From Micavibrio aeruginosavorus ARL-13 (GTDB taxonomy: Bacteria > Pseudomonadota > Alphaproteobacteria > Micavibrionales > Micavibrionaceae): a stretch of DNA of 64,000 nt. Location of the stretch: positions 1,178,001 to 1,242,000 of the forward strand of contig NC_016026.1 of NCBI RefSeq assembly GCF_000226315.1, read 5' to 3'. Below, in pieces: positions 1 to 64,000 of this stretch; the stretch's first letter is position 1; each line of letters begins with the position of its first letter. The translations under genes and the position numbers were made by a program. The notes under the pieces are model-generated. The model was not told the DNA's origin. It ran no database searches and saw only the letters and a program-made list of their open reading frames with translations.

Positions 1-567
1 GCAGGCGTCAAAGGACCCGTCGCTCATTCCTGCCAGCTTGGCATTCTGGCGCAGGATTTTGGCCGGTTCCTGGCTGAATGCCCATTGTTCCTGGGTTTTG
101 AACAGCAGGCCAATGAAGGTGAAATAACGTTCGCCGGGCATACAGCGGGCGATCATCGAAGCCTGAAGCGCCGGGGCGTTCAGCGGGAAATCGGTGAAGG
201 TGAAGTGGACGATTCCCGTATCAATGAATTTTTCCTTCAATGCGCCGAACGTATCGTTGTGGAAATGGGCGCAATGGTTACAGGTCAGCGAGGCAAATTC
301 CTCGATCTTCACCGGGGCATCCGGGTTGCCCAGTGTGCGCGGCGCGAAGGGGTCGCTGCTGACGTCATATGTTTTGGAGTCCGTTTTGTCTTCCGTTGCG
401 GCGGCGGCCGGGGCCATTTCAGTCAGGTCGGCCACCACGTCGCTTTCAGCAGTGATGGATGTATCCACATTGCTCATCTTGTTTTTGAACAAGGCAAAGG
501 ATCCACCAGCCAGAACGACGGCAGCCAGGATCAGAACCACGAACAGAGTTTTGTTATTGACGGTCAT
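1..567 (-). CDS. DsbA-family thiol oxidoreductase (C-terminus cut by window edge)
   Basis: Read on the minus strand from the ATG at 565-567, the frame stays open to base 1, so the C-terminus is missing. The protein starts with one hydrophobic segment (about residues 7-27, a signal anchor), followed by an Ala/Thr-rich linker. A thioredoxin fold follows with the motif SLTCNHCAHFH at about residue 95, so the redox pair is CNHC, and then a DFPLNAPALQA stretch typical of DsbA/DsbG-like proteins. It should act in the periplasm on disulfide bonds of exported proteins. In many alphaproteobacteria a DsbA-like gene follows the DUF721 gene beside mutY. Here suhB and an OmpA-like gene lie in between. Family certain; exact substrate class not. 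Confidence 0.85.
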   Translation of the reverse strand, partial: MTVNNKTLFVVLILAAVVLAGGSFALFKNKMSNVDTSITAESDVVADLTEMAPAAAATEDKTDSKTYDVSSDPFAPRTLGNPDAPVKIEEFASLTCNHCAHFHNDTFGALKEKFIDTGIVHFTFTDFPLNAPALQASMIARCMPGERYFTFIGLLFKTQEQWAFSQEPAKILRQNAKLAGMSDGSFDAC

Positions 568-751
568 TGTGTGCGCCCCATAACGCGTGGCAGGCCCGGA
601 TTAAGGGTTTGCCATAAAAGTTGCCATCGATGTGTAAACAGGAATGCCGCTAAAATCAAGGTTTATGACCAATTTGTCAATGAATCCGCGCCTTTTGGAT
701 GTGTTTATCCACAATTGAAGGGGGGCGCGGGGTGGAAAGTTTTTCTTCGGT

Positions 752-826
752 GTCATTCCCGCGAAAGCGGGAATCCTTACGCTTTAGCGGCCAGTCACCA
801 TGGATTCCCGCTTTCGCGGGAATGAC
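752..826. repeat. Dispersed palindromic element, copy 1
   Basis: The element is bounded by GTCATTCCCGCGAAAGCGGG on the left and its near-perfect inverse complement on the right, 75 bp in all. It lies in the 296 bp gap (568-863) between the DsbA-like gene and the OmpA-like gene, where I see no other gene. The same architecture recurs at 10152-10234, 11378-11443 and 13018-13085. It resembles the widespread proteobacterial repeat whose translation contains VIPAKAGIH. Downstream of the OmpA-like gene it could also act as a transcript-stabilising or terminating hairpin. Confidence 0.9.
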
Positions 827-863
827 AGTGTCCTTTTATACATTATTGTTTATTTTTAATAGG

Positions 864-3602
864 TTAGTTCTGTTCCGCGCCAACCACGACCATATCCACA
901 CGGTCGGTTTCCGGGCTGTCCGGGTTTACACCCAGGGCGCGCACATCCATGCGGGATGGATCAATGCCATTCTCCATCATCCAGGCCCGAACATTCAGGG
1001 CACGGGACAGGGCGGTGCGGCGGGAGCCGGACTGGCTGTTATCAACCGGGCTGGCGAAGGCCACGATCTGAACCCGCAGGTCGGAATTATCCTTCATCCG
1101 GGTCAACAGGTCGCCCATGGTTTCGGCCAGCACATCATCGGAAACCGTACCCACACCCTTGTCGTAGGACAGGCTGATGGGGGAGGTACGGCTGGCGATA
1201 GCCGCCGGGGTATCTTCGGCAATAACGGCGGTTTCGGCGCTATCACCCTTGGCGGCAGGTTCAAGAGTGTTCAGATCAGCCGCGGTGGCAACCTGATCTT
1301 CGACAACCGGTTTACGACCCGGGCGCGGAGCGTCCGGGCGTTCAGCCAGAACCATCGCGGTCTCTGCATCGTCCGTTGTTACGTCCGTCCGTTTTTGCTC
1401 GGGCTCTTCCGTTATTGGTTCCGGCGCAACCGGTGCAATGGCAACCGGCGGGCGCGGCGGTACAGCCAGCGTGCGTGGTTTTTGTACGAGGGGCTCCGTT
1501 TTGGCAATCGGGGCTTCGGACGCAACGATGGGGTGCTCGGCTTGTGATTCAACGGCCGCCATGTCGTTTTGGGCCATTTCCATTTCTGCCTTGTCCATGG
1601 CCTCGCGCTCTGCAAGGGCTTCTTTCTCACGATCCTTCGGGCGGAAGATAAAGCCACGTTGCACCACGGGCATCTGGTCATAGGCCGTACCATACGGACG
1701 GGCGGAATTGTTTTTCATCATTGATCCGGTACCTGCGGCCGTTTCAATGTTGTTCAAGGCGACGGCAATATCTTCTGCCGACATATCGACAACCTGACGC
1801 GCCAGCGGATCACTGCCCAGATCGGCCACACTCAGGGTCGGAGCCGGAATGGCACCACCGGAGTAAGATGCGGTGGCTTGATAGGCAGGGGCCGTGCGCT
1901 CAAATTCATCTTCATCGGCTGTGCGTGTGGCAACACGATAAACTTCGCCGGCCTGATAGGTCCGACGGGCACGTTCGACAAATTCAATCGACGCGTTCTG
2001 GATGGCCGGACGGCGTCCCGGAACGGGGGCGTCAATTGCAATTTTTTCAGTCACAGGGGTATCGACTTCACCTGCAGCCGGGGCAATGGCAGCAACCATA
2101 TCAGCGGCGGCATCATCATTTGCCACGGCGGGCTCATCGTTTGCTTGTGCTGTGACAGCCGGTTTTTCTGCCGGAATGGGTGCGTTTTTCGCGATCTTCT
2201 GTACTTTGATCGTGCGGGTTTTAATTGGTTCCGATTTTTCCGCGACGGTGCTTTCCGGTTGGTCTTCTGTATCCGGTGCCTTGCTCAGGATAATCGGCGC
2301 AGGTTTTGCCTCTTCCGGCTCAACCGTTGTTTCGGCGATAATTTTCGGTGCTTCTTCCGTCTCTTTCACTGTTGCGGCGGCCACCGTTGCAACGGGGGAT
2401 GCCGGAACCGGCGGAACGGACGGGTCCGTCGATTGAACCTTGGACAGTGTAATTGTATCCGACGGAATGCGTCCCGTTTGCATCAATACGCGGTCAATAC
2501 CCGGTGCATCGGTTTTACCCTTCATGCTGATCGGGAATGATGCGGCTGTGCCAGCATCCGGCGCGCGTGGTGCATTAACGGGCATGTTTTCGATTTGCGC
2601 GATAACCTTTTCAGCTTCCGGCGGTAATGGTGGCGGTTCAGCTTTCACAATTTCCGGAGCTGTTTTCGGCTCCATTTTTTGTGGTTTTGGCGCGATAATA
2701 GCCGTGTATCCGTCGGGGTTGGTGCTGACCGTTCCTTGTTTAGGCGCGCTGGCCGCGACGACGACATCCCGGACTTCAACCTTTGCCTTTTCGGTTACAA
2801 CTGGTTTTTGTGCCAGTTTCTGCGGCGAGGGTGCGGAAATCGGGTGTGATGGAACCGTTTTGACAGCCGGCTCGGATGGCGCAATCGCCGCCATTTCGGT
2901 TTTTGGGGCCGCCTTTGGCAATTCAATTTTTTCGGCCGGGGCCTGTGTCGGCATTTTTACTGGTGCCGCCGCGATAACAGGCGGGTTTTGTTGTGCAGTG
3001 GCCACAGCCTCAGGCGCCGTTAACAGACCGGAAACAGCACTGTTTTTCCCCGGATGTGTCTGCGATGAAATTTCAATTGTTGCAGGCGTGTCTAAAACGG
3101 GTGTTGCTGGTTGCGGTTTGGCTTGTGTTTTTTGAACGGCACCATTTTGTCTGGCGACGGGGTGCGGCTGTTCGGTACTGGTGTTATTCAACACGCCCAG
3201 ATCAATTTCCACACCATCGGTCCGTGGCAGGGGGATGTTGGGCATGGCGGTTGTTGGCGGAACCGCAGCAACAGCACGAACCTGGCGTTCTTTCACAGGG
3301 GCTTGTGCGATCGGTTGTGTCGTTCCGGACAGAACCGCACCAACATTGCTGGGCACGGCAATAGCCGGCCCGGTCATTGAAGGGCCAGTCATGGATGGCC
3401 CCGTCATTGACGGTGTGGCTGCGGGTTTGGCTTTTGCCGTTGTTGGGGATGAACCGGATTGCATTTGCTCGAAAGCCTGCATCGTCAATTCATCGGCGGA
3501 CAGAGCATTATCAGCCGCCATGGCGTGCGAACCATACCCGACCGTGCCGAGGGCGATGGCTGTCCCCGTCATCAGTGTCAGTATGGTGCGCGATAATTTC
3601 AT
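864..3602 (-). CDS. Long secreted protein with C-terminal OmpA-like domain
   Basis: A 912-residue protein with a clear signal peptide (basic start, hydrophobic stretch, cleavage after SHAMA at about residue 29). Residues 30-800 are a Pro/Ala/Glu/Lys-rich low-complexity region with a short tandem repeat TGPSM near residue 66 and several scattered GRRP/GRKP motifs. The last 100 residues carry an OmpA/MotB-type fold: RVQIVAFAS, then SRRTALSRALNVRAWMMENGID and RMDVRALG, which match the peptidoglycan-binding helix and strand. The likely role is a periplasm-spanning linker between the envelope and peptidoglycan, although no membrane barrel is visible. It follows suhB by 63 bp on the same strand. 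Confidence 0.8.
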   Translation of the reverse strand: MKLSRTILTLMTGTAIALGTVGYGSHAMAADNALSADELTMQAFEQMQSGSSPTTAKAKPAATPSMTGPSMTGPSMTGPAIAVPSNVGAVLSGTTQPIAQAPVKERQVRAVAAVPPTTAMPNIPLPRTDGVEIDLGVLNNTSTEQPHPVARQNGAVQKTQAKPQPATPVLDTPATIEISSQTHPGKNSAVSGLLTAPEAVATAQQNPPVIAAAPVKMPTQAPAEKIELPKAAPKTEMAAIAPSEPAVKTVPSHPISAPSPQKLAQKPVVTEKAKVEVRDVVVAASAPKQGTVSTNPDGYTAIIAPKPQKMEPKTAPEIVKAEPPPLPPEAEKVIAQIENMPVNAPRAPDAGTAASFPISMKGKTDAPGIDRVLMQTGRIPSDTITLSKVQSTDPSVPPVPASPVATVAAATVKETEEAPKIIAETTVEPEEAKPAPIILSKAPDTEDQPESTVAEKSEPIKTRTIKVQKIAKNAPIPAEKPAVTAQANDEPAVANDDAAADMVAAIAPAAGEVDTPVTEKIAIDAPVPGRRPAIQNASIEFVERARRTYQAGEVYRVATRTADEDEFERTAPAYQATASYSGGAIPAPTLSVADLGSDPLARQVVDMSAEDIAVALNNIETAAGTGSMMKNNSARPYGTAYDQMPVVQRGFIFRPKDREKEALAEREAMDKAEMEMAQNDMAAVESQAEHPIVASEAPIAKTEPLVQKPRTLAVPPRPPVAIAPVAPEPITEEPEQKRTDVTTDDAETAMVLAERPDAPRPGRKPVVEDQVATAADLNTLEPAAKGDSAETAVIAEDTPAAIASRTSPISLSYDKGVGTVSDDVLAETMGDLLTRMKDNSDLRVQIVAFASPVDNSQSGSRRTALSRALNVRAWMMENGIDPSRMDVRALGVNPDSPETDRVDMVVVGAEQN

Positions 3603-3665
3603 GGCGGTAATCCCTGTAAAAAAATTATTCTTTTATGCAGTCTTTAAGGCGTGGAATGCGGCGCG

Positions 3666-4469
3666 TTATTCGTTCGCCGCATTCGCCAGTATTTTGCGCA
3701 GTGTTTCAAACAGCGAGTCATTGGTGGCCAGAACATCGCCATCATAAATGGCGTTGCCCTTGCCAGAATTTTTGATCGTGCCAACGAAACCGCCGGCTTC
3801 CTTGACGATCAATGCACCGGCGGCGACATCCCACGGCTTCAGATCCGCTTCCCAGTATCCTTCGAAGCGTCCGGCGGCAACATAGGCCAGATCCAGGGCC
3901 GCCGCGCCATTCCGGCGGAAACCAGCCGTTTGCGACAAAATGGCGTTCAATTGGCGCAGATAGGCCGGGCGGTCACCACGGGTCAGGGCCGGGGCCCCGC
4001 CAGCAATAACCGACAATGTCAGATCACGGCGGCCAGAGACGCGCAGGCGTTTGTTGCGCATGAAGGCTCCGCCGCCTTTTTCCGCGCGGAACATTTCGTC
4101 TTTCACCGGGTCATAAATAATCCCGGCGACGATTTCGCCACGGGTTTCCAAACCGATTGAAATGGCCCAGTGCGGCAAACCGTGCAGGAAGTTGTTGGTG
4201 CCATCCAGCGGGTCGATGATGAAACGGTTTTCACCATCGCGGCCTTTGACCTCGCCACCTTCTTCCATCAGGAAGGAGAAATCCGGGCGTGCTTTGGACA
4301 GTTCTTCGTAAATAATGGATTCAGCACGACGGTCGGCGGCGGACACGAAATCGGCCGGGCCTTTCATCGATACTTGCAATTGTTCGACTTCGCCAAAATC
4401 GCGAAGCAGGGAACGGGCCGCTTTTTCTGCAGCCCGGAGCATGACATTGACGTTTGGCGATAGGGCCAT
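3666..4469 (-). CDS. suhB: Inositol monophosphatase family protein (SuhB-like)
   Basis: A 267-residue protein of normal length for the family. It shows the metal-binding motif DPLDGTNNFLHG at about residue 86 and the second signature WEADLKPWDVAAG at about residue 210. The usual GEE/EE metal ligand region reads MEEGG. Family members hydrolyse inositol-1-phosphate or related sugar phosphates with Mg2+, and SuhB also associates with ribosomal RNA antitermination complexes in enterobacteria. Substrate here is unknown. It lies about 100 bp downstream of the DUF721 gene and 63 bp upstream of the OmpA-like gene, all on the minus strand. Confidence 0.92.
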   Translation of the reverse strand: MALSPNVNVMLRAAEKAARSLLRDFGEVEQLQVSMKGPADFVSAADRRAESIIYEELSKARPDFSFLMEEGGEVKGRDGENRFIIDPLDGTNNFLHGLPHWAISIGLETRGEIVAGIIYDPVKDEMFRAEKGGGAFMRNKRLRVSGRRDLTLSVIAGGAPALTRGDRPAYLRQLNAILSQTAGFRRNGAAALDLAYVAAGRFEGYWEADLKPWDVAAGALIVKEAGGFVGTIKNSGKGNAIYDGDVLATNDSLFETLRKILANAANE

Positions 4470-4569
4470 GGTTTTACTCTCTTTGTATCTGTCTGGTAAT
4501 GAGAACGAAGTTTGTCCCTGTTACGTTTTTTGTCTGCTCTCGTATTTCGATAAGGCGGATTCTTATACC

Positions 4570-5055
4570 CTAGGTTTGGCGGTCTTGTAAAATCGAAGTT
4601 CCAAGCCGGGCCAGCCGTTCTTTTATGTCAGGATCTTCTACTTTTTCAAGGAGTTGATTGAGTTCCAGGCTCTGGGTCGCCGACAAAGGTTTGCGGGGGC
4701 GCAGGGCAGCGGCGCGCTTCTTCCGATCCTGCTCGCTCACCACCAAGGGGACGAAGCGGATGGCGGCCACCAGCTGCTCACCAAAAATCTGATTAATTCT
4801 CTCTAGAATCAAGTCCTTACGGTAATGGAGCAGGGTGGCGTCGGCTGACCCGGCGGCGATATCCAGCGACACCTCGGCGTGCTTCTGGTTGGGCACTTTC
4901 CGGAATCGCAATTCAGCGGGATGGCAACGATCGGCCACATCCGCGCCGACAATGTCGGCCCAGTGCGTGACAAGGCGGCCCAGCATGATATATTTCCGGC
5001 TGAAAATTTTGCCGGTCACCTTGGGGATCGCTTCTGAAAGCTGACGGAGACTCAT
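4570..5055 (-). CDS. DUF721 (DciA-like) protein
   Basis: About 161 residues from the ATG at 5055; a TTG start at 5091 would add 12 residues. The N-terminal half has the DUF721 pattern, including MLGRLVTHWADIVGADVADRCHP and a following basic stretch. DciA, which contains this domain, loads or recruits the replicative helicase in bacteria that lack DnaC. Its C-terminal tail is charged and probably flexible. The start codon shares the tetranucleotide CATG (5053-5056) with the divergent mutY start, so the two genes begin back to back on opposite strands. A good Shine-Dalgarno is visible for mutY but not for this gene. Confidence 0.82.
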   Translation of the reverse strand: MSLRQLSEAIPKVTGKIFSRKYIMLGRLVTHWADIVGADVADRCHPAELRFRKVPNQKHAEVSLDIAAGSADATLLHYRKDLILERINQIFGEQLVAAIRFVPLVVSEQDRKKRAAALRPRKPLSATQSLELNQLLEKVEDPDIKERLARLGTSILQDRQT

Positions 5056-6202
5056 GCCAACGACTATGCCGATCCCGCGCCCTTCGCACAAGAAAAAGGA
5101 AGGGGCGCAAACCGACCTTTTCCGGGCGCAAATGCTGGCCTGGTACGATACCCATGCGCGGGTTCTGCCGTGGCGGGTAAGTCCTTCTGCAGGGCCCTGT
5201 TTTACGGCAAATCCGTATCATGTCTGGCTGTCCGAAGTGATGTTGCAACAGACGACGGTTCAGGCGGTTATCCCCTATTTCGGAAAATTTGTGGATAAGT
5301 GGCCGAGCGTTCATGATCTAGCCATGGCTTCGTCAGAGGAGGTCATGACCGCATGGGCCGGGCTTGGGTACTATGCGCGGGCCAGAAATTTGCATAAATG
5401 CGCCCAGGTTGTTTCACGTGAAAACAAAGGGAAATTTCCTAATACATTGGAAGAATTGAAAAAACTTCCGGGTGTTGGGGATTATACGGCGGCGGCGATT
5501 GCCGCGATTGCCTTTGACCTGCCTGCGACAGTCATTGATGGAAACGTGGACCGGGTGATCAGCCGGTACTTCGCCGTGACCGATCCATTGCCCGGGTCAA
5601 AACCGGAAATTCGCGCCTTGGCCGCTGGCTTGGCGGAGGGGCGGACGGATCGTCCCGGTGATTTTGCCCAATCCATGATGGATTTGGGGGCGACGGTTTG
5701 TATCCCAAAAAATCCGCGCTGTGATTTGTGTCCGGTGCGGGATGGCTGTGCGGGCCGGGCGCAGGGCATTGCGGCGGAGTTACCCGCCAAAGCGCCCAAG
5801 AAGGCCCGGCCACAACGCTGGGGCCTGATTTACTGGATTACCAACCCGGCGGGCGATGCGGTGTTGCTGGAGCGGCGTCCGGATACCGGAATGCTGGGCG
5901 GCATGGTTGGTTTGCCCACCACAGAATGGGCGGATCGTCCGGTCATCAAGGGGCGGAAAAAGCCGGATATCATGGATTACGTCACCGACCGATATCCGGG
6001 GCTGGAGCGGGTACGGGATAACCCTGGGGCCATTCGCCATACCTTCACCCACTTCGATCTGGACCTGATCGGGGTGGTGGGCAAGGCCAAAAAGGGCTTC
6101 GTGGCGGAACCGGGCCAATTCTGGCATCCGCTGGCCGAATTGTCAGAAATCGGATTTCCAACTGTGTTTAAAAAATTCGTAAATCTTTGTATTCTAAAAT
6201 AA
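5054..6202 (+). CDS. mutY: A/G-specific adenine glycosylase MutY
   Basis: A 382-residue base excision repair enzyme that removes adenine mispaired with 8-oxoguanine. Visible motifs are LSEVMLQQTTVQ (the catalytic Glu region), the helix-hairpin-helix LKKLPGVGDYTAAAIAAIAF, the catalytic Asp in VIDGNVDRVISR, and the iron-sulfur cluster cysteines in CIPKNPRCDLCPVRDGC (C-x6-C-x2-C-x5-C). The C-terminal third is the NUDIX-like domain that recognises 8-oxoguanine. The chosen ATG at 5054 has GGAG four bases upstream. It is divergent from and overlaps the start of the DUF721 gene. Confidence 0.96.
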   Translation: MPTTMPIPRPSHKKKEGAQTDLFRAQMLAWYDTHARVLPWRVSPSAGPCFTANPYHVWLSEVMLQQTTVQAVIPYFGKFVDKWPSVHDLAMASSEEVMTAWAGLGYYARARNLHKCAQVVSRENKGKFPNTLEELKKLPGVGDYTAAAIAAIAFDLPATVIDGNVDRVISRYFAVTDPLPGSKPEIRALAAGLAEGRTDRPGDFAQSMMDLGATVCIPKNPRCDLCPVRDGCAGRAQGIAAELPAKAPKKARPQRWGLIYWITNPAGDAVLLERRPDTGMLGGMVGLPTTEWADRPVIKGRKKPDIMDYVTDRYPGLERVRDNPGAIRHTFTHFDLDLIGVVGKAKKGFVAEPGQFWHPLAELSEIGFPTVFKKFVNLCILK

Positions 6203-6252
6203 TTCTGGCATCCTTGGCGGGGTGTGCAGGTTTTTAGAGGGGATTTAATAGA

Positions 6253-7227
6253 ATGTTTTTTCAAAACTCTAATGTGAGTGTGCGAACCCGTCTGTGCGTG
6301 ATTCCGGCGTTGGCGGTGCTGGCCCTGTTTGGTTTCTGTCCCGCAGTTGCGATGGCGCAAGATGCGATGCCTGCAGAAACGACACCAGCTGTGGACCCAT
6401 TGATCGGTGACGATGGTAAGTTAAAGCCTGTTGTTGACGAATATGTGCCCATGACGATTGAAAATCTGTCCAAAATGTATTGGGCGGTGGCATTGCCAAA
6501 TATTGATAGTGATGATGATATTGATAATTACCTGCTTATCAATGAATGCGAGATGTACACCAAGTTTTACCACAATGATTTTGAATGGCAGGAAATTCGC
6601 CGCGTTACGCGCGATTATATCCAGAAAAACATAACCCAGTTTCCTCAGACATTTGAAGTTATAATGCCCATATATCTGGATCGTTATGATATTGGGGCGG
6701 AAAAATTTTTAATTGAGCCAGAGTCGCAATTTATCGGCGTTTCGCGTTTAGATACGCGATATAACAATGTTAGCGATGATATTTGCGGCGTTAAGTCTAC
6801 GATTGAGAATTACCCAAGAAACCTTGTTTTGAATTTCAATCTGCCTTTCAGTCTTAGGGATATTCCTGTCAAGCCTGAGGTGGCTGAATTCTATATGCAA
6901 GAATCCCTGCGTCAATTTGAGGGGTTGCCGAATAAGCTTAAGCTTATGAACTATGAGCGCGTGGCTTTTGTACGTTTAAAGGTAACGATGCTGCAGTTTA
7001 AGGAGTTCACGAGGGTCGGAAACGGTCCTCTAAAAGGTGTGTTTTTTGCCCGTATTGATGGGTACGATATCTTTGCAGATCAAAATAAACGTCTTTTGAT
7101 GTATTCAGAAAGCTTCTCAAACGGCAAGGGTAAGCGCCGCAGGGCAAAACAAAACGAAAACCCTGTTGATGCTTTGGTCTTGCCGTCTGAAGATAAGGGG
7201 TTACTTAAGCCAACGGTCGTTGAATAA
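6253..7227 (+). CDS. Secreted hypothetical protein
   Basis: A 324-residue protein not assigned to a known function. It has an N-terminal signal peptide (basic start RTRLCV, hydrophobic stretch, AMAQ cleavage at about residue 35). The mature part is acidic to neutral with a run SDDDIDNYLL and ends in a basic patch GKGKRRRAKQ near residue 297. AGAGGGGA lies upstream of the ATG. It is lower in GC than mutY just before it. Its stop codon directly abuts the stop of the convergent ccrM gene (TAA|TCA at 7225-7230), leaving no room for a separate terminator. Confidence 0.7.
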   Translation: MFFQNSNVSVRTRLCVIPALAVLALFGFCPAVAMAQDAMPAETTPAVDPLIGDDGKLKPVVDEYVPMTIENLSKMYWAVALPNIDSDDDIDNYLLINECEMYTKFYHNDFEWQEIRRVTRDYIQKNITQFPQTFEVIMPIYLDRYDIGAEKFLIEPESQFIGVSRLDTRYNNVSDDICGVKSTIENYPRNLVLNFNLPFSLRDIPVKPEVAEFYMQESLRQFEGLPNKLKLMNYERVAFVRLKVTMLQFKEFTRVGNGPLKGVFFARIDGYDIFADQNKRLLMYSESFSNGKGKRRRAKQNENPVDALVLPSEDKGLLKPTVVE

Positions 7228-9227
<2,000 letters not shown>

Positions 9228-9341
9228 GGTTCCGGTTTTACGGCGGATTTCCGGGGCTGAACAGGGGTGGGCCCGGATTTTTCTTGCCCCCTGTGGATAG
9301 GGCTGGCATGGTCGATTTTCTTTTTTCATAAGGTTGAATTA

Positions 9342-10145
9342 ATGACCCTGAGCGCCCGTCCATTTGCCATTCCCGATGCCTTGTTGCGCGACATTGCCGC
9401 GGCCAAGGGCGAGGGCATGACTGCGATTCTGCATGACCATGCCGGGCGACTGGGGGATTACGATGCGGTGAAGGGATGGTACAAACGCCTGTCCCGCGAA
9501 TTTAACTGGGTCGGTGCAACACTGATGTTCAATGTTGTGAAGGATTACCACGACCGGGAAATGAACGGTGATTTGCGGTACCGCCAAACCATCACCATGA
9601 AGGATGGCGTGCCCGCAGCCTATAGCCGTTTTCTGCATCTGTCTCGTGACACGCAAACCCGCCGGATGGATTGCACGAAGGTGGAAGAAACCATCATCGC
9701 CGATCCGGCCGATCTGCGCGATTTATCGTTGTTCCGATTTATGTATGACGATATCACCGCCGCCTCCGCCGCCATGGGGCGAGCGCGGGTGATAACCGAA
9801 TTGGGGGTTGGGCTGGCGCAACGTAAATTCCGGGTAATGGCCAAACAGGCCGCACAAGGGGATGCGCGGGCGCAATCGTTGCTCAATCGTGATTGGATTG
9901 CTGTGACGTTGAAATTCGTTGAACGGATGGGTTTTACACCCACCGATGTGATCGTGCCGGATACAGATTCACCGGATGCCACCCCGCAAATTCGTATTTC
10001 GCGTGAAACTGGCGTAGGCGCACCGCTTCCTCTGCCACCGTATATCGCGGATAAGCGCATTTGTGTGCCGTATGATGGCGGGCGCGGATTGGATGTGTTG
10101 CGGGATTATTTGCAGGGCCAGCAGATGAAGGTGTTCAACCCCTAA
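9342..10145 (+). CDS. Conserved-looking hypothetical protein
   Basis: About 267 residues from the ATG at 9342, preceded by AAGG; a start at 9267 is possible but its leader overlaps the rnhB promoter side. I do not recognise a family. The protein is soluble, without a signal peptide or membrane segment, has evenly spread charge, and includes VKGWYKRLSREFNWVGATLMF and PPYIADKRICVPYDGGRGLDVL. Codon use resembles the neighbouring housekeeping genes. It is divergent from rnhB and convergent with pepN, with a palindromic repeat between the two stop codons. Confidence 0.65.
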   Translation: MTLSARPFAIPDALLRDIAAAKGEGMTAILHDHAGRLGDYDAVKGWYKRLSREFNWVGATLMFNVVKDYHDREMNGDLRYRQTITMKDGVPAAYSRFLHLSRDTQTRRMDCTKVEETIIADPADLRDLSLFRFMYDDITAASAAMGRARVITELGVGLAQRKFRVMAKQAAQGDARAQSLLNRDWIAVTLKFVERMGFTPTDVIVPDTDSPDATPQIRISRETGVGAPLPLPPYIADKRICVPYDGGRGLDVLRDYLQGQQMKVFNP

Positions 10146-10151
10146 TCTTTC

Positions 10152-10234
10152 GTCATCCCCGCGCAGGCGGGCATCCAGAGCCACATGCAATGAATTATCC
10201 CAGTCCCCCGGATCCCCGCCTGCACGGGGATGAC
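10152..10234. repeat. Dispersed palindromic element, copy 2
   Basis: An 83 bp element bounded by GTCATCCCCGCGCAGGCGGG and the inverse CCCGCCTGCACGGGGATGAC. It sits between the convergent stops of the unknown gene (10145) and pepN (10262), where a hairpin could serve both transcripts as a terminator or stability element. It is the same family as the copies at 752, 11378 and 13018 but with a different arm sequence (cgcaggcg in place of cgaaagcg). Confidence 0.9.
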
Positions 10235-10261
10235 AATTGGGAGAATGGGCGCGATGATAAA

Positions 10262-12958
10262 TTACTTCAACGTCTTGCTGACAATTTCAAACACATCCGG
10301 GGACAGGTTTTCTTGGGCCAGAATACGTTCCAATGCCGCTTTCATTTTCGCCTGACGGTCTGGCGTATAACGACGCCATTCGCGCAACGGTCCCAATAAA
10401 CGCGCGGCAATTTGCGGGTTTTTGGTGTTCAGGGCGATGATGGCATTGGTCAAAATGTCATATCCGCGCCCGTCTTTGGCGTGGAAACACACCGGGTTGT
10501 TCATGGCAAAGGCCGCGAACAAAGACCGCACGCGGTTCGGGTTGAGCAGGCTGAAGGCCGGGTGGTCCTTCAGTGTCGCAATCCGGTCCAGTGTAGACGG
10601 GATCGGGGCGGAGGCTTGCAGGCTGAACCATTTATCGATGACCAGTGGGTATTGTTCAAACCGTTTGAAGAAATCGGCAAACACGGCATCACGATCCGCG
10701 CCATCCGTTTCCGCCAGAACGGACAGAGCCGCGACGCGATCGGTCATGTTGTTGGCGGATTCATATTGCTGGCGGGCCAGTGAAACCGGCGGGTTCGGGC
10801 CGTTCATCAGCAGGCGCAGGCACACGTTTTTCAATGCACGGCGTCCGGCGGATTCCGCATCATTGCTGTAGGTCGTGGGCGTGTTGCAGGAATCGTAAAT
10901 CGCCTGAATCTGGTCGCGATAGCGTGCGGCCAGATCGTGCAGGACGCGGCGACGAACCGTAAAGATCGTATCCGGATCAACGATTTTGCGTTGTTGCGCG
11001 ATAATCGCCAGATCGGGTAGGGACAAAGCGCGCGCCATTAACGCGCGATCGGCATTGCTCGCGTTGGCTTGATCCAACATCAACCCGTAAGAGTCGATGA
11101 ACGCCGGGTCGGTGACGGCCGCTCCACCGGATTCGACCGTATCAATCATCCGTCCCATCATGCGCAGGGCCAGAATTTGGCCGGATTCCCAACGGTTGAA
11201 CCCGTCGGAATCATGCACCATCAGGAAACGGTAATCATCATCACTCAAATTCGTGTGCAATTTCACCGGGGCCGAAAAACCGCGCAGGATCGACGGTACA
11301 GGTTTCACCGCAACGTTTTTGAACGTGAAGGTTTGTTTGGAATCTTTCAATTCCAAAAGATAACTCACTCCCTTTTCGTCATTCCGGCGAAGGCCGGAAT
11401 CCATGGTTTGGTTCGTATGGATACCGGCCTTCGCCGGTATGACGGATGGGGGTGGGGTGACATCCAAATCATGCCCATTTGGCCCGACCAAACCGACCAT
11501 GACCGGGATGTGCATTGGTTTTTTATCCGGCTGGCCCGGTGTGGGCGGCACAGTTTGCGACAGGGTCAGGTGATAGGTTTTGGCCGCGGCGTCGTAATGG
11601 CCTTCGGCGGTCACTTCCGGTGTTCCGGCTTGGGAATACCACAATTTGAACTGGGACAGATCGACACCGGATGAATCCTGCATACATTGCAGGAAATCAT
11701 CACAGGTTACGGCCATGCCGTCATACCGATCGAAATACAGGTCGGTGGCTTTGCGGTATTTATCATCGCCCAGTAAGGTGTGCTGCATGCGAATGACTTC
11801 TGCGCCCTTTTCGTAAACGGTCAGGGTATAGAAATTGTTAATTTCAATGTAATTGTCCGGGCGGATCGGGTGGGCCATCGGGCCGGCATCTTCCGGGAAC
11901 TGCATATTGCGCAGGCGGACAACGTCATCAATGCGTTTGACGCCGCGCGAATTCATGTCGGCGGTAAACTCCTGATCCCGGAAGACGGTCAGGCCTTCTT
12001 TCAACGATAATTGGAACCAGTCGCGGCAGGTGACGCGGTTGCCGGTCCAGTTGTGGAAATATTCGTGGGCGATTACGCCTTCGACCCGTTCGAAATCCAT
12101 ATCGGTCGCGGTTTCGGGGCGAGCAAGGACGAGGGCGGTGTTGAAAATGTTCAGCGATGTGTTTTCCATCGCGCCCATGTTGAAATCGCTGACCGCGACG
12201 ATGTTGAAACGGTCGAGTTGATATTCACGGCCATAGGTCTTTTCATCCCATTCCATGGATCGCTTCAGGGATTCCATGGCCCAATCGCATTGGTTTTCAT
12301 CACCCGCGCGGACATAGATGCGCAAATCGACAATGCGGCCCGACATAGTAGTGAAGGAATCCCGGATATGCACGAGATCGCCCGCAACCAAAGCAAACAG
12401 GTAACAGGGCTTCGGGAACGGGTCGTGCCAGATGGCGTAATGGCGGCCATCGCCGCAATCACCGTCCTCAATCAAATTGCCGTTAGACAGCAGAACGGGG
12501 CAGGTTTTCTTATCACCCTCAACCCGGGTGGTGAAAATGGTCATCACATCCGGGCGGTCGGGGAAATAGGTGATGGTGCGGAAACCTTCGGCCTCGCACT
12601 GGGTGCAATAATTCCCGCCGGACATATACAGCCCTTCCAGCGCGGTATTTTCCTCCGGACAGATTTCGGTTTCAATCACGGTGGTGAATTCATTACCGGG
12701 ATGCGGAATGGTCAGGGTTTTATCGTCCACCGTGTAATTCGTTGTGGCGGCGCCATTGATGGCGACGGACACCAATTTCAAACGTTCACCATTCAAAACC
12801 AGCGGTTCGGCGCCATCGTGATTCTTGGTGAATCGTGTTGTGGCCGTGACCAGCGTTTTGCCCGCAAAAATCCGGATATCCAGATGCACGTCCGCAACCT
12901 TGTATTTCGGCGGCTGGTAATCTTTCAGGAGGATGGTTTTTGGGGTGTCGGTGCGCAT
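10262..12958 (-). CDS. pepN: Aminopeptidase N (M1 family) with in-frame repeat insertion
   Basis: An 898-residue zinc metallopeptidase that removes N-terminal residues from peptides in the cytoplasm. The exopeptidase motif GAMEN is at residues 262-266, the zinc motif HEYFH is at 298-302, and the third ligand Glu is at 321, the canonical spacing of 18 residues. The CTQCEAEGFR segment near residue 118 is typical of the bacterial PepN subgroup. Residues about 506-527 (VIPAKAGIH to DSGLRRNDE) are encoded by the palindromic repeat at 11378-11443 and are not expected in orthologues. They fall in the linker between the catalytic region and the C-terminal helical domain, so activity could be kept. 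Confidence 0.95.
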   Translation of the reverse strand: MRTDTPKTILLKDYQPPKYKVADVHLDIRIFAGKTLVTATTRFTKNHDGAEPLVLNGERLKLVSVAINGAATTNYTVDDKTLTIPHPGNEFTTVIETEICPEENTALEGLYMSGGNYCTQCEAEGFRTITYFPDRPDVMTIFTTRVEGDKKTCPVLLSNGNLIEDGDCGDGRHYAIWHDPFPKPCYLFALVAGDLVHIRDSFTTMSGRIVDLRIYVRAGDENQCDWAMESLKRSMEWDEKTYGREYQLDRFNIVAVSDFNMGAMENTSLNIFNTALVLARPETATDMDFERVEGVIAHEYFHNWTGNRVTCRDWFQLSLKEGLTVFRDQEFTADMNSRGVKRIDDVVRLRNMQFPEDAGPMAHPIRPDNYIEINNFYTLTVYEKGAEVIRMQHTLLGDDKYRKATDLYFDRYDGMAVTCDDFLQCMQDSSGVDLSQFKLWYSQAGTPEVTAEGHYDAAAKTYHLTLSQTVPPTPGQPDKKPMHIPVMVGLVGPNGHDLDVTPPPSVIPAKAGIHTNQTMDSGLRRNDEKGVSYLLELKDSKQTFTFKNVAVKPVPSILRGFSAPVKLHTNLSDDDYRFLMVHDSDGFNRWESGQILALRMMGRMIDTVESGGAAVTDPAFIDSYGLMLDQANASNADRALMARALSLPDLAIIAQQRKIVDPDTIFTVRRRVLHDLAARYRDQIQAIYDSCNTPTTYSNDAESAGRRALKNVCLRLLMNGPNPPVSLARQQYESANNMTDRVAALSVLAETDGADRDAVFADFFKRFEQYPLVIDKWFSLQASAPIPSTLDRIATLKDHPAFSLLNPNRVRSLFAAFAMNNPVCFHAKDGRGYDILTNAIIALNTKNPQIAARLLGPLREWRRYTPDRQAKMKAALERILAQENLSPDVFEIVSKTLK
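11378..11443. repeat. Dispersed palindromic element, copy 3 (inside pepN)
   Basis: A 66 bp copy of the element found at 752, 10152 and 13018, bounded by GTCATTCCGGCGAAGGCCGG and its inverse. Its length is a multiple of three. On the pepN strand it is read without a stop, giving a peptide containing VIPAKAGIH and LRRNDE. Confidence 0.92.
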
Positions 12959-13017
12959 GATTGGAGAGCCTTTGGGAAGGGAAGGTGGAATAAATCTGTC
13001 ATCACTATAATACGTTC

Positions 13018-13085
13018 GTCACCCCGGCGAAAGCCGGGGGCTTCATCCATAATGGCTGGAAGATCCCGGCTTTCGCCGGGATGAC
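13018..13085. repeat. Dispersed palindromic element, copy 4
   Basis: A 68 bp element bounded by GTCACCCCGGCGAAAGCCGG and CCGGCTTTCGCCGGGATGAC. It lies in the 153 bp gap between the obgE stop (13112) and the pepN start (12958), both on the minus strand. It is 1.6 kb from copy 3 inside pepN and shares its arm core. Confidence 0.92.
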
Positions 13086-13111
13086 GTCTTTAAGGGGAAG
13101 TGTGTGGAGGG

Positions 13112-14179
13112 TTACTGCCCGTCGGCGTTGGGGCCGGCGTAGACTTCCGGTTTATACCCGGTTTCGCGTTCTTCTTCTTCCTTGCGGTAGGCGCGGATGG
13201 CAGCGCTGAGGGCGAAGAGAACGTCGCGGACACCTTCGCCGGAAACGGCAGAAATCTGGTAAATTTTTTGATCACCGACAACGGCCTGCAATTGTTTGGC
13301 TTGGTCCGCCGACATTTCGGGGCCCATGGCTTCGCATTTGTTCAGGGCGATAATCTCGGCCTTGTCCGCCAGCCCGCCGCCATAGGCTTCCAGTTCTGCG
13401 CGAATAGTCTTGTATGCGCCAACCACGTCATCCTGTGTTACGTCGATGATGTGTAACAAAACGGCCGTGCGTTCAACGTGGCCGAGGAAGCGGGTACCGA
13501 GGCCGTGACCTTCGTGCGCGCCTTCGATCAAACCGGGAATATCGGCCAGAACGAATTCGGTGTTATCGGCGGACCGCACAACGCCCAGATTCGGGTGCAG
13601 GGTCGTGAACGGATAATCGGCAATTTTTGGCTTTGCCGCGGTGGTCGCGGCCAAGAACGTGGATTTACCAGCATTCGGCAGCCCAACAAGGCCAGCATCG
13701 GCAATCAGTTTCAGGCGCAGCCAGACGGCGCGTTCCTCGCCGGGCCAGCCGGGGGTGAATTTACGCGGGGCCTGGTTGGTAGAGCTCTTGAAGTGGGCGT
13801 TACCAAAACCGCCATCGCCACCGCGCATAAATACAACGCGTTCGCCAGCAACGGTGAAATCGGCCAGAACGGTTTCTTTGTCTTCGTCCAGAACTTGGGT
13901 TCCGACAGGCACGCGAACAACAACGTCCTTGCCACCGGCACCGGTGCGGTCACGGCCCTGGCCATGGTGGCCGCGTTCGGCTTTAAAGTGCTGGGTGTAA
14001 CGGAAATCGATCAGCGTGTTCAGGTCTTTTACGCATTCGAAAATGATGTCGCCGCCCTTGCCGCCGTCACCGCCGTTGGGGCCGCCCATTTCGACGAATT
14101 TCTCACGGTGGAAGCTGACGCATCCGGGTCCGCCGGCGCCGCTTTGCAGATAGATTTTTGCTTCGTCGAGAAATTTCAT
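13112..14179 (-). CDS. obgE: Obg family GTPase
   Basis: A 355-residue ribosome-associated GTPase. The glycine-rich Obg fold occupies residues 1-158 ([15 protein letters not shown] and [14 protein letters not shown]). The G domain has P-loop [10 protein letters not shown], switch region [27 protein letters not shown] (G3) and ALNKCE (G4). Only a short charged tail follows, with no large OCT/TGS extension, as usual in alphaproteobacteria. Obg acts in 50S maturation and stress control. It follows rpmA after a terminator-like hairpin, keeping the common rplU-rpmA-obgE order. Confidence 0.96.
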
Positions 14180-14200
14180 CGTTTTTACTTTTCGTTTTTC

Positions 14201-14235
14201 AAAGAAAAGGGGGAAAGGTTTACGACCTTCCCCCC
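14201..14235 (-). terminator. Rho-independent terminator after rpmA
   Basis: On the minus strand GGGGGGAAGG (14235-14226) pairs with CCTTTCCCCC (14218-14209), a ten-pair stem with one G-U pair and a seven-base loop. TTTTCTTT follows. It lies between rpmA and obgE and may partly uncouple obgE from the ribosomal protein genes. Confidence 0.75.
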
Positions 14236-14258
14236 TTCAAAAACTTTAGGGCTGCGCC

Positions 14259-14543
14259 TTATTCAGCGGCGGCAGCGGCAGAAGCGTCGTTTGCCGGGAC
14301 GATGTTCACCATGCGACGGCCGGTACGGCCGTGGCTGAACAGAACTTCACCATCAACCAGCGCGAACAGCGTGTGGTCTTTGCCCATGCCGACGTTTTTG
14401 CCGGGGAAGTATTCGGTTCCGCGCTGACGAACAATGATGTTGCCAGCCAGAACTTCTTCGCCGCCGTAGCGTTTTACGCCCAAACGACGACCAGCGGAGT
14501 CACGACCGTTCCGGGAACTACCGCCTGCTTTCTTGTGTGCCAT
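14259..14543 (-). CDS. rpmA: 50S ribosomal protein L27
   Basis: A 94-residue protein with the invariant start [16 protein letters not shown] and the following [23 protein letters not shown]27 reaches the peptidyl transferase centre through its N-terminus. The short Ala-rich tail SAAAAAE is species-specific. It lies 46 bp downstream of rplU and is cotranscribed with it. Confidence 0.98.
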
Positions 14544-14589
14544 TTTATAATCCTCTTAAAGCGCGTTTTTCTTTGCGTGCGAAGCCGAA

Positions 14590-14880
14590 TTAAGCGGCTT
14601 TCACGTCTGTGATCTGGATCAGAGTCAGCTCTTGGCGGTGACCTTTGCGACGACGATAGTTCTGGCGGCGCTTCTTTTTGAAAATGACAACCTTGTCGCC
14701 ACGGATCTGCTCGATCACTTTAGCGATTACGGTGGCTTTCTTTCCGCCATCGGCGAACAGAACATCGTCCTTTTCAAAGGTCACGGTTTCGCCGGCCTTC
14801 GCATCGATTTTCTCGATCTCGATCTTGTTATCTTTGGCAACGCGGTACTGTTTACCGCCGGTGCGGATCACTGCAAACAT
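14590..14880 (-). CDS. rplU: 50S ribosomal protein L21
   Basis: Ninety-six residues from the ATG at 14880 ([15 protein letters not shown]), the universal L21 start; the longer frame to 14964 is excluded because a sigma-70 promoter overlaps it. The C-terminal [20 protein letters not shown] is the conserved rRNA-binding segment. It is the first gene of rplU-rpmA-(obgE). Confidence 0.98.
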
Positions 14881-14921
14881 GGTATTAATCCTTGGTTTTC
14901 TATCCGGATTTAGAGGTGCGA

Positions 14922-14949
14922 AATATACATGCCGGTGTGGTTCTGTCAA
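14922..14949 (-). promoter_or_regulatory. Sigma-70 promoter of rplU-rpmA
   Basis: On the minus strand there is a perfect TTGACA (14949-14944), a 16 bp spacer and TATATT (14927-14922). The predicted start is near 14915, giving a leader of about 35 bases before the rplU ATG at 14880. Confidence 0.85.
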
Positions 14950-15057
14950 GTAAATGTATCGCACTTTCTTATCTTTTATCGGTGCGGGACGGTTTATAGC
15001 ACAAGCCTCTCTTTTTATTAAGTATTTTTATGCATGATAGGGAACGTGAGGAGCCCG

Positions 15058-16593
15058 ATGCCAACCATAGTTCATGAGCAAAATCAAAGTCTTATCCTGA
15101 TTTACGGGGATACGCCGGACCATCAGATTGGCCGGATTTTGTGGTCGCAACTGAGCGGGCAGGATGTAAAAATAGAATTTCCGCAAACAATTCAAGAGCT
15201 TGACGAGCATGCGCCACAGGCGGTTTTGATCGTCGTTATCATTGGTCCGGGCGGGGAAAATGCCGATCTGGCCCGCCGATTCACCACTCGCCCAGACATT
15301 CCGGCGGAAATCATGGGAATCGACCCCCAATCCGACATTCCGGCCCGTCTGCGTCACCTGGCGTCTGGATTTGATACCATCTTTAATCTGGAAATGCTGA
15401 CCTGCGCCGATTTTCGTAACATATTGATTGTAAAGCTGGAAAAAGGGCGCGTGCGCCAGAAAAACGCATTCCAGCGGGATGAATACCGGCGGTTCCGCGC
15501 TTCGCTGGCGGCCAGCCCGGATGCCTTTATTGTTTTTGATAATGAAAAACGCCTGTTCTTTGTCAGTGAACATTACAAACGATTCTATGGTCCCTATGCC
15601 AACCGTCTGGTGCGGGGCCTGCCGGTAGCGGATGCGTTCAATCTGGCGTTTGAATTTCATGGCCTGACGCCGGACCACCCCATTTACGCATTATCAGCCG
15701 CGTTCTGGTTGAATCTGGAGGGGCAGATTGAATTCCCCTTACCGGATGGGCGGATTTGGCGGTGCACGGCCACCCCGCTGCCGGACGATCAGGGCACAAT
15801 CATCACCACAACCGATGTGACGGATTATCGTGCCCAGCAAAAAGAGCTGCGTGAAAAGACAGAAGAGCTATCCCATGCGCTGGAGAAAGAACAAGAAGCC
15901 AGCGCCCTGCAAAAACAATTTATCGGTATGGTCAGTCATGAATTTCGTACACCACTGACGATCATTGATGGTCATGCGCAGATTTTGCAACGTCGCGCGG
16001 ATCAGCTTGATGCTGACACCATTCGCAGCCGCACAAAAACGATCCGCAGTGCAGTATCACGTCTGGTGAACATGATGGAAAGCGTGTTGTCGTCAAGTTT
16101 GCTGACAACGGGCACGCTGGAACCGCATCCCGAGGATTTCGATTTATCCGACTTGCTGCATGAATTGTGCGATGAACAGGCGGCGCTGGCCAGTGCGCAT
16201 AAAATTTCGTGTGATACCGAGGGGCTGCCCGCAACGGTGCGTCAGGATCGTAAGATGATGACATTGGTTTGCACCAATATTCTGGCCAATGCGGTGAAGT
16301 TTTCGAAAAATGATCCGGTCATTGCCATGACCGCCCGTATGGCCGGAAGCGATATTGAAATCAGCATTCAAGATAACGGCGTTGGGATTCCAGAGGTTGA
16401 GATTGAAAAAATCTTTGATCGCTATTTCCGGGCCACCACTGCATCGGGTATTCCGGGTACGGGGATTGGACTTTCACTGGTGCGTGATCTGGTCAAGTTA
16501 ATGGGAGGGCGCATTCATGTTGAAAGCGCCCTAGGGCAAGGTACAATGATGAAAATTATTGCCCCTGATTTAAACGGTGGGAGTGCGGTATAA
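15058..16593 (+). CDS. PAS-containing sensor histidine kinase
   Basis: About 511 residues from the ATG at 15058, which has GAGGAG at ideal distance; the ATG at 15034 lacks one. The first 130 residues look like a degenerate receiver-type domain (LILIYGDTPDHQIG; VLIVVIIGPG). A PAS domain follows at about 150-265 (FRASLAASPDAFIVFDNEKRLFFVSEHYKRFYG), then a coiled coil. The HisKA box is GMVSHEFRTPLT, with the phosphorylated His near residue 295. The HATPase domain shows NILANAVKFSK, DNGVGIP and GTGIGLSL. No transmembrane segment is seen, so it is cytoplasmic. The downstream receiver gene starts 2 bp later and is its likely partner. Confidence 0.9.
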   Translation: MPTIVHEQNQSLILIYGDTPDHQIGRILWSQLSGQDVKIEFPQTIQELDEHAPQAVLIVVIIGPGGENADLARRFTTRPDIPAEIMGIDPQSDIPARLRHLASGFDTIFNLEMLTCADFRNILIVKLEKGRVRQKNAFQRDEYRRFRASLAASPDAFIVFDNEKRLFFVSEHYKRFYGPYANRLVRGLPVADAFNLAFEFHGLTPDHPIYALSAAFWLNLEGQIEFPLPDGRIWRCTATPLPDDQGTIITTTDVTDYRAQQKELREKTEELSHALEKEQEASALQKQFIGMVSHEFRTPLTIIDGHAQILQRRADQLDADTIRSRTKTIRSAVSRLVNMMESVLSSSLLTTGTLEPHPEDFDLSDLLHELCDEQAALASAHKISCDTEGLPATVRQDRKMMTLVCTNILANAVKFSKNDPVIAMTARMAGSDIEISIQDNGVGIPEVEIEKIFDRYFRATTASGIPGTGIGLSLVRDLVKLMGGRIHVESALGQGTMMKIIAPDLNGGSAV

Positions 16594-16595
16594 TT

Positions 16596-17009
16596 ATGCC
16601 ATCTGGTTCCTTTTCATCTTTTTCATCCCGGTCCCGCGGCACAATTCTGGTTGTCGAGGATGAGCGTGATCTGGTCGCCCTGTTGCAGGATGAGTTATCA
16701 ATGCAGGGATACAAGGTCGTTGCCGCTGAAAACGGGAGCGAGGGGCTGGAGTTGTTGCAGGTGCATGAACCTGACCTGATCATCTGCGACCGGATGATGC
16801 CGGCTATGAGCGGGACCGAGTTATTGGCCCGGATCCGCGGTGTGTTTCCACAATATCGTGATGTGCCTTTTATTTTCCTGACCGCCCTGAATGACCCGCG
16901 GGATCGGGACGAGGTTGTGGACCTGAAACCCTATGCCTATCTGGGTAAACCCGTTGATTTTGACCAGCTGCAAAAGACTGTTGAAGGGGCTTTGGCCACC
17001 CGGCTGTAA
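16596..17009 (+). CDS. Single-domain response regulator
   Basis: A 137-residue receiver domain with no output domain. After a Ser-rich 14-residue lead come TILVVEDERDL (acidic pocket), the phospho-acceptor Asp in LIICDRMMP, FLTA (switch Thr) and LGKPVD (conserved Lys). Stand-alone receivers relay phosphate or act by protein contact. It is only 2 bp after the histidine kinase gene and so very likely paired with it. Confidence 0.92.
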   Translation: MPSGSFSSFSSRSRGTILVVEDERDLVALLQDELSMQGYKVVAAENGSEGLELLQVHEPDLIICDRMMPAMSGTELLARIRGVFPQYRDVPFIFLTALNDPRDRDEVVDLKPYAYLGKPVDFDQLQKTVEGALATRL

Positions 17010-17151
17010 GGCTGGGGTAGGGTTGGCATGCACTTATAGAGAGGGGTGCCATGCGTTTTTGGATGGTGCATCGCCATATTGATTGCACAATTTCATGGTT
17101 TTCTGTTGTCCAACAATAAGAAAACCATTTCGACGGTAAACAGAGCACATC

Positions 17152-18039
17152 ATGGAAACAATACCGGGCTGGGCCTATGAGCTTGTAACCTCCGCAATAT
17201 TCATTGCGGGCGTTTTTGTTGCGCGGACATTGCTGATCCGGGTGATCCGCCGTCAGTCCGAGATTTTGAGCAAGGAACAGCGCCGCTGGATCAACCGCAT
17301 CCGCAACGGGGCGTGGGTTTTGGTTCTGATCGGGTTAATGATGATCTGGTCCACCCAGATCCACACCTTTGCCCTGTCCATCACTGCCTTTGCCGTGGCT
17401 TTGGTTGTTGCGACCAAGGAAATGATTTTGTGCCTGATGGGGTCGCTGTTCCGGGTCAGTACGCAACCTTATAAAGTGGGTGACTGGGTTATCATTGATA
17501 ATGTCCGTGGCGAAGTCATGGATATTGATGCCTTCACGACCAAGGTGCAGGAAATTGAAGCGGGCCAGACAGGATACCAGTTTACGGGCAAAGTGATTGC
17601 CATTCCGAACGGGAAATTGTTCACCGCAACAGTTGAAAATGCCAATTTTTCGAAAAACTACATGTTTCAGGATTTGTCCGTGACGGTTCCGGCCAATACG
17701 GACGACCCAGCAATTTTATTGCCGTTGTTCCGTGAGGTGATTGAGAAACACACCGCACCAGGGCGTGAAGACGCGCAGAAATATATTCGTCGTGTAGAAC
17801 GCAAAAGTGGTGTTGATTTACCCGATGCCGATCCGCAGATCAGCCTGAAGACCAGTGATCTGGGACATGTTGCATATAAAGCCAAAATTTTCACGCAAAC
17901 AAAAACGGCCAGCGATGTTGCCGCGCTGATAACTGCCGATTTTCTATCGCTGGTGTATCAACGCAAGCAAATTGCGGAAGACGTGAAAACTGCAGAGCAA
18001 AACGCGAATGTGGCGAAAGCCGGCGAAAAGACGGCATAA
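17152..18039 (+). CDS. MscS-family mechanosensitive channel protein
   Basis: A 295-residue membrane protein with about three membrane segments: residues 8-30, 52-70, and an Ala/Gly-rich pore-lining helix around TFALSITAFAVALVVATKEM. The beta domain follows with YKVGDWVIIDNVRGEVMDIDAFTTKVQE and VIAIPNGKLFTATVENAN, the MscS signature. The Lys/Glu/Ala-rich tail is variable. It likely releases osmolytes under hypo-osmotic stress. It is monocistronic by spacing: 142 bp from the response regulator and 207 bp from the next gene. The intervals carry no recognised gene. Confidence 0.88.
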   Translation: METIPGWAYELVTSAIFIAGVFVARTLLIRVIRRQSEILSKEQRRWINRIRNGAWVLVLIGLMMIWSTQIHTFALSITAFAVALVVATKEMILCLMGSLFRVSTQPYKVGDWVIIDNVRGEVMDIDAFTTKVQEIEAGQTGYQFTGKVIAIPNGKLFTATVENANFSKNYMFQDLSVTVPANTDDPAILLPLFREVIEKHTAPGREDAQKYIRRVERKSGVDLPDADPQISLKTSDLGHVAYKAKIFTQTKTASDVAALITADFLSLVYQRKQIAEDVKTAEQNANVAKAGEKTA

Positions 18040-18181
18040 ATGCAGGCACAATGTGGCCTTATAAAAACTATCCAGCATTTTAAGGATTTCACGGATGCAA
18101 GATCGGAATGATTCATCGCATCCTGCACACGCCTTGGCATAGTTGTATGTCTAAACCATAGAAAACCCCAAGTTTGTAAGC

Positions 18182-18197
18182 TGGCACAACGGTTGCA
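18182..18197 (+). promoter_or_regulatory. Sigma-54 (RpoN) promoter
   Basis: TGGCAC at 18182-18187 and TTGCA at 18193-18197 are separated by five bases, the exact -24/-12 layout (TGGCAC-N5-TTGCW). Transcription would start near 18208, about 40 bases upstream of the ATG of the repeat protein at 18248. The ATG itself is preceded by AGGGG. Confidence 0.8.
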
Positions 18198-18247
18198 AGC
18201 CTCACCCTGAGATCATTCGTTTTGAGTTTGAAACCAGGGGCGTAAAA

Positions 18248-20971
18248 ATGGCAAGCGATACCACAATTACAACTGCCAACAATCCCGAACCGGCATTAGG
18301 CGCGGATAACAGTTTTTTTGAATTTCAATCCGATATACCCACGTCTGCGCTGAAGGCGGATTTGTATGCGGCTGATGATATTGATGGTGTAACCGAAGGC
18401 CTGTCCGGTTCCGGGAACCTCAATTACATGATTGCGCAAACGCAGCAGACCAATGATGCGGCGATGACGAGTGATCCATTCAGCAATAAATCCATTACAG
18501 ATTTGTTCGAGGATGTACCCGGTTTGGCCGGAAACCAGGCTGGTGCGGGCGGTGATGGTGCCGCCGGTGGTGCGATTCCAGGGTTTGGCGGCGATGATGC
18601 GGATTCTGCGCTGGCGTTTCTGGTTAATCCGCAAGGTGGCAATGACCCGTTGCTGAATGGCGGCGGCGGTGGTGGTGAAGGCAACTATGCATCCAATGTT
18701 GGTGCGTTGGGTGCATCTTTTTACGACACCAATGGCGGTGGTGAAACATTCAATAACACCCAGACTGCCGAAAATGGTCGCGATGGCAGTGATGGTGACG
18801 ACGGCGATGATGGTGACGATGGCGACGACGGTGATGATGGGGATGATGGTGACGATGGCGATCCACCAGATAATCCGCCACCTCCGGGTCCGGATGGTGA
18901 TGTTGACCTGACCACGGATGTGGATTCGGATATCATTGATGTCGATCTGGATGCCAATCTTGATCCGCTGGAATATGTTCTGGGTGACATTGATATCGAT
19001 ATTGATGCCATTTTAGGCGATGTTCTGGATTTTGATGACGGTATTCTGCCGGATCCCTCTGTTATCATCGATTCTGTAATTGGTGGAATTGAGTTGATCC
19101 CGGTTGAGCTGGGCCCTGTATTGGACCCGGTCGAAGACCTTCTGGGTGGCATTATCGACGATGTGAACCCGATCCTGGACACATTACTGGGCGATATGTT
19201 GCCCGTGAATGTGATTGATCTGCTCGACGGCTTGTTGGGCAGCACAGAAGGCGATCGTGACCTGTTTGTTGATCTGGGGCTTGATGCCCTTGGGCTTGGG
19301 TTGGAAGGGCTGGATGTCCTGAGCAACCTTGCTATCGACGTGCCTCTGGATGTTGTCGAAGGACTGGTCGGCGATATCGACATTGGCTTGGATATTGATG
19401 GTGTGATTGATGGTCTTTTGACTGGATCGGCACTGGATATTCCCGATCTGACCCTGGGCCTGATCACGGCGGGTGATATTCTGCCTGATCTGGATACCAC
19501 ATTATTGTCCACCAATGCGCTGACGGAACCGCTGGCACCATTGCTGGATCCGATTTTGGATGCAACGGCTCCGCTGTCCGATGGTGTCAATGCAATCACC
19601 ACAGGCTTGCTGGAGGCTTTGAGTGAGTCCGTCGGCAATCCGTTGCAGAATGTGACGGGCGGTTTGCTGGATAACGAATTGACCAGCGGCGCACTGGAAA
19701 CGGTTGGTGGCCTGACAGAAACGCTGAATGAAACGCTGGGTGACGGTTTGCTGAACCCGATCGGTGATGGTCTGGGCGATGTTACAGGCGGTTTGAGCGA
19801 TGCCGTTACCGATGCCCTTGGCGATACGCCGCTGGACGGGTTGCTGGGCGACCTGACTGGTGGTGAGGATGGTGTTGGCGGCGTCATCGGTGATCTGGCC
19901 GAGGGCACCTTGCTGGAAGGCACGGGCCTGGACGAGCTGACGGACGATCTGCTGGGTGATGATAGTCCGGTTGGTGACATTCTTGAAAATACATTGGGCG
20001 GCGACCTTTTGGGTGGTGATGAAGGTGTCACGGGCCATGTTGGCGATGCTCTGGGTGATTTGTTGGCAGGCGGCGACAGTGGCGGATTGGACAATATTGT
20101 TGATGGCGTCATTGGCGATGACGGCTTGATCGGCGGTATTGGTGGTGACTTGCTTGATGATAGTCCGTTGGGTGATTTGCTGGGCGGTGATCTAGGCGAT
20201 GGCCTGGGTGGTGATTTGCTTGGTGATCTGCTGGATGGCGGTCTTGTTGACGATGTCATCGGTGGCGATCTGGGTGATGGTCTGGGCGGTGATTTGCTCG
20301 GTGATCTTTTGGACGGCGGTCTTGGTGGTGATGATCCGTTGGGCGGGGTCATTGGCGATGACGGGCTTCTGGGTGGCATCACGGGTGATGAGGGATTGTT
20401 GGGCGGATTGCTGAACAATCCTGACCCGGAGTCCGGTGATGCCGACACCGATTTGGGTATCAATACAGGCCTGAATCTTGGTGGCATGGAAGATATTGCA
20501 GTCGATGCCGTTCTTGACCCGGTTGAAAACATCATTGGTGATGTCGATATCGGCGTTGATATCGAAGGTGTGGTTGATGATTTGACCAGTGGGAATATCG
20601 GCGGGATTACCGACGACCTGCTGGGTACAATTGAAAACGCAATCGATCTTGAGATCGACCTGTTCAATCCCGAGCCGGACCAGGATAGTGGCGTCGATGC
20701 CGATATTGCTGGCCTGGCAGGTGATTTGCTCGGTGGCGATTTGCTGGGTGGTCTTGGCGGTGATGGTGGCGGCCTCTGGCCGGAAGCCAGTATCGGCGAC
20801 GGTCTGCTGGATGGTGCCTTAGGTGGTGGTTTGCTGGATGGTGCCCTTGGCGGCGACCTGTTGCCGGAACCCGAGGGTATTGTGGCCGATGGTCTTGGAA
20901 TGCTGGGCGGCGTTCTGGGCGGCGGCGAGGAATCGTCCGGTGGCGGATTGCTCGGCGGCCTCTTCGGCTAA
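18248..20971 (+). CDS. Large acidic Gly/Asp/Leu repeat protein, probable type I secretion substrate
   Basis: A 907-residue protein not assigned to a named family. It has no signal peptide. Residues about 177-205 are a collagen-like run of GDD triplets followed by a proline stretch. The remainder alternates Leu/Ile/Val with Gly and Asp in many imperfect repeats of the type GDLLGGDLG and LGDLLDGG, including a 21-residue unit repeated exactly at residues 646-666 and 672-692. A longer unit around DIDIGLDIDGVIDGL recurs near residue 765 (DVDIGVDIEGVV). Such Asp spacing suggests calcium binding, but canonical RTX nonapeptides are not evident. The T1SS exporter genes begin 55 bp downstream, which argues that this is their cargo. 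Confidence 0.75.
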   Translation: MASDTTITTANNPEPALGADNSFFEFQSDIPTSALKADLYAADDIDGVTEGLSGSGNLNYMIAQTQQTNDAAMTSDPFSNKSITDLFEDVPGLAGNQAGAGGDGAAGGAIPGFGGDDADSALAFLVNPQGGNDPLLNGGGGGGEGNYASNVGALGASFYDTNGGGETFNNTQTAENGRDGSDGDDGDDGDDGDDGDDGDDGDDGDPPDNPPPPGPDGDVDLTTDVDSDIIDVDLDANLDPLEYVLGDIDIDIDAILGDVLDFDDGILPDPSVIIDSVIGGIELIPVELGPVLDPVEDLLGGIIDDVNPILDTLLGDMLPVNVIDLLDGLLGSTEGDRDLFVDLGLDALGLGLEGLDVLSNLAIDVPLDVVEGLVGDIDIGLDIDGVIDGLLTGSALDIPDLTLGLITAGDILPDLDTTLLSTNALTEPLAPLLDPILDATAPLSDGVNAITTGLLEALSESVGNPLQNVTGGLLDNELTSGALETVGGLTETLNETLGDGLLNPIGDGLGDVTGGLSDAVTDALGDTPLDGLLGDLTGGEDGVGGVIGDLAEGTLLEGTGLDELTDDLLGDDSPVGDILENTLGGDLLGGDEGVTGHVGDALGDLLAGGDSGGLDNIVDGVIGDDGLIGGIGGDLLDDSPLGDLLGGDLGDGLGGDLLGDLLDGGLVDDVIGGDLGDGLGGDLLGDLLDGGLGGDDPLGGVIGDDGLLGGITGDEGLLGGLLNNPDPESGDADTDLGINTGLNLGGMEDIAVDAVLDPVENIIGDVDIGVDIEGVVDDLTSGNIGGITDDLLGTIENAIDLEIDLFNPEPDQDSGVDADIAGLAGDLLGGDLLGGLGGDGGGLWPEASIGDGLLDGALGGGLLDGALGGDLLPEPEGIVADGLGMLGGVLGGGEESSGGGLLGGLFG
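20183..20323 (+). repeat. Tandem coding repeat in the secreted protein
   Basis: Two 63 bp units (20183-20245 and 20261-20323) encode exactly the same 21 residues (pattern GGDLGDGLGG, then DLLGDLLDGGL). They differ at ten nucleotide positions, all synonymous. The protein repeat is therefore old and kept by selection, not a recent slippage product. Confidence 0.85.
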
Positions 20972-21025
20972 GAAGACGTGTGTAACTGAAGTATCTCCAA
21001 ATTCATCAATCGGCGGAGGTTTCGC

Positions 21026-22714
21026 ATGCGCGATTCACTCGATATTCAGGCTGGCCTGTTTCCTGGACGTTATGCGTTCAGCACGTTGGTCCTGCCAACA
21101 TTGTGCATCAATATTCTCTCGCTGGCTTTGCCGTTCCTGACGCTGCAGGTCTATGACCGAATTTTGCCGAACCCGGATGGTGGTACCTTGCCGGTTTTGA
21201 TTGCCGGTATTCTGGTAGCCATCATGCTGGAAACCGTCCTGCGCATGGGGCGGGCCTATGTTATGGGGTGGAGTTCCGCATCCTTTGAACACCGCACATC
21301 TGTTGCCGCTATTCGCCAGATGATGAATGCCGAATTATCCGCCGTAAACCAGATGGGCACAGGGGAGGCGTTAAACCGTCTGGCCGCCGTTGGGAAAATT
21401 AAAGATTTTCAGAATGGCAGCATTCTGGTGACGTTCATTGATGCTTTGTTCATCCCGGTTTATCTGGCCGCGATTGTTTATATTGCCGGCGGGTTGGTTT
21501 TGATCCCGGTGACCATTCTGACCTTATTCATCGTATCGTCCGTTTTCCATGGCGTGCGTTTGAAAACCGCCTTGCATGACCGCGAGGAAGATGACGATGC
21601 CCGTTACAACTTTCTGATTGAAACATTACAGGGCATTCACACGTTGAAATCTTTCGCGCTGGAAAAAGTGTTTCAACGCCGTTATGAAAAAATTCAGTAT
21701 AATACGACACTGGCAAACTATGCCGTGACCGAAGAAACGGCGAAATCATTTAACAGTGCCAACGTTTTTGCCAGCCTGATCGTGGCTGCGGTCATTGCCG
21801 GTGGGGCATGGATGGTTGTGACGGGCCGGATGTCGTCCGGCGGTATGATTGCCGCCATTTTGCTGTCTGGTCGTTTGATGTTGCCGGCGCAGAAAGTTTT
21901 AAGTCTGTGGATCCGGTATCAGGATTTCCAGGTTGCGCGCGATAAAATCAATACATTGCTGCACATGCCGCAAGTGGCGCGGGATCAGGGTGCGGAAACA
22001 CCGATGTCGCAGGGTATTGTTGAGCTGCGGTCTGTTGGATTCCGTTATACAGACGCATCGCCGTGGTTGTTCCGCGATGTTGATTTGGCTTTGCATCCGG
22101 GGCAGGCGATCCGCATTTCCGGCGCGCATGGTGCGGGTAAAACGGCCCTGCTGAAACTGATCGTTGGGCTTTATCGTCCGCAAGAAGGTGAAGTGCTGGT
22201 CGATGGTGTGCATCCGTCTGTGTTCCCCGATGGTCATTTGTTGAGCCATATTGGATACATTCCGACCAAAGGAACGTTATTCCGTGGCCGTATTCGTGAC
22301 AATCTGACCCGCTTTGGCATGGTGCCGGAATCCGATGTGCGCGCGGTAACCGCTATGCTGGGGATTGACCGTGATGTTGCGGCCTTGCCCAAAGGATTTG
22401 ATACATGGGTTGAGGGTACAGAGAACGACGTTTTGCCGCCGGGACTGCGTCAACGTATTGCCATTGCGCGGGCGTTGGCCGGACACCCGAAAGTGATCCT
22501 GTTCGATGATGCGGACCGCAACCTGGACCGCGACGGATATCGCGCCGTCCATGCCATGCTTGGTCGCCTGAAACATAAGGCATCCATCATTATGGTCAGT
22601 GATGACCGCAACATGACGTCTCTGTGTGATCGGCACTATCGTCTGGATATCAATGGGCTGATCCCGCAAATGGATGAACGCACATCCCTTTATGATTTGG
22701 AGTTACGCGCATGA
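21026..22714 (+). CDS. Type I secretion ABC exporter half, short subunit
   Basis: A 562-residue fused membrane-ATPase subunit; GGAGG precedes the ATG. Residues 20-300 hold about six membrane helices, and the NBD occupies about 330-550. Walker A is GAHGAGKT. The position of LSGGQ reads LPPGLRQ, and Walker B reads VILFDDAD, with Asp in place of the catalytic Glu. It lacks the N-terminal peptidase-like domain. It overlaps the second exporter gene by 4 bp (ATGA), so the two are probably subunits of one heterodimer. The likely cargo is the repeat protein upstream. Confidence 0.88.
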   Translation: MRDSLDIQAGLFPGRYAFSTLVLPTLCINILSLALPFLTLQVYDRILPNPDGGTLPVLIAGILVAIMLETVLRMGRAYVMGWSSASFEHRTSVAAIRQMMNAELSAVNQMGTGEALNRLAAVGKIKDFQNGSILVTFIDALFIPVYLAAIVYIAGGLVLIPVTILTLFIVSSVFHGVRLKTALHDREEDDDARYNFLIETLQGIHTLKSFALEKVFQRRYEKIQYNTTLANYAVTEETAKSFNSANVFASLIVAAVIAGGAWMVVTGRMSSGGMIAAILLSGRLMLPAQKVLSLWIRYQDFQVARDKINTLLHMPQVARDQGAETPMSQGIVELRSVGFRYTDASPWLFRDVDLALHPGQAIRISGAHGAGKTALLKLIVGLYRPQEGEVLVDGVHPSVFPDGHLLSHIGYIPTKGTLFRGRIRDNLTRFGMVPESDVRAVTAMLGIDRDVAALPKGFDTWVEGTENDVLPPGLRQRIAIARALAGHPKVILFDDADRNLDRDGYRAVHAMLGRLKHKASIIMVSDDRNMTSLCDRHYRLDINGLIPQMDERTSLYDLELRA

Positions 22715-24978
22715 CCTCGGCTTCGAAAATCACAGGTATGATGGCTGCGCCCCAGCGGTCAAAAACCCGATACAGCGATATTAACGACGGGCAAATCAAG
22801 TCCACGTCCGAAATTGCCGCGCTGGATGGTCTGATGCAGCGTTTGCAGGAAACGACATGGTCCGGGCAAAATCGCGGTGTGCATCAAGGCGCGTGGGAGC
22901 GGTCATTGTGCATGACGTTATTGGCGATTGACCCGGACATTAAATTCCACCGTATTGCAGAATCACTGTCTGCACCGGAACGTCAAATGGACCGTGTTGA
23001 TTTTATGAACACGATGGCCAATCTGGGGTTCCGCGCCAGTACGTTTGAAACATCGATCAATAATGTTGATGATCGCGTAAAACCATGCCTGTTTATTCCA
23101 GATGGTGAAACGGAAACACCGTTCGTTGTGTTGCAGGGCAGCCGTATTTATGACGGCGAACAACACCGGATGAAAGATACAAACGGCAAACGCGGCGGGA
23201 TGAGCGGCAAGGCCATTAAATTTACGCCGTATGATGAATCGTTTGAATATACGTCAAAATTCATGCGGAAGGGGACAGGGCATAGCTGGTTCCGTGCCCT
23301 GCTGACGCGATTTTCAGGGACAATCTGGCAAATTATGGCGACCGGGATTGTGCTGAACCTGATTGCGCTGTCGACACCGTTGTTCATTATGATGGTGTAT
23401 GACCGCGTTGTATCCGCCCATGCGTTGGAAACATTGCCCATGTTGACCGCCGGGGTGATGATTGCGATTGCTGCGGAATGGATGTTGCGGACTATTCGGT
23501 CCCATGGTCTGTCCTGGCTGGGCGGACGGTTGGATAATATTGTCAGCAACCGGATTTTTGAACATTTAATGAATTTGTCGCCGTCTTACATCGAACGGGC
23601 CCCGATCCCGTCACAGGTGGCGCGTATTAAGACATTTGAATCCGTGCGTGATTTCTTCTCCGGCTCTGCTTTCCTGTCGGTTCTGGAAATGCCGTTTATG
23701 CTCATTGCCTTGCTGGCCATTGCATTTATTGCCGGTCCGTTGGCGCTGGTGCCTGTGTTTATGATGGCTTTGTACGCTGTGCTGGCTTACGTCACGTGGC
23801 AGCGTGTGAAAGTAGTCATTCGTCTGGCCGCAAAAGCCAGCTCGGCCCGGCAGCAATTTGCCTTGGATACGTTTGACAAGCTGGAGGATATTCGTGCCAA
23901 CGGTTTGCAAAATATCTGGATGGAAAAATTTCGTGATTTGTCTGGCCGTGAGGCCATGGCGCAGTTCAGGTTGGCATGGGCCGGAAATATCGGCGAAACG
24001 CTGGGCCATGCCATTACCATCTTGTCTGCTGTTGCGGTTGTGTATTTTGGCACACATCTGATCTGGGACGGTGTGATGACCACCGGTGCGCTGGTCGCCA
24101 GTATGATCCTGGTCTGGCGCGTTCTGACCCCGTTCTACAGCCTGTGCACAATGGTTCCGCGTCTGGAACAACTGCGAAACAGCGTGCGTCAGATTAATAC
24201 GCTGGTTGATATTGATACGGAAGATCAAACCAATCGCAATTCTGCTCGTCCGGGTCATATGCGTGGCCGTGTGACCTTCATCAATGCCGGATTGAAGTAT
24301 GAGCAGGATCAGAACCCGGTTTTTGCGGGTCTGACCTTTGATGTGAAGCCGGGCGAAATCTGTGCCATTACCGGTGAAAATGGTGCGGGTAAGACTTCTG
24401 TTCTGAAATTGATCAAGAAAATGTACATCCCGCAGGCGGGGAGCATTCGGATCGACGGATTTGATATTCGTCAGCTGGATTACGGTGATTTGCGCCGCAA
24501 CATTGCTTATGTTCCGCAAACACCGGAATTCTTCTATGGCTCGATTGCGGACAATATTCGCTTTGCCAACCCGTTGGCGACGGATAAGGAAATTAATATG
24601 GCTCTGGAACAGGCGGGTATCCTGGGTGAGGTGCAGAATTTGCACAGTGGCCTGAATACCAAGATTGGCCAGGGGCCGGATGCAATCAGCCTGCCATCTG
24701 CCATGGCTATTCGTCTGGGCTTGGTGCGCGCTTATCTGCACGAGGCTCCAATTCTATTGATTGATGAATTGCCCAACTCTCTTCTGAATGATGAAGCTGG
24801 CCAGTTCCTGCACGAAACCATTATTCGCGCGCATGGCCACCAGACCGTTTTCATGGTGACCTATCGCCGTGACTATCTTGAAATGGCGGACACAATTGTT
24901 CTCCTGCGCCGTGGCTTGCAACCACAGGCCGGAGCCGGTCCGATCATGATGGAACGTTTGAAAAAAATGCAATGGTAA
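22711..24978 (+). CDS. Type I secretion ABC exporter half with N-terminal accessory domain
   Basis: A 755-residue exporter subunit. Residues 1-190 form a domain placed where C39 peptidase-like domains occur in type I exporters; I see no Cys-His catalytic pair, so it would be a docking domain. Membrane helices span about 195-460. The NBD has Walker A GENGAGKT, Q-loop YVPQTPEFFYGSI and Walker B ILLIDE with the catalytic Glu. Its signature motif is LPSAM instead of LSGGQ. Together with the preceding subunit, each ATP site would combine an intact Walker A with a degenerate signature. It is followed by the HlyD-type gene 14 bp later. Confidence 0.9.
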   Translation: MTSASKITGMMAAPQRSKTRYSDINDGQIKSTSEIAALDGLMQRLQETTWSGQNRGVHQGAWERSLCMTLLAIDPDIKFHRIAESLSAPERQMDRVDFMNTMANLGFRASTFETSINNVDDRVKPCLFIPDGETETPFVVLQGSRIYDGEQHRMKDTNGKRGGMSGKAIKFTPYDESFEYTSKFMRKGTGHSWFRALLTRFSGTIWQIMATGIVLNLIALSTPLFIMMVYDRVVSAHALETLPMLTAGVMIAIAAEWMLRTIRSHGLSWLGGRLDNIVSNRIFEHLMNLSPSYIERAPIPSQVARIKTFESVRDFFSGSAFLSVLEMPFMLIALLAIAFIAGPLALVPVFMMALYAVLAYVTWQRVKVVIRLAAKASSARQQFALDTFDKLEDIRANGLQNIWMEKFRDLSGREAMAQFRLAWAGNIGETLGHAITILSAVAVVYFGTHLIWDGVMTTGALVASMILVWRVLTPFYSLCTMVPRLEQLRNSVRQINTLVDIDTEDQTNRNSARPGHMRGRVTFINAGLKYEQDQNPVFAGLTFDVKPGEICAITGENGAGKTSVLKLIKKMYIPQAGSIRIDGFDIRQLDYGDLRRNIAYVPQTPEFFYGSIADNIRFANPLATDKEINMALEQAGILGEVQNLHSGLNTKIGQGPDAISLPSAMAIRLGLVRAYLHEAPILLIDELPNSLLNDEAGQFLHETIIRAHGHQTVFMVTYRRDYLEMADTIVLLRRGLQPQAGAGPIMMERLKKMQW

Positions 24979-24992
24979 CCGAGGAGGGAACC

Positions 24993-26339
24993 ATGATGGA
25001 TAAATCAGTGATAAAAAAATCAGCTATTCAACAACCGCAACTACGATTTTTGGCACAATCCGCCCGGTTGGAGGAAGAGATCAACCCCCGTTTGATCCGC
25101 CTGACGTCCGGAGCAATTGCGCTGTGCATTGGTGTGTTCATTGTTTGGGCCAGTTTGACCAACGTGAATGAAATTGCCCGCACGCCCGGTGAAATCATTC
25201 CCGCCGGTATGCAAAAAGTTGTTCAGCATTTGGAAGGCGGCATCGTCAAAGATATCAATGTCAAGGACGGCGATGTCGTAAAAGCCGGACAAATATTGCT
25301 GGTTTTAGAAGAAACCGGTGTTCAGGAAGATTTGAACCGGGCCTTAACCCACGGCAGCTATCTGTCCGCGCAGAAAGAGTTATTGCAGGCCTTTGTCGAT
25401 GGACGCGATCCCGATTTTTCAAAACTGGGCGATGTTTCACCGGAGATGATTACGGAGCAGCAGAATGTTTTCAAAAGCACAGCTGAATCCCGTTTGAAAG
25501 AACGTAAAATCCTGCAGGATCAAGTTGCCCAGAAAGAGCAGAGCATAAAATCCCTGCAAGCCCGTCAGGCCGCGATTGGCCAGAATTTAAAACTGGCCCA
25601 GGATATGTACGATCGCCGGCAGGGATTGTACCGTAACGGTTATATCTCTCACATTAGTTTCCTGCAAACGGAGCAAGAGCTGAACACGCTGAAAGGCGAG
25701 CGCAGCCAGGTGAATAGCCAGATTGAAGAGGCCAAAGCCACGCTGCAGGAATATCAGGGGCGTCTGCAATCTTTGGAGGCGCGTAATCGTGACGAAGCTT
25801 ATCAGCGTTTGAATGCGTTGGAAAACGAAATTAAGCAAAACAGCGAGATTGTCGACCGCTTGCAAAATCGCCGCAACCGTCTGGAGGTGACAGCGCCGGT
25901 TGATGGTCTGGTCAAGGGGTTAAGCGTCAATACGATTGGCGCCGTTGTCGGCCCCGGCCAGGCTTTGATGGAAATTGTACCGGTGAATGATGATTTGCTG
26001 GTCGAAATTCGTATCCCGCCACAATATGCCGGTCACCTGACTCTGGGGCAGGAGGTACAGGTGAAAGTCAGTTCTTATGACTTTTCCCGATATGGTGCCG
26101 TGCCGGGTAAATTGACGTACCTGTCCCCGACAACTTTTGTCGGCGAGCGGGGTGAACGTTTTTATCGTGGCCACGTTGCGCTGGACCGTAATTTCGTCGG
26201 CGGAAAAGGGCAGGAGAGCAATAAAATCATCCCGGGTATGACCGTGATGGCGGATATTGTGACAGGCCGGAAAACCGTGATGCAATATCTGATGAAACCG
26301 ATCCATACATCATTAATGACCGCTTTTTCCGAGCGTTAA
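24993..26339 (+). CDS. HlyD-type periplasmic adaptor of the type I secretion system
   Basis: About 448 residues from the ATG at 24993, which has GAGGAGGG upstream; the frame could begin at 24972 but without such a site. There is one membrane anchor (about 40-58, LTSGAIALCIGVFIVWASL). A lipoyl-like half follows (VVQHLEGGIVKDINVKDGDVVKAGQ), then a long coiled coil of about 170 residues and the second lipoyl half (APVDGLVKGLSVNTIGAVVGPGQ). It links the exporter to an outer membrane TolC-type channel, for which no gene is present in this window. Confidence 0.94.
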   Translation: MMDKSVIKKSAIQQPQLRFLAQSARLEEEINPRLIRLTSGAIALCIGVFIVWASLTNVNEIARTPGEIIPAGMQKVVQHLEGGIVKDINVKDGDVVKAGQILLVLEETGVQEDLNRALTHGSYLSAQKELLQAFVDGRDPDFSKLGDVSPEMITEQQNVFKSTAESRLKERKILQDQVAQKEQSIKSLQARQAAIGQNLKLAQDMYDRRQGLYRNGYISHISFLQTEQELNTLKGERSQVNSQIEEAKATLQEYQGRLQSLEARNRDEAYQRLNALENEIKQNSEIVDRLQNRRNRLEVTAPVDGLVKGLSVNTIGAVVGPGQALMEIVPVNDDLLVEIRIPPQYAGHLTLGQEVQVKVSSYDFSRYGAVPGKLTYLSPTTFVGERGERFYRGHVALDRNFVGGKGQESNKIIPGMTVMADIVTGRKTVMQYLMKPIHTSLMTAFSER

Positions 26340-26363
26340 TCGTAGAAAACAGGAGACGCAACC

Positions 26364-27317
26364 ATGGTAATGACCGTACAGGATCTTGAAGACGCCGCCA
26401 GTGCACCCAGTGCCACGCGATCTGTCCTGATCGTTGATGATGACCGTATCTCATTAAAATTCCTGGATCATCAGGTGCAGGCTATGGGATATCGTACCGT
26501 TCTGGCCGGTGATGGGCATGAGGCGTTGACCATTCTGCAACATTCGCCCGATGCAATTGGGGCGATTTTGCTGGACCGGATCATGCCGCATATTGATGGC
26601 ATGACGGTGATGCAAAAAATTAAAAATAGCCCGCGCCTGCGCGATATTCCCGTTATTATGCAGACCAGCGCGAAAAGCCCGGAAGAGATCGAAGAAGGTA
26701 TTGATTCCGGCGTGTTTCATTACCTGACAAAGCCAATCAATATTGATATGTTGCGGGTGACGTTGCGGTCCGCGATGCGAACCTTTGAAACGCATAGCAC
26801 GCACAGGCAAGCCCGTACAAACTCAACTGCCGGATTTGGCATGTTGCAAAGTGCGCAGTTTAATGTACGCACACCGGACGAAGCGAAAGTTCTTGCTGTT
26901 TTCTTGTCTGAATGCTTCCCAGAGCCTGATCGTGTGTTACAGGGTATTGAGGCGCTTTTATTCAATGCCATTGAGCACGGAAATCTGGAGATTGGCGGGC
27001 CGGCTAAAGCAGAATTGAGCCAGAGTGGTGCGCTGCGTCGGGAAATTGAACAGCGCCTAAGCGATCCACGATTTGCCAGTAAGGCCGTTGAAGTCACACT
27101 GACCCGCAAAGACGGCGGAGTTTATGTGGTTGTGAGTGATCAGGGTGAAGGATTTAACTGGCGTGACCATTTGAAAATCGACCCGGTTCATGCTGGCAAT
27201 CGCTTTGGTCGCGGGATTGCCATGGCGGGGTCGGTGTGTTTTGACAAATTAATGTACAACGACAAAGGCAACAAAGCTGTGGCCTATGTCGCGGACGGTT
27301 CTGCGTTAAACTGGTGA
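26364..27317 (+). CDS. Response regulator with HATPase output domain
   Basis: A 317-residue protein; AGGAGA precedes the ATG. The receiver domain covers about 15-140 (VLIVDDDRISLKFL, phospho-Asp in LLDRIMPHIDGM, LTKPIN). The C-terminal half is an RsbW-like HATPase: EALLFNAIEHGNLEIGG, VVVSDQGEGFNWRDH and GRGIAMA. Such fusions control partner switching or act as phosphorylation-gated kinases. It lies 24 bp after the adaptor gene, so it belongs to the secretion operon and may regulate it or the process it serves. No DNA-binding domain is present. Confidence 0.85.
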   Translation: MVMTVQDLEDAASAPSATRSVLIVDDDRISLKFLDHQVQAMGYRTVLAGDGHEALTILQHSPDAIGAILLDRIMPHIDGMTVMQKIKNSPRLRDIPVIMQTSAKSPEEIEEGIDSGVFHYLTKPINIDMLRVTLRSAMRTFETHSTHRQARTNSTAGFGMLQSAQFNVRTPDEAKVLAVFLSECFPEPDRVLQGIEALLFNAIEHGNLEIGGPAKAELSQSGALRREIEQRLSDPRFASKAVEVTLTRKDGGVYVVVSDQGEGFNWRDHLKIDPVHAGNRFGRGIAMAGSVCFDKLMYNDKGNKAVAYVADGSALNW

Positions 27318-27384
27318 TTTAATTGCGATAAAACCGCGTTTTCTGATTAAACACTGCTTGATTTTTGTATTCCGGGTTATAAAT

Positions 27385-27430
27385 GACTGGCGGAGTGCCT
27401 GTGTATGGCGCCCCGCCAGTCGCATTTTTA
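27385..27430 (+). terminator. Rho-independent terminator of the secretion operon
   Basis: GACTGGCGGAGTGCC and GGCGCCCCGCCAGTC form a 15-pair stem with one mismatch and one G-T pair around a seven-base loop (TGTGTAT). ATTTTTA follows. It separates the response regulator from the RND efflux pair on the same strand. Confidence 0.8.
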
Positions 27431-27466
27431 TGTTTCGCGTTTAACATTTTTAGAGCCGGATGTCTG

Positions 27467-28567
27467 ATGTCTGCAAAAAAGACCGTTTTTGCTGTTGTTT
27501 CTGTTTTGCTGGTGGCAGCCGGGGCATCGGCGTATTTTGTGAATGGATTTATCACTCAGCCGAAAGACGCTCAAACGGTCAGCGGTGGAAATGGTGGCAG
27601 CAACATGCAGGCGGTCGCCGTTGAGGCCGAGGCCCCAACCATCGGATCAATCAATCGAACCATCGAAGCCGTTGGGACATTGATCTCGGACGAATCCGTG
27701 GTGCTAAGCCCCGAGCTGGCGGGGCGTGTCAGCGAAATTTCTTTTAACGAGGGCGAAGCCGTCACAATTGGTCAGTCATTGATCAAGCTGGATGCCACCG
27801 TCAATGCGGCGGAGCTTGCCGAGGCGGAAGCCGCGCTGGCGTTAAGCGTTGCCAACCATAGCCGGGCCGAGCGCCTGTTCAAAAGTGGAAGCGGCACAGA
27901 ACGTGCGCGTGATGAAGCCCTGTCGGCGATGAATGCGGATAAAGCGCGCGTGGATTTGGCAAAAGCGCGGCTTAATAAAATGGATATTAAGGCCCCCTTC
28001 AATGGGGTTGCGGGCCTGCGTAATGTCAGTGTTGGTGATTATGTCACGCCGGGGCAATCCTTGACCAATATTGAGAAAATCGATGTATTGAAAGTCGATT
28101 TTCGCATTCCTGAAGTCTATCTTGGCTCTCTGCGTCAGGGGCAAAAAATCAATGTTCGTGTTGACGCGTTTGCGGGGCGGGTTTTTGATGGTGAAGTGTT
28201 CGCTGTCAATCCGCGGATTGATGAATCCGGGCGCAGTATTATCCTGCGCGCGCGGCTGGATAATGATGAGTTGATCTTACGACCCGGTTTATTTGCGCGG
28301 GTTAATTTGATTGTTGAAAATCGTGACAATGCGTTGATGATACCGGAACAGGCCCTGTGGCCGCAGGGTAATCAGCAAGCCGTTTACACGATTGTTGATA
28401 ATAAACCTGTTCTGGTCACCGTTCAAACCGGATTGCGCCGGAACGGCATGGTAGAAATTACCGAAGGACTAAGCGCCGATGATATTGTCGTGACCGCAGG
28501 GCAAATGAAAATACGCCCCAATTCATCGGTGACGATTATTCCCACAAACGCCGCAGCAGGGGAATAA
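27467..28567 (+). CDS. RND efflux periplasmic adaptor subunit
   Basis: About 366 residues from the ATG at 27467; the longer frame from 27383 runs through the terminator hairpin and is rejected. It has an N-terminal membrane anchor (TVFAVVSVLLVAAGASAYFV). The lipoyl halves are GRVSEISFNEGEAVTIGQSLIKLD and APFNGVAGLRNVSVGDYVTPGQ. A short helical hairpin lies between them, with the beta-barrel and membrane-proximal domains after. It connects the inner membrane RND pump to an outer membrane factor that is not encoded here. The RND gene follows after 3 bp. Confidence 0.94.
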   Translation: MSAKKTVFAVVSVLLVAAGASAYFVNGFITQPKDAQTVSGGNGGSNMQAVAVEAEAPTIGSINRTIEAVGTLISDESVVLSPELAGRVSEISFNEGEAVTIGQSLIKLDATVNAAELAEAEAALALSVANHSRAERLFKSGSGTERARDEALSAMNADKARVDLAKARLNKMDIKAPFNGVAGLRNVSVGDYVTPGQSLTNIEKIDVLKVDFRIPEVYLGSLRQGQKINVRVDAFAGRVFDGEVFAVNPRIDESGRSIILRARLDNDELILRPGLFARVNLIVENRDNALMIPEQALWPQGNQQAVYTIVDNKPVLVTVQTGLRRNGMVEITEGLSADDIVVTAGQMKIRPNSSVTIIPTNAAAGE

Positions 28568-28570
28568 GTC

Positions 28571-31500
28571 ATGAACCTGCCTGCGCTGTGTATCAATCGT
28601 CCGGTCTTTGCCACGGTGATGAGCCTGATGCTCGTGCTGATTGGCCTGATTTCCTATGATCGTTTAACAGTGCGGGAATACCCGAATATTGACGAGCCGA
28701 TTGTCACCGTATCCACCACCTATGGCGGTGCATCGGCGGAGATTATCGAAAGCCAGATTACTCAACCCTTGGAAGATTCTTTGTCCGGGATTGAGGGGAT
28801 TCAATATATCACCTCGGTCAGCCGCGAGGAGCGCAGCCAGATCACCGTGACATTCCAGGTCGATCGCGATGTCGACGTGGCCGCCAATGATGTGCGTGAC
28901 CGTGTCAGCCGGGCACGAAATGATTTGCCCGATGATGTTGATGAACCCGTCATTGCCAAAGTTGAGGCCGATGCCCAGCCGATTATTTATCTGGCTTTTT
29001 CCAGCGACCGCATGAGCTCACTCGACGTTTCTGATTACGTTGATCGCAACGTAAAGGATCGTTTGCAAATTATTCCCGGCGTGGCCGAGGCCAATATTCT
29101 GGGTGAACGCCGGTATTCGATGCGGCTGTGGTTGGACCGAGCGCGCTTGGCGGCCTATAACATCACGGTGCAGGATGTTGAAAATGCCCTGCGCCAACAA
29201 AATATCGAAATCCCCGCCGGGCGCATTGAAAGTGTCGAGCGCGAATATACGGTTTTAAGTGAAACCGACCTGCGCACCGTACAGCAATTCGAAGACATGA
29301 TCCTGCGACAGGATAATGGGTATCTTGTTCGCTTGCGCGATGTGGCGCGGGTTGAGTTGGGACCGGAAGATGAACGCCGCATCACCCGGTTTAACGGGCA
29401 AAGCGCTGTAGCGATTGGAATTGTCAAGCAATCGGTCGCCAACCCGTTAGAGGTGTCACAGGCCCTGCGTGCCTTGTTGCCTGAATTGGAAACACAATTG
29501 CCCGAAGGCATGCGTGTCGCCATCGCCTATGATTCATCCATCTTCATTGAGGAATCGATTAAGGCCGTTTACCACACCATTGGCGAAGCCGTGGTTCTGG
29601 TCGCTCTGGTCGTGTTTTTCTTCCTGCGCACCGGGCGGGCGACGATTATTCCGCTGGTGACCATCCCCGTATCACTGATCGGGGCCATGGCGATGATGTA
29701 TGTTTTCGGATTTTCCATTAACACGCTGACCTTGCTGGCCATGGTTCTGGCTATTGGTCTGGTGGTGGATGATGCAATTGTCATGCTGGAAAATATTTAT
29801 CGCCATATCGAAATGGGTAAAAAACCCATCGAGGCGGCCATGCAGGGCAGCAAGGAAATCGTCTTTGCCATTGTGGCCATGACCATTACATTGGCCACGG
29901 TTTATGCCCCGATTGGCTTTATGGAAGGGCGCACCGGGCGTTTATTTACTGAATTTGCGCTGACGCTGGCTGGCGCTGTGCTTGTTTCGGGGTTTGTGGC
30001 CCTAACCCTGACACCAATGATGTGTTCACGCATGTTGAAACACGAAGAAAATCATAGTTGGTTTTATCGCTTTTCTGAAAATCTGTTGAATGGTTTGACC
30101 GAAGCTTATAAAAAGTCGCTCGAGGCTGTTTTGCATGTGCGGCCTTTGGTGATTGTTGTTGGTTTGACTGTGGCCGGGTTGGCAGGATGGTTGTTCACCC
30201 AAATTCCATCGGAATTATCTCCGACCGAAGACCGCGGAAATATCGTGGCCATCGCATCCGCACCGGAAGGCGCATCAATTGAATATACAGACCGTTATGT
30301 TCGCCAGATGGAAGAGCTGGCCAATACATTACCGGAAGTGAACCGCGTTTTCGCCGTTGTTGGTTTTCCGCAAGTATCGAACGGCCGTATGTTTATTCGT
30401 ATGGAGGATTGGGCGGATCGTGACCGATCGCAACAGGAAATGGCCGCCGAATTGGCCCCGAAAATGCGGCAAATCCCCGGTGTAGTGGCGTTTCCAACCA
30501 ACCCGCCATCATTGGGCCAGCGCGCCGGAACAAAACCGGTGCAGGTTGTTGTGATGTCAACGGACACATATCCGCAAATCAACGCATTGGCGGAGCAGAT
30601 TATCGACCGTGTTGCCGATCATCCGTCCATGTCGGGGATTGAAACCGACCTGAAACTGAACAAACCGCAATTGCGTGTGGATGTTGATCGCGATAAATCT
30701 GCAGATATGGGGATTGATGCCGCAACATTGGGGCGCACCATGGAAACCATGCTGGGCGGGCGTCAGGTCACGCGTTTTAAGCGCGAAGGCAAGCAATATG
30801 ACGTGATTTTGCAAGTCGCCGATGTCGATCGTAAAAATCCGCAGGATATTACGAATATTTATGTTCGTGGGCAGGGTGGTGACATGGTGCCATTATCCAA
30901 CCTGATTACTGTTCAGGAATCCGTCGCCCCGCGCGAATTGAACCACTTCAACAAATTAAGGGCGGTGACGATTACCGCCAACGTGAATGATGGATACACG
31001 CTGGGCGAAGCATTGGCCGTTATTGAGCGGGCTGCCAATGAAGTGCTGCCCGCCAGTGCGCAACTGGACTACAACGGCATTTCCCGGGAATTCAAGGAAA
31101 GCAGTTCCAGCCTGTATGTCACTTTTGTTTTGGCGCTGTTCTTTATTTACCTTGTTCTGGCGGCACAGTTTGAAAGTTTCCGTGATCCGTTCATCATCAT
31201 GCTGACTGTTCCGTTGTCTATGACGGGAGCGTTGCTGGCGTTGTATTTCACCAATGGCACATTGAATGTGTACAGCCAGATTGGTTTGGTGACCTTGATC
31301 GGGTTGATTACCAAGCACGGTATTTTGATCGTGGAATTTGCCAATCAGGCGCAGGAAGCTGGAAAACACCGTGCCGAAGCCGTGGTTGATGCCGCTATTC
31401 AGCGTTTGCGCCCGATTTTGATGACAACGGGGGCCATGGTTCTGGGGGCACTGCCATTAGCATTGGCCAGCGGGGCTGGGGCCGAAAGCCGCCAATCCAT

Positions 31501-31639
31501 TGGCTGGGTTATCGTGGGTGGGTTGCTGGTGGGGACGTTGTTCACGCTCTACGTCATTCCCACTGTCTATACCTATCTGTCCAGCCGCAAATGGATTCAT
31601 GCGACCGGTGACAATCCAACCCCCGTCGCGGCGGAATAA
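28571..31639 (+). CDS. RND multidrug efflux transporter (HAE1 family)
   Basis: A 1022-residue inner membrane pump with the usual two-fold repeat: one membrane helix at residues 12-30, a large periplasmic domain, helices 335-540, a second periplasmic domain, and helices at the end. The proton-relay acidic pair is visible in LVVDDAIVMLENIYRH of the fourth helix. The ends of the porter loops (TVSTTYGGASAEIIESQITQ) match the family. Substrates cannot be told from sequence. Its stop abuts the stop of the convergent aldo-keto reductase gene with no spacing. Confidence 0.95.
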   Translation: MNLPALCINRPVFATVMSLMLVLIGLISYDRLTVREYPNIDEPIVTVSTTYGGASAEIIESQITQPLEDSLSGIEGIQYITSVSREERSQITVTFQVDRDVDVAANDVRDRVSRARNDLPDDVDEPVIAKVEADAQPIIYLAFSSDRMSSLDVSDYVDRNVKDRLQIIPGVAEANILGERRYSMRLWLDRARLAAYNITVQDVENALRQQNIEIPAGRIESVEREYTVLSETDLRTVQQFEDMILRQDNGYLVRLRDVARVELGPEDERRITRFNGQSAVAIGIVKQSVANPLEVSQALRALLPELETQLPEGMRVAIAYDSSIFIEESIKAVYHTIGEAVVLVALVVFFFLRTGRATIIPLVTIPVSLIGAMAMMYVFGFSINTLTLLAMVLAIGLVVDDAIVMLENIYRHIEMGKKPIEAAMQGSKEIVFAIVAMTITLATVYAPIGFMEGRTGRLFTEFALTLAGAVLVSGFVALTLTPMMCSRMLKHEENHSWFYRFSENLLNGLTEAYKKSLEAVLHVRPLVIVVGLTVAGLAGWLFTQIPSELSPTEDRGNIVAIASAPEGASIEYTDRYVRQMEELANTLPEVNRVFAVVGFPQVSNGRMFIRMEDWADRDRSQQEMAAELAPKMRQIPGVVAFPTNPPSLGQRAGTKPVQVVVMSTDTYPQINALAEQIIDRVADHPSMSGIETDLKLNKPQLRVDVDRDKSADMGIDAATLGRTMETMLGGRQVTRFKREGKQYDVILQVADVDRKNPQDITNIYVRGQGGDMVPLSNLITVQESVAPRELNHFNKLRAVTITANVNDGYTLGEALAVIERAANEVLPASAQLDYNGISREFKESSSSLYVTFVLALFFIYLVLAAQFESFRDPFIIMLTVPLSMTGALLALYFTNGTLNVYSQIGLVTLIGLITKHGILIVEFANQAQEAGKHRAEAVVDAAIQRLRPILMTTGAMVLGALPLALASGAGAESRQSIGWVIVGGLLVGTLFTLYVIPTVYTYLSSRKWIHATGDNPTPVAAE

Positions 31640-32689
31640 TCAGTACGGAATGGGATAATTGCGGTAGACGCGGTCAATATCGGCCAGCGTGTCGTTGGAT
31701 AATTCCAGATCAAACGCATTCATATTGGATTTCAATTGATCCATTGATGTAGCGCCGATAATCGTAGATGTAACAAACGGCTGCATATCGCAGAATTTTA
31801 ACGCCATCTGGCATGGGTCCAGCCCATGTTTTTTCGCCACGGCGTGATATTCGGCCACCGCCTTGTGCGCATTGTTGCTGTCGCGGTGAAGCGGACGTGT
31901 ATCCAGCGACCAACGTGATCCGGCTGGCCGCGCCCCATTGGCGTATTTCCCGGATATAAATCCCCCGGCCAGCGGTGACCACGGCAGATATGCAATATTG
32001 TCACGTATGCAGGTTTCGGCCATCCACGGTTCATCAACACGGTTGAGCAGGGAGTACTCATTCTGCATCGACACCATGGGGGTCAGGCCATTTTGCGTGG
32101 CAATCCGGTTATAGGCCATTACGCCCCACGGCGTTTCGTTGGACAGTCCGGCATGACGAATTTTTCCGGCGCGGACCAGTTCGGTCAATGTTTGCAGAAC
32201 ATCGAGGAAATTATCTTCGATTTCCGCAGTTGTTTGTGTCGTAAAATCGACCGCACCACCCCAATGGTTGCGGAAATGCGGGTAGGGACGATTGGGCCAG
32301 TGCAGTTGGTAAAGGTCGATATAATCGGTTTGTAAACGGTTTAAGCTGCCCTCAACCGCTTGCAATATATTGGCACGGTCAATTTTGGATTTGCCATCCC
32401 GTACCCATGCTATCCCGGATCCGGCAATCTTTGTTGCCAGGATGATTTTGTCCCGATTTTTCCGTGATGCAAACCATGTGCCGATGATCTGTTCGGTTTT
32501 GCCATAGGTATCCGGTGTTGGCGGCACGGCATACATTTCCGCCGTGTCGAAAAAATTGACGCCGTTTGTGGTGGCGTAATCCATCTGTTCGTGGCCTTCG
32601 GCTTCGGTATTCTGCCGGCCCCATGTCATGGTGCCAAGGCAGATACGGGATACAGACAAGCCGGTGTTGCCCAGGGTTGAATAACGCAT
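31640..32689 (-). CDS. Aldo-keto reductase (Tas-like)
   Basis: A 349-residue NADP-dependent oxidoreductase with a TIM barrel. The catalytic tetrad region is visible as NFFDTAEMYAVPP (Asp, Tyr), KIILATKI (Lys) and LYQLHWPNR (His). QMALKFC and GATSMDQLKSNMNAFD near the C-terminus bind the cofactor. It belongs to the subgroup of E. coli Tas and related proteins. Substrate is unknown. It lies 4 bp after the SulP gene on the same strand and is probably cotranscribed. Confidence 0.92.
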   Translation of the reverse strand: MRYSTLGNTGLSVSRICLGTMTWGRQNTEAEGHEQMDYATTNGVNFFDTAEMYAVPPTPDTYGKTEQIIGTWFASRKNRDKIILATKIAGSGIAWVRDGKSKIDRANILQAVEGSLNRLQTDYIDLYQLHWPNRPYPHFRNHWGGAVDFTTQTTAEIEDNFLDVLQTLTELVRAGKIRHAGLSNETPWGVMAYNRIATQNGLTPMVSMQNEYSLLNRVDEPWMAETCIRDNIAYLPWSPLAGGFISGKYANGARPAGSRWSLDTRPLHRDSNNAHKAVAEYHAVAKKHGLDPCQMALKFCDMQPFVTSTIIGATSMDQLKSNMNAFDLELSNDTLADIDRVYRNYPIPY

Positions 32690-32693
32690 GATT

Positions 32694-34421
32694 TTACTCT
32701 TTCGCTTCTGTGGCCATCAAGTCCGCGGCGCGCTTGACGCCCTCGGCAAAATTATGGGTCAGGATCAGGTCCGGATAATGTTGGAACAGCTTCATGCTGA
32801 CCATTATTTTCATTGGCTCTGGTTGCACCCCGGTCAAAATCACGCGGATATTGGCGCGGTGGCATCGGCGGATAAATTCCTCTAGAGCGGTTTCACCGCT
32901 GGAATCAATCATCGGTACTTGCCCCATGCGCAGGATGAAGATTTTCGGTTTCACCACCATCTGGTCTAAAACGTCCAGAAGACGGGATGAAACACCAAAG
33001 AATAGTGGCCCGCGCAATTGATAGGCCTCAACACCCTCTGGCAAGTGGGACCGCATGTCGTAATGCTGATCTTCGTGCCGAACGATGTCGGCCACATCGG
33101 ATTCGACCAACGTAATGTGTGTTTGCATTTCAAAGGCATGGGTCATGCGTACCATGAATAATATGGCCGCCATGATAACGCCGACCTCAATGGCCACCGT
33201 TAAATCCACCGCGACGGTCAGGGCGAAGGTGATGAGCAAAACAGCCTTGTCCCCCCACGGGGATTTGAGCAGGTGGATGAATTTTTCATGCTCGCTCATA
33301 TTCCACGCCACGATCACCAGGACAGAAGCCAGTACGGCCAGCGGGATATAGGATGCAAGCGGTGCAAGAAACAAAATAAATCCAAGCACGAAAACAGCAT
33401 GCAACATGCCGGATACCGGTGATTTTGCCCCGGATCGAATGTTGGTGGCCGTGCGGGCGATGGCTCCGGTTGCGGGCATGCCGCCGAACAGGGCGCTGGC
33501 ACAATTGGCCACACCTTGCCCCACCAGTTCACAGTTTGATTTATGGCGCCGCCCGGTCATCCCATCGGCCACCACAGCCGACAGCAGGGATTCAACCCCC
33601 GCCAAAAATGCGATGGTCAGGGCCGATGGGATCAATTCGGCTACACGCGTTGCCGTAATGCCCTCGGGCCATGACGGTGCGGGGATGGTGTTGGGAATGC
33701 CGCCAAAGACGGACCCAATGGTGGGCACGTCCATCTTTGTGACATAAACCAGGACAGATGCAAAAACGACCGCTACCAAAAACCCCGGAATTTTGGGCGC
33801 AAAGCGGCGTAGGCCGATAATGATACCCAGGCCCAAGGCGGCGATTAAAACACTGCCCTGCATGACCGTATCGCGCGCGTGCCAGAAAGCACCAACCTTC
33901 TCAAAAAACTCACCCGGAACGTGGTCCATTTGCAGGCCGAAAAGATCTTTGATCTGGCTGGTGAAGATAATCACCGCGATACCGGCGGTAAAACCTGTAA
34001 TAACTGGCTGGGGGATATATTTGATCCATGTGCCCAACCGTGCCAACCCGGCAACAACCAATATGGCCCCGGCCATCAGCGTGGCGATGACCAACCCTTC
34101 ATACCCAAATTTTTCAATGACGTTATAAATGACAACAACGAACGCCCCGGTCGGACCACCAATTTGAAATCGGCTGCCACCCAAAGCGGAAATCAGGAAG
34201 CCAGCGACGATCAGCGTAATCAGCCCCTTGTCCGGTGTGGTACCCGACGCAATTCCCAACGCCATGGCGAGCGGCAGGGCCACAATTGCCACCGTTAAAC
34301 CCGCAATAACGTCATCACGAAAATCAGATGCCCGGTATCCCTGTTGCAGGACGACAAACAATTTCGGGATATAAAGATGCCACCATTTCGGGGCCAGAGA
34401 TGCTGCGGGTGCTGAAGACAT
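32694..34421 (-). CDS. SulP family anion transporter with STAS domain
   Basis: About 575 residues from the ATG at 34421, which has AAGGAG upstream; the ATG at 34439 overlaps that site. There are ten or more membrane helices with DVIAGLTVAIVALPLAMALGIASG at the start and GGPTGAFVVVIYNVI, the SulP signature. A cytoplasmic STAS domain (about 440-570) carries MIDSSGETALEEF. Family members exchange sulfate, bicarbonate or other anions, and the substrate here is not clear. The upstream interval of about 60 bp shows nothing definite. Confidence 0.93.
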   Translation of the reverse strand: MSSAPAASLAPKWWHLYIPKLFVVLQQGYRASDFRDDVIAGLTVAIVALPLAMALGIASGTTPDKGLITLIVAGFLISALGGSRFQIGGPTGAFVVVIYNVIEKFGYEGLVIATLMAGAILVVAGLARLGTWIKYIPQPVITGFTAGIAVIIFTSQIKDLFGLQMDHVPGEFFEKVGAFWHARDTVMQGSVLIAALGLGIIIGLRRFAPKIPGFLVAVVFASVLVYVTKMDVPTIGSVFGGIPNTIPAPSWPEGITATRVAELIPSALTIAFLAGVESLLSAVVADGMTGRRHKSNCELVGQGVANCASALFGGMPATGAIARTATNIRSGAKSPVSGMLHAVFVLGFILFLAPLASYIPLAVLASVLVIVAWNMSEHEKFIHLLKSPWGDKAVLLITFALTVAVDLTVAIEVGVIMAAILFMVRMTHAFEMQTHITLVESDVADIVRHEDQHYDMRSHLPEGVEAYQLRGPLFFGVSSRLLDVLDQMVVKPKIFILRMGQVPMIDSSGETALEEFIRRCHRANIRVILTGVQPEPMKIMVSMKLFQHYPDLILTHNFAEGVKRAADLMATEAKE

Positions 34422-34481
34422 GGTAAGGGACTCCTTCAATGCGCCAGCATAGGCCTGCCAAACCCGTTTTTAAAGGGGATA

Positions 34482-35555
34482 TTACGCCCGTGCGTATTGT
34501 ACAGGCAGACTAACCGCATCAGCATGGCCCAGCGTTATGGCCGCATTGACAGGCCAATAGGGGTTGCGCAGCAATTCACGGCCCAGAAGGACCAGATCGG
34601 CTTTTCCCTCGCGAATAATCGCATCGGCCTGTTCCGGCGTTGTGATCAAACCGACGGCGGCGGACATGATACCCCCCTGATTTCGCACGGCATCGGCCAG
34701 CGGTACCTGATACCCCGGTCCAACCGGATAATGTTGTGCATCACCAGAACGTAAACCACCGCTGGAGCAATCAACAAGATCAACACCAGCGGATTTTAAT
34801 TTGCGGGCAAGGGCGACGGAATCCTCGACGGTCCAACCGCCGTCAACCCAATCGGTTGCCGAAATGCGGACGGTCAGGGGCAAATGGTCGGGCCATACGG
34901 TTTGAACGGCGGCCACAACCTCCATCAACGCGCGGCAACGATTGCCAAACGATCCGCCATATTGATCATCGCGTGTATTGGTGAGGGGGGAAAGGAAGGA
35001 ATGCAGCAAATACCCATGCGCCGCATGAATTTCCAGCCATTCGTATCCGGCCGTCACCGCACGCGCGGCGGAATCGCGGAAGGCGTGCACAATTGCGGTG
35101 ATTTCCGCGTGGTTCAGGGCATGGGGAACTTTATTCTGATGGCCACCAAAAGCTTCGTTGGTGGGGCCAACAACATCCCAGCCGCCGTCGTTATTTCCAA
35201 GATGATGACCACCTTCCCATGGCACGGCGGAGCTGGCCTTGCGCCCGGCATGGCCAATTTGAATACCGGGAATGGCGCCATGATGTTTTATCATCGCATT
35301 GATGCGCGCCAGTGGTTCAATTTGGCTGTCTTTCCACAACCCGGCGCAGGCAGGGGTAATGCGGCCTTCCGCTGTGACGCCTGTGGCCTCGGCAATAACC
35401 AATCCTACTCCACCAATCGCGCGCGTGGTCAGGTGCGCCAGATGCCAGTCATTGGCATGACCATCCACCGATGAATACTGGCACATGGGTGACATGCCAA
35501 TGCGGTTGCGAAGGGTGATCGATTTAATCGTCAGCGGGTCAAACAGATGGGGCAT
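34482..35555 (-). CDS. NADH:flavin oxidoreductase, Old Yellow Enzyme (YqjM/NamA type)
   Basis: About 357 residues (MPHLFDPLTIKSITLRNRIGMSPMCQYS). The FMN-binding active site includes MCQYS (the Cys typical of the YqjM class), QIGHAGRKAS, and EIHAAHGYLLHSFLSPLTNTRDDQYGGS with the catalytic His pair. It reduces activated C=C bonds with NADPH. It is the last gene of the Zur operon and its start overlaps the end of zur by 17 bp. Whether it belongs to the same pathway or is just carried along cannot be told. Confidence 0.9.
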   Translation of the reverse strand: MPHLFDPLTIKSITLRNRIGMSPMCQYSSVDGHANDWHLAHLTTRAIGGVGLVIAEATGVTAEGRITPACAGLWKDSQIEPLARINAMIKHHGAIPGIQIGHAGRKASSAVPWEGGHHLGNNDGGWDVVGPTNEAFGGHQNKVPHALNHAEITAIVHAFRDSAARAVTAGYEWLEIHAAHGYLLHSFLSPLTNTRDDQYGGSFGNRCRALMEVVAAVQTVWPDHLPLTVRISATDWVDGGWTVEDSVALARKLKSAGVDLVDCSSGGLRSGDAQHYPVGPGYQVPLADAVRNQGGIMSAAVGLITTPEQADAIIREGKADLVLLGRELLRNPYWPVNAAITLGHADAVSLPVQYARA

Positions 35556-35985
35556 TATGATCATCACATTTCATGCACACGCCACGGATTTCCATGGAGG
35601 TGGCGAGGGGTTTAAAACCAACCCCCTTAAAATGTGAGTCTTTCAGGATCTTTTCAAGGGCTGGAATTTGCATTTCTTGCACATCACCGCATGATTGGCA
35701 TATGGCAAATTGCGCGCTGTGCTCATGTCCATGCCCGTCACAGCATAAAACATACGCGTTCAGGCTCTCAATTCGATGGATCAGATGAACGGATTCCAGA
35801 AATTCCAACGCCCGGTACACGGTTGGCGGTTTTGTTCCATCCGGCATCAAACGCAGAACGTCATAGGCCCCGACCGGTTTATCGGCCTTGGCAATGACGC
35901 CGAAAACATCGCGACGCGGGTCGGTTAAACGCGCGCCAAGTTCGGCACAGATATTTTCAAGTTTGTTCGATACGCTGCACGTCAT
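35539..35985 (-). CDS. zur: Fur-family metal regulator, Zur-like
   Basis: A 148-residue winged-helix repressor. PPTVYRALEFLESVHLIHRIES is the recognition helix region. AYVLCCDGHGHEHSAQFAICQSCGD matches the E. coli Zur signature (the SYVLC and FICDRCG region). CQSC and CMKC supply the structural zinc site, and CDGHGHEH the regulatory ligands. It should repress transcription when zinc is plentiful. It is embedded in the operon, 2 bp after the cysteine synthase fusion. It is the obvious candidate to bind the two palindromes at 41006-41036, which would make the circuit self-regulated. Zur rather than Fur/PerR is favoured but not proven. Confidence 0.83.
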   Translation of the reverse strand: MTCSVSNKLENICAELGARLTDPRRDVFGVIAKADKPVGAYDVLRLMPDGTKPPTVYRALEFLESVHLIHRIESLNAYVLCCDGHGHEHSAQFAICQSCGDVQEMQIPALEKILKDSHFKGVGFKPLATSMEIRGVCMKCDDHNAPSV

Positions 35986-35987
35986 AA

Positions 35988-37298
35988 TTATGCGGCCCGC
36001 TTTTGCTGTTCATTGCGCCAGGCCAGCATACCGCCGCCCAGGCCGAAGGCCTGATACCCGCGCGATTGCAGGTAAGCGGCATAACGCGCCGTTTTTTCAC
36101 CGACGGGGCAAGCCAGCAAGATCGGGCGGTCTTTTGCAAACGGATCCGCCGCATCAATCATCGGCTCCAGCAATTCCCATGGAATGTTGATCGAACCGGG
36201 AATGGACATCATTTTGAAGGCCAGGTTCCCGCGCACGTCAATAATCAACGGATTGTGTTCCGCAATCCACGTATTGGCTTGGGCGGCGGGAACAGCGAAT
36301 TGGTCGTTGGATACGGTGTATTCAAAGGCCTGCAGGCTGCCCGGTTTTTGTTTTTGGTTAAACAGATGCGGGCGGCGTTGGCGGACATAATCCGTATACC
36401 ATTCACCACGATCACAAACGATAAACACGGCGGATTTACGTTCCGTCAAACTGTCGTCAATGGTGCGCAAATATTTCAGCGCACCCAGATAACTTGCGCC
36501 ACTGGTCGGGCCGCACATAATGGCGCATTTTTTGACCAGATCCATCATGGCATCAACGGCTTCGCCGGAATCAACGTAAACGAAATCGGCGTAATGTTCT
36601 TTGGTGAACAATCCGGATTCCCACATTTGATCCATCGAACGAATACCCGGAATGAAATCATTCTTGCTGGCACAAATACCGATGGTTTTCAGGCCAGTGC
36701 TGCCCTCATCACGAATACGACGCGCGGCACCCAATGTGGAACCCGATGTTCCCAATCCACCAAAGAAATAATCAACACGGCCCAGATCATCGGCAATTTC
36801 CTTACCCGTTGTCTGGTAATGAATATCCGGGTTTTTCGGGTTGGTGAATTGTGACGGGAAATAGGCTTTCTCCGGGTCGTCCTTCACCGCCTTTTCGATC
36901 AGGAATTGCGGGTCGTTCGGGTCATTCGGGTCGAAACATTCGCTGCCGCCCAAAACTTCCTCAATCTCCGCGCCCAGCATGCGGATGATATCCTTCACGC
37001 CGTCTACTTTGGCCAGATAGGTGATCAGTTTCGTTTCTACGCCATAGGTGCTGGCGATCAGTTGCAAGGCCTTGGCCGTGTTGCCGGACGAATTTTCGTA
37101 GATCGTCTGACCCTTGGCCTGAATATCCGCGATATCATCACGGATCATGCCCCATGCCACGCGGTCTTTCACCGAACCGAACGGGTTCATCATTTCCATT
37201 TTGGCATACAGATCGATATTCTTCAGGCCGTGCACCTCCGCCGGGATTTTCAGCAGGGGGGTGTTGCCGATCATGTCGGTAATGCGGTCATAAATCAT
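35988..37298 (-). CDS. Cysteine synthase-like PLP enzyme fused to a rhodanese domain
   Basis: A 436-residue fusion. Residues 1-320 are a fold type II PLP enzyme of the O-acetylserine sulfhydrylase/CBS group: NPFGSVKDRVAWGMI carries the PLP lysine, ENSSGNTAKAL is the phosphate/substrate loop, and GGLGTSGSTLGAARRI is the PLP phosphate loop. Residues 335-436 are a rhodanese domain with the catalytic Cys in LLACPVGEKTARYA. The combination suggests a sulfur transfer or beta-replacement reaction. SbnA, the diaminopropionate-forming relative of staphyloferrin B synthesis, belongs to the same superfamily, but I cannot assign that activity. It is cotranscribed, 2 bp after the Y4yA-like gene. Confidence 0.85.
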   Translation of the reverse strand: MIYDRITDMIGNTPLLKIPAEVHGLKNIDLYAKMEMMNPFGSVKDRVAWGMIRDDIADIQAKGQTIYENSSGNTAKALQLIASTYGVETKLITYLAKVDGVKDIIRMLGAEIEEVLGGSECFDPNDPNDPQFLIEKAVKDDPEKAYFPSQFTNPKNPDIHYQTTGKEIADDLGRVDYFFGGLGTSGSTLGAARRIRDEGSTGLKTIGICASKNDFIPGIRSMDQMWESGLFTKEHYADFVYVDSGEAVDAMMDLVKKCAIMCGPTSGASYLGALKYLRTIDDSLTERKSAVFIVCDRGEWYTDYVRQRRPHLFNQKQKPGSLQAFEYTVSNDQFAVPAAQANTWIAEHNPLIIDVRGNLAFKMMSIPGSINIPWELLEPMIDAADPFAKDRPILLACPVGEKTARYAAYLQSRGYQAFGLGGGMLAWRNEQQKRAA

Positions 37299-37300
37299 GA

Positions 37301-38824
37301 TTAATACGCTCCAATTTTCAGGGCGAGGGGATTGTAAAGATCGTCACGGAACCAGCGGAAACCGGATTCCGTTTCAACAACAGCAATTTTTTCGGCGATG
37401 CGTTGTTGCAACACATGGGTTTCGGCGAAATCCATCTGGTACGCGGCGGTGTTTATAAACGCCACAACATCGCCCGTTTCCGGGATAAAGTCGGGGAATG
37501 TTTTGTGATACTGGATCATGTCATGGGTCAGGCAGAGGTTGCCCACATACATAACCCCATCATCCGCCGGTTTGCGGTTTTGGTTACGGTATAAAACAAC
37601 CGGGTCCGTCATTAATTTCAACTGGGTTGCGTTCAAATTGGTGCGGTTCATATCCAGAACCACCAATTGCTCACCCATCATGGATTGCTTATTCAAATTC
37701 ACACGGGACAAGGTGATGCCACATTGATCCAACAACGCCCGGCCCGGTTCAACATACAAATCCATCAAACTGTCGGACAGAATGCGGGACAAGGATTGCC
37801 CGTCAAACAATGGCAATGGCGCATCAATGACGGAGGCCAGATCGGCCGGGCCGTCATCCTTGTGGTAATGTTCCATAAAGTTTGGCGCGCCTTTTAAAAC
37901 GCCACCTTCATTCCGGAACCCAAGGCCTGAATCGTTCCATGTCAGGCTATCGCGTTGGCCAAGGACGGAGGCCTTTAATTCCTCAACATACGCGTTCCAT
38001 TCATCCTGAGATGCGGCATAGCGAATGCGATACCCACCACCAATATCAATCCCGCGCGGGGACAGGCCACGGTTCATGCATTCAAAGGTGAGTTGCAGAA
38101 TGGTTTCAATGGCCGGCGGGCGGCGAATGTAATCGCCCGCGTTGAAGTGGAAGCTGAACCCATGGAAATCCAGAACATCTTTATGCGCGACCAGATAATC
38201 GATGATCGCCGGGGCGTGTTCGACATTGTTGGCGAATGCGCTGTCCTGCGCCGTGAATTTTACGCGGTCGGGTTTAAACCCATCCAGACGGACAAGAATG
38301 CGGGCCTTTTTCCCCGACGGCAGAAGGGATTGCGTGGCAATAATCTGCGCCATTTCCGTCATATTATCGACGTTAATCAACACGTCTTGTTGCAAGCACA
38401 AGGACAAATAATCGGCGTTTTTCGGCCCCGTCGCCTCAATCCGTGATGGATGGAATCCGGACGCCAGTGCGTTTTTCAATTCACCTTCGGATGAAACGTC
38501 CAAGCCAACATTGGTCATGGCCGCGCGTTTTTTCAGTGCGGCGGATTTGTTAGGTTTGGATGTGTAAAAAATCCGTCCCTGCAATTGCCGATCATCATAT
38601 ATTTTCTGGAACGAGGCAATCGTATCCGCAATGTGATCCGGGAACATAATGTTCAACGGCGATCCAATCCCATCGACCAGAGAGAAAACGAGGGCTTGAT
38701 CGGCCAAAAACCGTTCGATCATCGGGTGAATGGCGGCGCGAACGCGGGGGCGCGAACGGTCAATCGTGGTCCCCAACATTTGATCGGCCAGACAGAGATC
38801 GTCTTTGCGTACGGCGTTTGTCAT
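37301..38824 (-). CDS. Y4yA-like PLP-dependent decarboxylase family enzyme
   Basis: A 507-residue fold type III PLP enzyme of the ornithine/lysine/diaminopimelate decarboxylase group. It shows GRIFYTSKPNKSAALKKRA (PLP lysine), VSSEGEL, HGFSFHFNAG, GIDIGGGYRI (phosphate loop), YVEPGRALLDQCG, and a C-terminal GDVVAFINTAAYQMDF in place of the usual GAY loop. This subgroup has no established substrate to my knowledge. The pairing with a cysteine synthase-like enzyme recalls SbnA/SbnH in staphyloferrin B synthesis. The gene abuts the CooC-like gene with no gap. Confidence 0.8.
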   Translation of the reverse strand: MTNAVRKDDLCLADQMLGTTIDRSRPRVRAAIHPMIERFLADQALVFSLVDGIGSPLNIMFPDHIADTIASFQKIYDDRQLQGRIFYTSKPNKSAALKKRAAMTNVGLDVSSEGELKNALASGFHPSRIEATGPKNADYLSLCLQQDVLINVDNMTEMAQIIATQSLLPSGKKARILVRLDGFKPDRVKFTAQDSAFANNVEHAPAIIDYLVAHKDVLDFHGFSFHFNAGDYIRRPPAIETILQLTFECMNRGLSPRGIDIGGGYRIRYAASQDEWNAYVEELKASVLGQRDSLTWNDSGLGFRNEGGVLKGAPNFMEHYHKDDGPADLASVIDAPLPLFDGQSLSRILSDSLMDLYVEPGRALLDQCGITLSRVNLNKQSMMGEQLVVLDMNRTNLNATQLKLMTDPVVLYRNQNRKPADDGVMYVGNLCLTHDMIQYHKTFPDFIPETGDVVAFINTAAYQMDFAETHVLQQRIAEKIAVVETESGFRWFRDDLYNPLALKIGAY

Positions 38825-39793
38825 TTATGCCACCTTGGTAATTTTGAAATCCGGGTCGATTTGGCTCATCACATCGCCGTATCCTTGCTGAACCCATTTC
38901 TTCTCGTTCAGTTTTGTATGCAGGGCATACAGCATGGCCATGCGGTCTTGCGCGGATAAAGCAGGTTTTGATGCGGCCAGCATGATCTTTTCCATCGCGG
39001 TTGCCATGTCGCCGGTTACGAAATCGGTTGAGATCGCATCGCCACGCTGGCGCAGTTTTTTCAGGGCCGATGTATGGGGAAGTGCGGCAATCGGGGTCAT
39101 GCCGGTGGCCTTCACAATAAATTCGATATCGGATTCATCTTCGATCTTGTTGGCGACCAGATGGATCAGGCCGTCAATGCCGGATTCGCGGGCCAGTTCC
39201 ATATAGAGGCGGCACACTTCCGCCGATTCCGGTGTGGGTTCGGCGATCAGGACAATGGCATCGAACTGCAAATGCATGGAATAGGCAAAAGCATCAGTGC
39301 CCGCCACCATGTCACAGACAACCCAGTCATTGTCATTCTCCAGCGCAATGTGGGACAGCAGATTTTCGGCCACGAACAAATGGCTGTGGTAACAGGTTTG
39401 GCCAATGCCGTCCTTGTCATACGTCCCCACGCTCATCAAATTCAGGCTGGGTGCGTCGTTGATACGCACGGAATAGGGGGCCAGCGCCGCATCATCAACG
39501 GAGCGGACCAGATTTGATCCCTCACCAGGCGGTGTGGTGGGCAGGAATTTGGAAATATCGGCCACGCGGGCATTTGTGCCCTTGATATAATTGCGGATAA
39601 CATCGGCCACATCGGGGTTGGCCATCAATTTATCCATGGCAACCTCAACCCCCAGAAGGCCGGAAAGGTTCATATTCACATCCGCATCAATGGCCAGAAC
39701 CGGACGGTTTTGAACCGCGTTCATATACCGGGTGAACAACGCGGATGTCGTGCTTTTCCCCGAACCACCCTTACCAGCGAATGCGATTTTCAT
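38825..39793 (-). CDS. CooC/MinD-like P-loop ATPase
   Basis: A 322-residue deviant-Walker ATPase: MKIAFAGKGGSGKSTTSALF gives the Walker A motif with the signature Lys, followed by VLAIDADVNMNLSGLLG, WVVCDMVAGTDAFA (Walker B) and VANKIEDESD. CooC uses such a domain to insert nickel into CO dehydrogenase, and related proteins handle other metal centres. The cysteine residues are sparse (one in CYH, one in VCD), so a clear metal site is not visible. It sits between a cysteine desulfurase and PLP enzymes, so a role in cofactor maturation is a reasonable guess. Confidence 0.82.
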   Translation of the reverse strand: MKIAFAGKGGSGKSTTSALFTRYMNAVQNRPVLAIDADVNMNLSGLLGVEVAMDKLMANPDVADVIRNYIKGTNARVADISKFLPTTPPGEGSNLVRSVDDAALAPYSVRINDAPSLNLMSVGTYDKDGIGQTCYHSHLFVAENLLSHIALENDNDWVVCDMVAGTDAFAYSMHLQFDAIVLIAEPTPESAEVCRLYMELARESGIDGLIHLVANKIEDESDIEFIVKATGMTPIAALPHTSALKKLRQRGDAISTDFVTGDMATAMEKIMLAASKPALSAQDRMAMLYALHTKLNEKKWVQQGYGDVMSQIDPDFKITKVA

Positions 39794-39794
39794 G

Positions 39795-40967
39795 TTATGC
39801 GGCTCCTTGCATTTTTTGAATGGTTTGCATGGCGTTGATGATCATGTCGGCGGCGCGGACAATCTCCATCTCCGTCGTAAAACGCCCGAATGACAGGCGT
39901 ATGGATTCACGCGCCGGTTGATCTGCACCGGTCATGGCGCGGATAACATGCGAAATATGACCTGTGCGTGTGGCATTGCAGGCGGATGACGGGCTGAACG
40001 CCAGATCGGGCAGGGCGGCAAGAAGGTCTTCGTTCGTAATACCGGGGACACGGATGTTCAGGATATTCGCCGCACGCCATGCCGCATCGGAATGACCATT
40101 GATGACCAAATCCGGCAAAGTCCCCTTTAATTTTTTCAGGAACAAGGTGCGCAAAGCTTCCATCTTTGCCAAATCATCGGCCAGTTCGATGTGAACCAGT
40201 TCTGCCGCCTGTCCAAATCCGGCGCACAATTCTGTGGCTACGGTTCCGGCGCGCATGCCGCCTTCGTACATGCTACCGAACAGCAGTGGTTTAATGTGGG
40301 CACGGATATGGGGGGCGATGTACAAGGCCCCCATGCCCTTGGGGCCATAAATTTTATGGGATGATAATGTGACCAGATCCGGATGGCCGCATTGATCCAA
40401 CGTAAAATTCATCTTACCAACGGCTTGGGCAGCATCGGAATGGAAGATGATCCCCGCCGGCAAAACCGCACGAATTTCGGCCAGGGGTTGGATAGTTCCC
40501 ACTTCGTTGTTCAACCCTTGCACAGACACAAAACCGGTTTGCGGCGTGATTGCGGCGGCGACCATATCGCCCTCAACCATGCCACAGGGTTTGGGTTGAA
40601 CGTAGCTTACGGTGAAACCGCGCTTTTCAATTTCCGCCATCGGGCCCAAAACGGATTTATGCTCGACCGCTGTGGTCACGATATGGGTTTTGCCGATGGA
40701 GCGCAGGTAATCCAACACGCCAAATAATGCCATGTTGTTGGACTCGGTCGCGCCCGATGTGAACACAATGCTGTCCTTTGGGGCGGCGATACAATCGGCC
40801 ACCTGTTCACGGGCCAGATCAATATGGGCGGCGGCTTTCATACCGAATGAATGGACGCGTGCCCCGGCATTGCCGAAATCGTTGCGCATGCAATCATCCA
40901 TCACGGCATGAACGCGGGGGTCCAGCGGTGTGGATGCGCCGTAATCCATGTAAATGGGGTCGGTCAT
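39795..40967 (-). CDS. Cysteine desulfurase, NifS/IscS-like
   Basis: About 390 residues from the ATG at 40967 (MTDPIYMDYGASTPLDPRV); a longer frame starts at 41021 inside the Zur-like operator and is rejected. It is a fold type I PLP enzyme: TSGATESNNMALFG, TTAVEHKSVL, HSDAAQAVGKM, and LSSHKIYGPKGMGAL with the PLP lysine. The catalytic Cys lies in SPSSACNATRTGHISHVIRAM. It mobilises sulfur from cysteine as a persulfide, which the rhodanese domain of the downstream fusion could accept. It is the first gene of the operon and no iscU or sufE partner is present nearby. Confidence 0.92.
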   Translation of the reverse strand: MTDPIYMDYGASTPLDPRVHAVMDDCMRNDFGNAGARVHSFGMKAAAHIDLAREQVADCIAAPKDSIVFTSGATESNNMALFGVLDYLRSIGKTHIVTTAVEHKSVLGPMAEIEKRGFTVSYVQPKPCGMVEGDMVAAAITPQTGFVSVQGLNNEVGTIQPLAEIRAVLPAGIIFHSDAAQAVGKMNFTLDQCGHPDLVTLSSHKIYGPKGMGALYIAPHIRAHIKPLLFGSMYEGGMRAGTVATELCAGFGQAAELVHIELADDLAKMEALRTLFLKKLKGTLPDLVINGHSDAAWRAANILNIRVPGITNEDLLAALPDLAFSPSSACNATRTGHISHVIRAMTGADQPARESIRLSFGRFTTEMEIVRAADMIINAMQTIQKMQGAA

Positions 40968-41005
40968 TCTTTTGAAATCCGTTAAATGGGCCCAAGACCC
41001 GGAAC

Positions 41006-41036
41006 TGTTACAGAATAACACTGTTATAAAGTAACA
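41006..41036. promoter_or_regulatory. Two tandem Zur-like operators
   Basis: TGTTACAGAATAACA (41006-41020) and TGTTATAAAGTAACA (41022-41036) are both TGTTA-N5-TAACA palindromes, spaced 16 bp centre to centre. The pattern matches the core of known Zur boxes. They overlap the -10 element and the predicted start of the sigma-70 promoter at 41023-41050, the position expected for a repressor. The regulator is likely the Zur protein encoded in this operon. Confidence 0.82.
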
Positions 41037-41050
41037 ATACCGGGCGTCAA
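41023..41050 (-). promoter_or_regulatory. Sigma-70 promoter of the Zur operon
   Basis: On the minus strand TTGACG (41050-41045) is followed by a 16 bp spacer and TATAAC (41028-41023). Transcription would start near 41016, giving a leader of about 50 bases before the cysteine desulfurase ATG at 40967. Confidence 0.75.
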
Positions 41051-41070
41051 GGGCAGAATTGAAGAGAAAT

Positions 41071-42108
41071 CTAGGGGCGCAGTGTCGTGCACATCGTTGA
41101 TTTATCAGTCAATTTTTTCCATTCATCCGCAGGCAGGCCTGGATTTTGCATCGGGTGCTGTTGATGATGGTTGTCTTGGTGGTGGTGGTCATGCTCATTG
41201 CCGCCATGGTTATCATGCCCACCCGTCAACGATATGCCCGCAGCGATACCAAAGGCCAAAGCTGCAGAGCAGCCCAGTTTCCATGCAGAACTTTTTACGC
41301 CGCGCCATTTATCAATCCCATAGGTCACAGCGGTGGCAATCACCGGAGCGGTGAACATCATCAGGCCCGCCATGGTGCCAGCGGATACAGCCGTACCGGA
41401 TGCAGCGGCAATCGCCGGAATGGCGATGCAACCAACATGGGATACCGCGGCACCGCCAGCGCCACCACCCACGCATAGGGCGCAGCTTCGGAACGCATTG
41501 CGCAAACCGCCAGGGATTTTATCGTACACACCAACCAAAACCGGGTGTGCGGATTGATGGGCTTCGGCAAAAATTTGCATCGTCGTTGTTTCGAAACGAC
41601 GGGCCAGCGCCTTCATTGTTTCCGGATTGTTGTGCATGAATGTTTCAGCGGCGGTGCGAATGGCTTCAAATTCCGGCTTGTGGGCCTGAGCCTTTAAATG
41701 CAAAGGCACGGCGGCATAGCCGGGTGCGGTGTAACCAGTGAACAGCTCAACAGTGGCTTCATCCAGAAAGGCGGTATCCTTCACCGGATCTTTGGGTAAA
41801 TTCAGGCCCTTGATGCTGATGTCATGTTTATAGGATGCAATATCCATGGCCCGGCGCAAGGATTCCATATCCTGATCCGCGGTTTCGCGGTGCCAGTTCA
41901 TATTGCTCTTGGCGACGGCGATGCGGGCCTTGTCTGTGGCCAATTCATATTTGCTGTATCCATCACATCCGAACATGGACGGCATGGCTTGTTCAATACG
42001 GAATGTTGACACGGCCACCAGCGCGACGGCATAGCGGGCAGGGTTAAAAATGCCATTAACGGGGTTTGTGGCAATCTCACGGGCCACGGTTTTGTGGAAT
42101 TTGCACAT
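41071..42108 (-). CDS. Hypothetical membrane protein with histidine-rich tail
   Basis: A 345-residue protein I cannot assign to a family. The N-terminal 200 residues are soluble-looking. Residues about 215-300 hold hydrophobic Gly/Ala-rich segments (CALCVGGGAGGAAVSHVGCIAIPAI; TMAGLMMFTAPVIATAVTYG; ALAFGIAAGISLTGG), probably three membrane helices. They are followed by a histidine-rich stretch at about 301-325 (GGHDNHGGNEHDHHHQDNHH), which should bind Zn2+ or another transition metal. It is on the same strand as, and immediately upstream of, the Zur-controlled promoter. That fits a zinc-handling role but does not prove it. Confidence 0.7.
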   Translation of the reverse strand: MCKFHKTVAREIATNPVNGIFNPARYAVALVAVSTFRIEQAMPSMFGCDGYSKYELATDKARIAVAKSNMNWHRETADQDMESLRRAMDIASYKHDISIKGLNLPKDPVKDTAFLDEATVELFTGYTAPGYAAVPLHLKAQAHKPEFEAIRTAAETFMHNNPETMKALARRFETTTMQIFAEAHQSAHPVLVGVYDKIPGGLRNAFRSCALCVGGGAGGAAVSHVGCIAIPAIAAASGTAVSAGTMAGLMMFTAPVIATAVTYGIDKWRGVKSSAWKLGCSAALAFGIAAGISLTGGHDNHGGNEHDHHHQDNHHQQHPMQNPGLPADEWKKLTDKSTMCTTLRP

Positions 42109-42119
42109 AATATTTCACT

Positions 42120-42167
42120 CTTTCGTTTGTGATGTTGATTTGATGTTTTTTTTCAATCAAACGAAAG
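42120..42167 (-). other. Inverted repeat between the DUF2946-like and His-rich genes
   Basis: CTTTCGTTTG (42120-42129) and CAAACGAAAG (42158-42167) are perfect 10 bp inverse complements around a 28-base loop rich in T. It covers the stop of the upstream gene and the start region of the His-rich gene. The layout is not that of a classic terminator. It could be a protein site or a leader structure. Confidence 0.6.
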
Positions 42168-42546
42168 ACGGTGGGGCGCGTGACGACGCGCGGGCAACGG
42201 CATGGCGGTCACGAATATGATCGGACCAGACATCAACGAAGTTAGAATAAGGTGTCGTGATACCCGCCCATGTTACAGGGTGCGGTATATCGCCGGACAG
42301 AACGGGGGCAAATGGGCAATGTTCACCGGATTGTTGGTGGTCTGTACCATTTACGGGCTGTCCCTGCGCATCCACCGTGATGGTTTGCGTGCCGAATCCG
42401 GAGCAGATGACCATGGTGAATGTGCCATCATCGCGATCACCGGGCATGTATCCGACAGGGATCATCGCGCGCAAAAAAACGGCCAGAACCACCAGGGTGA
42501 CGGCCAGCATTTTGATCCAGTTTTTGGCAGGAGACGCAAATGTCAT
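42157..42546 (-). CDS. DUF2946-like membrane-anchored protein
   Basis: About 129 residues from the ATG at 42546. One N-terminal membrane segment (about 12-32, MLAVTLVVLAVFLRAMIPVGYMP) leads into a periplasmic part with TFTMVICSGFGTQTI and SGEHCPFAPVL. The FLRAMIPVGYMP and CPFA features resemble DUF2946 proteins, whose function is unknown and which often sit beside metal transport genes. It precedes the His-rich gene by about 48 bp on the same strand, and the two are probably cotranscribed. Confidence 0.65.
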   Translation of the reverse strand: MTFASPAKNWIKMLAVTLVVLAVFLRAMIPVGYMPGDRDDGTFTMVICSGFGTQTITVDAQGQPVNGTDHQQSGEHCPFAPVLSGDIPHPVTWAGITTPYSNFVDVWSDHIRDRHAVARASSRAPPSFV

Positions 42547-42683
42547 GGCGCGAAGAATATCGGATTGACCTGCGGGATGCAAAAAAGAAAATATTATTAT
42601 AATTCAGTGCCTTAGATTTATTCATTACCACTCTGAAAAGGCATGGCCGCAATATATACATTGCGCCTCTGGCGTGACAGAAT

Positions 42684-43862
42684 ATGGCCCTTCGTCAACA
42701 AAGCCGCATACGGAACGATGCCATGCCGGATGAAACCGCCCCGATCACCCAGACACCCATGTCCAAATGGAGGGATCATTCCCTGTTCCTGCCTGCTTCT
42801 ATGGCGCGCTGGCTTTTGGTGTTCTTGTTTATTGCCGGGGTGTACTTTTTTCATGGCTTTATTGTTCCGGCACTAACGGCATTGGTCATCTCTGTGGCAA
42901 CGTGGCCGCTTTATAAAAAACTGCTGAAGGCGCTCAATTATCATAAATCATTATCGGCAACGATTGCGCTGTTGGTCGCGATTGTGTTTTTGGTCGTGCC
43001 CCTCGGAATCCTGACATCATACGCCATCAAGGAAATAACCATCTGGCTCGCCTGGGCGGTTGAAGCCAATGCAAAGGGGGCGGCGGTTCCCGTGTGGATA
43101 GCGTCCCTCCCTGTTGCGGGGGATTGGCTGGCGCAACAATGGGACTTGTATATCGGTCACCCCGGCATGATTGGCACATTCGTACAACAAATCAGCGGAT
43201 CGAATGTCGGGTCGATCTATAGCGGTGTGCTCACCGCCAGTGGAAGCTTGCTGCATATTTTGCTGACACTGATTTTCATTCTGATCACATTGTTTTTTAT
43301 CTATCGTGACGGATTGTCGTTCGTTGATCAGCTCGACCGGATTGGCGAATATGTATTCCCCGGACGTTGGACGCGCATTTCACGCATCGTGCCGATGGCC
43401 ATCAACTCAACTGTTGTCGGAATGGGAATTATCGCGATTGGCGAAGGGATCGTTCTGGGCACTGCCTACTGGATTGCGGGCGTTCCTTCACCGGTAATGC
43501 TGGGGGTCTTAACGGGCATTATGGCGATGGTTCCTGGCGGGGCTCCGTTATGTTTCACACTGGTTTCAACATATCTGGTCGCCAGTGGTGCTCCGCTTGA
43601 GGGCATGTTGCTATTCGCCTGGGGCGCATCGGAACTGTTTTTCGTTGATAAATTCTTGCGTCCGCATCTGGTCGGCGGCCCGATCCGCCTGCCGTTTCTG
43701 CCTACATTCTTTGGCCTGATTGGCGGGGTGAAAACGATGGGGTTTGTTGGTCTGTTTATCGGCCCTGCACTGATGGCCTTGATTATTTCCATCTGGCGCG
43801 AAGCGATCGACGAATTAAGTGGGAAAAATGACGTGCGCGAAGGATCGCCTACACACTCATGA
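42684..43862 (+). CDS. AI-2E family transporter-like permease
   Basis: A 392-residue membrane protein; starts at 42723 (MPDETAP) or 42684 are both possible, and a GGAA lies before the former. The layout is typical of the family: two pairs of helices near the N-terminus (ALTALVISVATWPLYKKLLK), a soluble insert, then four or more C-terminal helices including LTLIFILITLFFIYRDG and VPGGAPLCFTLVSTYL. Family members export various small solutes, and autoinducer export is only shown for a few. It overlaps the following protease gene by 4 bp (ATGA), implying translational coupling. Confidence 0.88.
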   Translation: MALRQQSRIRNDAMPDETAPITQTPMSKWRDHSLFLPASMARWLLVFLFIAGVYFFHGFIVPALTALVISVATWPLYKKLLKALNYHKSLSATIALLVAIVFLVVPLGILTSYAIKEITIWLAWAVEANAKGAAVPVWIASLPVAGDWLAQQWDLYIGHPGMIGTFVQQISGSNVGSIYSGVLTASGSLLHILLTLIFILITLFFIYRDGLSFVDQLDRIGEYVFPGRWTRISRIVPMAINSTVVGMGIIAIGEGIVLGTAYWIAGVPSPVMLGVLTGIMAMVPGGAPLCFTLVSTYLVASGAPLEGMLLFAWGASELFFVDKFLRPHLVGGPIRLPFLPTFFGLIGGVKTMGFVGLFIGPALMALIISIWREAIDELSGKNDVREGSPTHS

Positions 43863-44998
43863 ATCGTTACGGTCTGATCCTTTCTATTCTTTTCGCGCTT
43901 ATCCTGTCAGCCTGTATGTCACCGGATGCCGAAGCCCCGCGCGGAAGCGAAGCGGAGCTGGAAAAAGAACGACGGGCGCAAGTTGAGATGGTGTTTAACA
44001 CCCGCCTGGAAGAAGAGCGGAAAGTTTTAAGTATTGGATACAATATTTACAAGGCAAACGTCGATATTTGTCCGGTTTATGGCTATGCGATCGGCATATA
44101 TGTCTGGAATAAATATTACTTCGATCGGGAAAACCGCTCGATTGCCAAGCGCCTGTTTCATATCGGTGAAACTTTGCAAATCAAACACATCATGCCTGGA
44201 AGCCCCGCCGATATTGCAGGATTGCAGGTGGGCGACCGCTTGGTCAGTTTGAATGGCAAGGATATTAACAAGGGGCTGTATGCCTACCGTGATTTTTATC
44301 GTGATCTGAATAAACTTTTCAAGGATCAAACTGTTAATCTGGTGGTGCAACGCGGGACACACAACATTCCTGTAACGTTATCACGGGACAAGATATGTGG
44401 ATTTGGATTGGTTTATGACGAAACAGATATGGAGATCAATGCCTATGCGACCGGGCACCGCGTTGTAATCAAAAGAGGGTATTACAAATTTGCGGAGAAC
44501 GACGAGGAGTTAGCCAGCGTTATCGGCCATGAACTGGCGCACAATGCGATGCTTCATATTGATAAGGGGCGGTGGAATTCTGCACTCCCGATTATTGCGG
44601 GGATTGCGATTGATATCGGCAATATCCTTAATGGAACAGACATCAATTCCGATGATGTCTATAAGTTGAAAGATTATACAGACCTGATTTATTCCCCGTC
44701 ATTTGAACGTGAAGCCGATTATGTCGGTATGTATATGATGGCACGCGCCGGGTATGATACCGCCAATGTTGCGCATGTGTGGCGGCGCATGGCCGTGGAA
44801 AAAAACGGCGCTGGCATTGATGTGGACATAATGAATTCGCATCCATCGCGGCCAGATCGTTTTATTTCCATGGAAAAGACGCATAAAGAAATCATGCATA
44901 AAAAGCGGCGCGGTTTACCTGTTTTACCGAAAATGGAGCAGGGCAAAACATTGCCCCTTGTCGATCCGCCCGCAATCCGTAAGGGGGGCATGCACTGA
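43859..44998 (+). CDS. M48-family metalloprotease lipoprotein with PDZ domain
   Basis: A 379-residue protein with a lipobox LILSAC at about residue 20, so it is a lipoprotein. A PDZ-like region lies at about 100-170 (HIMPGSPADIAGLQVGDRLVSLNGKDI). The zinc protease motif HELAH (VIGHELAHNAMLH) is at about residue 223, with the third ligand Glu in SFEREADYVGMYMMARAGYD about 60 residues on. It resembles periplasmic proteases of the BepA/LoiP type used in envelope quality control. Translation is coupled to the AI-2E family gene upstream. Confidence 0.9.
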   Translation: MNRYGLILSILFALILSACMSPDAEAPRGSEAELEKERRAQVEMVFNTRLEEERKVLSIGYNIYKANVDICPVYGYAIGIYVWNKYYFDRENRSIAKRLFHIGETLQIKHIMPGSPADIAGLQVGDRLVSLNGKDINKGLYAYRDFYRDLNKLFKDQTVNLVVQRGTHNIPVTLSRDKICGFGLVYDETDMEINAYATGHRVVIKRGYYKFAENDEELASVIGHELAHNAMLHIDKGRWNSALPIIAGIAIDIGNILNGTDINSDDVYKLKDYTDLIYSPSFEREADYVGMYMMARAGYDTANVAHVWRRMAVEKNGAGIDVDIMNSHPSRPDRFISMEKTHKEIMHKKRRGLPVLPKMEQGKTLPLVDPPAIRKGGMH

Positions 44999-45104
44999 CC
45001 AGAGTGCGCCTGTATGGATCACCTATTCAGGGTTGTTTTTCCGATTGACGACCCATTCCGTTGCTGTAGCCTGCTTGCGGCTCTTTCAGTACGGGAATTT
45101 CGCC

Positions 45105-45665
45105 ATGCATCGTGTCATTGTTTTTGCTTTGTGTTCCGTCTCATGTCTGTGCCTGACCACCGGGGCTTTTGCGCAATCCGCCAATACCGGTGGAAATCGG
45201 TATTCTGGAACGGAATGGGAAGGGCATTTTGTAACAAAGCCACCTGCGGAAACAAAACAAAGCATTGGGTATGATTTCACGCTGAAATCCACATTGGCGA
45301 TTGACACAGGATTGTTTGTTCATGGTGATGCGTGGTTTGGTGAAGCCACCGCAAATATTGGACAAAAAAGCGATGTCTGGCACGAAGGTGATGTTAAGGC
45401 TGGTTTTGAAATTGAAACCGGTTTTTATGGTGATACACATATCAAGGCCGCACTTAATGCCATCTATGCATGGCAAGTCGGCGATACGGATGCGGCCGGT
45501 TCAACGGTTCCCGATGAAGATCAAAGCAAATTATTACCCGAAGACGCCTATATCCGCATTGATTCAGGAACAAATTTCCCGGAGCTGGGCGAGGGTGCCA
45601 GGTCTTGCTCACCATGTCACCAACAGCGGGTGAACAATTCAGCAAGATTGCCTCGATCGCTGTGA
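45105..45665 (+). pseudogene. Secreted protein, C-terminus replaced at a deletion junction
   Basis: From the ATG at 45105 the frame encodes a clear signal peptide (MHRVIVFALCSVSCLCLTTGAFAQ) and about 140 residues of a beta-rich secreted protein (SIGYDFTLKSTLAIDTGLFVHGDAWFGEATANIG), possibly an outer membrane protein. After about base 45595 the residues (ARSCSPCHQQRVNNSARLPRSL) come from another frame of an APC permease gene. The original protein is therefore truncated. I cannot name the family. Confidence 0.7.
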
Positions 45666-46081
45666 TTATGACCCTGTTGCCCTATATTTACTCCGCCATT
45701 TCAATCAAGGTGTTAGGGTATAAGAAAATGTCGGCGAAGCAATACAGCTTCTACGTCACCATGGGGGTCATCGCGGCGCTCTATAGCCTGTGGGCATTGG
45801 TCGGATCGGATGGCGACCAGGTCCGCTGGTCCTTGATCTTCGTGATTTGTACCATCATCTTCTACTCCGCTTCGGTCACTCGCCAGCGCGAGATTGAAGA
45901 AACAGGCGTGCACCCGGGTGGAGCATCGCCGGTTTGGGTCCGTTATTTCGCCCTGACCGCAACCATCGTGGCTCTGGTCACATTCTTCTGGGTATCGATG
46001 TACGGGAACCAGGAGCATCATCGGAAAATGCAGCGGGCACCCTTGCCGGGCATTATGACGGATGCCGCAAAAACAGAATAA
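45605..46081 (+). pseudogene. C-terminal fragment of an APC-family amino acid permease
   Basis: About 158 residues remain (TMSPTAGEQFSKIASIAVIMTLLPYIYSAI, then three or four more membrane helices and a short tail). In APC antiporters such as AdiC/PotE this motif occurs about two-thirds of the way along, so some 300 N-terminal residues are missing. Homology starts at about base 45596, directly after the truncated secreted protein, with no start codon context. It is a remnant of a deletion or rearrangement, ending in an intact terminator. Confidence 0.75.
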
Positions 46082-46114
46082 AAAAAGGGCCGGATATTCG
46101 TTCCGCCTTTTTTT
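46080..46114. terminator. Bidirectional Rho-independent terminator
   Basis: A run of A's, GG and CGGA pair with TCCG, CC and a run of T's around a short loop. The hairpin has a T-tract on both strands and lies between the APC permease remnant (plus) and the CBS gene (minus), serving both. Confidence 0.75.
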
Positions 46115-46128
46115 ATTTCTGAAGTACA

Positions 46129-46575
46129 TCACATCGGCCGCGCACCAGCACGGGCGCGGGTGGCGTGTTGCACCACTTTTGACACTTCCAACGGGTTGGC
46201 GTCATTGCGCAGAATATGGCCAAAGGTCAATATTCCCGTCACTGCACCCTTACCATTGGTGACGATTAGCCGGCTGACATTGTTTTCACGCATCAGGTCG
46301 GCCGCTTCTTCAAGGCTGTCATTTTCATCACAGGTATAAAGAACGCGAGTCATGTAATTTGCGACTTTTTCCCTGGATGTATCCTTGCCATTCGCAACGG
46401 CACGAATGACGATGTCGCGGTCTGTGATAATCCCGGTGATATTATCTTTTGTACCAACGGGCAATATTCCGCAATCTATCGCGATCATTTTTATTGATGC
46501 ATCTTTCAGGCTGGTGTCCGGTGATATGATAACCGGATCGGCCGTCATTATTTCTTTGACTGTTGTGGATCTCAT
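46129..46575 (-). CDS. CBS-domain pair protein
   Basis: A 148-residue protein consisting of two CBS motifs (VKEIMTADPVIISPDTSLKDASIKMI; GIITDRDIVIRAVA; ENDSLEEAADLMRENNVSRLIVTNGKGAVTGILTFGHI). Such stand-alone modules bind adenosyl nucleotides and modulate partner proteins. The partner is not evident. The interval 46576-46834 upstream shows a CAGATTGAATCTG palindrome near 46611 (with a GANTC site) but no gene. Confidence 0.9.
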   Translation of the reverse strand: MRSTTVKEIMTADPVIISPDTSLKDASIKMIAIDCGILPVGTKDNITGIITDRDIVIRAVANGKDTSREKVANYMTRVLYTCDENDSLEEAADLMRENNVSRLIVTNGKGAVTGILTFGHILRNDANPLEVSKVVQHATRARAGARPM

Positions 46576-46834
46576 GACTGATCTCCTTCCATTCGAGAAT
46601 GATGGGATGTCAGATTGAATCTGGCGTAGGTATATGAAGAAACGCTAATAAAAAAGCGCCTAAATGACAGGTAGGTGCAATGCACACCGCTTCAAGAGAT
46701 AGATAAAAAGCCGCATATTTATTGATGTTTTTCAATATATTCGACCAGTTTTAAGGGGATGTTAGCCTTTTGGCGATACGGTGGGCATTGAAAAAAACAG
46801 AGTCTCACCAAGAGAACGACAAGGAATGGCGCCT

Positions 46835-48655
46835 ATGGCGGGGGTGAATAAACAACAGGCAGAGCAGGCCATTGCGGCCACACTGGCCCAGAAGCAACCA
46901 ATGACATGGCAGCAGGTTTATGACCTGCAAACCAATTTGCGTGCGCTGGATTACGCGCCGGGCCGTTCCGATGGAGATTTTGGTTCCCTGACCAGCAAAG
47001 CCGTCATGCGGTTTTACAACGATCACCCCGATCTTGCTGCCTCCGCCGGATCGCAAGTCCGCAGTTATCTTTCACAAAACGGTCATGCAACAGAATTAAA
47101 GGCCTTGGCAGATCAAAACCCGCCCCAGACCCGCAATGACGCGCTTTCAAAAACTTTTGAACAATCCGCACAACCTACGAACACCAACAGGCTGGATAGC
47201 CTGATCTCAAATCCCGATCCACTGAACAAAGCGCAGATAAAATCCATTCAGGGCGATTTGAACGCGCAGGGCATTCCAGTCGGGATCGATGATGGTATTC
47301 TGGGCCCCAAAACGGCCAGCGGTATTGTTCAGCATCTGGCAAAAAATCCGGCTCTGGCCGATACGATGAGCACAGACCTGATGCGCGATTTAATGCGCAA
47401 CGGACAAAGCGAAGCGTTGGTCGCGATTACAAAAAATTCTCCAGCCATTCAGGCCCGCATAGGCGAGATGGTAAAAGCCAATCCCGATCTGGCAACGACC
47501 ACAGACCATGTGATGGTTAGCGACCTGCAAACATTATTGATCGCAGGTGGCCATGGGGCCGGCGGCATTGATGGTGTGGTCGGCAGCCAGACAATCGGTG
47601 CCGTTGACAAATACATGGCGGCCAGCGGTGAAAAAATTGACCTGGTGCGCTCTGAACCAAAGGCAGCCGGTCCGATCAGAGGCGCGGCGGATTGGCTGGC
47701 CCCTGTGTCACGTCCCGTTTTGGGGGATAATGGGTTTGGTGTGGCCAATGCCACTATTGAACGCGCATGGGCAAACGTATCGCGTACCCAGGTACCCCAT
47801 GGTGCAGAATTTACGCCGGTTGGTTTGCAAAATCCCGGTCGTCCGCTGGTCGTCATTGATCTGGGACATGGCGAGGATGTAAGACGGAATAACAAGCTGG
47901 ATGATGGTGCCATCTCTGCGCACGTACAAGGTCCCCATATGCGCAGCGGCTTAAGCGAAACCGAAGTTGTTGATTCACTGGCAAAGCCCCTGGCCGCACG
48001 ATTGCGGGAACAGGGATATGACGTGGCCTTTACCCGCAACCCCGGGGAACAATTCCGCTTGGAGGGAGATAAGGGCCAAACCCTGCACAAACGCCCTGAA
48101 TTTGCCCACACACTGGCGCGTGAGATGGGGGCATCTGATGTCTTGTTTGTCAGCCTGCACGCCAACAGTGCCAGCAACCCATCCGCCAATGGATCTGATG
48201 TCTACATCAATGGGGGAAACCGTGTTGCAACGTCACCTGATTCCCAAGCTCTGGCCGGAAAAATTGCTGGGTCTTACCATTTAACCCCGAACCAAAACAC
48301 AGGCATTCATGCTGCTGATCTCGGGGTTTTGCGCCATTTTGAGAAGGGTGCACCCGCTATGGGACATCATGCCGCGGTTCTTCTGGAGGTGGGATTCCTT
48401 AGCAACCCGAATGATGCGAAAAATCTGGCCGCGATGACGCAAAATCCAGATCATCACGCCCGCCAGATTGCCGATGGTATTGCTGCATTTGGTGCAGAGG
48501 CAGGGTTAAAACCCCAGCCGCTAATGGCCAACCAATCTCCGAACAGCGCCGCATTCAATATGGCTCACAATAACACGCTCGGCACAGTGGATCAGGGCAC
48601 CACACCAACGCCAGAGCGTGCGCCGCAATGGGCCATGCAGGGAATTGGGCTGTAA
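46835..48655 (+). CDS. N-acetylmuramoyl-L-alanine amidase with peptidoglycan-binding repeats
   Basis: About 606 residues; AAGGA suits the ATG at 46835, although ATG 46826 or GTG 46781 are possible. No signal peptide is visible. The first 300 residues contain peptidoglycan-binding-like repeats (LQTNLRALDYAPGRSDGDFGSLTSKAVMRF; GDLNAQGIPVGIDDGILGPKTASGI; LIAGGHGAGGIDGVVGSQTIGAV). The amidase_3 domain has VIDLGHGED, SETEVVD, FVSLHANSAS and LLEVGFLSNPNDAKNL, with its zinc His and Glu residues. It cleaves the bond between sugar and stem peptide. The lack of a signal suggests a special export route or a lysis/predation role, which is inference. Confidence 0.88.
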   Translation: MAGVNKQQAEQAIAATLAQKQPMTWQQVYDLQTNLRALDYAPGRSDGDFGSLTSKAVMRFYNDHPDLAASAGSQVRSYLSQNGHATELKALADQNPPQTRNDALSKTFEQSAQPTNTNRLDSLISNPDPLNKAQIKSIQGDLNAQGIPVGIDDGILGPKTASGIVQHLAKNPALADTMSTDLMRDLMRNGQSEALVAITKNSPAIQARIGEMVKANPDLATTTDHVMVSDLQTLLIAGGHGAGGIDGVVGSQTIGAVDKYMAASGEKIDLVRSEPKAAGPIRGAADWLAPVSRPVLGDNGFGVANATIERAWANVSRTQVPHGAEFTPVGLQNPGRPLVVIDLGHGEDVRRNNKLDDGAISAHVQGPHMRSGLSETEVVDSLAKPLAARLREQGYDVAFTRNPGEQFRLEGDKGQTLHKRPEFAHTLAREMGASDVLFVSLHANSASNPSANGSDVYINGGNRVATSPDSQALAGKIAGSYHLTPNQNTGIHAADLGVLRHFEKGAPAMGHHAAVLLEVGFLSNPNDAKNLAAMTQNPDHHARQIADGIAAFGAEAGLKPQPLMANQSPNSAAFNMAHNNTLGTVDQGTTPTPERAPQWAMQGIGL

Positions 48656-48672
48656 ATCTGTATTATAATTTT

Positions 48673-51591
48673 TCAGCTAAGGGCAGGCGGCAACGATAAC
48701 AACCCTGCCACATCGCTTTCCAGATAACTTTCCGGCTTCATAAAGCGGGTTTTGACGCCACCGCGCAGGTCGTAAACAGGTTCCAACCGTGTGCGCGTGG
48801 CCAAAATACCAATGGGCGCATTCACCACATCGGCGGCGGCATATAAATTCTGTGTGATGCGGAATTGGGTTTCGTCCAGTGGAATATCGGGGGCTCTGTC
48901 CATCTGCACAGTGCGATAACATTCAATAACACGCGAAAATTCAGCGGCCCGATTGCGGATGGACATCTCATGAAATAATTCCGGCCACAGAATACGCAAA
49001 CCATCGCCGTGATTGAAATTTTTCTTCGCTTTTTGCCCGGACACCATTTCATAGCTTAATCGTTCAACATTCAGGAAATATTGTTCCAGAAACGCCAATG
49101 TGATCGCAGGTGTATTGTTGTGATCCGGATCGTGATGCAGGAATTGCGCGGCCAGTTTTTCAACAATCGTGCGGGGCGGACGTTCATCACCGACCAATAA
49201 CGGCCATGCAATATCAAAATCCGCCATGATTGATGCGTTGAGTGTGGCCCGCGCCCCGTCGCGGTGAATTTTGTGCGCACGGTAAAGATGGTGCAAACCA
49301 TCACCATATTTTTCCGGGTTGCGGCTGGCGCGACCATGATCGCGCACGCTTATCATCGCCTCGACCAAACCCAGAACGGAAAAAATGGGCAAGCACGCAT
49401 GGGCTGTTAACCGTTCGCCGGAAATGGCGCGCCCCTGTAACGCCCTGGGATCAACGCCAATCGCTTCGCGCGGGGTAATGCCGGGGCCAACCATTTTCTC
49501 ACCGCGCTTGGCGGGGCGGGAACTGGCATTGCCCGCTTTCATGGCCAGCCACGGCGCACGGACCAGCAATTCATCAATCGCCACATTTTTTTGCGTCAAG
49601 GTATCAAATGCACGCCCGGCCGTTTGCGCGTACAGCCACGCATCATATTGCCCATGGTGACGATTCAGGCCGGGGCGGGATACGGGGTCGGGCATTTCAC
49701 CGTAAATACCCGCCTTGCTGTATAAATTCTGTGCGGCCAACGCCTCCATCGTGCCAACGGCAACCGGGCCGGGGCAGAACAGGACGTTTTGCTGGTGCCC
49801 CTGAACGGTCAGGGTGGAGGGACCAATATCCGTCGCCCGCGCATCCGCTGCCGCCCGCCCGTGCACGGCGGGAATTTCGGTGACACGGCCACCACCACGT
49901 TGCAGGGCATGGCCACCACCATTCATAATGCTGGGCAGGACATGGCGCAGGTCACGATATTTCCGCCGCATTTTTTCCGCCACGCGGTAAATGTCGATCG
50001 CGGCTTCGTATTGAGCGTATTCGGCTTCGCCCCGGCCATCCTGCCGCGTGGTGTCGCTCTTGGCGATCATCACCAATAACCGCCCGCGCGCCGCCACATG
50101 GGCGCGGAACGTTTCGTTATCCAGCAATGTTTCCAGAGTATTGCCCAGATTCATCAAATCATGCACGGATTCCGATAACATGGTCAGGTCAATCCGCGCC
50201 CCGTCATCCGCCACAACATTCCCGGTGATTTTCAGCAGGAGCAACGCCGCCAGCGCATGGGCCGGGTGCGTCGTTTCCGCGATGATCAGTTTTTCGCACA
50301 TATCCGGGTTTTGCCCGATCACGCGCAACCGCCCGACAATCATCGCGGATTCATCATCGGGCAGATCGGTGGCGGACGCCATGCGCGACAAAACTGCGTC
50401 ATCACGCAACCATGCCGCCAGTTTTAATTGGATATGGTCCAGACCAATCGCATCCATATCCTGTTTGTTTTCCAGCCCACATAAAACGGCCAATTTTTTC
50501 ACCGCGGCCAGAATATCAACGGCATTGTGGCGAATATCAATTGTGCCAAATCCAAATCCGAAACAATGTAACAGATAACGAAAATCCTGAATCTGTTTCT
50601 GCGCCGCTTCATCCGGGCAATCGGCGATGATGGATTGGATTTTCTGGCAAACGGAATCAATCTGAGTCTGCGGCCCGGCCTGTGCCAATATCTTTTGCAA
50701 TGTATGCAGGGCCAGCATCGTCGGTTGATGATCCGTGTGAATGGATTGCAAGGTCAGTTGATAACGATCGGCAATGGCCTGACGGTGCAGGGCAATCCCA
50801 TCGGCCAAGACTTGCGCGGTCAGGGCGGGGTTGCCGTCGGCATCACCCAATGTCCATGAACATGGTACAATCAATGCGCGGGTGATATTCACGCCCTGAT
50901 CGGCATAGCCATGATCCGCAATCGCCTTGATAAACAAATCCCGGTGGGCCAGCGCGACATCGTAAATGGAATTGAGGGTGTTGATACTCTCCCGCGCTTC
51001 ATCCAGCGGCGTTTTCCGATCCCCCACAATGGGTGTTTGATAAAGGTGGAGCAGGGCATCGTGCAAATCATCCGGCGTGGCGGAGGGGTCTACAATCACA
51101 CGGGCCACATCGGTTTGGGCGATGGTGTAATCCACCGTTGTCGGATTGGTGGGGTGGCCGGTGATGCTGAACCACGCAACCGCATTATCATCCAAAAATT
51201 GCTGGACCTGTTCCGGGGCGACGCCTTCCTCTCGAAACCGTCGCATGACGAAATCAATCGATCCGGCGGTGGTGGTTTTGATTTTGTTATGCGCCTGTAC
51301 CACCGTGGTGGTTGCCAATGTCCGCGCCAGTCGGGCGAGGTGATTGATCTTCGCATCATGTTCGGCCAGTTTTAATTGCTGGTCCGCGCTCAGCCCTTGC
51401 CACAACGCAACGTATTCTTTCATGCGTGTGGTTTTATTCTCACCCTGCTGAATGTCCTTGCGCCGTGCGATCAACGCAAAACTATCGGGGTCCTGCGTTG
51501 CCACAATCCCCATATATCGCCGCGTCAGCAAACGCTCCATCCGCCGCGTGTATGATTTGTCCTGAATGGGGGTATCTATCTGATTATTCAT
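48673..51591 (-). CDS. Phosphoenolpyruvate carboxylase homologue with altered catalytic motifs
   Basis: A 972-residue protein with clear PEPC-family landmarks: SWTLGDADGNP (residues 245-255, usually GDRDGNP) and FGTIDIRHN (349-356). However, the essential motifs are changed. TAHPTE reads TGHPTNP (144-150). The GYSDSxKD region reads AKSDTTRQDG (510-519). The FHGRGGSVGRGG loop reads NGGGHALQRGGG (557-568), losing the His and Arg that bind substrate and carboxylate. TEQGE reads TVQGHQ. It may therefore not carboxylate PEP. The gene is long, intact and codon-adapted, so it is likely functional in another way. Confidence 0.8.
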   Translation of the reverse strand: MNNQIDTPIQDKSYTRRMERLLTRRYMGIVATQDPDSFALIARRKDIQQGENKTTRMKEYVALWQGLSADQQLKLAEHDAKINHLARLARTLATTTVVQAHNKIKTTTAGSIDFVMRRFREEGVAPEQVQQFLDDNAVAWFSITGHPTNPTTVDYTIAQTDVARVIVDPSATPDDLHDALLHLYQTPIVGDRKTPLDEARESINTLNSIYDVALAHRDLFIKAIADHGYADQGVNITRALIVPCSWTLGDADGNPALTAQVLADGIALHRQAIADRYQLTLQSIHTDHQPTMLALHTLQKILAQAGPQTQIDSVCQKIQSIIADCPDEAAQKQIQDFRYLLHCFGFGFGTIDIRHNAVDILAAVKKLAVLCGLENKQDMDAIGLDHIQLKLAAWLRDDAVLSRMASATDLPDDESAMIVGRLRVIGQNPDMCEKLIIAETTHPAHALAALLLLKITGNVVADDGARIDLTMLSESVHDLMNLGNTLETLLDNETFRAHVAARGRLLVMIAKSDTTRQDGRGEAEYAQYEAAIDIYRVAEKMRRKYRDLRHVLPSIMNGGGHALQRGGGRVTEIPAVHGRAAADARATDIGPSTLTVQGHQQNVLFCPGPVAVGTMEALAAQNLYSKAGIYGEMPDPVSRPGLNRHHGQYDAWLYAQTAGRAFDTLTQKNVAIDELLVRAPWLAMKAGNASSRPAKRGEKMVGPGITPREAIGVDPRALQGRAISGERLTAHACLPIFSVLGLVEAMISVRDHGRASRNPEKYGDGLHHLYRAHKIHRDGARATLNASIMADFDIAWPLLVGDERPPRTIVEKLAAQFLHHDPDHNNTPAITLAFLEQYFLNVERLSYEMVSGQKAKKNFNHGDGLRILWPELFHEMSIRNRAAEFSRVIECYRTVQMDRAPDIPLDETQFRITQNLYAAADVVNAPIGILATRTRLEPVYDLRGGVKTRFMKPESYLESDVAGLLSLPPALS

Positions 51592-51686
51592 GGCTTCTCC
51601 AGAGTATCAGAATAAAGTTACGCCGAAATAAAAAACGGACCACTCTGTTCAGCGGTCCGCCCTTCATGCCCAGAAATCTGCCGTTT

Positions 51687-52307
51687 TCATGCCTGTTGCG
51701 GAACGGCAACCCGGCTTCGCAAGACCTGCCGCCGCCATACGACATAGGCCGCAAATCCCCAATCCCCCGCCATCAGGAAGAACGGATAGGCCATGGTGTG
51801 CACCGTAAATTCCGGCACGGCCAGCAGGGCAAAGAAATACCGCAACCCCGCCCAGAAATACGACACCGGCGGCTCACCCCACGGGTCATTCCACGATTTG
51901 CGAATGGTGGGGTAATAACTGAGGATATCAATCGCCATCAACGCAATGATGGCAAAGAACGGATTTTGCGTGCCCATCCACACGGGGATAACGGCCAACG
52001 CACCCACAAAAGCCAACCAATCCGACCGCGTAATATTTTTCTCCCCCACGAACAGGGACAAAAACGCAATCAACAGGCAGGTGACGGACACAAACACCAA
52101 AGCCCAAACCGACGCCCCGCCATCCAGCGTAAATTGCGCATACGCCCCAATCCCCACCATAATCCCCCAGTTCAGCCAACTGAAAACGTGCGGGCGCGTT
52201 TCCTTCTTATAGATGGAATGGAAATACGTCGCATACCGGATCAGCAAGACCAGAATGGCCAGACTGACGAACAGGATTTCGCGGGAGAAGGGGATGTCGG
52301 TGAACAT
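51687..52307 (-). CDS. Polytopic membrane protein of unknown function
   Basis: A 206-residue protein with about six or seven predicted membrane helices (ILFVSLAILVLLIRYATYF; WLNWGIMVGIGAYAQFTL; SVWALVFVSVTCLLIAFLSLFVG; WLAFVGALAVIPVWM and others) and short loops such as SYYPTIRKSWNDPWGEPP. The YPTIRKSWxxP pattern is seen in other uncharacterised membrane proteins related to PQ-loop/MtN3-like families, but I am not sure. It is the last gene before the AT-rich accessory region; bases 52308-52513 hold no gene I can support. Confidence 0.75.
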   Translation of the reverse strand: MFTDIPFSREILFVSLAILVLLIRYATYFHSIYKKETRPHVFSWLNWGIMVGIGAYAQFTLDGGASVWALVFVSVTCLLIAFLSLFVGEKNITRSDWLAFVGALAVIPVWMGTQNPFFAIIALMAIDILSYYPTIRKSWNDPWGEPPVSYFWAGLRYFFALLAVPEFTVHTMAYPFFLMAGDWGFAAYVVWRRQVLRSRVAVPQQA

Positions 52308-52513
52308 GATGTTTGAGTTGTATCAGGCGCCTTGGCTGAGAACAAGAAAACAGCATTTTTAAAGATGTTAAACGAAATTACTATTAGAGACTGCGACTTA
52401 TGGCTAAAATCTGCTATTTACTTACCCAGGGCTGTTCCTAACCTCTATAGGATTAACAGAACAGGGTTTTTATGCTTTAAATGCAAGCTCAATACATGAC
52501 GGGGAAAAGCAAC

Positions 52514-53608
52514 ATGAAAACTGATGTAGAAACCGATATAGACGATGTTGAAGAGCTAATTAACGTTCCTGTAAAGGAACGGCGCCTCATTACTCAACCA
52601 TATGACAATAGCGTTTCATCATTGATCGAGGCGGTGAGCAGTAAAAGGCTATATCTGAAGCCTCTTCATGATCGACCACATTTTCAGCGGAATTACGTAT
52701 GGGACAAAAAATTTGCGTCTAGGCTTATAGAGTCTATAATTTTAAACGTCCCAATTCCTCCAGTCTACCTATCTGAAAACGAAGAAAACGAGCTTGACGT
52801 TATTGATGGTCAGCAGAGAATCTATTCTATCTATATGTACGTGAAGAATCAGTTTCAATTAAAGGGTCTGGAAGTTTACTGGAACTATAACGGCCTTCGC
52901 TTTCATGAATTACCGGCCATACATCAAAGAAGTATTTTAAATTACAGTATACGAAGTGTGGTCATCACTAATCAGTCCCACCCTGAAATCAAATTTGACG
53001 TTTTTGAACGTCTCAATACAAATACGCGACCACTTAACTCTCAGGAGTTGCGTAACTGTATGTATAGAGGGAATTTAAACGATCTTCTTCATGAATTGGT
53101 TCTACATAAACCATGGTTAGATATTCAAGATACCAAAGAGCCGCAAGGGCGCATGCAAGATGCCGAAATGATTTTAAGGTTCTTTGCATTTCATATTGGT
53201 GGCGTAAAGAACTATAAGACGCCTCTGAAAATATGGCTTAATCACACCCTAAAAGATGGGAAGCATTATGATCCCAAGAAAATAGCTAAGTTAAAAAACG
53301 CGTGGGAAGAGTCGATTGATAAGATATTGTTAGTGTTTAAACCAGAAGAAGCTTTCAGAAGGCCTGATGAAAAAACAGGGAAGTATAGCAGAACACTTAA
53401 TAAATCTATTATGGATTTACAGCTCTATTATTTCTCAAAAAAAAGCGTCGATTTTCTTAAACAAAACAAAAAAGAGATAAGAAGAGCGTTTCAAGCCATT
53501 CTTGAAGATGACGCGTTCAAAGATTTATTAACAAAATCTGTAGACCATAAGTCTCGAACAGAGGCACGATTCAAAAAATGGGATGAATTTTTTGGGCATT
53601 TGGGTTAA
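52514..53608 (+). CDS. DUF262 (GmrSD N-terminal-like) protein
   Basis: About 364 residues from the ATG at 52514. The DUF262 hallmarks are FQRNYVWDKKFASRLIESIILNVPIPPVYLSE and DVIDGQQRIYSIYMYVKNQ, the ParB-like nucleotide-binding motif DGQQR, followed by FERLNTNTRPLNSQELRNCMYRG. The DUF1524 HNH nuclease domain usual in GmrSD is absent, as the protein ends after helices with KSRTEARFKKWDEFF. It is AT-rich relative to its left neighbours. It precedes a HEPN-like gene by 3 bp, so the two form a candidate two-gene defence module. Confidence 0.88.
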   Translation: MKTDVETDIDDVEELINVPVKERRLITQPYDNSVSSLIEAVSSKRLYLKPLHDRPHFQRNYVWDKKFASRLIESIILNVPIPPVYLSENEENELDVIDGQQRIYSIYMYVKNQFQLKGLEVYWNYNGLRFHELPAIHQRSILNYSIRSVVITNQSHPEIKFDVFERLNTNTRPLNSQELRNCMYRGNLNDLLHELVLHKPWLDIQDTKEPQGRMQDAEMILRFFAFHIGGVKNYKTPLKIWLNHTLKDGKHYDPKKIAKLKNAWEESIDKILLVFKPEEAFRRPDEKTGKYSRTLNKSIMDLQLYYFSKKSVDFLKQNKKEIRRAFQAILEDDAFKDLLTKSVDHKSRTEARFKKWDEFFGHLG

Positions 53609-53611
53609 AAA

Positions 53612-54304
53612 ATGCCGAAATATACTTCCGCATATTCTGATTTTATAAAGAGACTAGATGAAATCTCTAGCATTCAAAAAATGGCCAAGGCCATAGAAAA
53701 GCCCTTTTATAGCCCACCAGAGATAAACATTTATTGTCGAGCAGGCATAGTGCTTTTGAATAGTCACATTGAGGGCTATTTCAAAGATATTATTACGCTT
53801 GTCATAGATAATATTCATGAAAAGAAGGCCAAGAAAGACAATCTCGGAAAGGGGTTTCTTTACTATATGTCCCTGGATCTATTGCAGGGGTATACAGACA
53901 CTAATGATCCCAACAAAAAATATGAGATACTTTCTAGTCTTTTCCAAAGAGACGGCTCTATTTGGAATAAAGATCCGACATTCCAAACTCGCTTAGAGGC
54001 CGAGCGATATACTAATAAGATACAATCCATACAATGCGATAAATTATATAAGTGGGTAAATCATCTGGGCTGCACGTCTTTTAAATCGCAGATGAAAGCA
54101 AGGCTAACCAGCAGCTATTTCCCATGTGAAAACATGATAAATCGTATATCTGATTTGAGAAATGACATCGCACATGGCGGCATTACAAATCCTATAACCA
54201 CCTCAGATCTTAAGCCTATGGTAGATTTATCAAAAAAGTTTTGCTGCGCTTCAGACACGGTGATTGCTAATTGGGCAAAAAACGTAGGCTGTCCAATTAG
54301 GTAA
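53612..54304 (+). CDS. HEPN-like protein (MAE_28990-type)
   Basis: A 230-residue helical protein. It has EINIYCRAGIVLLNSHIEGYFKDIITLVIDN and near the C-terminus LRNDIAHGG, giving the R-N-x3-H (Rx4H) motif of HEPN ribonucleases. Similar proteins act as RNase toxins or sensors in defence systems. It is the second gene of the pair with DUF262 (3 bp gap) and has the same low GC. The tRNA-Ser terminator lies about 160 bp downstream. Confidence 0.75.
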   Translation: MPKYTSAYSDFIKRLDEISSIQKMAKAIEKPFYSPPEINIYCRAGIVLLNSHIEGYFKDIITLVIDNIHEKKAKKDNLGKGFLYYMSLDLLQGYTDTNDPNKKYEILSSLFQRDGSIWNKDPTFQTRLEAERYTNKIQSIQCDKLYKWVNHLGCTSFKSQMKARLTSSYFPCENMINRISDLRNDIAHGGITNPITTSDLKPMVDLSKKFCCASDTVIANWAKNVGCPIR

Positions 54305-54462
54305 CTTTATTTAAATCTTGGACTTAGCAAGTCTCTGTGAATGATGGCGAAAGTAGCGGGATTACTTCGCACTTGTCAAAGCTGCAATTTTCTAAATTCG
54401 CTACCGCTCATTAAGCAAATTGTCGAACCATGGGTTCGTTCACCGCACGCCACGCAGCCATT

Positions 54463-54493
54463 AAAAAAGCCCCCACTGGCGGGGGCGTTTTTT
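54463..54493 (-). terminator. Terminator downstream of tRNA-Ser fragment
   Basis: AAAAAAGCCCCC-ACTGGC-GGGGGCGTTTTTT is a strong hairpin with a T-run on both strands, extended by CCATT/AATGG on the outer arms. It directly follows the 3' CCA of the tRNA-Ser fragment on the minus strand and so is probably its native terminator. It would also terminate the DUF262-HEPN transcript from the other side. Confidence 0.85.
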
Positions 54494-54495
54494 AA

Positions 54496-54556
54496 TGGCG
54501 GAGAGGGTGGGATTCGAACCCACGGAGGGCGTGAACCCTCGCTGGTTTTCAAGACC
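54496..54556 (-). other. tRNA-Ser(UGA) 3' fragment: integration (att) site
   Basis: On the minus strand bases 54556 to 54496 read from the anticodon loop (GGTCTTGAAAACC, anticodon UGA) through the long variable arm (GAGGGTTCACGCCCTC) and T-arm (GTGGGTTCGAATCCCAC) to CTCTCCGCCA. The 5' half (acceptor GGAGAGG, D-arm and the 5' strand of the anticodon stem) is absent: upstream sequence reads ATGTC in place of the expected stem. It is therefore a 3' duplicate left by site-specific integration, and the element should lie to its right. Confidence 0.85.
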
Positions 54557-54610
54557 GACATGGGTTCGCTATCCGATTGTTTTAGTTGAACAAAATTATT
54601 CATTTTCCAA

Positions 54611-54651
54611 AAGTGTGTAAGGATTTGTGAAAGTGTGTAAGACCTGTGTAA
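54611..54651 (+). repeat. Phased direct repeats beside the att site
   Basis: AAGTGTGTAAG occurs at 54611-54621 and 54631-54641, exactly 20 bp apart. A third shorter copy CTGTGTAA ends at 54651, 11 bp on. The spacing equals two turns and one turn of DNA. Located 55-95 bp inside the predicted element, they could be arm-type integrase or excisionase sites. The rest of 54557-54860 holds no gene. Confidence 0.6.
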
Positions 54652-54860
54652 CTCAAATCTTTGCAAAAACCATCACATCCTAGACGCAGCTTTGAGGCTT
54701 TCAAGTATAGAGATTTTACCTTGCTTTGAAAGGGGGCAAAGCTGCCCTGCTTGCAAGTCCAAATTTGGAGATAATTTGGATGCGGCATTGCCATATAAGT
54801 AAAATTATATATCATCGTAGTTCCTAGGCGCTCCGCCAATTTTTCATAGAATAGATCACA

Positions 54861-56450
54861 ATGACCGAAGAACAAAAACAGAAGCTGGAAGCCCAGCTTT
54901 GGAAGATTGCCAACGAATTGCGTGGCAAGATGGGCGCGGATGAATTCCGTGACTATATCCTTGGGTTTATCTTCTACAAATACCTCTCCGAGAAGCAGCA
55001 CCTCTTTGCAAATAAATTACTCGAAACTGAAAAAGTGAAAGAGTACAGCCTTGTAAAAAACAAGGCTGACCTCAAGGCCATTCAGGAAGAATCGCTGGAA
55101 AATCTTGGTTACTTCTTGCGACCTGACGAATTGTTCAGCGCCATTACCGAAAAAGGCAATATCAAGATTGATGAAGAAGATGAGGATGCAGAAGACAACT
55201 TCATCATTCCAGATTTGCAAGCTATCCTGAGTTCCATTGAAACAAGTACGATGGGCAATGAGAGTGAAGATGATTTCAACAAGCTCTTTGAAGATATTGA
55301 TCTCGCCAGCACAAAGCTAGGGCGCAGCCCGAAAGCACGAAATATACTAATTGCAAAAGTTCTTAAGCATCTTGATGAAGTCGATTTCCGCCTTGATGAA
55401 ATTGAGTCTGATGTTCTGGGTGATGCCTATGAATATCTGATCGCACAATTTGCATCCGGTGCGGGCAAGAAGGCGGGAGAATTTTATACCCCCTCACAAG
55501 TTTCAAAAATTCTGGCGAAAATTGTTACGCTGGGTAAAAAGAAAATTAAAAACGCCTATGACCCCGCTTGCGGGTCAGGTTCATTGCTCTTGCGGATAGG
55601 GAGAGAAGTTAAGGTTGGAGAGTTTTATGGACAGGAATTAAATCGTACAACCTATAACTTGTGCCGCATGAACATGATCTTGCATGACGTGCATTTCAGC
55701 CGCTTTGATATTAAGCAGGAAGACACGCTGGAAGAACCGCAGCACTTAGGCAAAGAATTCGAGGCGATTGTCGCAAATCCCCCATTTTCCGCACAGTGGA
55801 AGGGTAAGGATAACCCACTGAATGAAACTGATGACAGATTTAGTCAATATGGTGCGCTTGCCCCTTCGTCAAAGGCTGATTTTGCCTTTGTGCAGCACAT
55901 TATTCATCAACTGGCTGATAATGGCACAGGCGCAGTTGTGTTGCCGCATGGTGTTTTGTTCCGTGGCGGCGCGGAGGGAACAATCCGCGAATATATCATC
56001 AAAGAACAAAACTATCTGGATGCAGTGATTGGCCTGCCGCCCAATATCTTTTACGGCACGTCCATTCCAGCTTGTATTCTGGTTCTCAAAAAGTGCCGCA
56101 AGCATGATGATAATGTTTTGTTCATTGATGCGAGCGCGGATTTTGAAAAGGACGGCAATAAAAACAAATTGACCAATGATCATGTAACCAAAATCGTTGA
56201 TGCGTATGAAAAACGCGAGAGCGTAGATAAATACGCTTATGCTGCGCCGTTATCCGAAATTGCGGAGAATGAGTATAACCTCAATATCCCACGCTACGTT
56301 GATACGTATGAGTCTGAAGGGCAAGTTGATTTAGGCACTGTGGCGAGGGAACTTGCGAATCTTGAGGATGCAATGGCCAAAACCGATAAAACCATTGCCA
56401 GTTTTTGTAAAGAGCTTGGTATTGAAGCCCCTTTTGGTGTGAAGTTGTAA
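54861..56450 (+). CDS. hsdM: Type I restriction-modification system, methyltransferase subunit
   Basis: A 529-residue N6-adenine methyltransferase. The HsdM N-terminal helical domain is at 1-140 (WKIANELRGKMGADEFRDYILGFIFYKYLSEK). DPACGSGSLLLRIG is the AdoMet site and IVANPPFSAQWKG the catalytic NPPF. The C-terminal helices contact HsdS. It methylates the recognition site chosen by HsdS to protect host DNA. First gene of the operon hsdM-hsdS-Abi_C-like-hsdR, codon use AT-richer than the chromosome to the left. Confidence 0.97.
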   Translation: MTEEQKQKLEAQLWKIANELRGKMGADEFRDYILGFIFYKYLSEKQHLFANKLLETEKVKEYSLVKNKADLKAIQEESLENLGYFLRPDELFSAITEKGNIKIDEEDEDAEDNFIIPDLQAILSSIETSTMGNESEDDFNKLFEDIDLASTKLGRSPKARNILIAKVLKHLDEVDFRLDEIESDVLGDAYEYLIAQFASGAGKKAGEFYTPSQVSKILAKIVTLGKKKIKNAYDPACGSGSLLLRIGREVKVGEFYGQELNRTTYNLCRMNMILHDVHFSRFDIKQEDTLEEPQHLGKEFEAIVANPPFSAQWKGKDNPLNETDDRFSQYGALAPSSKADFAFVQHIIHQLADNGTGAVVLPHGVLFRGGAEGTIREYIIKEQNYLDAVIGLPPNIFYGTSIPACILVLKKCRKHDDNVLFIDASADFEKDGNKNKLTNDHVTKIVDAYEKRESVDKYAYAAPLSEIAENEYNLNIPRYVDTYESEGQVDLGTVARELANLEDAMAKTDKTIASFCKELGIEAPFGVKL

Positions 56451-56453
56451 GTG

Positions 56454-57743
56454 ATGCCTAAGCAAGAAAAGAATATTCCTGCGTTAAGATTTCCTGAATT
56501 TAAAGGGGAGTGGGTGAAGCATACTTTTGAATCGTTATATAGATGTGTTCCAACCAATTCTTTTTCAAGAAATGATTTACAAGAAGAGCCTAGTGAAATC
56601 TCTAACATTCATTATGGAGATATACATACGGCCTATAATTCTAAGTTTAGATTCTCATCTGAACGAGTGCCTTTCGTAATTAACGATAAATTGGATAAAT
56701 TACGCAATTACACCAGAGTAAAAAAAGGTGATCTAATATTTGCAGATGCATCTGAAGATGTTGATGATATCGGTAAAATGATAGAAGTGGTTGAGCTTGG
56801 AAATGCTCAGCTCGTCAGTGGATTGCATACTATTCATGCCACGCCTAAAAAAGCAAATTCTATGGCGTCTGGATTTTCTGCGGATTTATTTAAAACGACT
56901 AAGGTTAGGCAGCAAATTATAAAAGAATCGCAAGGGGCAAAGATTCTTGGATTGTCAGCAAAAAGACTGGCGAAAACATCCTTAATTATTCCTGGCTACA
57001 AAGAGCAGCAAAAGATAGCTGCATTCTTGAGTGCGATTGACGACAAGATTGCACAGATTCAGAAAAAGAAAGGTCTGTTAGAGGGATATAAAAAAGGCTG
57101 TATGCAAAAACTTTTTTCTCAAGAAATCCGTTTTTCTGATGACAAAGGTGACGCCTTTCCTAATTGGGAAGTAAAGAAATTGAAAAATTTAACATCGGTT
57201 ATAACAAAAGGAACTACGCCAACTAGCGTGGGATATAATTTTACAGATAAGGGAGTGAATTTTATCAAAGCGGAAAGCCTAGATAGCACATATAAAATAA
57301 TTGAAGACAAAATTGCATACATCTCTCTGGAATGCCATGAATCCTTAAAAAGATCTCAGATTTTTGAAGGAGACTTATTGTTTTCGATTGCAGGGACGCT
57401 GGGGCGTTCAGCGATAGCTAAGAAACAATATTTGCCTGCTAATATAAACCAGGCAATATCTGTTATACGCTTAAAAGATATAACAACTGCTGAATACATA
57501 AATCACTTCTTAAATTCCTTTCTTATTCGTAAAAAAATTAAACAAATTCTTTCAGTAGGGGCGCAACCCAATTTAAGTCTAGACCAAGTCGGTGATTTTA
57601 AAATTCAATATCCGTGCCTAGACGAACAGAGGAAAATTGCTGATTTTCTTACTGCGATTGATGAAAAAATCGCTTTGGTTTCCGAAGAACTTGAAAAAGC
57701 CAAGGCCTTCAAAAAAGGCTTACTACAACAGATGTTTGTGTAG
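56454..57743 (+). CDS. hsdS: Type I restriction-modification system, specificity subunit
   Basis: About 429 residues with two target recognition domains (about 1-185 and 210-400), each followed by a conserved helical spacer (QQKIAAFLSAIDDKIAQIQKKKGLLEGYKKGCMQKLFS and QRKIADFLTAIDEKIALVSEELEKAKAFKKGLLQQMF). It determines the bipartite DNA site. The TRDs are the AT-richest part, as usual for variable modules. The start is GTG 56451 or ATG 56454, directly after hsdM. Confidence 0.95.
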   Translation: MPKQEKNIPALRFPEFKGEWVKHTFESLYRCVPTNSFSRNDLQEEPSEISNIHYGDIHTAYNSKFRFSSERVPFVINDKLDKLRNYTRVKKGDLIFADASEDVDDIGKMIEVVELGNAQLVSGLHTIHATPKKANSMASGFSADLFKTTKVRQQIIKESQGAKILGLSAKRLAKTSLIIPGYKEQQKIAAFLSAIDDKIAQIQKKKGLLEGYKKGCMQKLFSQEIRFSDDKGDAFPNWEVKKLKNLTSVITKGTTPTSVGYNFTDKGVNFIKAESLDSTYKIIEDKIAYISLECHESLKRSQIFEGDLLFSIAGTLGRSAIAKKQYLPANINQAISVIRLKDITTAEYINHFLNSFLIRKKIKQILSVGAQPNLSLDQVGDFKIQYPCLDEQRKIADFLTAIDEKIALVSEELEKAKAFKKGLLQQMFV

Positions 57744-57753
57744 GGCGGAATGA

Positions 57754-58377
57754 ATGGAAAAGCTCAAGCGCGAAATCCATCGTACCAAGCGGCATAATCT
57801 TGATTATTATCAAAGCCACCTTGACCTCATAGAAAATTATATTGAAGAGAAGCCCGATATTTCTATCGAAAGCTGTAAGGCTGTGATTGAGGGTATTTCA
57901 AAACTTGCCTTGCACATTCTGTTACAAGAGCCGTTAGAAACCCATAAAGATGAAAAGCTACAGCCGATTTTTAAGCGGGCTTTAGTTGAATTGCAAAAGG
58001 GACGTGGGTTTTCAGATGCCGATCTTTGCAATCGTTTAGGCAATGTTGTTCAGTATATCGGCCAGCTTCGTAATGATCATGGCGACATAAGCCACGGGCG
58101 TGCCTCTTTGAAAGAGCAAGTTAATGACGCCGATTTTGCTGAACTAATCACTGGCATAACTGAGAATCTTGGGACTTACATGCTCAAGCGTTTGGATTAT
58201 TTGGCTGAACCCATCACCGAATATGATGACAACACCGATTTTAACACTTATCTTGATGAGCTAAATCCTATGCCGGACAATGTTTTGTATAGCAAAGCTC
58301 TGTTTGAGCAGTGGCCTATCACCTATGATGAGCAGCTAGGTGATTATAAATTACAGTTTGAAGCAGATGAAGAATGA
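57754..58377 (+). CDS. Abi_C-like (HEPN-related) protein inside the type I RM operon
   Basis: A 207-residue helical protein. SIESCKAVIEGISKLALHILL and the motif LRNDHGDISHGRAS resemble the abortive-infection C-terminal domain (Abi_C), with the RNxxGxxSHG pattern. The ATG is 10 bp after hsdS and its last four bases overlap the hsdR start (ATGA), so it is translated within the operon. It might be an RNase that couples restriction failure to cell death, but its catalytic competence is uncertain. Confidence 0.8.
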   Translation: MEKLKREIHRTKRHNLDYYQSHLDLIENYIEEKPDISIESCKAVIEGISKLALHILLQEPLETHKDEKLQPIFKRALVELQKGRGFSDADLCNRLGNVVQYIGQLRNDHGDISHGRASLKEQVNDADFAELITGITENLGTYMLKRLDYLAEPITEYDDNTDFNTYLDELNPMPDNVLYSKALFEQWPITYDEQLGDYKLQFEADEE

Positions 58378-61205
58378 GCACACAAACCGAACAACAATTA
58401 GAAAATGCGCTTGTTGCCCAGCTTGAAACACTGGGTTGGGAAAAGGTTGCGATTGCCAATGAAGAAGAGCTTCTGGTCAATCTCAAGCGGCAACTGGAAA
58501 AACATAATAAGGTTTTGTTTTCTGATTACGAGTTCAAACAAATTTTGAACAAGATGGCGCGTGGCAATATTTTTGAAAAAGCCAAAATCCTGCGCGATAA
58601 GGTCGATTATACCAAAGATGATGGAACAACGGGTTATATCGAGCTGATTAATCAAGTTCAATGGTGCAAGAACGAGTATCAGGTTACGCACCAAATCACG
58701 ATGGTAGGGAAATACACCAATCGTTATGACGTGACGTTACTGGTCAATGGCTTGCCGCTTTGCCAGATCGAGCTGAAACGGCGCGGTCTTGAAATGAAAG
58801 AGGCATTTAATCAGACAAACCGTTATCACAAGCACAGTTTTGCTGCCGGATATGGGTTGTTTGGTTATATCCAGCTTTTTGTTATTAGTAATGGCGTAAA
58901 TACCAAATATTATGCGAATAATCCCGTCAATAAACGGGATTTCAAACAAACCTATTTTTGGGCTGATAAGGCGAACAACAGGATAACGCAACTTAGTGAG
59001 TTTGCGGCGATATTTCTTGAGAAATGCCAGCTTTCAAAGCTAATTGCCAAATACGTTGTGCTGAATGAAAGTCGTCAAATGTTGATGGCTTTGCGTCCGT
59101 ATCAATATTATGCGGTGGAGGCCATTGTAGCACAGGTTCTAACCACTAATAAAAATGGTTATATCTGGCATACAACAGGATCAGGTAAGACCTTAACCTC
59201 GTTTAAAGCGGCACAAATACTAACCCAGAATCCAAAAGTACATAAAGTTGTCTTTGTCGTTGACCGTAAAGACCTCGATTATCAGACGATTGCAGAGTTC
59301 AATAGTTTTCAGGAAGGCAGTGTGGATGCAACGAACAACACGGGAAGGCTGGTTGAGCAATTCGGAGATAGTACGCCTCTCATTGTTACTACTCTGCAAA
59401 AGCTAAATACAGCGATTAGCAAAGAGCGCCATCTAAAAACGATGGAAAGCCTTAAAGATAAGAAGATGGTTTTTATCTTTGACGAGTGTCACCGCAGCCA
59501 GTTCGGTGATACGCATAAGCGCATTACTGAGTACTTTGATAATGTGCAGATGTTCGGCTTCACAGGAACACCTATCTTTGCTGATAACGCGGCCAAGAAT
59601 GCGCTTGGTAAGCGCACGACTAAAGACCTATTTGGGCAGCAACTTCATAGCTATGTAATTACCGATGCTATTCGGGACGAGAATGTTCTGAAATTTTGTG
59701 TTGAATATATCCGTACCTTTAAGCGCAAGGACGATATTGTCGATATTGAAGTTGAAGCGATTGATACCGCAGAGGTGATGGAAGCGCCTGAGCGGCTGGA
59801 AAAAATTACTGATTATATTATTGCCAATCACGATCGGAAAACACATAGCCAAGAATTCACGGCGATGTTCTGCGTTTCTAACGTAAAGAGCCTTGTTGCT
59901 TATTACGAACTGTTCCGCGCCAAGAAAGAAGCAGGTGAACATAATCTTAAAGTGGCCACGATCTTTTCTTATCAGGCAAACGAAGAAGATGCTGACGCGG
60001 ATGGCATGGGAACGGGAGATGATATGCCTGACGAGGGCGCTCCTGAAAATAAGCATAGCCGTGAAAAACTTGATGAGTATATTGCTGATTATAATAAAAT
60101 GTTCAGCACGAATTACTCCACAAAAGACAGCAAGCTTTTTTATGCCTACTACAAGGATATTGGTAAGCGGGTAAAGAACAAGGAAGTGGATGTTCTGCTT
60201 GTCGTGAATATGTTCCTGACAGGTTTTGACAGCCCGCCATTAAACACTATTTACGTTGATAAAAATTTGAAATATCACGGTCTTCTGCAAGCCTATTCGC
60301 GCACAAACAGAACGATGGGGCAAAAGAAATCTCAAGGTAATATTGTCTGCTTCCGCAACTTAAAATCTGCCACAGATAAGACTATCGAACTCTTCGCAAA
60401 CAAGGAGGCACAGGAAGATATTATTCTTGCACCGTATGAGGACTATGTGAAGAAGTTTGAGCAGGCTGTAGCAAACCTTCTAGCGATCACGCCTGATGTT
60501 GCAAGTGTTGATAATCTTCTGACTGAAGAGGATGAGGCCAAGTTTATTCAAGCCTTCCGTGAAGTAATCCGGATTAAAAACGTCCTTGATTGCTTCACGC
60601 AATTCACTTTTGATGATTTGCCTATGGACGAGCAACTCTTTGCTGATTTCCGAAGCAAATATCTTGATCTGTATGACAAGGTGAGAAGTGAAAAGGAAAA
60701 AGAAAGAATATCGATTCTTGATGATATCGATTTTGAGATTGAGCTGATTAGCCGCGACAAAATCAATGTGAGTTATATTATTAGTCTTCTTCGTAACATG
60801 AAGGGTAAAAAGCCGGAAGAGCAGGCAAGAGCACGAAAAAGTATTATGGACATCCTCGATACAGAGGCGCAGCTCAGAAGCAAAAAAGAACTTATTGAAA
60901 GGTTTATATCGCAACATTTTGCTGATATGCCAGCAACCGCAGATGTTGGCGATGAATTCGAATCTTATTGGGATCAGGAAAAGCAGAAAGCGCTCGTAGT
61001 CCTCAGTGATGAGGAGGGGCTAGACCCTGAAGGTCTTGAGAAAGTTCTCGGTAATTATCTATTCACTGAGAAGCCGCCCATGCGGGATGAGGTTATCGAG
61101 ATAATGAATTCTCGACCATCACTAAGGGAGCGCGCCACTGTTGCTGAGCGCGTGATCGGGAAGATACGCGATTTTGTCGAAACATTTATTGATGGCGTAG
61201 ATTGA
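58374..61205 (+). CDS. hsdR: Type I restriction-modification system, endonuclease/translocase subunit
   Basis: A 943-residue motor and nuclease. The N-terminal nuclease domain carries GLPLCQIELKRRG (ExK). The SF2 helicase motor has WHTTGSGKTLTSF (Walker A), FIFDECHRSQFG (DEAH-box variant DECH), FGFTGTPIF and VNMFLTGFDSPPLNTIYVDKNL / LLQAYSRTNR. It cuts unmethylated DNA after translocation. It overlaps the Abi_C-like gene by 4 bp and ends 14 bp from the convergent GHKL ATPase gene. Confidence 0.96.
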   Translation: MSTQTEQQLENALVAQLETLGWEKVAIANEEELLVNLKRQLEKHNKVLFSDYEFKQILNKMARGNIFEKAKILRDKVDYTKDDGTTGYIELINQVQWCKNEYQVTHQITMVGKYTNRYDVTLLVNGLPLCQIELKRRGLEMKEAFNQTNRYHKHSFAAGYGLFGYIQLFVISNGVNTKYYANNPVNKRDFKQTYFWADKANNRITQLSEFAAIFLEKCQLSKLIAKYVVLNESRQMLMALRPYQYYAVEAIVAQVLTTNKNGYIWHTTGSGKTLTSFKAAQILTQNPKVHKVVFVVDRKDLDYQTIAEFNSFQEGSVDATNNTGRLVEQFGDSTPLIVTTLQKLNTAISKERHLKTMESLKDKKMVFIFDECHRSQFGDTHKRITEYFDNVQMFGFTGTPIFADNAAKNALGKRTTKDLFGQQLHSYVITDAIRDENVLKFCVEYIRTFKRKDDIVDIEVEAIDTAEVMEAPERLEKITDYIIANHDRKTHSQEFTAMFCVSNVKSLVAYYELFRAKKEAGEHNLKVATIFSYQANEEDADADGMGTGDDMPDEGAPENKHSREKLDEYIADYNKMFSTNYSTKDSKLFYAYYKDIGKRVKNKEVDVLLVVNMFLTGFDSPPLNTIYVDKNLKYHGLLQAYSRTNRTMGQKKSQGNIVCFRNLKSATDKTIELFANKEAQEDIILAPYEDYVKKFEQAVANLLAITPDVASVDNLLTEEDEAKFIQAFREVIRIKNVLDCFTQFTFDDLPMDEQLFADFRSKYLDLYDKVRSEKEKERISILDDIDFEIELISRDKINVSYIISLLRNMKGKKPEEQARARKSIMDILDTEAQLRSKKELIERFISQHFADMPATADVGDEFESYWDQEKQKALVVLSDEEGLDPEGLEKVLGNYLFTEKPPMRDEVIEIMNSRPSLRERATVAERVIGKIRDFVETFIDGVD

Positions 61206-61219
61206 TAAAATTTGTTTTT

Positions 61220-63238
61220 CTAGTTGATGCCTAGCTTTTCAAAGAACGCTTCATTACGAAGTCGCGCATCTTTTACAATCTGGTCATACTCCAGAATCTC
61301 TACGTAGGCATTCAGAGATTTGTTGTAGCCATAGTAACCTCGTTCACCGGGAAGCTCTCTATTCATATCGAGATTCTCTAAGACCTCTAAAAGCTTTGGC
61401 GTGACATCGCATACGATATAGCAAAAGAAAGGCGTGCTTTCTTTAATTTGCGTGATTAGCCTGCCATTTTTATCATTGATAGTTTTTTCTCGTAATTCAC
61501 GGATATAGCCATATACCTGCTTAAGAGGATTTTCTTCATCCGAATAATCCTCTCTTGCCGGGCGCTTAAACTCAACAATGATGTGCGGTTGATCTGTACC
61601 TTTTCTGTGGAATAGGTTGCTCCCTTTAAACAGGACAATATCCGGCCTGTCTTTGCTCTCTGACTCCTTTGCAAATTTCACGATATTTAAGTCGGAGGCC
61701 CAATAATCATAAAAGGCCAGCCTATCATCAAGGAGCCATAGGTTATGTTGATTATTGCTAACTTCCCCTGAGTTCGTTCGTAAGGGGCATATTATTCTAT
61801 GGATAGCGTCCTCTTTGTATTTCTTTTGCTTATCCGTGTCCTCGTAACCGAGGCGCTTTTCGAGAAGGTCTATGATTGTTTTGCGCTTAACGACATACTC
61901 CGCAAGTGATGCCTGCTCTTGTTCGGAGATTTTTTCTACCAGTTGAGCGTATATCTCTTCCAGATTTTCTATGCTGTCAGGGTCATCAGTCGAGGTAAAA
62001 ATCTCTTCTACCTGCCTTACTGTTTCCTTGCTTTCTCGGAAATCATAAACTGACATTGCTTTATAAATCTCTTCCTCTTTCTTAGCATTCAGGGGAAGGG
62101 AGCGCGCAAATTCCTTTTTGTCTTTCACAAGATATTTGTATCTAGGAAAGCGATTAAGAACGGTTTCTACTGTGTAGCTTTTTGCCTCAATGATTTCGTC
62201 AATTTGCTCTTGAAGATAAAGTTTCGAGCAATCCACAGCCTTCCTAAGAATTTCTTCAAATTTGTCTTTTTCAATATCGAAGTTGTTTCGCTCTTGCGTA
62301 ACATTCTCATCCAGTAAATCACTGGACAGAATGCCAACATAGGCAACTTGTTGGTCTTCATATTCAAAATAAGTATTAAGACCTGTTTGATTGTTTATAA
62401 TATGCGGATAGACAATTCGACCATGTGCTGAAACATATATTTTATGCTCAGCTTTTTCTACAATCGACTTGTGCAACAAAAGATGTTGGATTTCAAAGCT
62501 CCCAATATCTTCTATTTCAAACTTATCAATCTTGGGATTATGCGTGTTTTCAGAAATAATGTCCCTTACTTCATGTTTTGAATTTATATCTTCTACGGAA
62601 ATGTCAGGGCATTCATCTCCTATAAGGAATGGAAGAAAATGAGCAATTATTTTATGTGTGATCAGTTCTGTCTTTTTGATGCAAGTTGTGTTGTATCTGC
62701 CTTTTAAGTTTTGAAGGAAGACAGTTGTCCTTGAGCTGCTCTCTTGCGAACGCTCTTCATAGTTATAGTTTTGGAATGGATTGTCATTATCTAATATGAA
62801 ATTGAATGATCTTCTATGTATTTCGTTTCCTGCTTTAAAAAAGCTATCAACATGAACCTTTTCAAATACCTTAAGCCATGTAAGGCGCCCAACGCCTTTG
62901 CCGCCTTTTTGGATTTTATGAGAGGAGTCGTATGTTAAAAATGATTCAAAGTTTTCCTCATTTAAACCTGCACCATTATCTTCCACACTAAAGGACGTCG
63001 GGTTTCCTTCCTCATCTCGCACAATTTGAATTTTGATTTTGCCTTTTTCAATCCAGCCAGCACCAAATCGTTCCTGTATGGAGTGTATGGAGTTACTGAT
63101 TGCTTCAAAAAGCGGAATGATTGTATTGTCATAACTTGGAGACAGCGCCAAGTTTCTAATTCTCCCGCCTAAGTTTTCCTTTAACTGAAAACGCGGGCCA
63201 TCAGCCGCTTTACTAGCAGGCTTGCCTTGAAAATCCAT
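61220..63238 (-). CDS. GHKL (Hsp90-like) ATPase with C-terminal PD-(D/E)xK-like nuclease
   Basis: About 672 residues from the ATG at 63238 (AAAGGTG upstream). The N-terminal ATPase shows LFEAISNSIHSI (N-box), SVEDNGAGLNEENF (DxGxG) and KGGKGVGRLTWLKVF (GxGxG), the Bergerat fold. The middle has long helices and GLNTYFEYEDQQVAYVG. The C-terminus has DRPDIVLFKG and HIIVEFKRPAREDYSDEENPLKQVYGYIREL, the D...ExK pattern of a restriction-like nuclease. It is AT-rich and convergent with hsdR. It is a candidate phage defence effector, not one I can name. Confidence 0.78.
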   Translation of the reverse strand: MDFQGKPASKAADGPRFQLKENLGGRIRNLALSPSYDNTIIPLFEAISNSIHSIQERFGAGWIEKGKIKIQIVRDEEGNPTSFSVEDNGAGLNEENFESFLTYDSSHKIQKGGKGVGRLTWLKVFEKVHVDSFFKAGNEIHRRSFNFILDNDNPFQNYNYEERSQESSSRTTVFLQNLKGRYNTTCIKKTELITHKIIAHFLPFLIGDECPDISVEDINSKHEVRDIISENTHNPKIDKFEIEDIGSFEIQHLLLHKSIVEKAEHKIYVSAHGRIVYPHIINNQTGLNTYFEYEDQQVAYVGILSSDLLDENVTQERNNFDIEKDKFEEILRKAVDCSKLYLQEQIDEIIEAKSYTVETVLNRFPRYKYLVKDKKEFARSLPLNAKKEEEIYKAMSVYDFRESKETVRQVEEIFTSTDDPDSIENLEEIYAQLVEKISEQEQASLAEYVVKRKTIIDLLEKRLGYEDTDKQKKYKEDAIHRIICPLRTNSGEVSNNQHNLWLLDDRLAFYDYWASDLNIVKFAKESESKDRPDIVLFKGSNLFHRKGTDQPHIIVEFKRPAREDYSDEENPLKQVYGYIRELREKTINDKNGRLITQIKESTPFFCYIVCDVTPKLLEVLENLDMNRELPGERGYYGYNKSLNAYVEILEYDQIVKDARLRNEAFFEKLGIN

Positions 63239-63325
63239 AGCTATCACCTTTCGATGCCTACTCTAATAGCAAATTTATTGCTTTAGTATCTATAGTAGCC
63301 ATCCTTTGTGATCCGAAGCTGTGGA

Positions 63326-64000
63326 TTATTTTGTTTCTGGTTTCTTCTCATCAGGCTTACGACCAGGTGAGGTTTGACGGGATTTTTTAGCGCCTGATTT
63401 CATATTAAAGGCATCGCTCATTCTGGGCTTTGTTTGTTCATTCTCAGCCTTAGCAGCTTCGCTAAAAGCACTTTGCTTCTTGGTCTGGGGTTTTTCTGTC
63501 GTACTGTCTGCACGTTCGTAGGGTTCCGCGCGATATTCCGGCGGAACCTTGGCTCTTTTCGCTTCCGCTTCGGCTCTGACTTTTTCCCTAACTTGGCTGT
63601 AGGTTGCCGCCTTATGCGGGACTTCCTGTGCCTTTGAAAAACTGCTCTGGGTTTCGGTATTGCTTGGCCGTTGTTGCGGTGCGGCCTTCCTCTGTGCTTC
63701 CAGTGCCGCTTCTATACTGCGCTGGAATGAGCGCATTTTATCACTGGCAGGGATAAACCAATTTTTACGGTCGGCGGTGTCTGGTTTTGCTGCCATTGCC
63801 TCTGGTTTTGTAATCGACGCTGTCTTCGTTTGGAGAATTTGATTGATTGCTGTTGAATTGCGCAGTGTTTTTCTATCGCCTTTAAGCGCAGAGGGCGCTC
63901 TGTACTGTTCAGGAATTTGGCTTCTTATCATTTCGGCTTTCAGGTGGAGTTTAAGATTAACCTCCCTGTCTGTAATTTGCCGCGCTGGTGGCGGGGATTG
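63326..64000 (-). CDS. Low-complexity basic protein, N-terminus beyond the window
   Basis: The minus-strand frame is open from 63326 to the window end, with no stop before base 64000, so at least 224 residues are the C-terminal part of a longer protein. An internal ATG at 63931 is not a reliable start. The visible part is rich in Lys, Glu, Ala, Gln and Pro (VREKVRAEAEAKRAKVPPEYR; RKPDEKKPETK), without membrane segments. C-terminal tails of this kind occur in relaxase and mobilisation proteins, but no catalytic motif is visible here. Confidence 0.6.
   Translation of the reverse strand, partial: QSPPPARQITDREVNLKLHLKAEMIRSQIPEQYRAPSALKGDRKTLRNSTAINQILQTKTASITKPEAMAAKPDTADRKNWFIPASDKMRSFQRSIEAALEAQRKAAPQQRPSNTETQSSFSKAQEVPHKAATYSQVREKVRAEAEAKRAKVPPEYRAEPYERADSTTEKPQTKKQSAFSEAAKAENEQTKPRMSDAFNMKSGAKKSRQTSPGRKPDEKKPETK

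Follow-up and report, generated by a model that had tools for sequence, protein, structure and literature searches.

A Zur-controlled operon of Micavibrio aeruginosavorus ARL-13 that may make an aminopolycarboxylate zinc ligand

Micavibrio aeruginosavorus ARL-13 has a six-gene operon that its sequence strongly supports as a zinc-starvation operon under the control of Zur. We consider it somewhat probable that this operon directs synthesis of an aminopolycarboxylate zinc ligand and supplies an ATPase that handles metal. The genes lie in a stretch of 64,000 nucleotides that we analyzed as a whole and call the window (Table 1). Their order, shared minus strand and spacing were re-checked and are as claimed in the original prediction. 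CysDes and the CooC-like gene are separated by 1 bp, the CooC-like and Y4yA-like genes by 0 bp, and the CysK-rhodanese gene by 2 bp from each of its neighbors, while the zur gene overlaps the gene for the Old Yellow Enzyme (OYE). Pfam and NCBIfam scans backed the gene families that had been proposed. The long open reading frame of CysDes begins with a GTG at 41021, which is upstream of the expected transcript start, so the ATG at 40967 is the likely start codon.

Table 1. Genes and regulatory elements of the operon and its upstream neighbors, in window coordinates.
Feature	Position	Strand	Family or detail
OYE family flavoprotein, last gene	34482..35567	-	PF00724, 238.6 bits
Zur, Fur-family zinc repressor	35539..35985	-	FUR Pfam
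CysK-like PLP synthase with C-terminal rhodanese domain	35988..37298	-	PALP + Rhodanese
Y4yA/SbnH-like fold-type III PLP decarboxylase	37301..38824	-	Orn_Arg_deC_N
CooC-like P-loop ATPase	38825..39793	-	CbiA Pfam match
CysDes, IscS-like cysteine desulfurase (class V PLP enzyme), first gene	39795..40967	-	PF00266
Zur operator 1	41006..41020		TGTTACAGAATAACA; over expected transcription start
Zur operator 2	41022..41036		TGTTATAAAGTAACA; over -10 box and part of spacer
Sigma-70-like promoter	41023..41050	-	-35 TTGACG 41050-41045, 16-bp spacer, -10 TATAAC 41028-41023
Protein with His-rich tail, upstream neighbor	41071..42108	-	no Pfam/NCBIfam family
DUF2946 protein	42157..42546 (from ATG)	-	PF11162, 37.8 bits; C-terminal RAPP motif

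As predicted, two perfect TGTTA-N5-TAACA palindromes cover the promoter, and there are no other perfect copies in the window. The 2.48 Mb genome has only three in total, two of them at this promoter. We found 13 perfect palindromes in 12 Micavibrio-lineage loci (265,848 bp), compared with 0.00 in Markov-resampled copies, and all 13 are at cluster genes or just upstream of them. The perfect palindromes are not due to chance. Imperfect copies carry little weight: allowing up to two mismatches gives 17 in the window and 16.5 in shuffles, and allowing up to one gives 23 places in the whole genome compared with 59 for a reversed control pattern. When orthologous clusters were checked for missing operators, 10 of the 12 Micavibrio-lineage loci had a perfect or one-mismatch operator where a cluster gene is called to start. 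In L027, a one-mismatch operator is inside an over-long Y4yA open reading frame, 22 bp before a likelier start. No operator was found in L032.

The repressor itself passes the FUR Pfam cut-off (44.2 bits; cut-off 23.1). Its best NCBIfam model is Zur, at 101.3 bits, below the cut-off of 167, and its two CxxC pairs (CQSC and CMKC) align with those of related Zur proteins. Of the 22 distinct clusters, 10 contain a Zur/Fur gene. With ample zinc, Zur-Zn bound to both palindromes would block the promoter; when zinc is exhausted, the operon, zur included, would be transcribed, a step strongly supported by the sequence.

The His-rich and DUF2946 genes do lie ahead of the operon, on its strand. However, the palindromes come after both, and therefore neither gene is under the operon promoter in this genome; a separate promoter is expected for the His-rich protein gene. 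This protein has relatives in related clusters, conserved MC-x-x-H and CxxC motifs, and a C-terminal part predicted to be helical. We rejected it as a known transporter, its predicted model giving no fold match of Z 5 or more, which does not in itself prove a new fold.

The CooC-like, Y4yA and CysK-rhodanese genes form a core trio, found side by side in 22 distinct loci that span several phyla. This refutes scattered occurrence for the trio. The OYE gene does not share in this joint occurrence: among mapped loci it is confined to the window species and L023, its nearest relative, and we do not count OYE as a core pathway enzyme. The window copy of the core groups with Melainabacteria, away from that of its genus-mate L024. 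A desulfurase gene (IscS- or SufS-like) is present in 16 of the 22 clusters. Three of the six clusters without one (L027/L088, L062 and L102) sit on contigs of 5.7–7.4 kb, where the gene may be cut off by the contig ends. An open reading frame between CooC and Y4yA at L029:10082-10819 belongs to no family and may lie on the wrong strand; it was not accepted as a gene. Among the open-access literature matches listed, we recognized no description of the trio.

Searches outward from the ATPase returned many partial or solitary relatives. A phylum-wide CooC profile search matched 250 of 398 genomes at E 0.001, and among the matches listed only the window protein itself, G233 and G143 extend past about 105 of 324 positions. 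The last two were rejected as cluster carriers, since the approximately 20 kb fetched around them gave no match to Y4yA or CysK-rhodanese, and G128 was rejected as a relative on a distant and partial match (E 6e-7). In the Micromonospora family, 168 of 300 genomes matched; 30 loci were fetched, two of them with an adjoining Y4yA gene. A peptide-pattern scan using two strict patterns gave at least 77 loci.

Companion genes point to metal traffic in several clusters. In the two Micromonosporaceae loci the cluster also includes genes for an ATP-grasp ligase, an MFS exporter and a FecCD-type importer (by Pfam); FecB- and FecE-type genes were assigned by reading in one locus, and the second has the same gene order. 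ZigA zinc GTPase occurs in L034 (with a relative in L156) and MerC in L046. Half of the Micavibrio-lineage clusters (6 of 12) encode an ABC ATPase, an FtsX/MacB permease and a DUF3299 protein, and in L030 a perfect operator is 42 bp upstream of such an operon. The same trio characterizes the Zur-regulated operons PA4063-PA4066 and ZrgABCDE, with PA4066 being the DUF3299 protein. The PA4063-PA4066 operon is described as a Zur-regulated exporter operon, with no biosynthetic genes named in it (PMC11481552); the window operon, in turn, does not have this trio. A DUF3299 search of the window genome gave zero matches, as did its control, and so does not show absence.

Structural comparison of the CysK-rhodanese protein gave the clearest hint of a product. 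Among 50 structures listed for the predicted model (pLDDT 80.9), only aspergillomarasmine A (AMA) synthetase (8h4q and 8h4h) spans both domains, matching residues 1-436 and 1-435 over 417-420 residues at Z about 35 (35.4 for 420 residues) and 21-22% identity. The overall rmsd of about 21 arises because the domains are oriented differently. The next best fold is Mycobacterium tuberculosis CysM, an O-phosphoserine enzyme, and SbnA is also among the folds listed for the CysK domain (Z 32.7). AMA synthetase ranked about 51st of 119 in a single-sequence search and 7th in a profile search, and CysM chains outscore it on the CysK domain. Judged by sequence, ordinary CysM is as near to this domain as AMA synthetase is. 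What suggests the AMA link is the domain fusion together with the match to the predicted fold.

AMA synthetase, which is fungal, and Fda4 of Fusarium poae likewise combine a CysK-type PLP domain with a rhodanese domain. To our knowledge, neither of these systems involves Zur, a CooC-like ATPase or a fold-III decarboxylase. The two enzymes are reported to condense O-phosphoserine with an amino acid (L-Asp, L-Ala) as a step toward a chelator or L-Dap, the coupling of O-phosphoserine and L-Ala by Fda4 being seen in vitro (PMC12751119). AMA binds zinc with a Kd of 0.2 nM, in preference to Mg, Ca and Mn, according to a paper that also mentions an older value of 200 nM (PMC8319579).

The original prediction had also likened the operon to staphyloferrin B biosynthesis. 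SbnA and SbnH show the same pairing of a CysK-like synthase with a fold-III PLP decarboxylase, and the SbnA fold is listed as above, but the curated SbnA model gives 148.5 bits against a cut-off of 349.95. SbnA has no rhodanese domain, is controlled by iron, and works with SbnB and NIS synthetases. The proposal of a metal-binding small molecule is supported, and it is sharpened by the AMA-synthetase fold match and the Micromonosporaceae loci. Opine zincophore genes of the CntL/CntM type (nicotianamine-synthase-like and opine dehydrogenase) were absent from the 10 window proteins scanned. A methyltransferase-like protein, MT, was rejected as a CntL-like enzyme on weak, below-cut-off Methyltransf_23 scores, and the Micromonospora methyltransferase has no similarity to it.

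In the pathway we favor, the CysK-rhodanese enzyme would most likely start from O-phosphoserine or O-acetylserine, turn this serine derivative into aminoacrylate and join an amino-acid nitrogen to it, giving an aminopolycarboxylate conjugate by analogy with AMA synthetase, Fda4 and SbnA. Cysteine synthesis could be left to two PALP-family enzymes encoded elsewhere in the genome, which are stronger matches. The Y4yA/SbnH-like decarboxylase would then take off a carboxylate to leave an ethylenediamine-type ligand of the EDDS or marasmin kind. The name Y4yA is that of the original prediction; our model scans place the protein as a fold-III PLP decarboxylase, with K90, E359-P360-G361 and C431 invariant in all 11 sequences aligned. 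In Micromonosporaceae, gene content suggests that the ATP-grasp ligase extends the ligand, the MFS protein exports it and the Fec-type transporter re-imports it. Within the cell, the CooC-like ATPase may use its C[YF]H site to handle zinc, or a metal that replaces it, and so load or strip either the ligand or a client. Sulfur for a product variant may come from the desulfurase and the rhodanese Cys, or these may keep the enzyme active.

Sulfur could have a more central part. The PLP Lys and the rhodanese Cys are kept in all 23 CysK-rhodanese proteins, and such conservation of the Cys would be odd if no sulfur were moved. Desulfurase persulfide might pass to the rhodanese domain and attack aminoacrylate in the CysK domain, with decarboxylation giving a thiol amine; the product would not be a secreted chelator but a thiol or persulfide of low mass, buffering or mobilizing zinc in the cell. 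The frequency of desulfurase genes in the clusters fits this, as do the catalytic Cys of CysDes (Cys330, in an SAC motif), invariant in the nine IscS-like sequences aligned, the position of CysM as next best fold, and the window genome, in which no TonB receptor scored above the cut-off. We nevertheless think this relay unlikely. Six of the 22 clusters have no desulfurase gene, even if half of these are the short contigs noted above, and the transporters and ligase of the Micromonosporaceae, with the MacB-type exporter of half the Micavibrio-lineage clusters, suggest that the molecule is exported. In addition, the two CysK-rhodanese fusions of reported activity both form C-N bonds (PMC12751119). 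The predicted transfer from desulfurase to rhodanese has evidence on both sides.

The CooC-like ATPase departs from CooC at its metal motif. A profile search links it to CooC1 chains (3kje and three other entries) at E 8e-22, with CYH opposite CYC. CooC, the nickel-insertion ATPase of CO dehydrogenase, shares P-loop kinship and the position of the metal motif; however, it has CxC, whereas the window protein has C-Y-H and its type is Zur-linked. C[YF]H is present in 71 of 72 relatives, the exception being L037 (CVC). Lone CooC-like genes of actinobacteria have upstream Zur-like boxes in 29 of 48 loci versus 1.05 expected, counting oriented loci only, and 16 of the 29 are from one genus, Nocardiopsis, and not independent. 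The other 19 have no box, including 14/19 Actinoplanes-group and 4/4 Streptomyces loci. The 48 comprise 47 loci from the peptide-pattern scan plus L036 (an earlier set had n = 39); not counted are L045, which lies at a contig end, and the seven Acidimicrobiales loci L108-L114. These lone genes, and the homology to CooC1 with a kept motif position and an altered residue, would also suit a role in metal-center assembly, in which a zinc-sparing enzyme receives its metal from the ATPase and a ligand or cofactor for that site from the PLP and sulfur enzymes, and there is no metallophore. We regard this as improbable: no client metalloenzyme was seen in common among the clusters, and the ligase and siderophore-type transporters are left unexplained.

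The desulfurase, CysK and decarboxylase all belong to housekeeping families, and the operon might serve, under Zur regulation, as a reserve for ordinary sulfur amino acid metabolism. This seems very improbable to us, since all scores are far under the housekeeping cut-offs: 356 bits against 548 for CysDes with its best NCBIfam model (PRK14012, IscS), 122.1 against 297.9 for the Y4yA-like protein with LysA, and, for the CysK-rhodanese protein, 159.8 against 394.2 with cysM and 121.2 against 350.95 with cysK. The cluster is also rare and horizontally spread. The IscS, CysK and LysA families use PLP and not zinc, so stand-ins for them would spare no zinc.

Within the ligand reading, secretion and recapture by Micavibrio itself are unsupported, given the lack of a TonB receptor above the cut-off, the restriction of FecCD-family matches in the window genome to a ZnuA-family ABC operon, and the absence of an exporter gene from the window operon, which has no ligase gene either. 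Another precedent for the ligand is EDDS of Amycolatopsis japonicum, an aminopolycarboxylate zinc chelator whose genes are likewise Zur-controlled; the likeness is one of description. We know of no CooC-like gene among the EDDS genes. The EDDS route is described as unlike NRPS or NIS (PMC4993170, PMC6103462, PMC9252823). A broader reading, toward which we are tentative and slightly disinclined, is that the Zur-controlled core trio defines a new class of bacterial zincophore systems that has spread horizontally, with exchange between Micavibrio and Melainabacteria, and that the C[YF]H ATPase also acts as a stand-alone, Zur-regulated zinc chaperone in actinobacteria. A marasmin-type synthase, an SbnH-like decarboxylase and a CooC-derived ATPase would then make and unload the ligand without NRPS, NIS or opine enzymes.

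We found few bacterial zinc chelators outside the opine, NRPS and NIS routes, EDDS being the example in the literature searched. If our reading is true, these three genes are a compact marker of one more pathway to a zinc ligand, with kinship to aspergillomarasmine A, which is of interest for disarming metallo-beta-lactamases. A CooC-derived ATPase would also gain a zinc-linked role, and the exchange of genes between Melainabacteria and a predatory alphaproteobacterium would have an explanation. This predatory bacterium has its zinc-starvation operon in common with unrelated bacteria of several phyla, and the enzymes seem suited to making a small zinc-scavenging molecule by a route apart from the usual siderophore machinery.

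The operon lies on the minus strand of the window, which spans bases 1178001-1242000 of a genome that is a single contig (2,481,983 bp). It runs in the order IscS-like cysteine desulfurase (CysDes), CooC-like ATPase, Y4yA-like decarboxylase, CysK-rhodanese, Zur and Old Yellow Enzyme (OYE). Neighbouring genes are 1, 0, 2 and 2 bp apart, and the last two overlap. Family assignments were confirmed by Pfam and NCBIfam; scores for the desulfurase, the CysK-type protein and the decarboxylase fell far below the cut-offs set for the housekeeping enzymes of the same name. At the promoter, one perfect TGTTA-N5-TAACA palindrome lies over the -10 element and another, 16 bp further on, over the expected start. 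The original prediction of a tight six-gene operon with two palindromes overlapping its promoter is thus borne out by gene order, spacing, families and the two perfect copies. A SulP/STAS anion transporter gene, which may be transcribed by read-through from the Zur operon, starts 42 bp past OYE on the same strand, a position kept in the nearest relative (L023).

Features of the operon region, with one further operator site in the window genome
Feature	Position	Strand	Remark
SulP/STAS anion transporter gene	32694-34439	minus	
Six-gene operon	34482-40967	minus	
Promoter		minus	TTGACG-16-TATAAC, read from sequence
His-rich protein gene	41071-42108	minus	precedes operon
DUF2946 protein gene	42157-42546	minus	precedes operon
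Third perfect palindrome	G000:C1:309211-309225		locus L115

The perfect palindrome occurs three times genome-wide, twice at this promoter. With up to one mismatch allowed, 23 places matched, fewer than the 59 matched by the reversed control pattern; at genome scale, therefore, only perfect sites are informative. The third perfect copy has a gene reading as an integrase nearby, and no zinc gene was seen beside it.

When 143 relatives were searched with the CooC-like protein, there were 13 matches, and the core trio (CooC-like, Y4yA and CysK-rhodanese genes) is present in 12 of those genomes, the window genome counted in (for G076, the third core gene was seen in copy L088). The 13th match was weak and was dropped. 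The 12 core-trio loci (265,848 bp) hold 13 perfect operators versus 0.00 expected and 26 with up to one mismatch versus 5.4 expected, the expectations coming from resampled sequence in which dinucleotide frequencies are only roughly preserved. Each of the 13 perfect sites is no more than about 60 bp away from the called start of a cluster gene, and some fall just inside that start, for example in the window, L023 and the relatives' loci L026 and L030. Nine of the 12 loci have a perfect operator, and ten, counting perfect and one-mismatch sites together, have an operator at a called start. The one-mismatch site of L027 falls within an over-long Y4yA ORF, 22 bp ahead of the likelier start; the same scan found neither kind in L032. 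Further afield, inspection by eye revealed a different conserved Fur/Zur-like box in Melainabacteria, AACGATAACCGTTTTCATT, directly ahead of CysDes in L038, L039, L040 and L044; L043 carries a closely similar box. The alphaproteobacterial locus L102 has a perfect match to an alphaproteobacterial Zur consensus. The proposed Zur control withstood this comparison across relatives, and we are highly confident in predicting it for the operon.

A pattern scan of an 84,980-species collection picked out 77 loci at which a CooC-like relative is encoded. In tblastn searches, 19 of them carry the full core, two carry CooC-like and Y4yA genes followed by the contig end, one (L096) lacks Y4yA but has the other two core genes, and 55 have the CooC-like gene without other core genes. 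Ten of the 19 full loci are in genomes already matched among the 143 relatives; with genome G845 added, the co-occurrence search found the core trio clustered in 22 distinct loci. Twelve are of the Micavibrio lineage, and the others come from Melainabacteria (L038, L039, L040), MAGs (L041, L046), Micromonosporaceae (L060, L187), Doudnabacteria (L062), Deltaproteobacteria (L095) and Alphaproteobacteria (L102). The cluster is rare: among the matches listed in 398 genomes of the phylum, it appears in the window genome only. Y4yA directly precedes CysK-rhodanese in all 22 clusters, and the CooC-like gene adjoins Y4yA or sits one gene off, separated from it by a desulfurase gene, a further CooC-like copy or a methyltransferase-like gene on the opposite strand. 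Desulfurase genes were seen in 16 clusters (12 IscS-like, 4 SufS-like), and three of the six clusters without one are on contigs of 5.7-7.4 kb. Ten of 22 have a Zur/Fur gene. The core trio is very likely a conserved functional module.

A tree of 23 CysK-rhodanese sequences, covering the 22 clusters and L096, places the window and L023 with L038, L039, L040, L041 and L046 (support 100/98) and leaves the same-genus locus L024 outside this group; support is weak at the deeper forks, and some of the branches are long. Identities of the window copies to L038-L040 versus L024 agree with this grouping (72-73% versus 52% for Y4yA, 75-77% versus 65% for CysK-rhodanese), and the cluster appears to have spread horizontally. 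L041 is labelled Actinobacteria, groups with Melainabacteria in this tree and has 46% GC; it may be a mislabelled MAG or carry a transferred cluster.

The CooC-like family profile matched CooC1 at 8e-22, with C-Y-H aligned opposite C-Y-C. C[YF]H is present in 71 of 72 loci matching at E ≤ 1e-20, the exception being L037 (CVC). Of 48 loci with a lone actinobacterial copy, 29 have a Zur-like box in the 250 bp upstream when up to 3 mismatches to the consensus are allowed, where windows drawn at random from these loci would give 1.05; the 29 are not independent, since 16 are Nocardiopsis, and under the same limits 19 of 48 had no box. From these alignments and boxes we infer a zinc-linked subfamily that would derive from the CooC kind. 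At L036 and among L047-L107, lone genes for C[YF]H CooC-like ATPases lie behind Zur-like boxes, with no PLP enzymes, in many actinobacteria, and are candidates for a separate zinc chaperone family. L030, L031, L032, L033 and L034 also hold a second CooC-like paralogue, which is longer (342-408 aa) and 21-27% identical; it is preceded by an operator of its own in L030 (perfect) and in L033 and L034 (one mismatch each). On the 3.8-kb contig of L035 (G128), a Zur-like gene (23%) lies near a distant CooC-like gene (25%), and no core PLP enzyme was seen.

We aligned an AlphaFold model of CysK-rhodanese (mean pLDDT 80.9) to Foldseek's top 1,000 chains. The best two of 50 rows were aspergillomarasmine A (AMA) synthetase structures, 8h4q and 8h4h (Z 35.4 and 35.1; 420 and 417 residues; 21-22% identity), the only ones among the best 50 to span residues 1 to 435-436; overall rmsd is about 21 because domain orientation differs. 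The next folds, O-phosphoserine-dependent CysM of M. tuberculosis, CBS, OASS and SbnA, cover essentially the CysK domain only. In three separate queries the sequence match to AMA synthetase extends into the rhodanese region, whereas those of the listed cysteine synthases do not. On the CysK domain CysM scores equal to or above AMA synthetase, so sequence alone gives no verdict between them. The PLP enzyme Fda4, which also has a rhodanese-like domain, is described as joining O-phosphoserine to L-Ala, and AMA synthase as joining it to L-Asp (PMC12751119). For AMA, a single synthase is reported to be enough, with a zinc Kd of 0.2 nM (older value 200 nM) (PMC8319579). The making of EDDS, an Amycolatopsis zincophore, is described as unlike that of NRPS/NIS products (PMC4993170), and EDDS is reported to be under zinc and Zur control (PMC4993170, PMC6103462, PMC9252823). 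The PLP Lys and rhodanese Cys are both conserved in 23 of 23 bacterial CysK-rhodanese proteins, and since the Cys is kept, a sulfur step could still occur. Two PALP-family enzymes elsewhere in the window genome score more strongly, so cysteine synthesis in the cell need not depend on CysK-rhodanese. We regard a sulfur route for this operon as unlikely, and lean towards a chelator-type product made through C-N chemistry.

The DUF2946 protein ends in a C-terminal RAPP motif, shared with the copper-sensing upstream ORF CruR as described in PMC9426467, but has CPFA in place of the CruR CxxC. The second Cys is absent in all eight readable cluster copies, whose C-terminal motif is APP or GPP. Possibly, this protein is a nascent-chain metal switch, its metal changed, ahead of the His-rich protein.

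In the window genome, no TonB receptor scored above the cut-off (one match, 22.3 bits versus 27) and no ZIP transporter was found at E 0.001. It has one ZnuA-family ABC operon, Sit-like by our reading, to which its FecCD-family matches are confined. Genes for an ABC ATPase, an FtsX/MacB-type permease and a DUF3299 protein are also present in six of the 12 Micavibrio-lineage clusters, identified by Pfam in L033, L031 and L034 and by similarity in the other three. P. aeruginosa PA4066 is presumably a DUF3299 protein. The Zur-regulated PA4063-PA4066 operon is described as encoding a MacB-type exporter proposed for pyochelin export (PMC11481552). L034 encodes the zinc GTPase ZigA, whose score narrowly exceeds the curated cut-off (603.5 versus 600). 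L046 has genes for MerC and an MFS/BT1 transporter, and L096 for another PLP enzyme and an enzyme of the asparagine-synthase type. The Micromonospora locus runs CooC-like, Y4yA, CysK-rhodanese, SufS-like, ATP-grasp (with a weak match to an amino-acid-ligase C-terminal domain), MFS, FecB-type-reading lipoprotein, FecCD and ABC ATPase. The same strand continues with a methyltransferase-like gene and one for a ZigA relative (52%); a His-rich protein is encoded on the opposite strand. At this locus the Pfam scan covered just the ATP-grasp, MFS and FecCD proteins. G845 keeps the CooC-like-to-ABC ATPase order, with an additional ORF behind the ATP-grasp gene and a Zur-like gene (27%) immediately upstream. 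This mix of synthesis, export, import and zinc handling in relatives has the look of a metallophore locus. In Micavibrio, the predicted ligand may act in the cell or at the prey surface, or may cross via unrecognised carriers.
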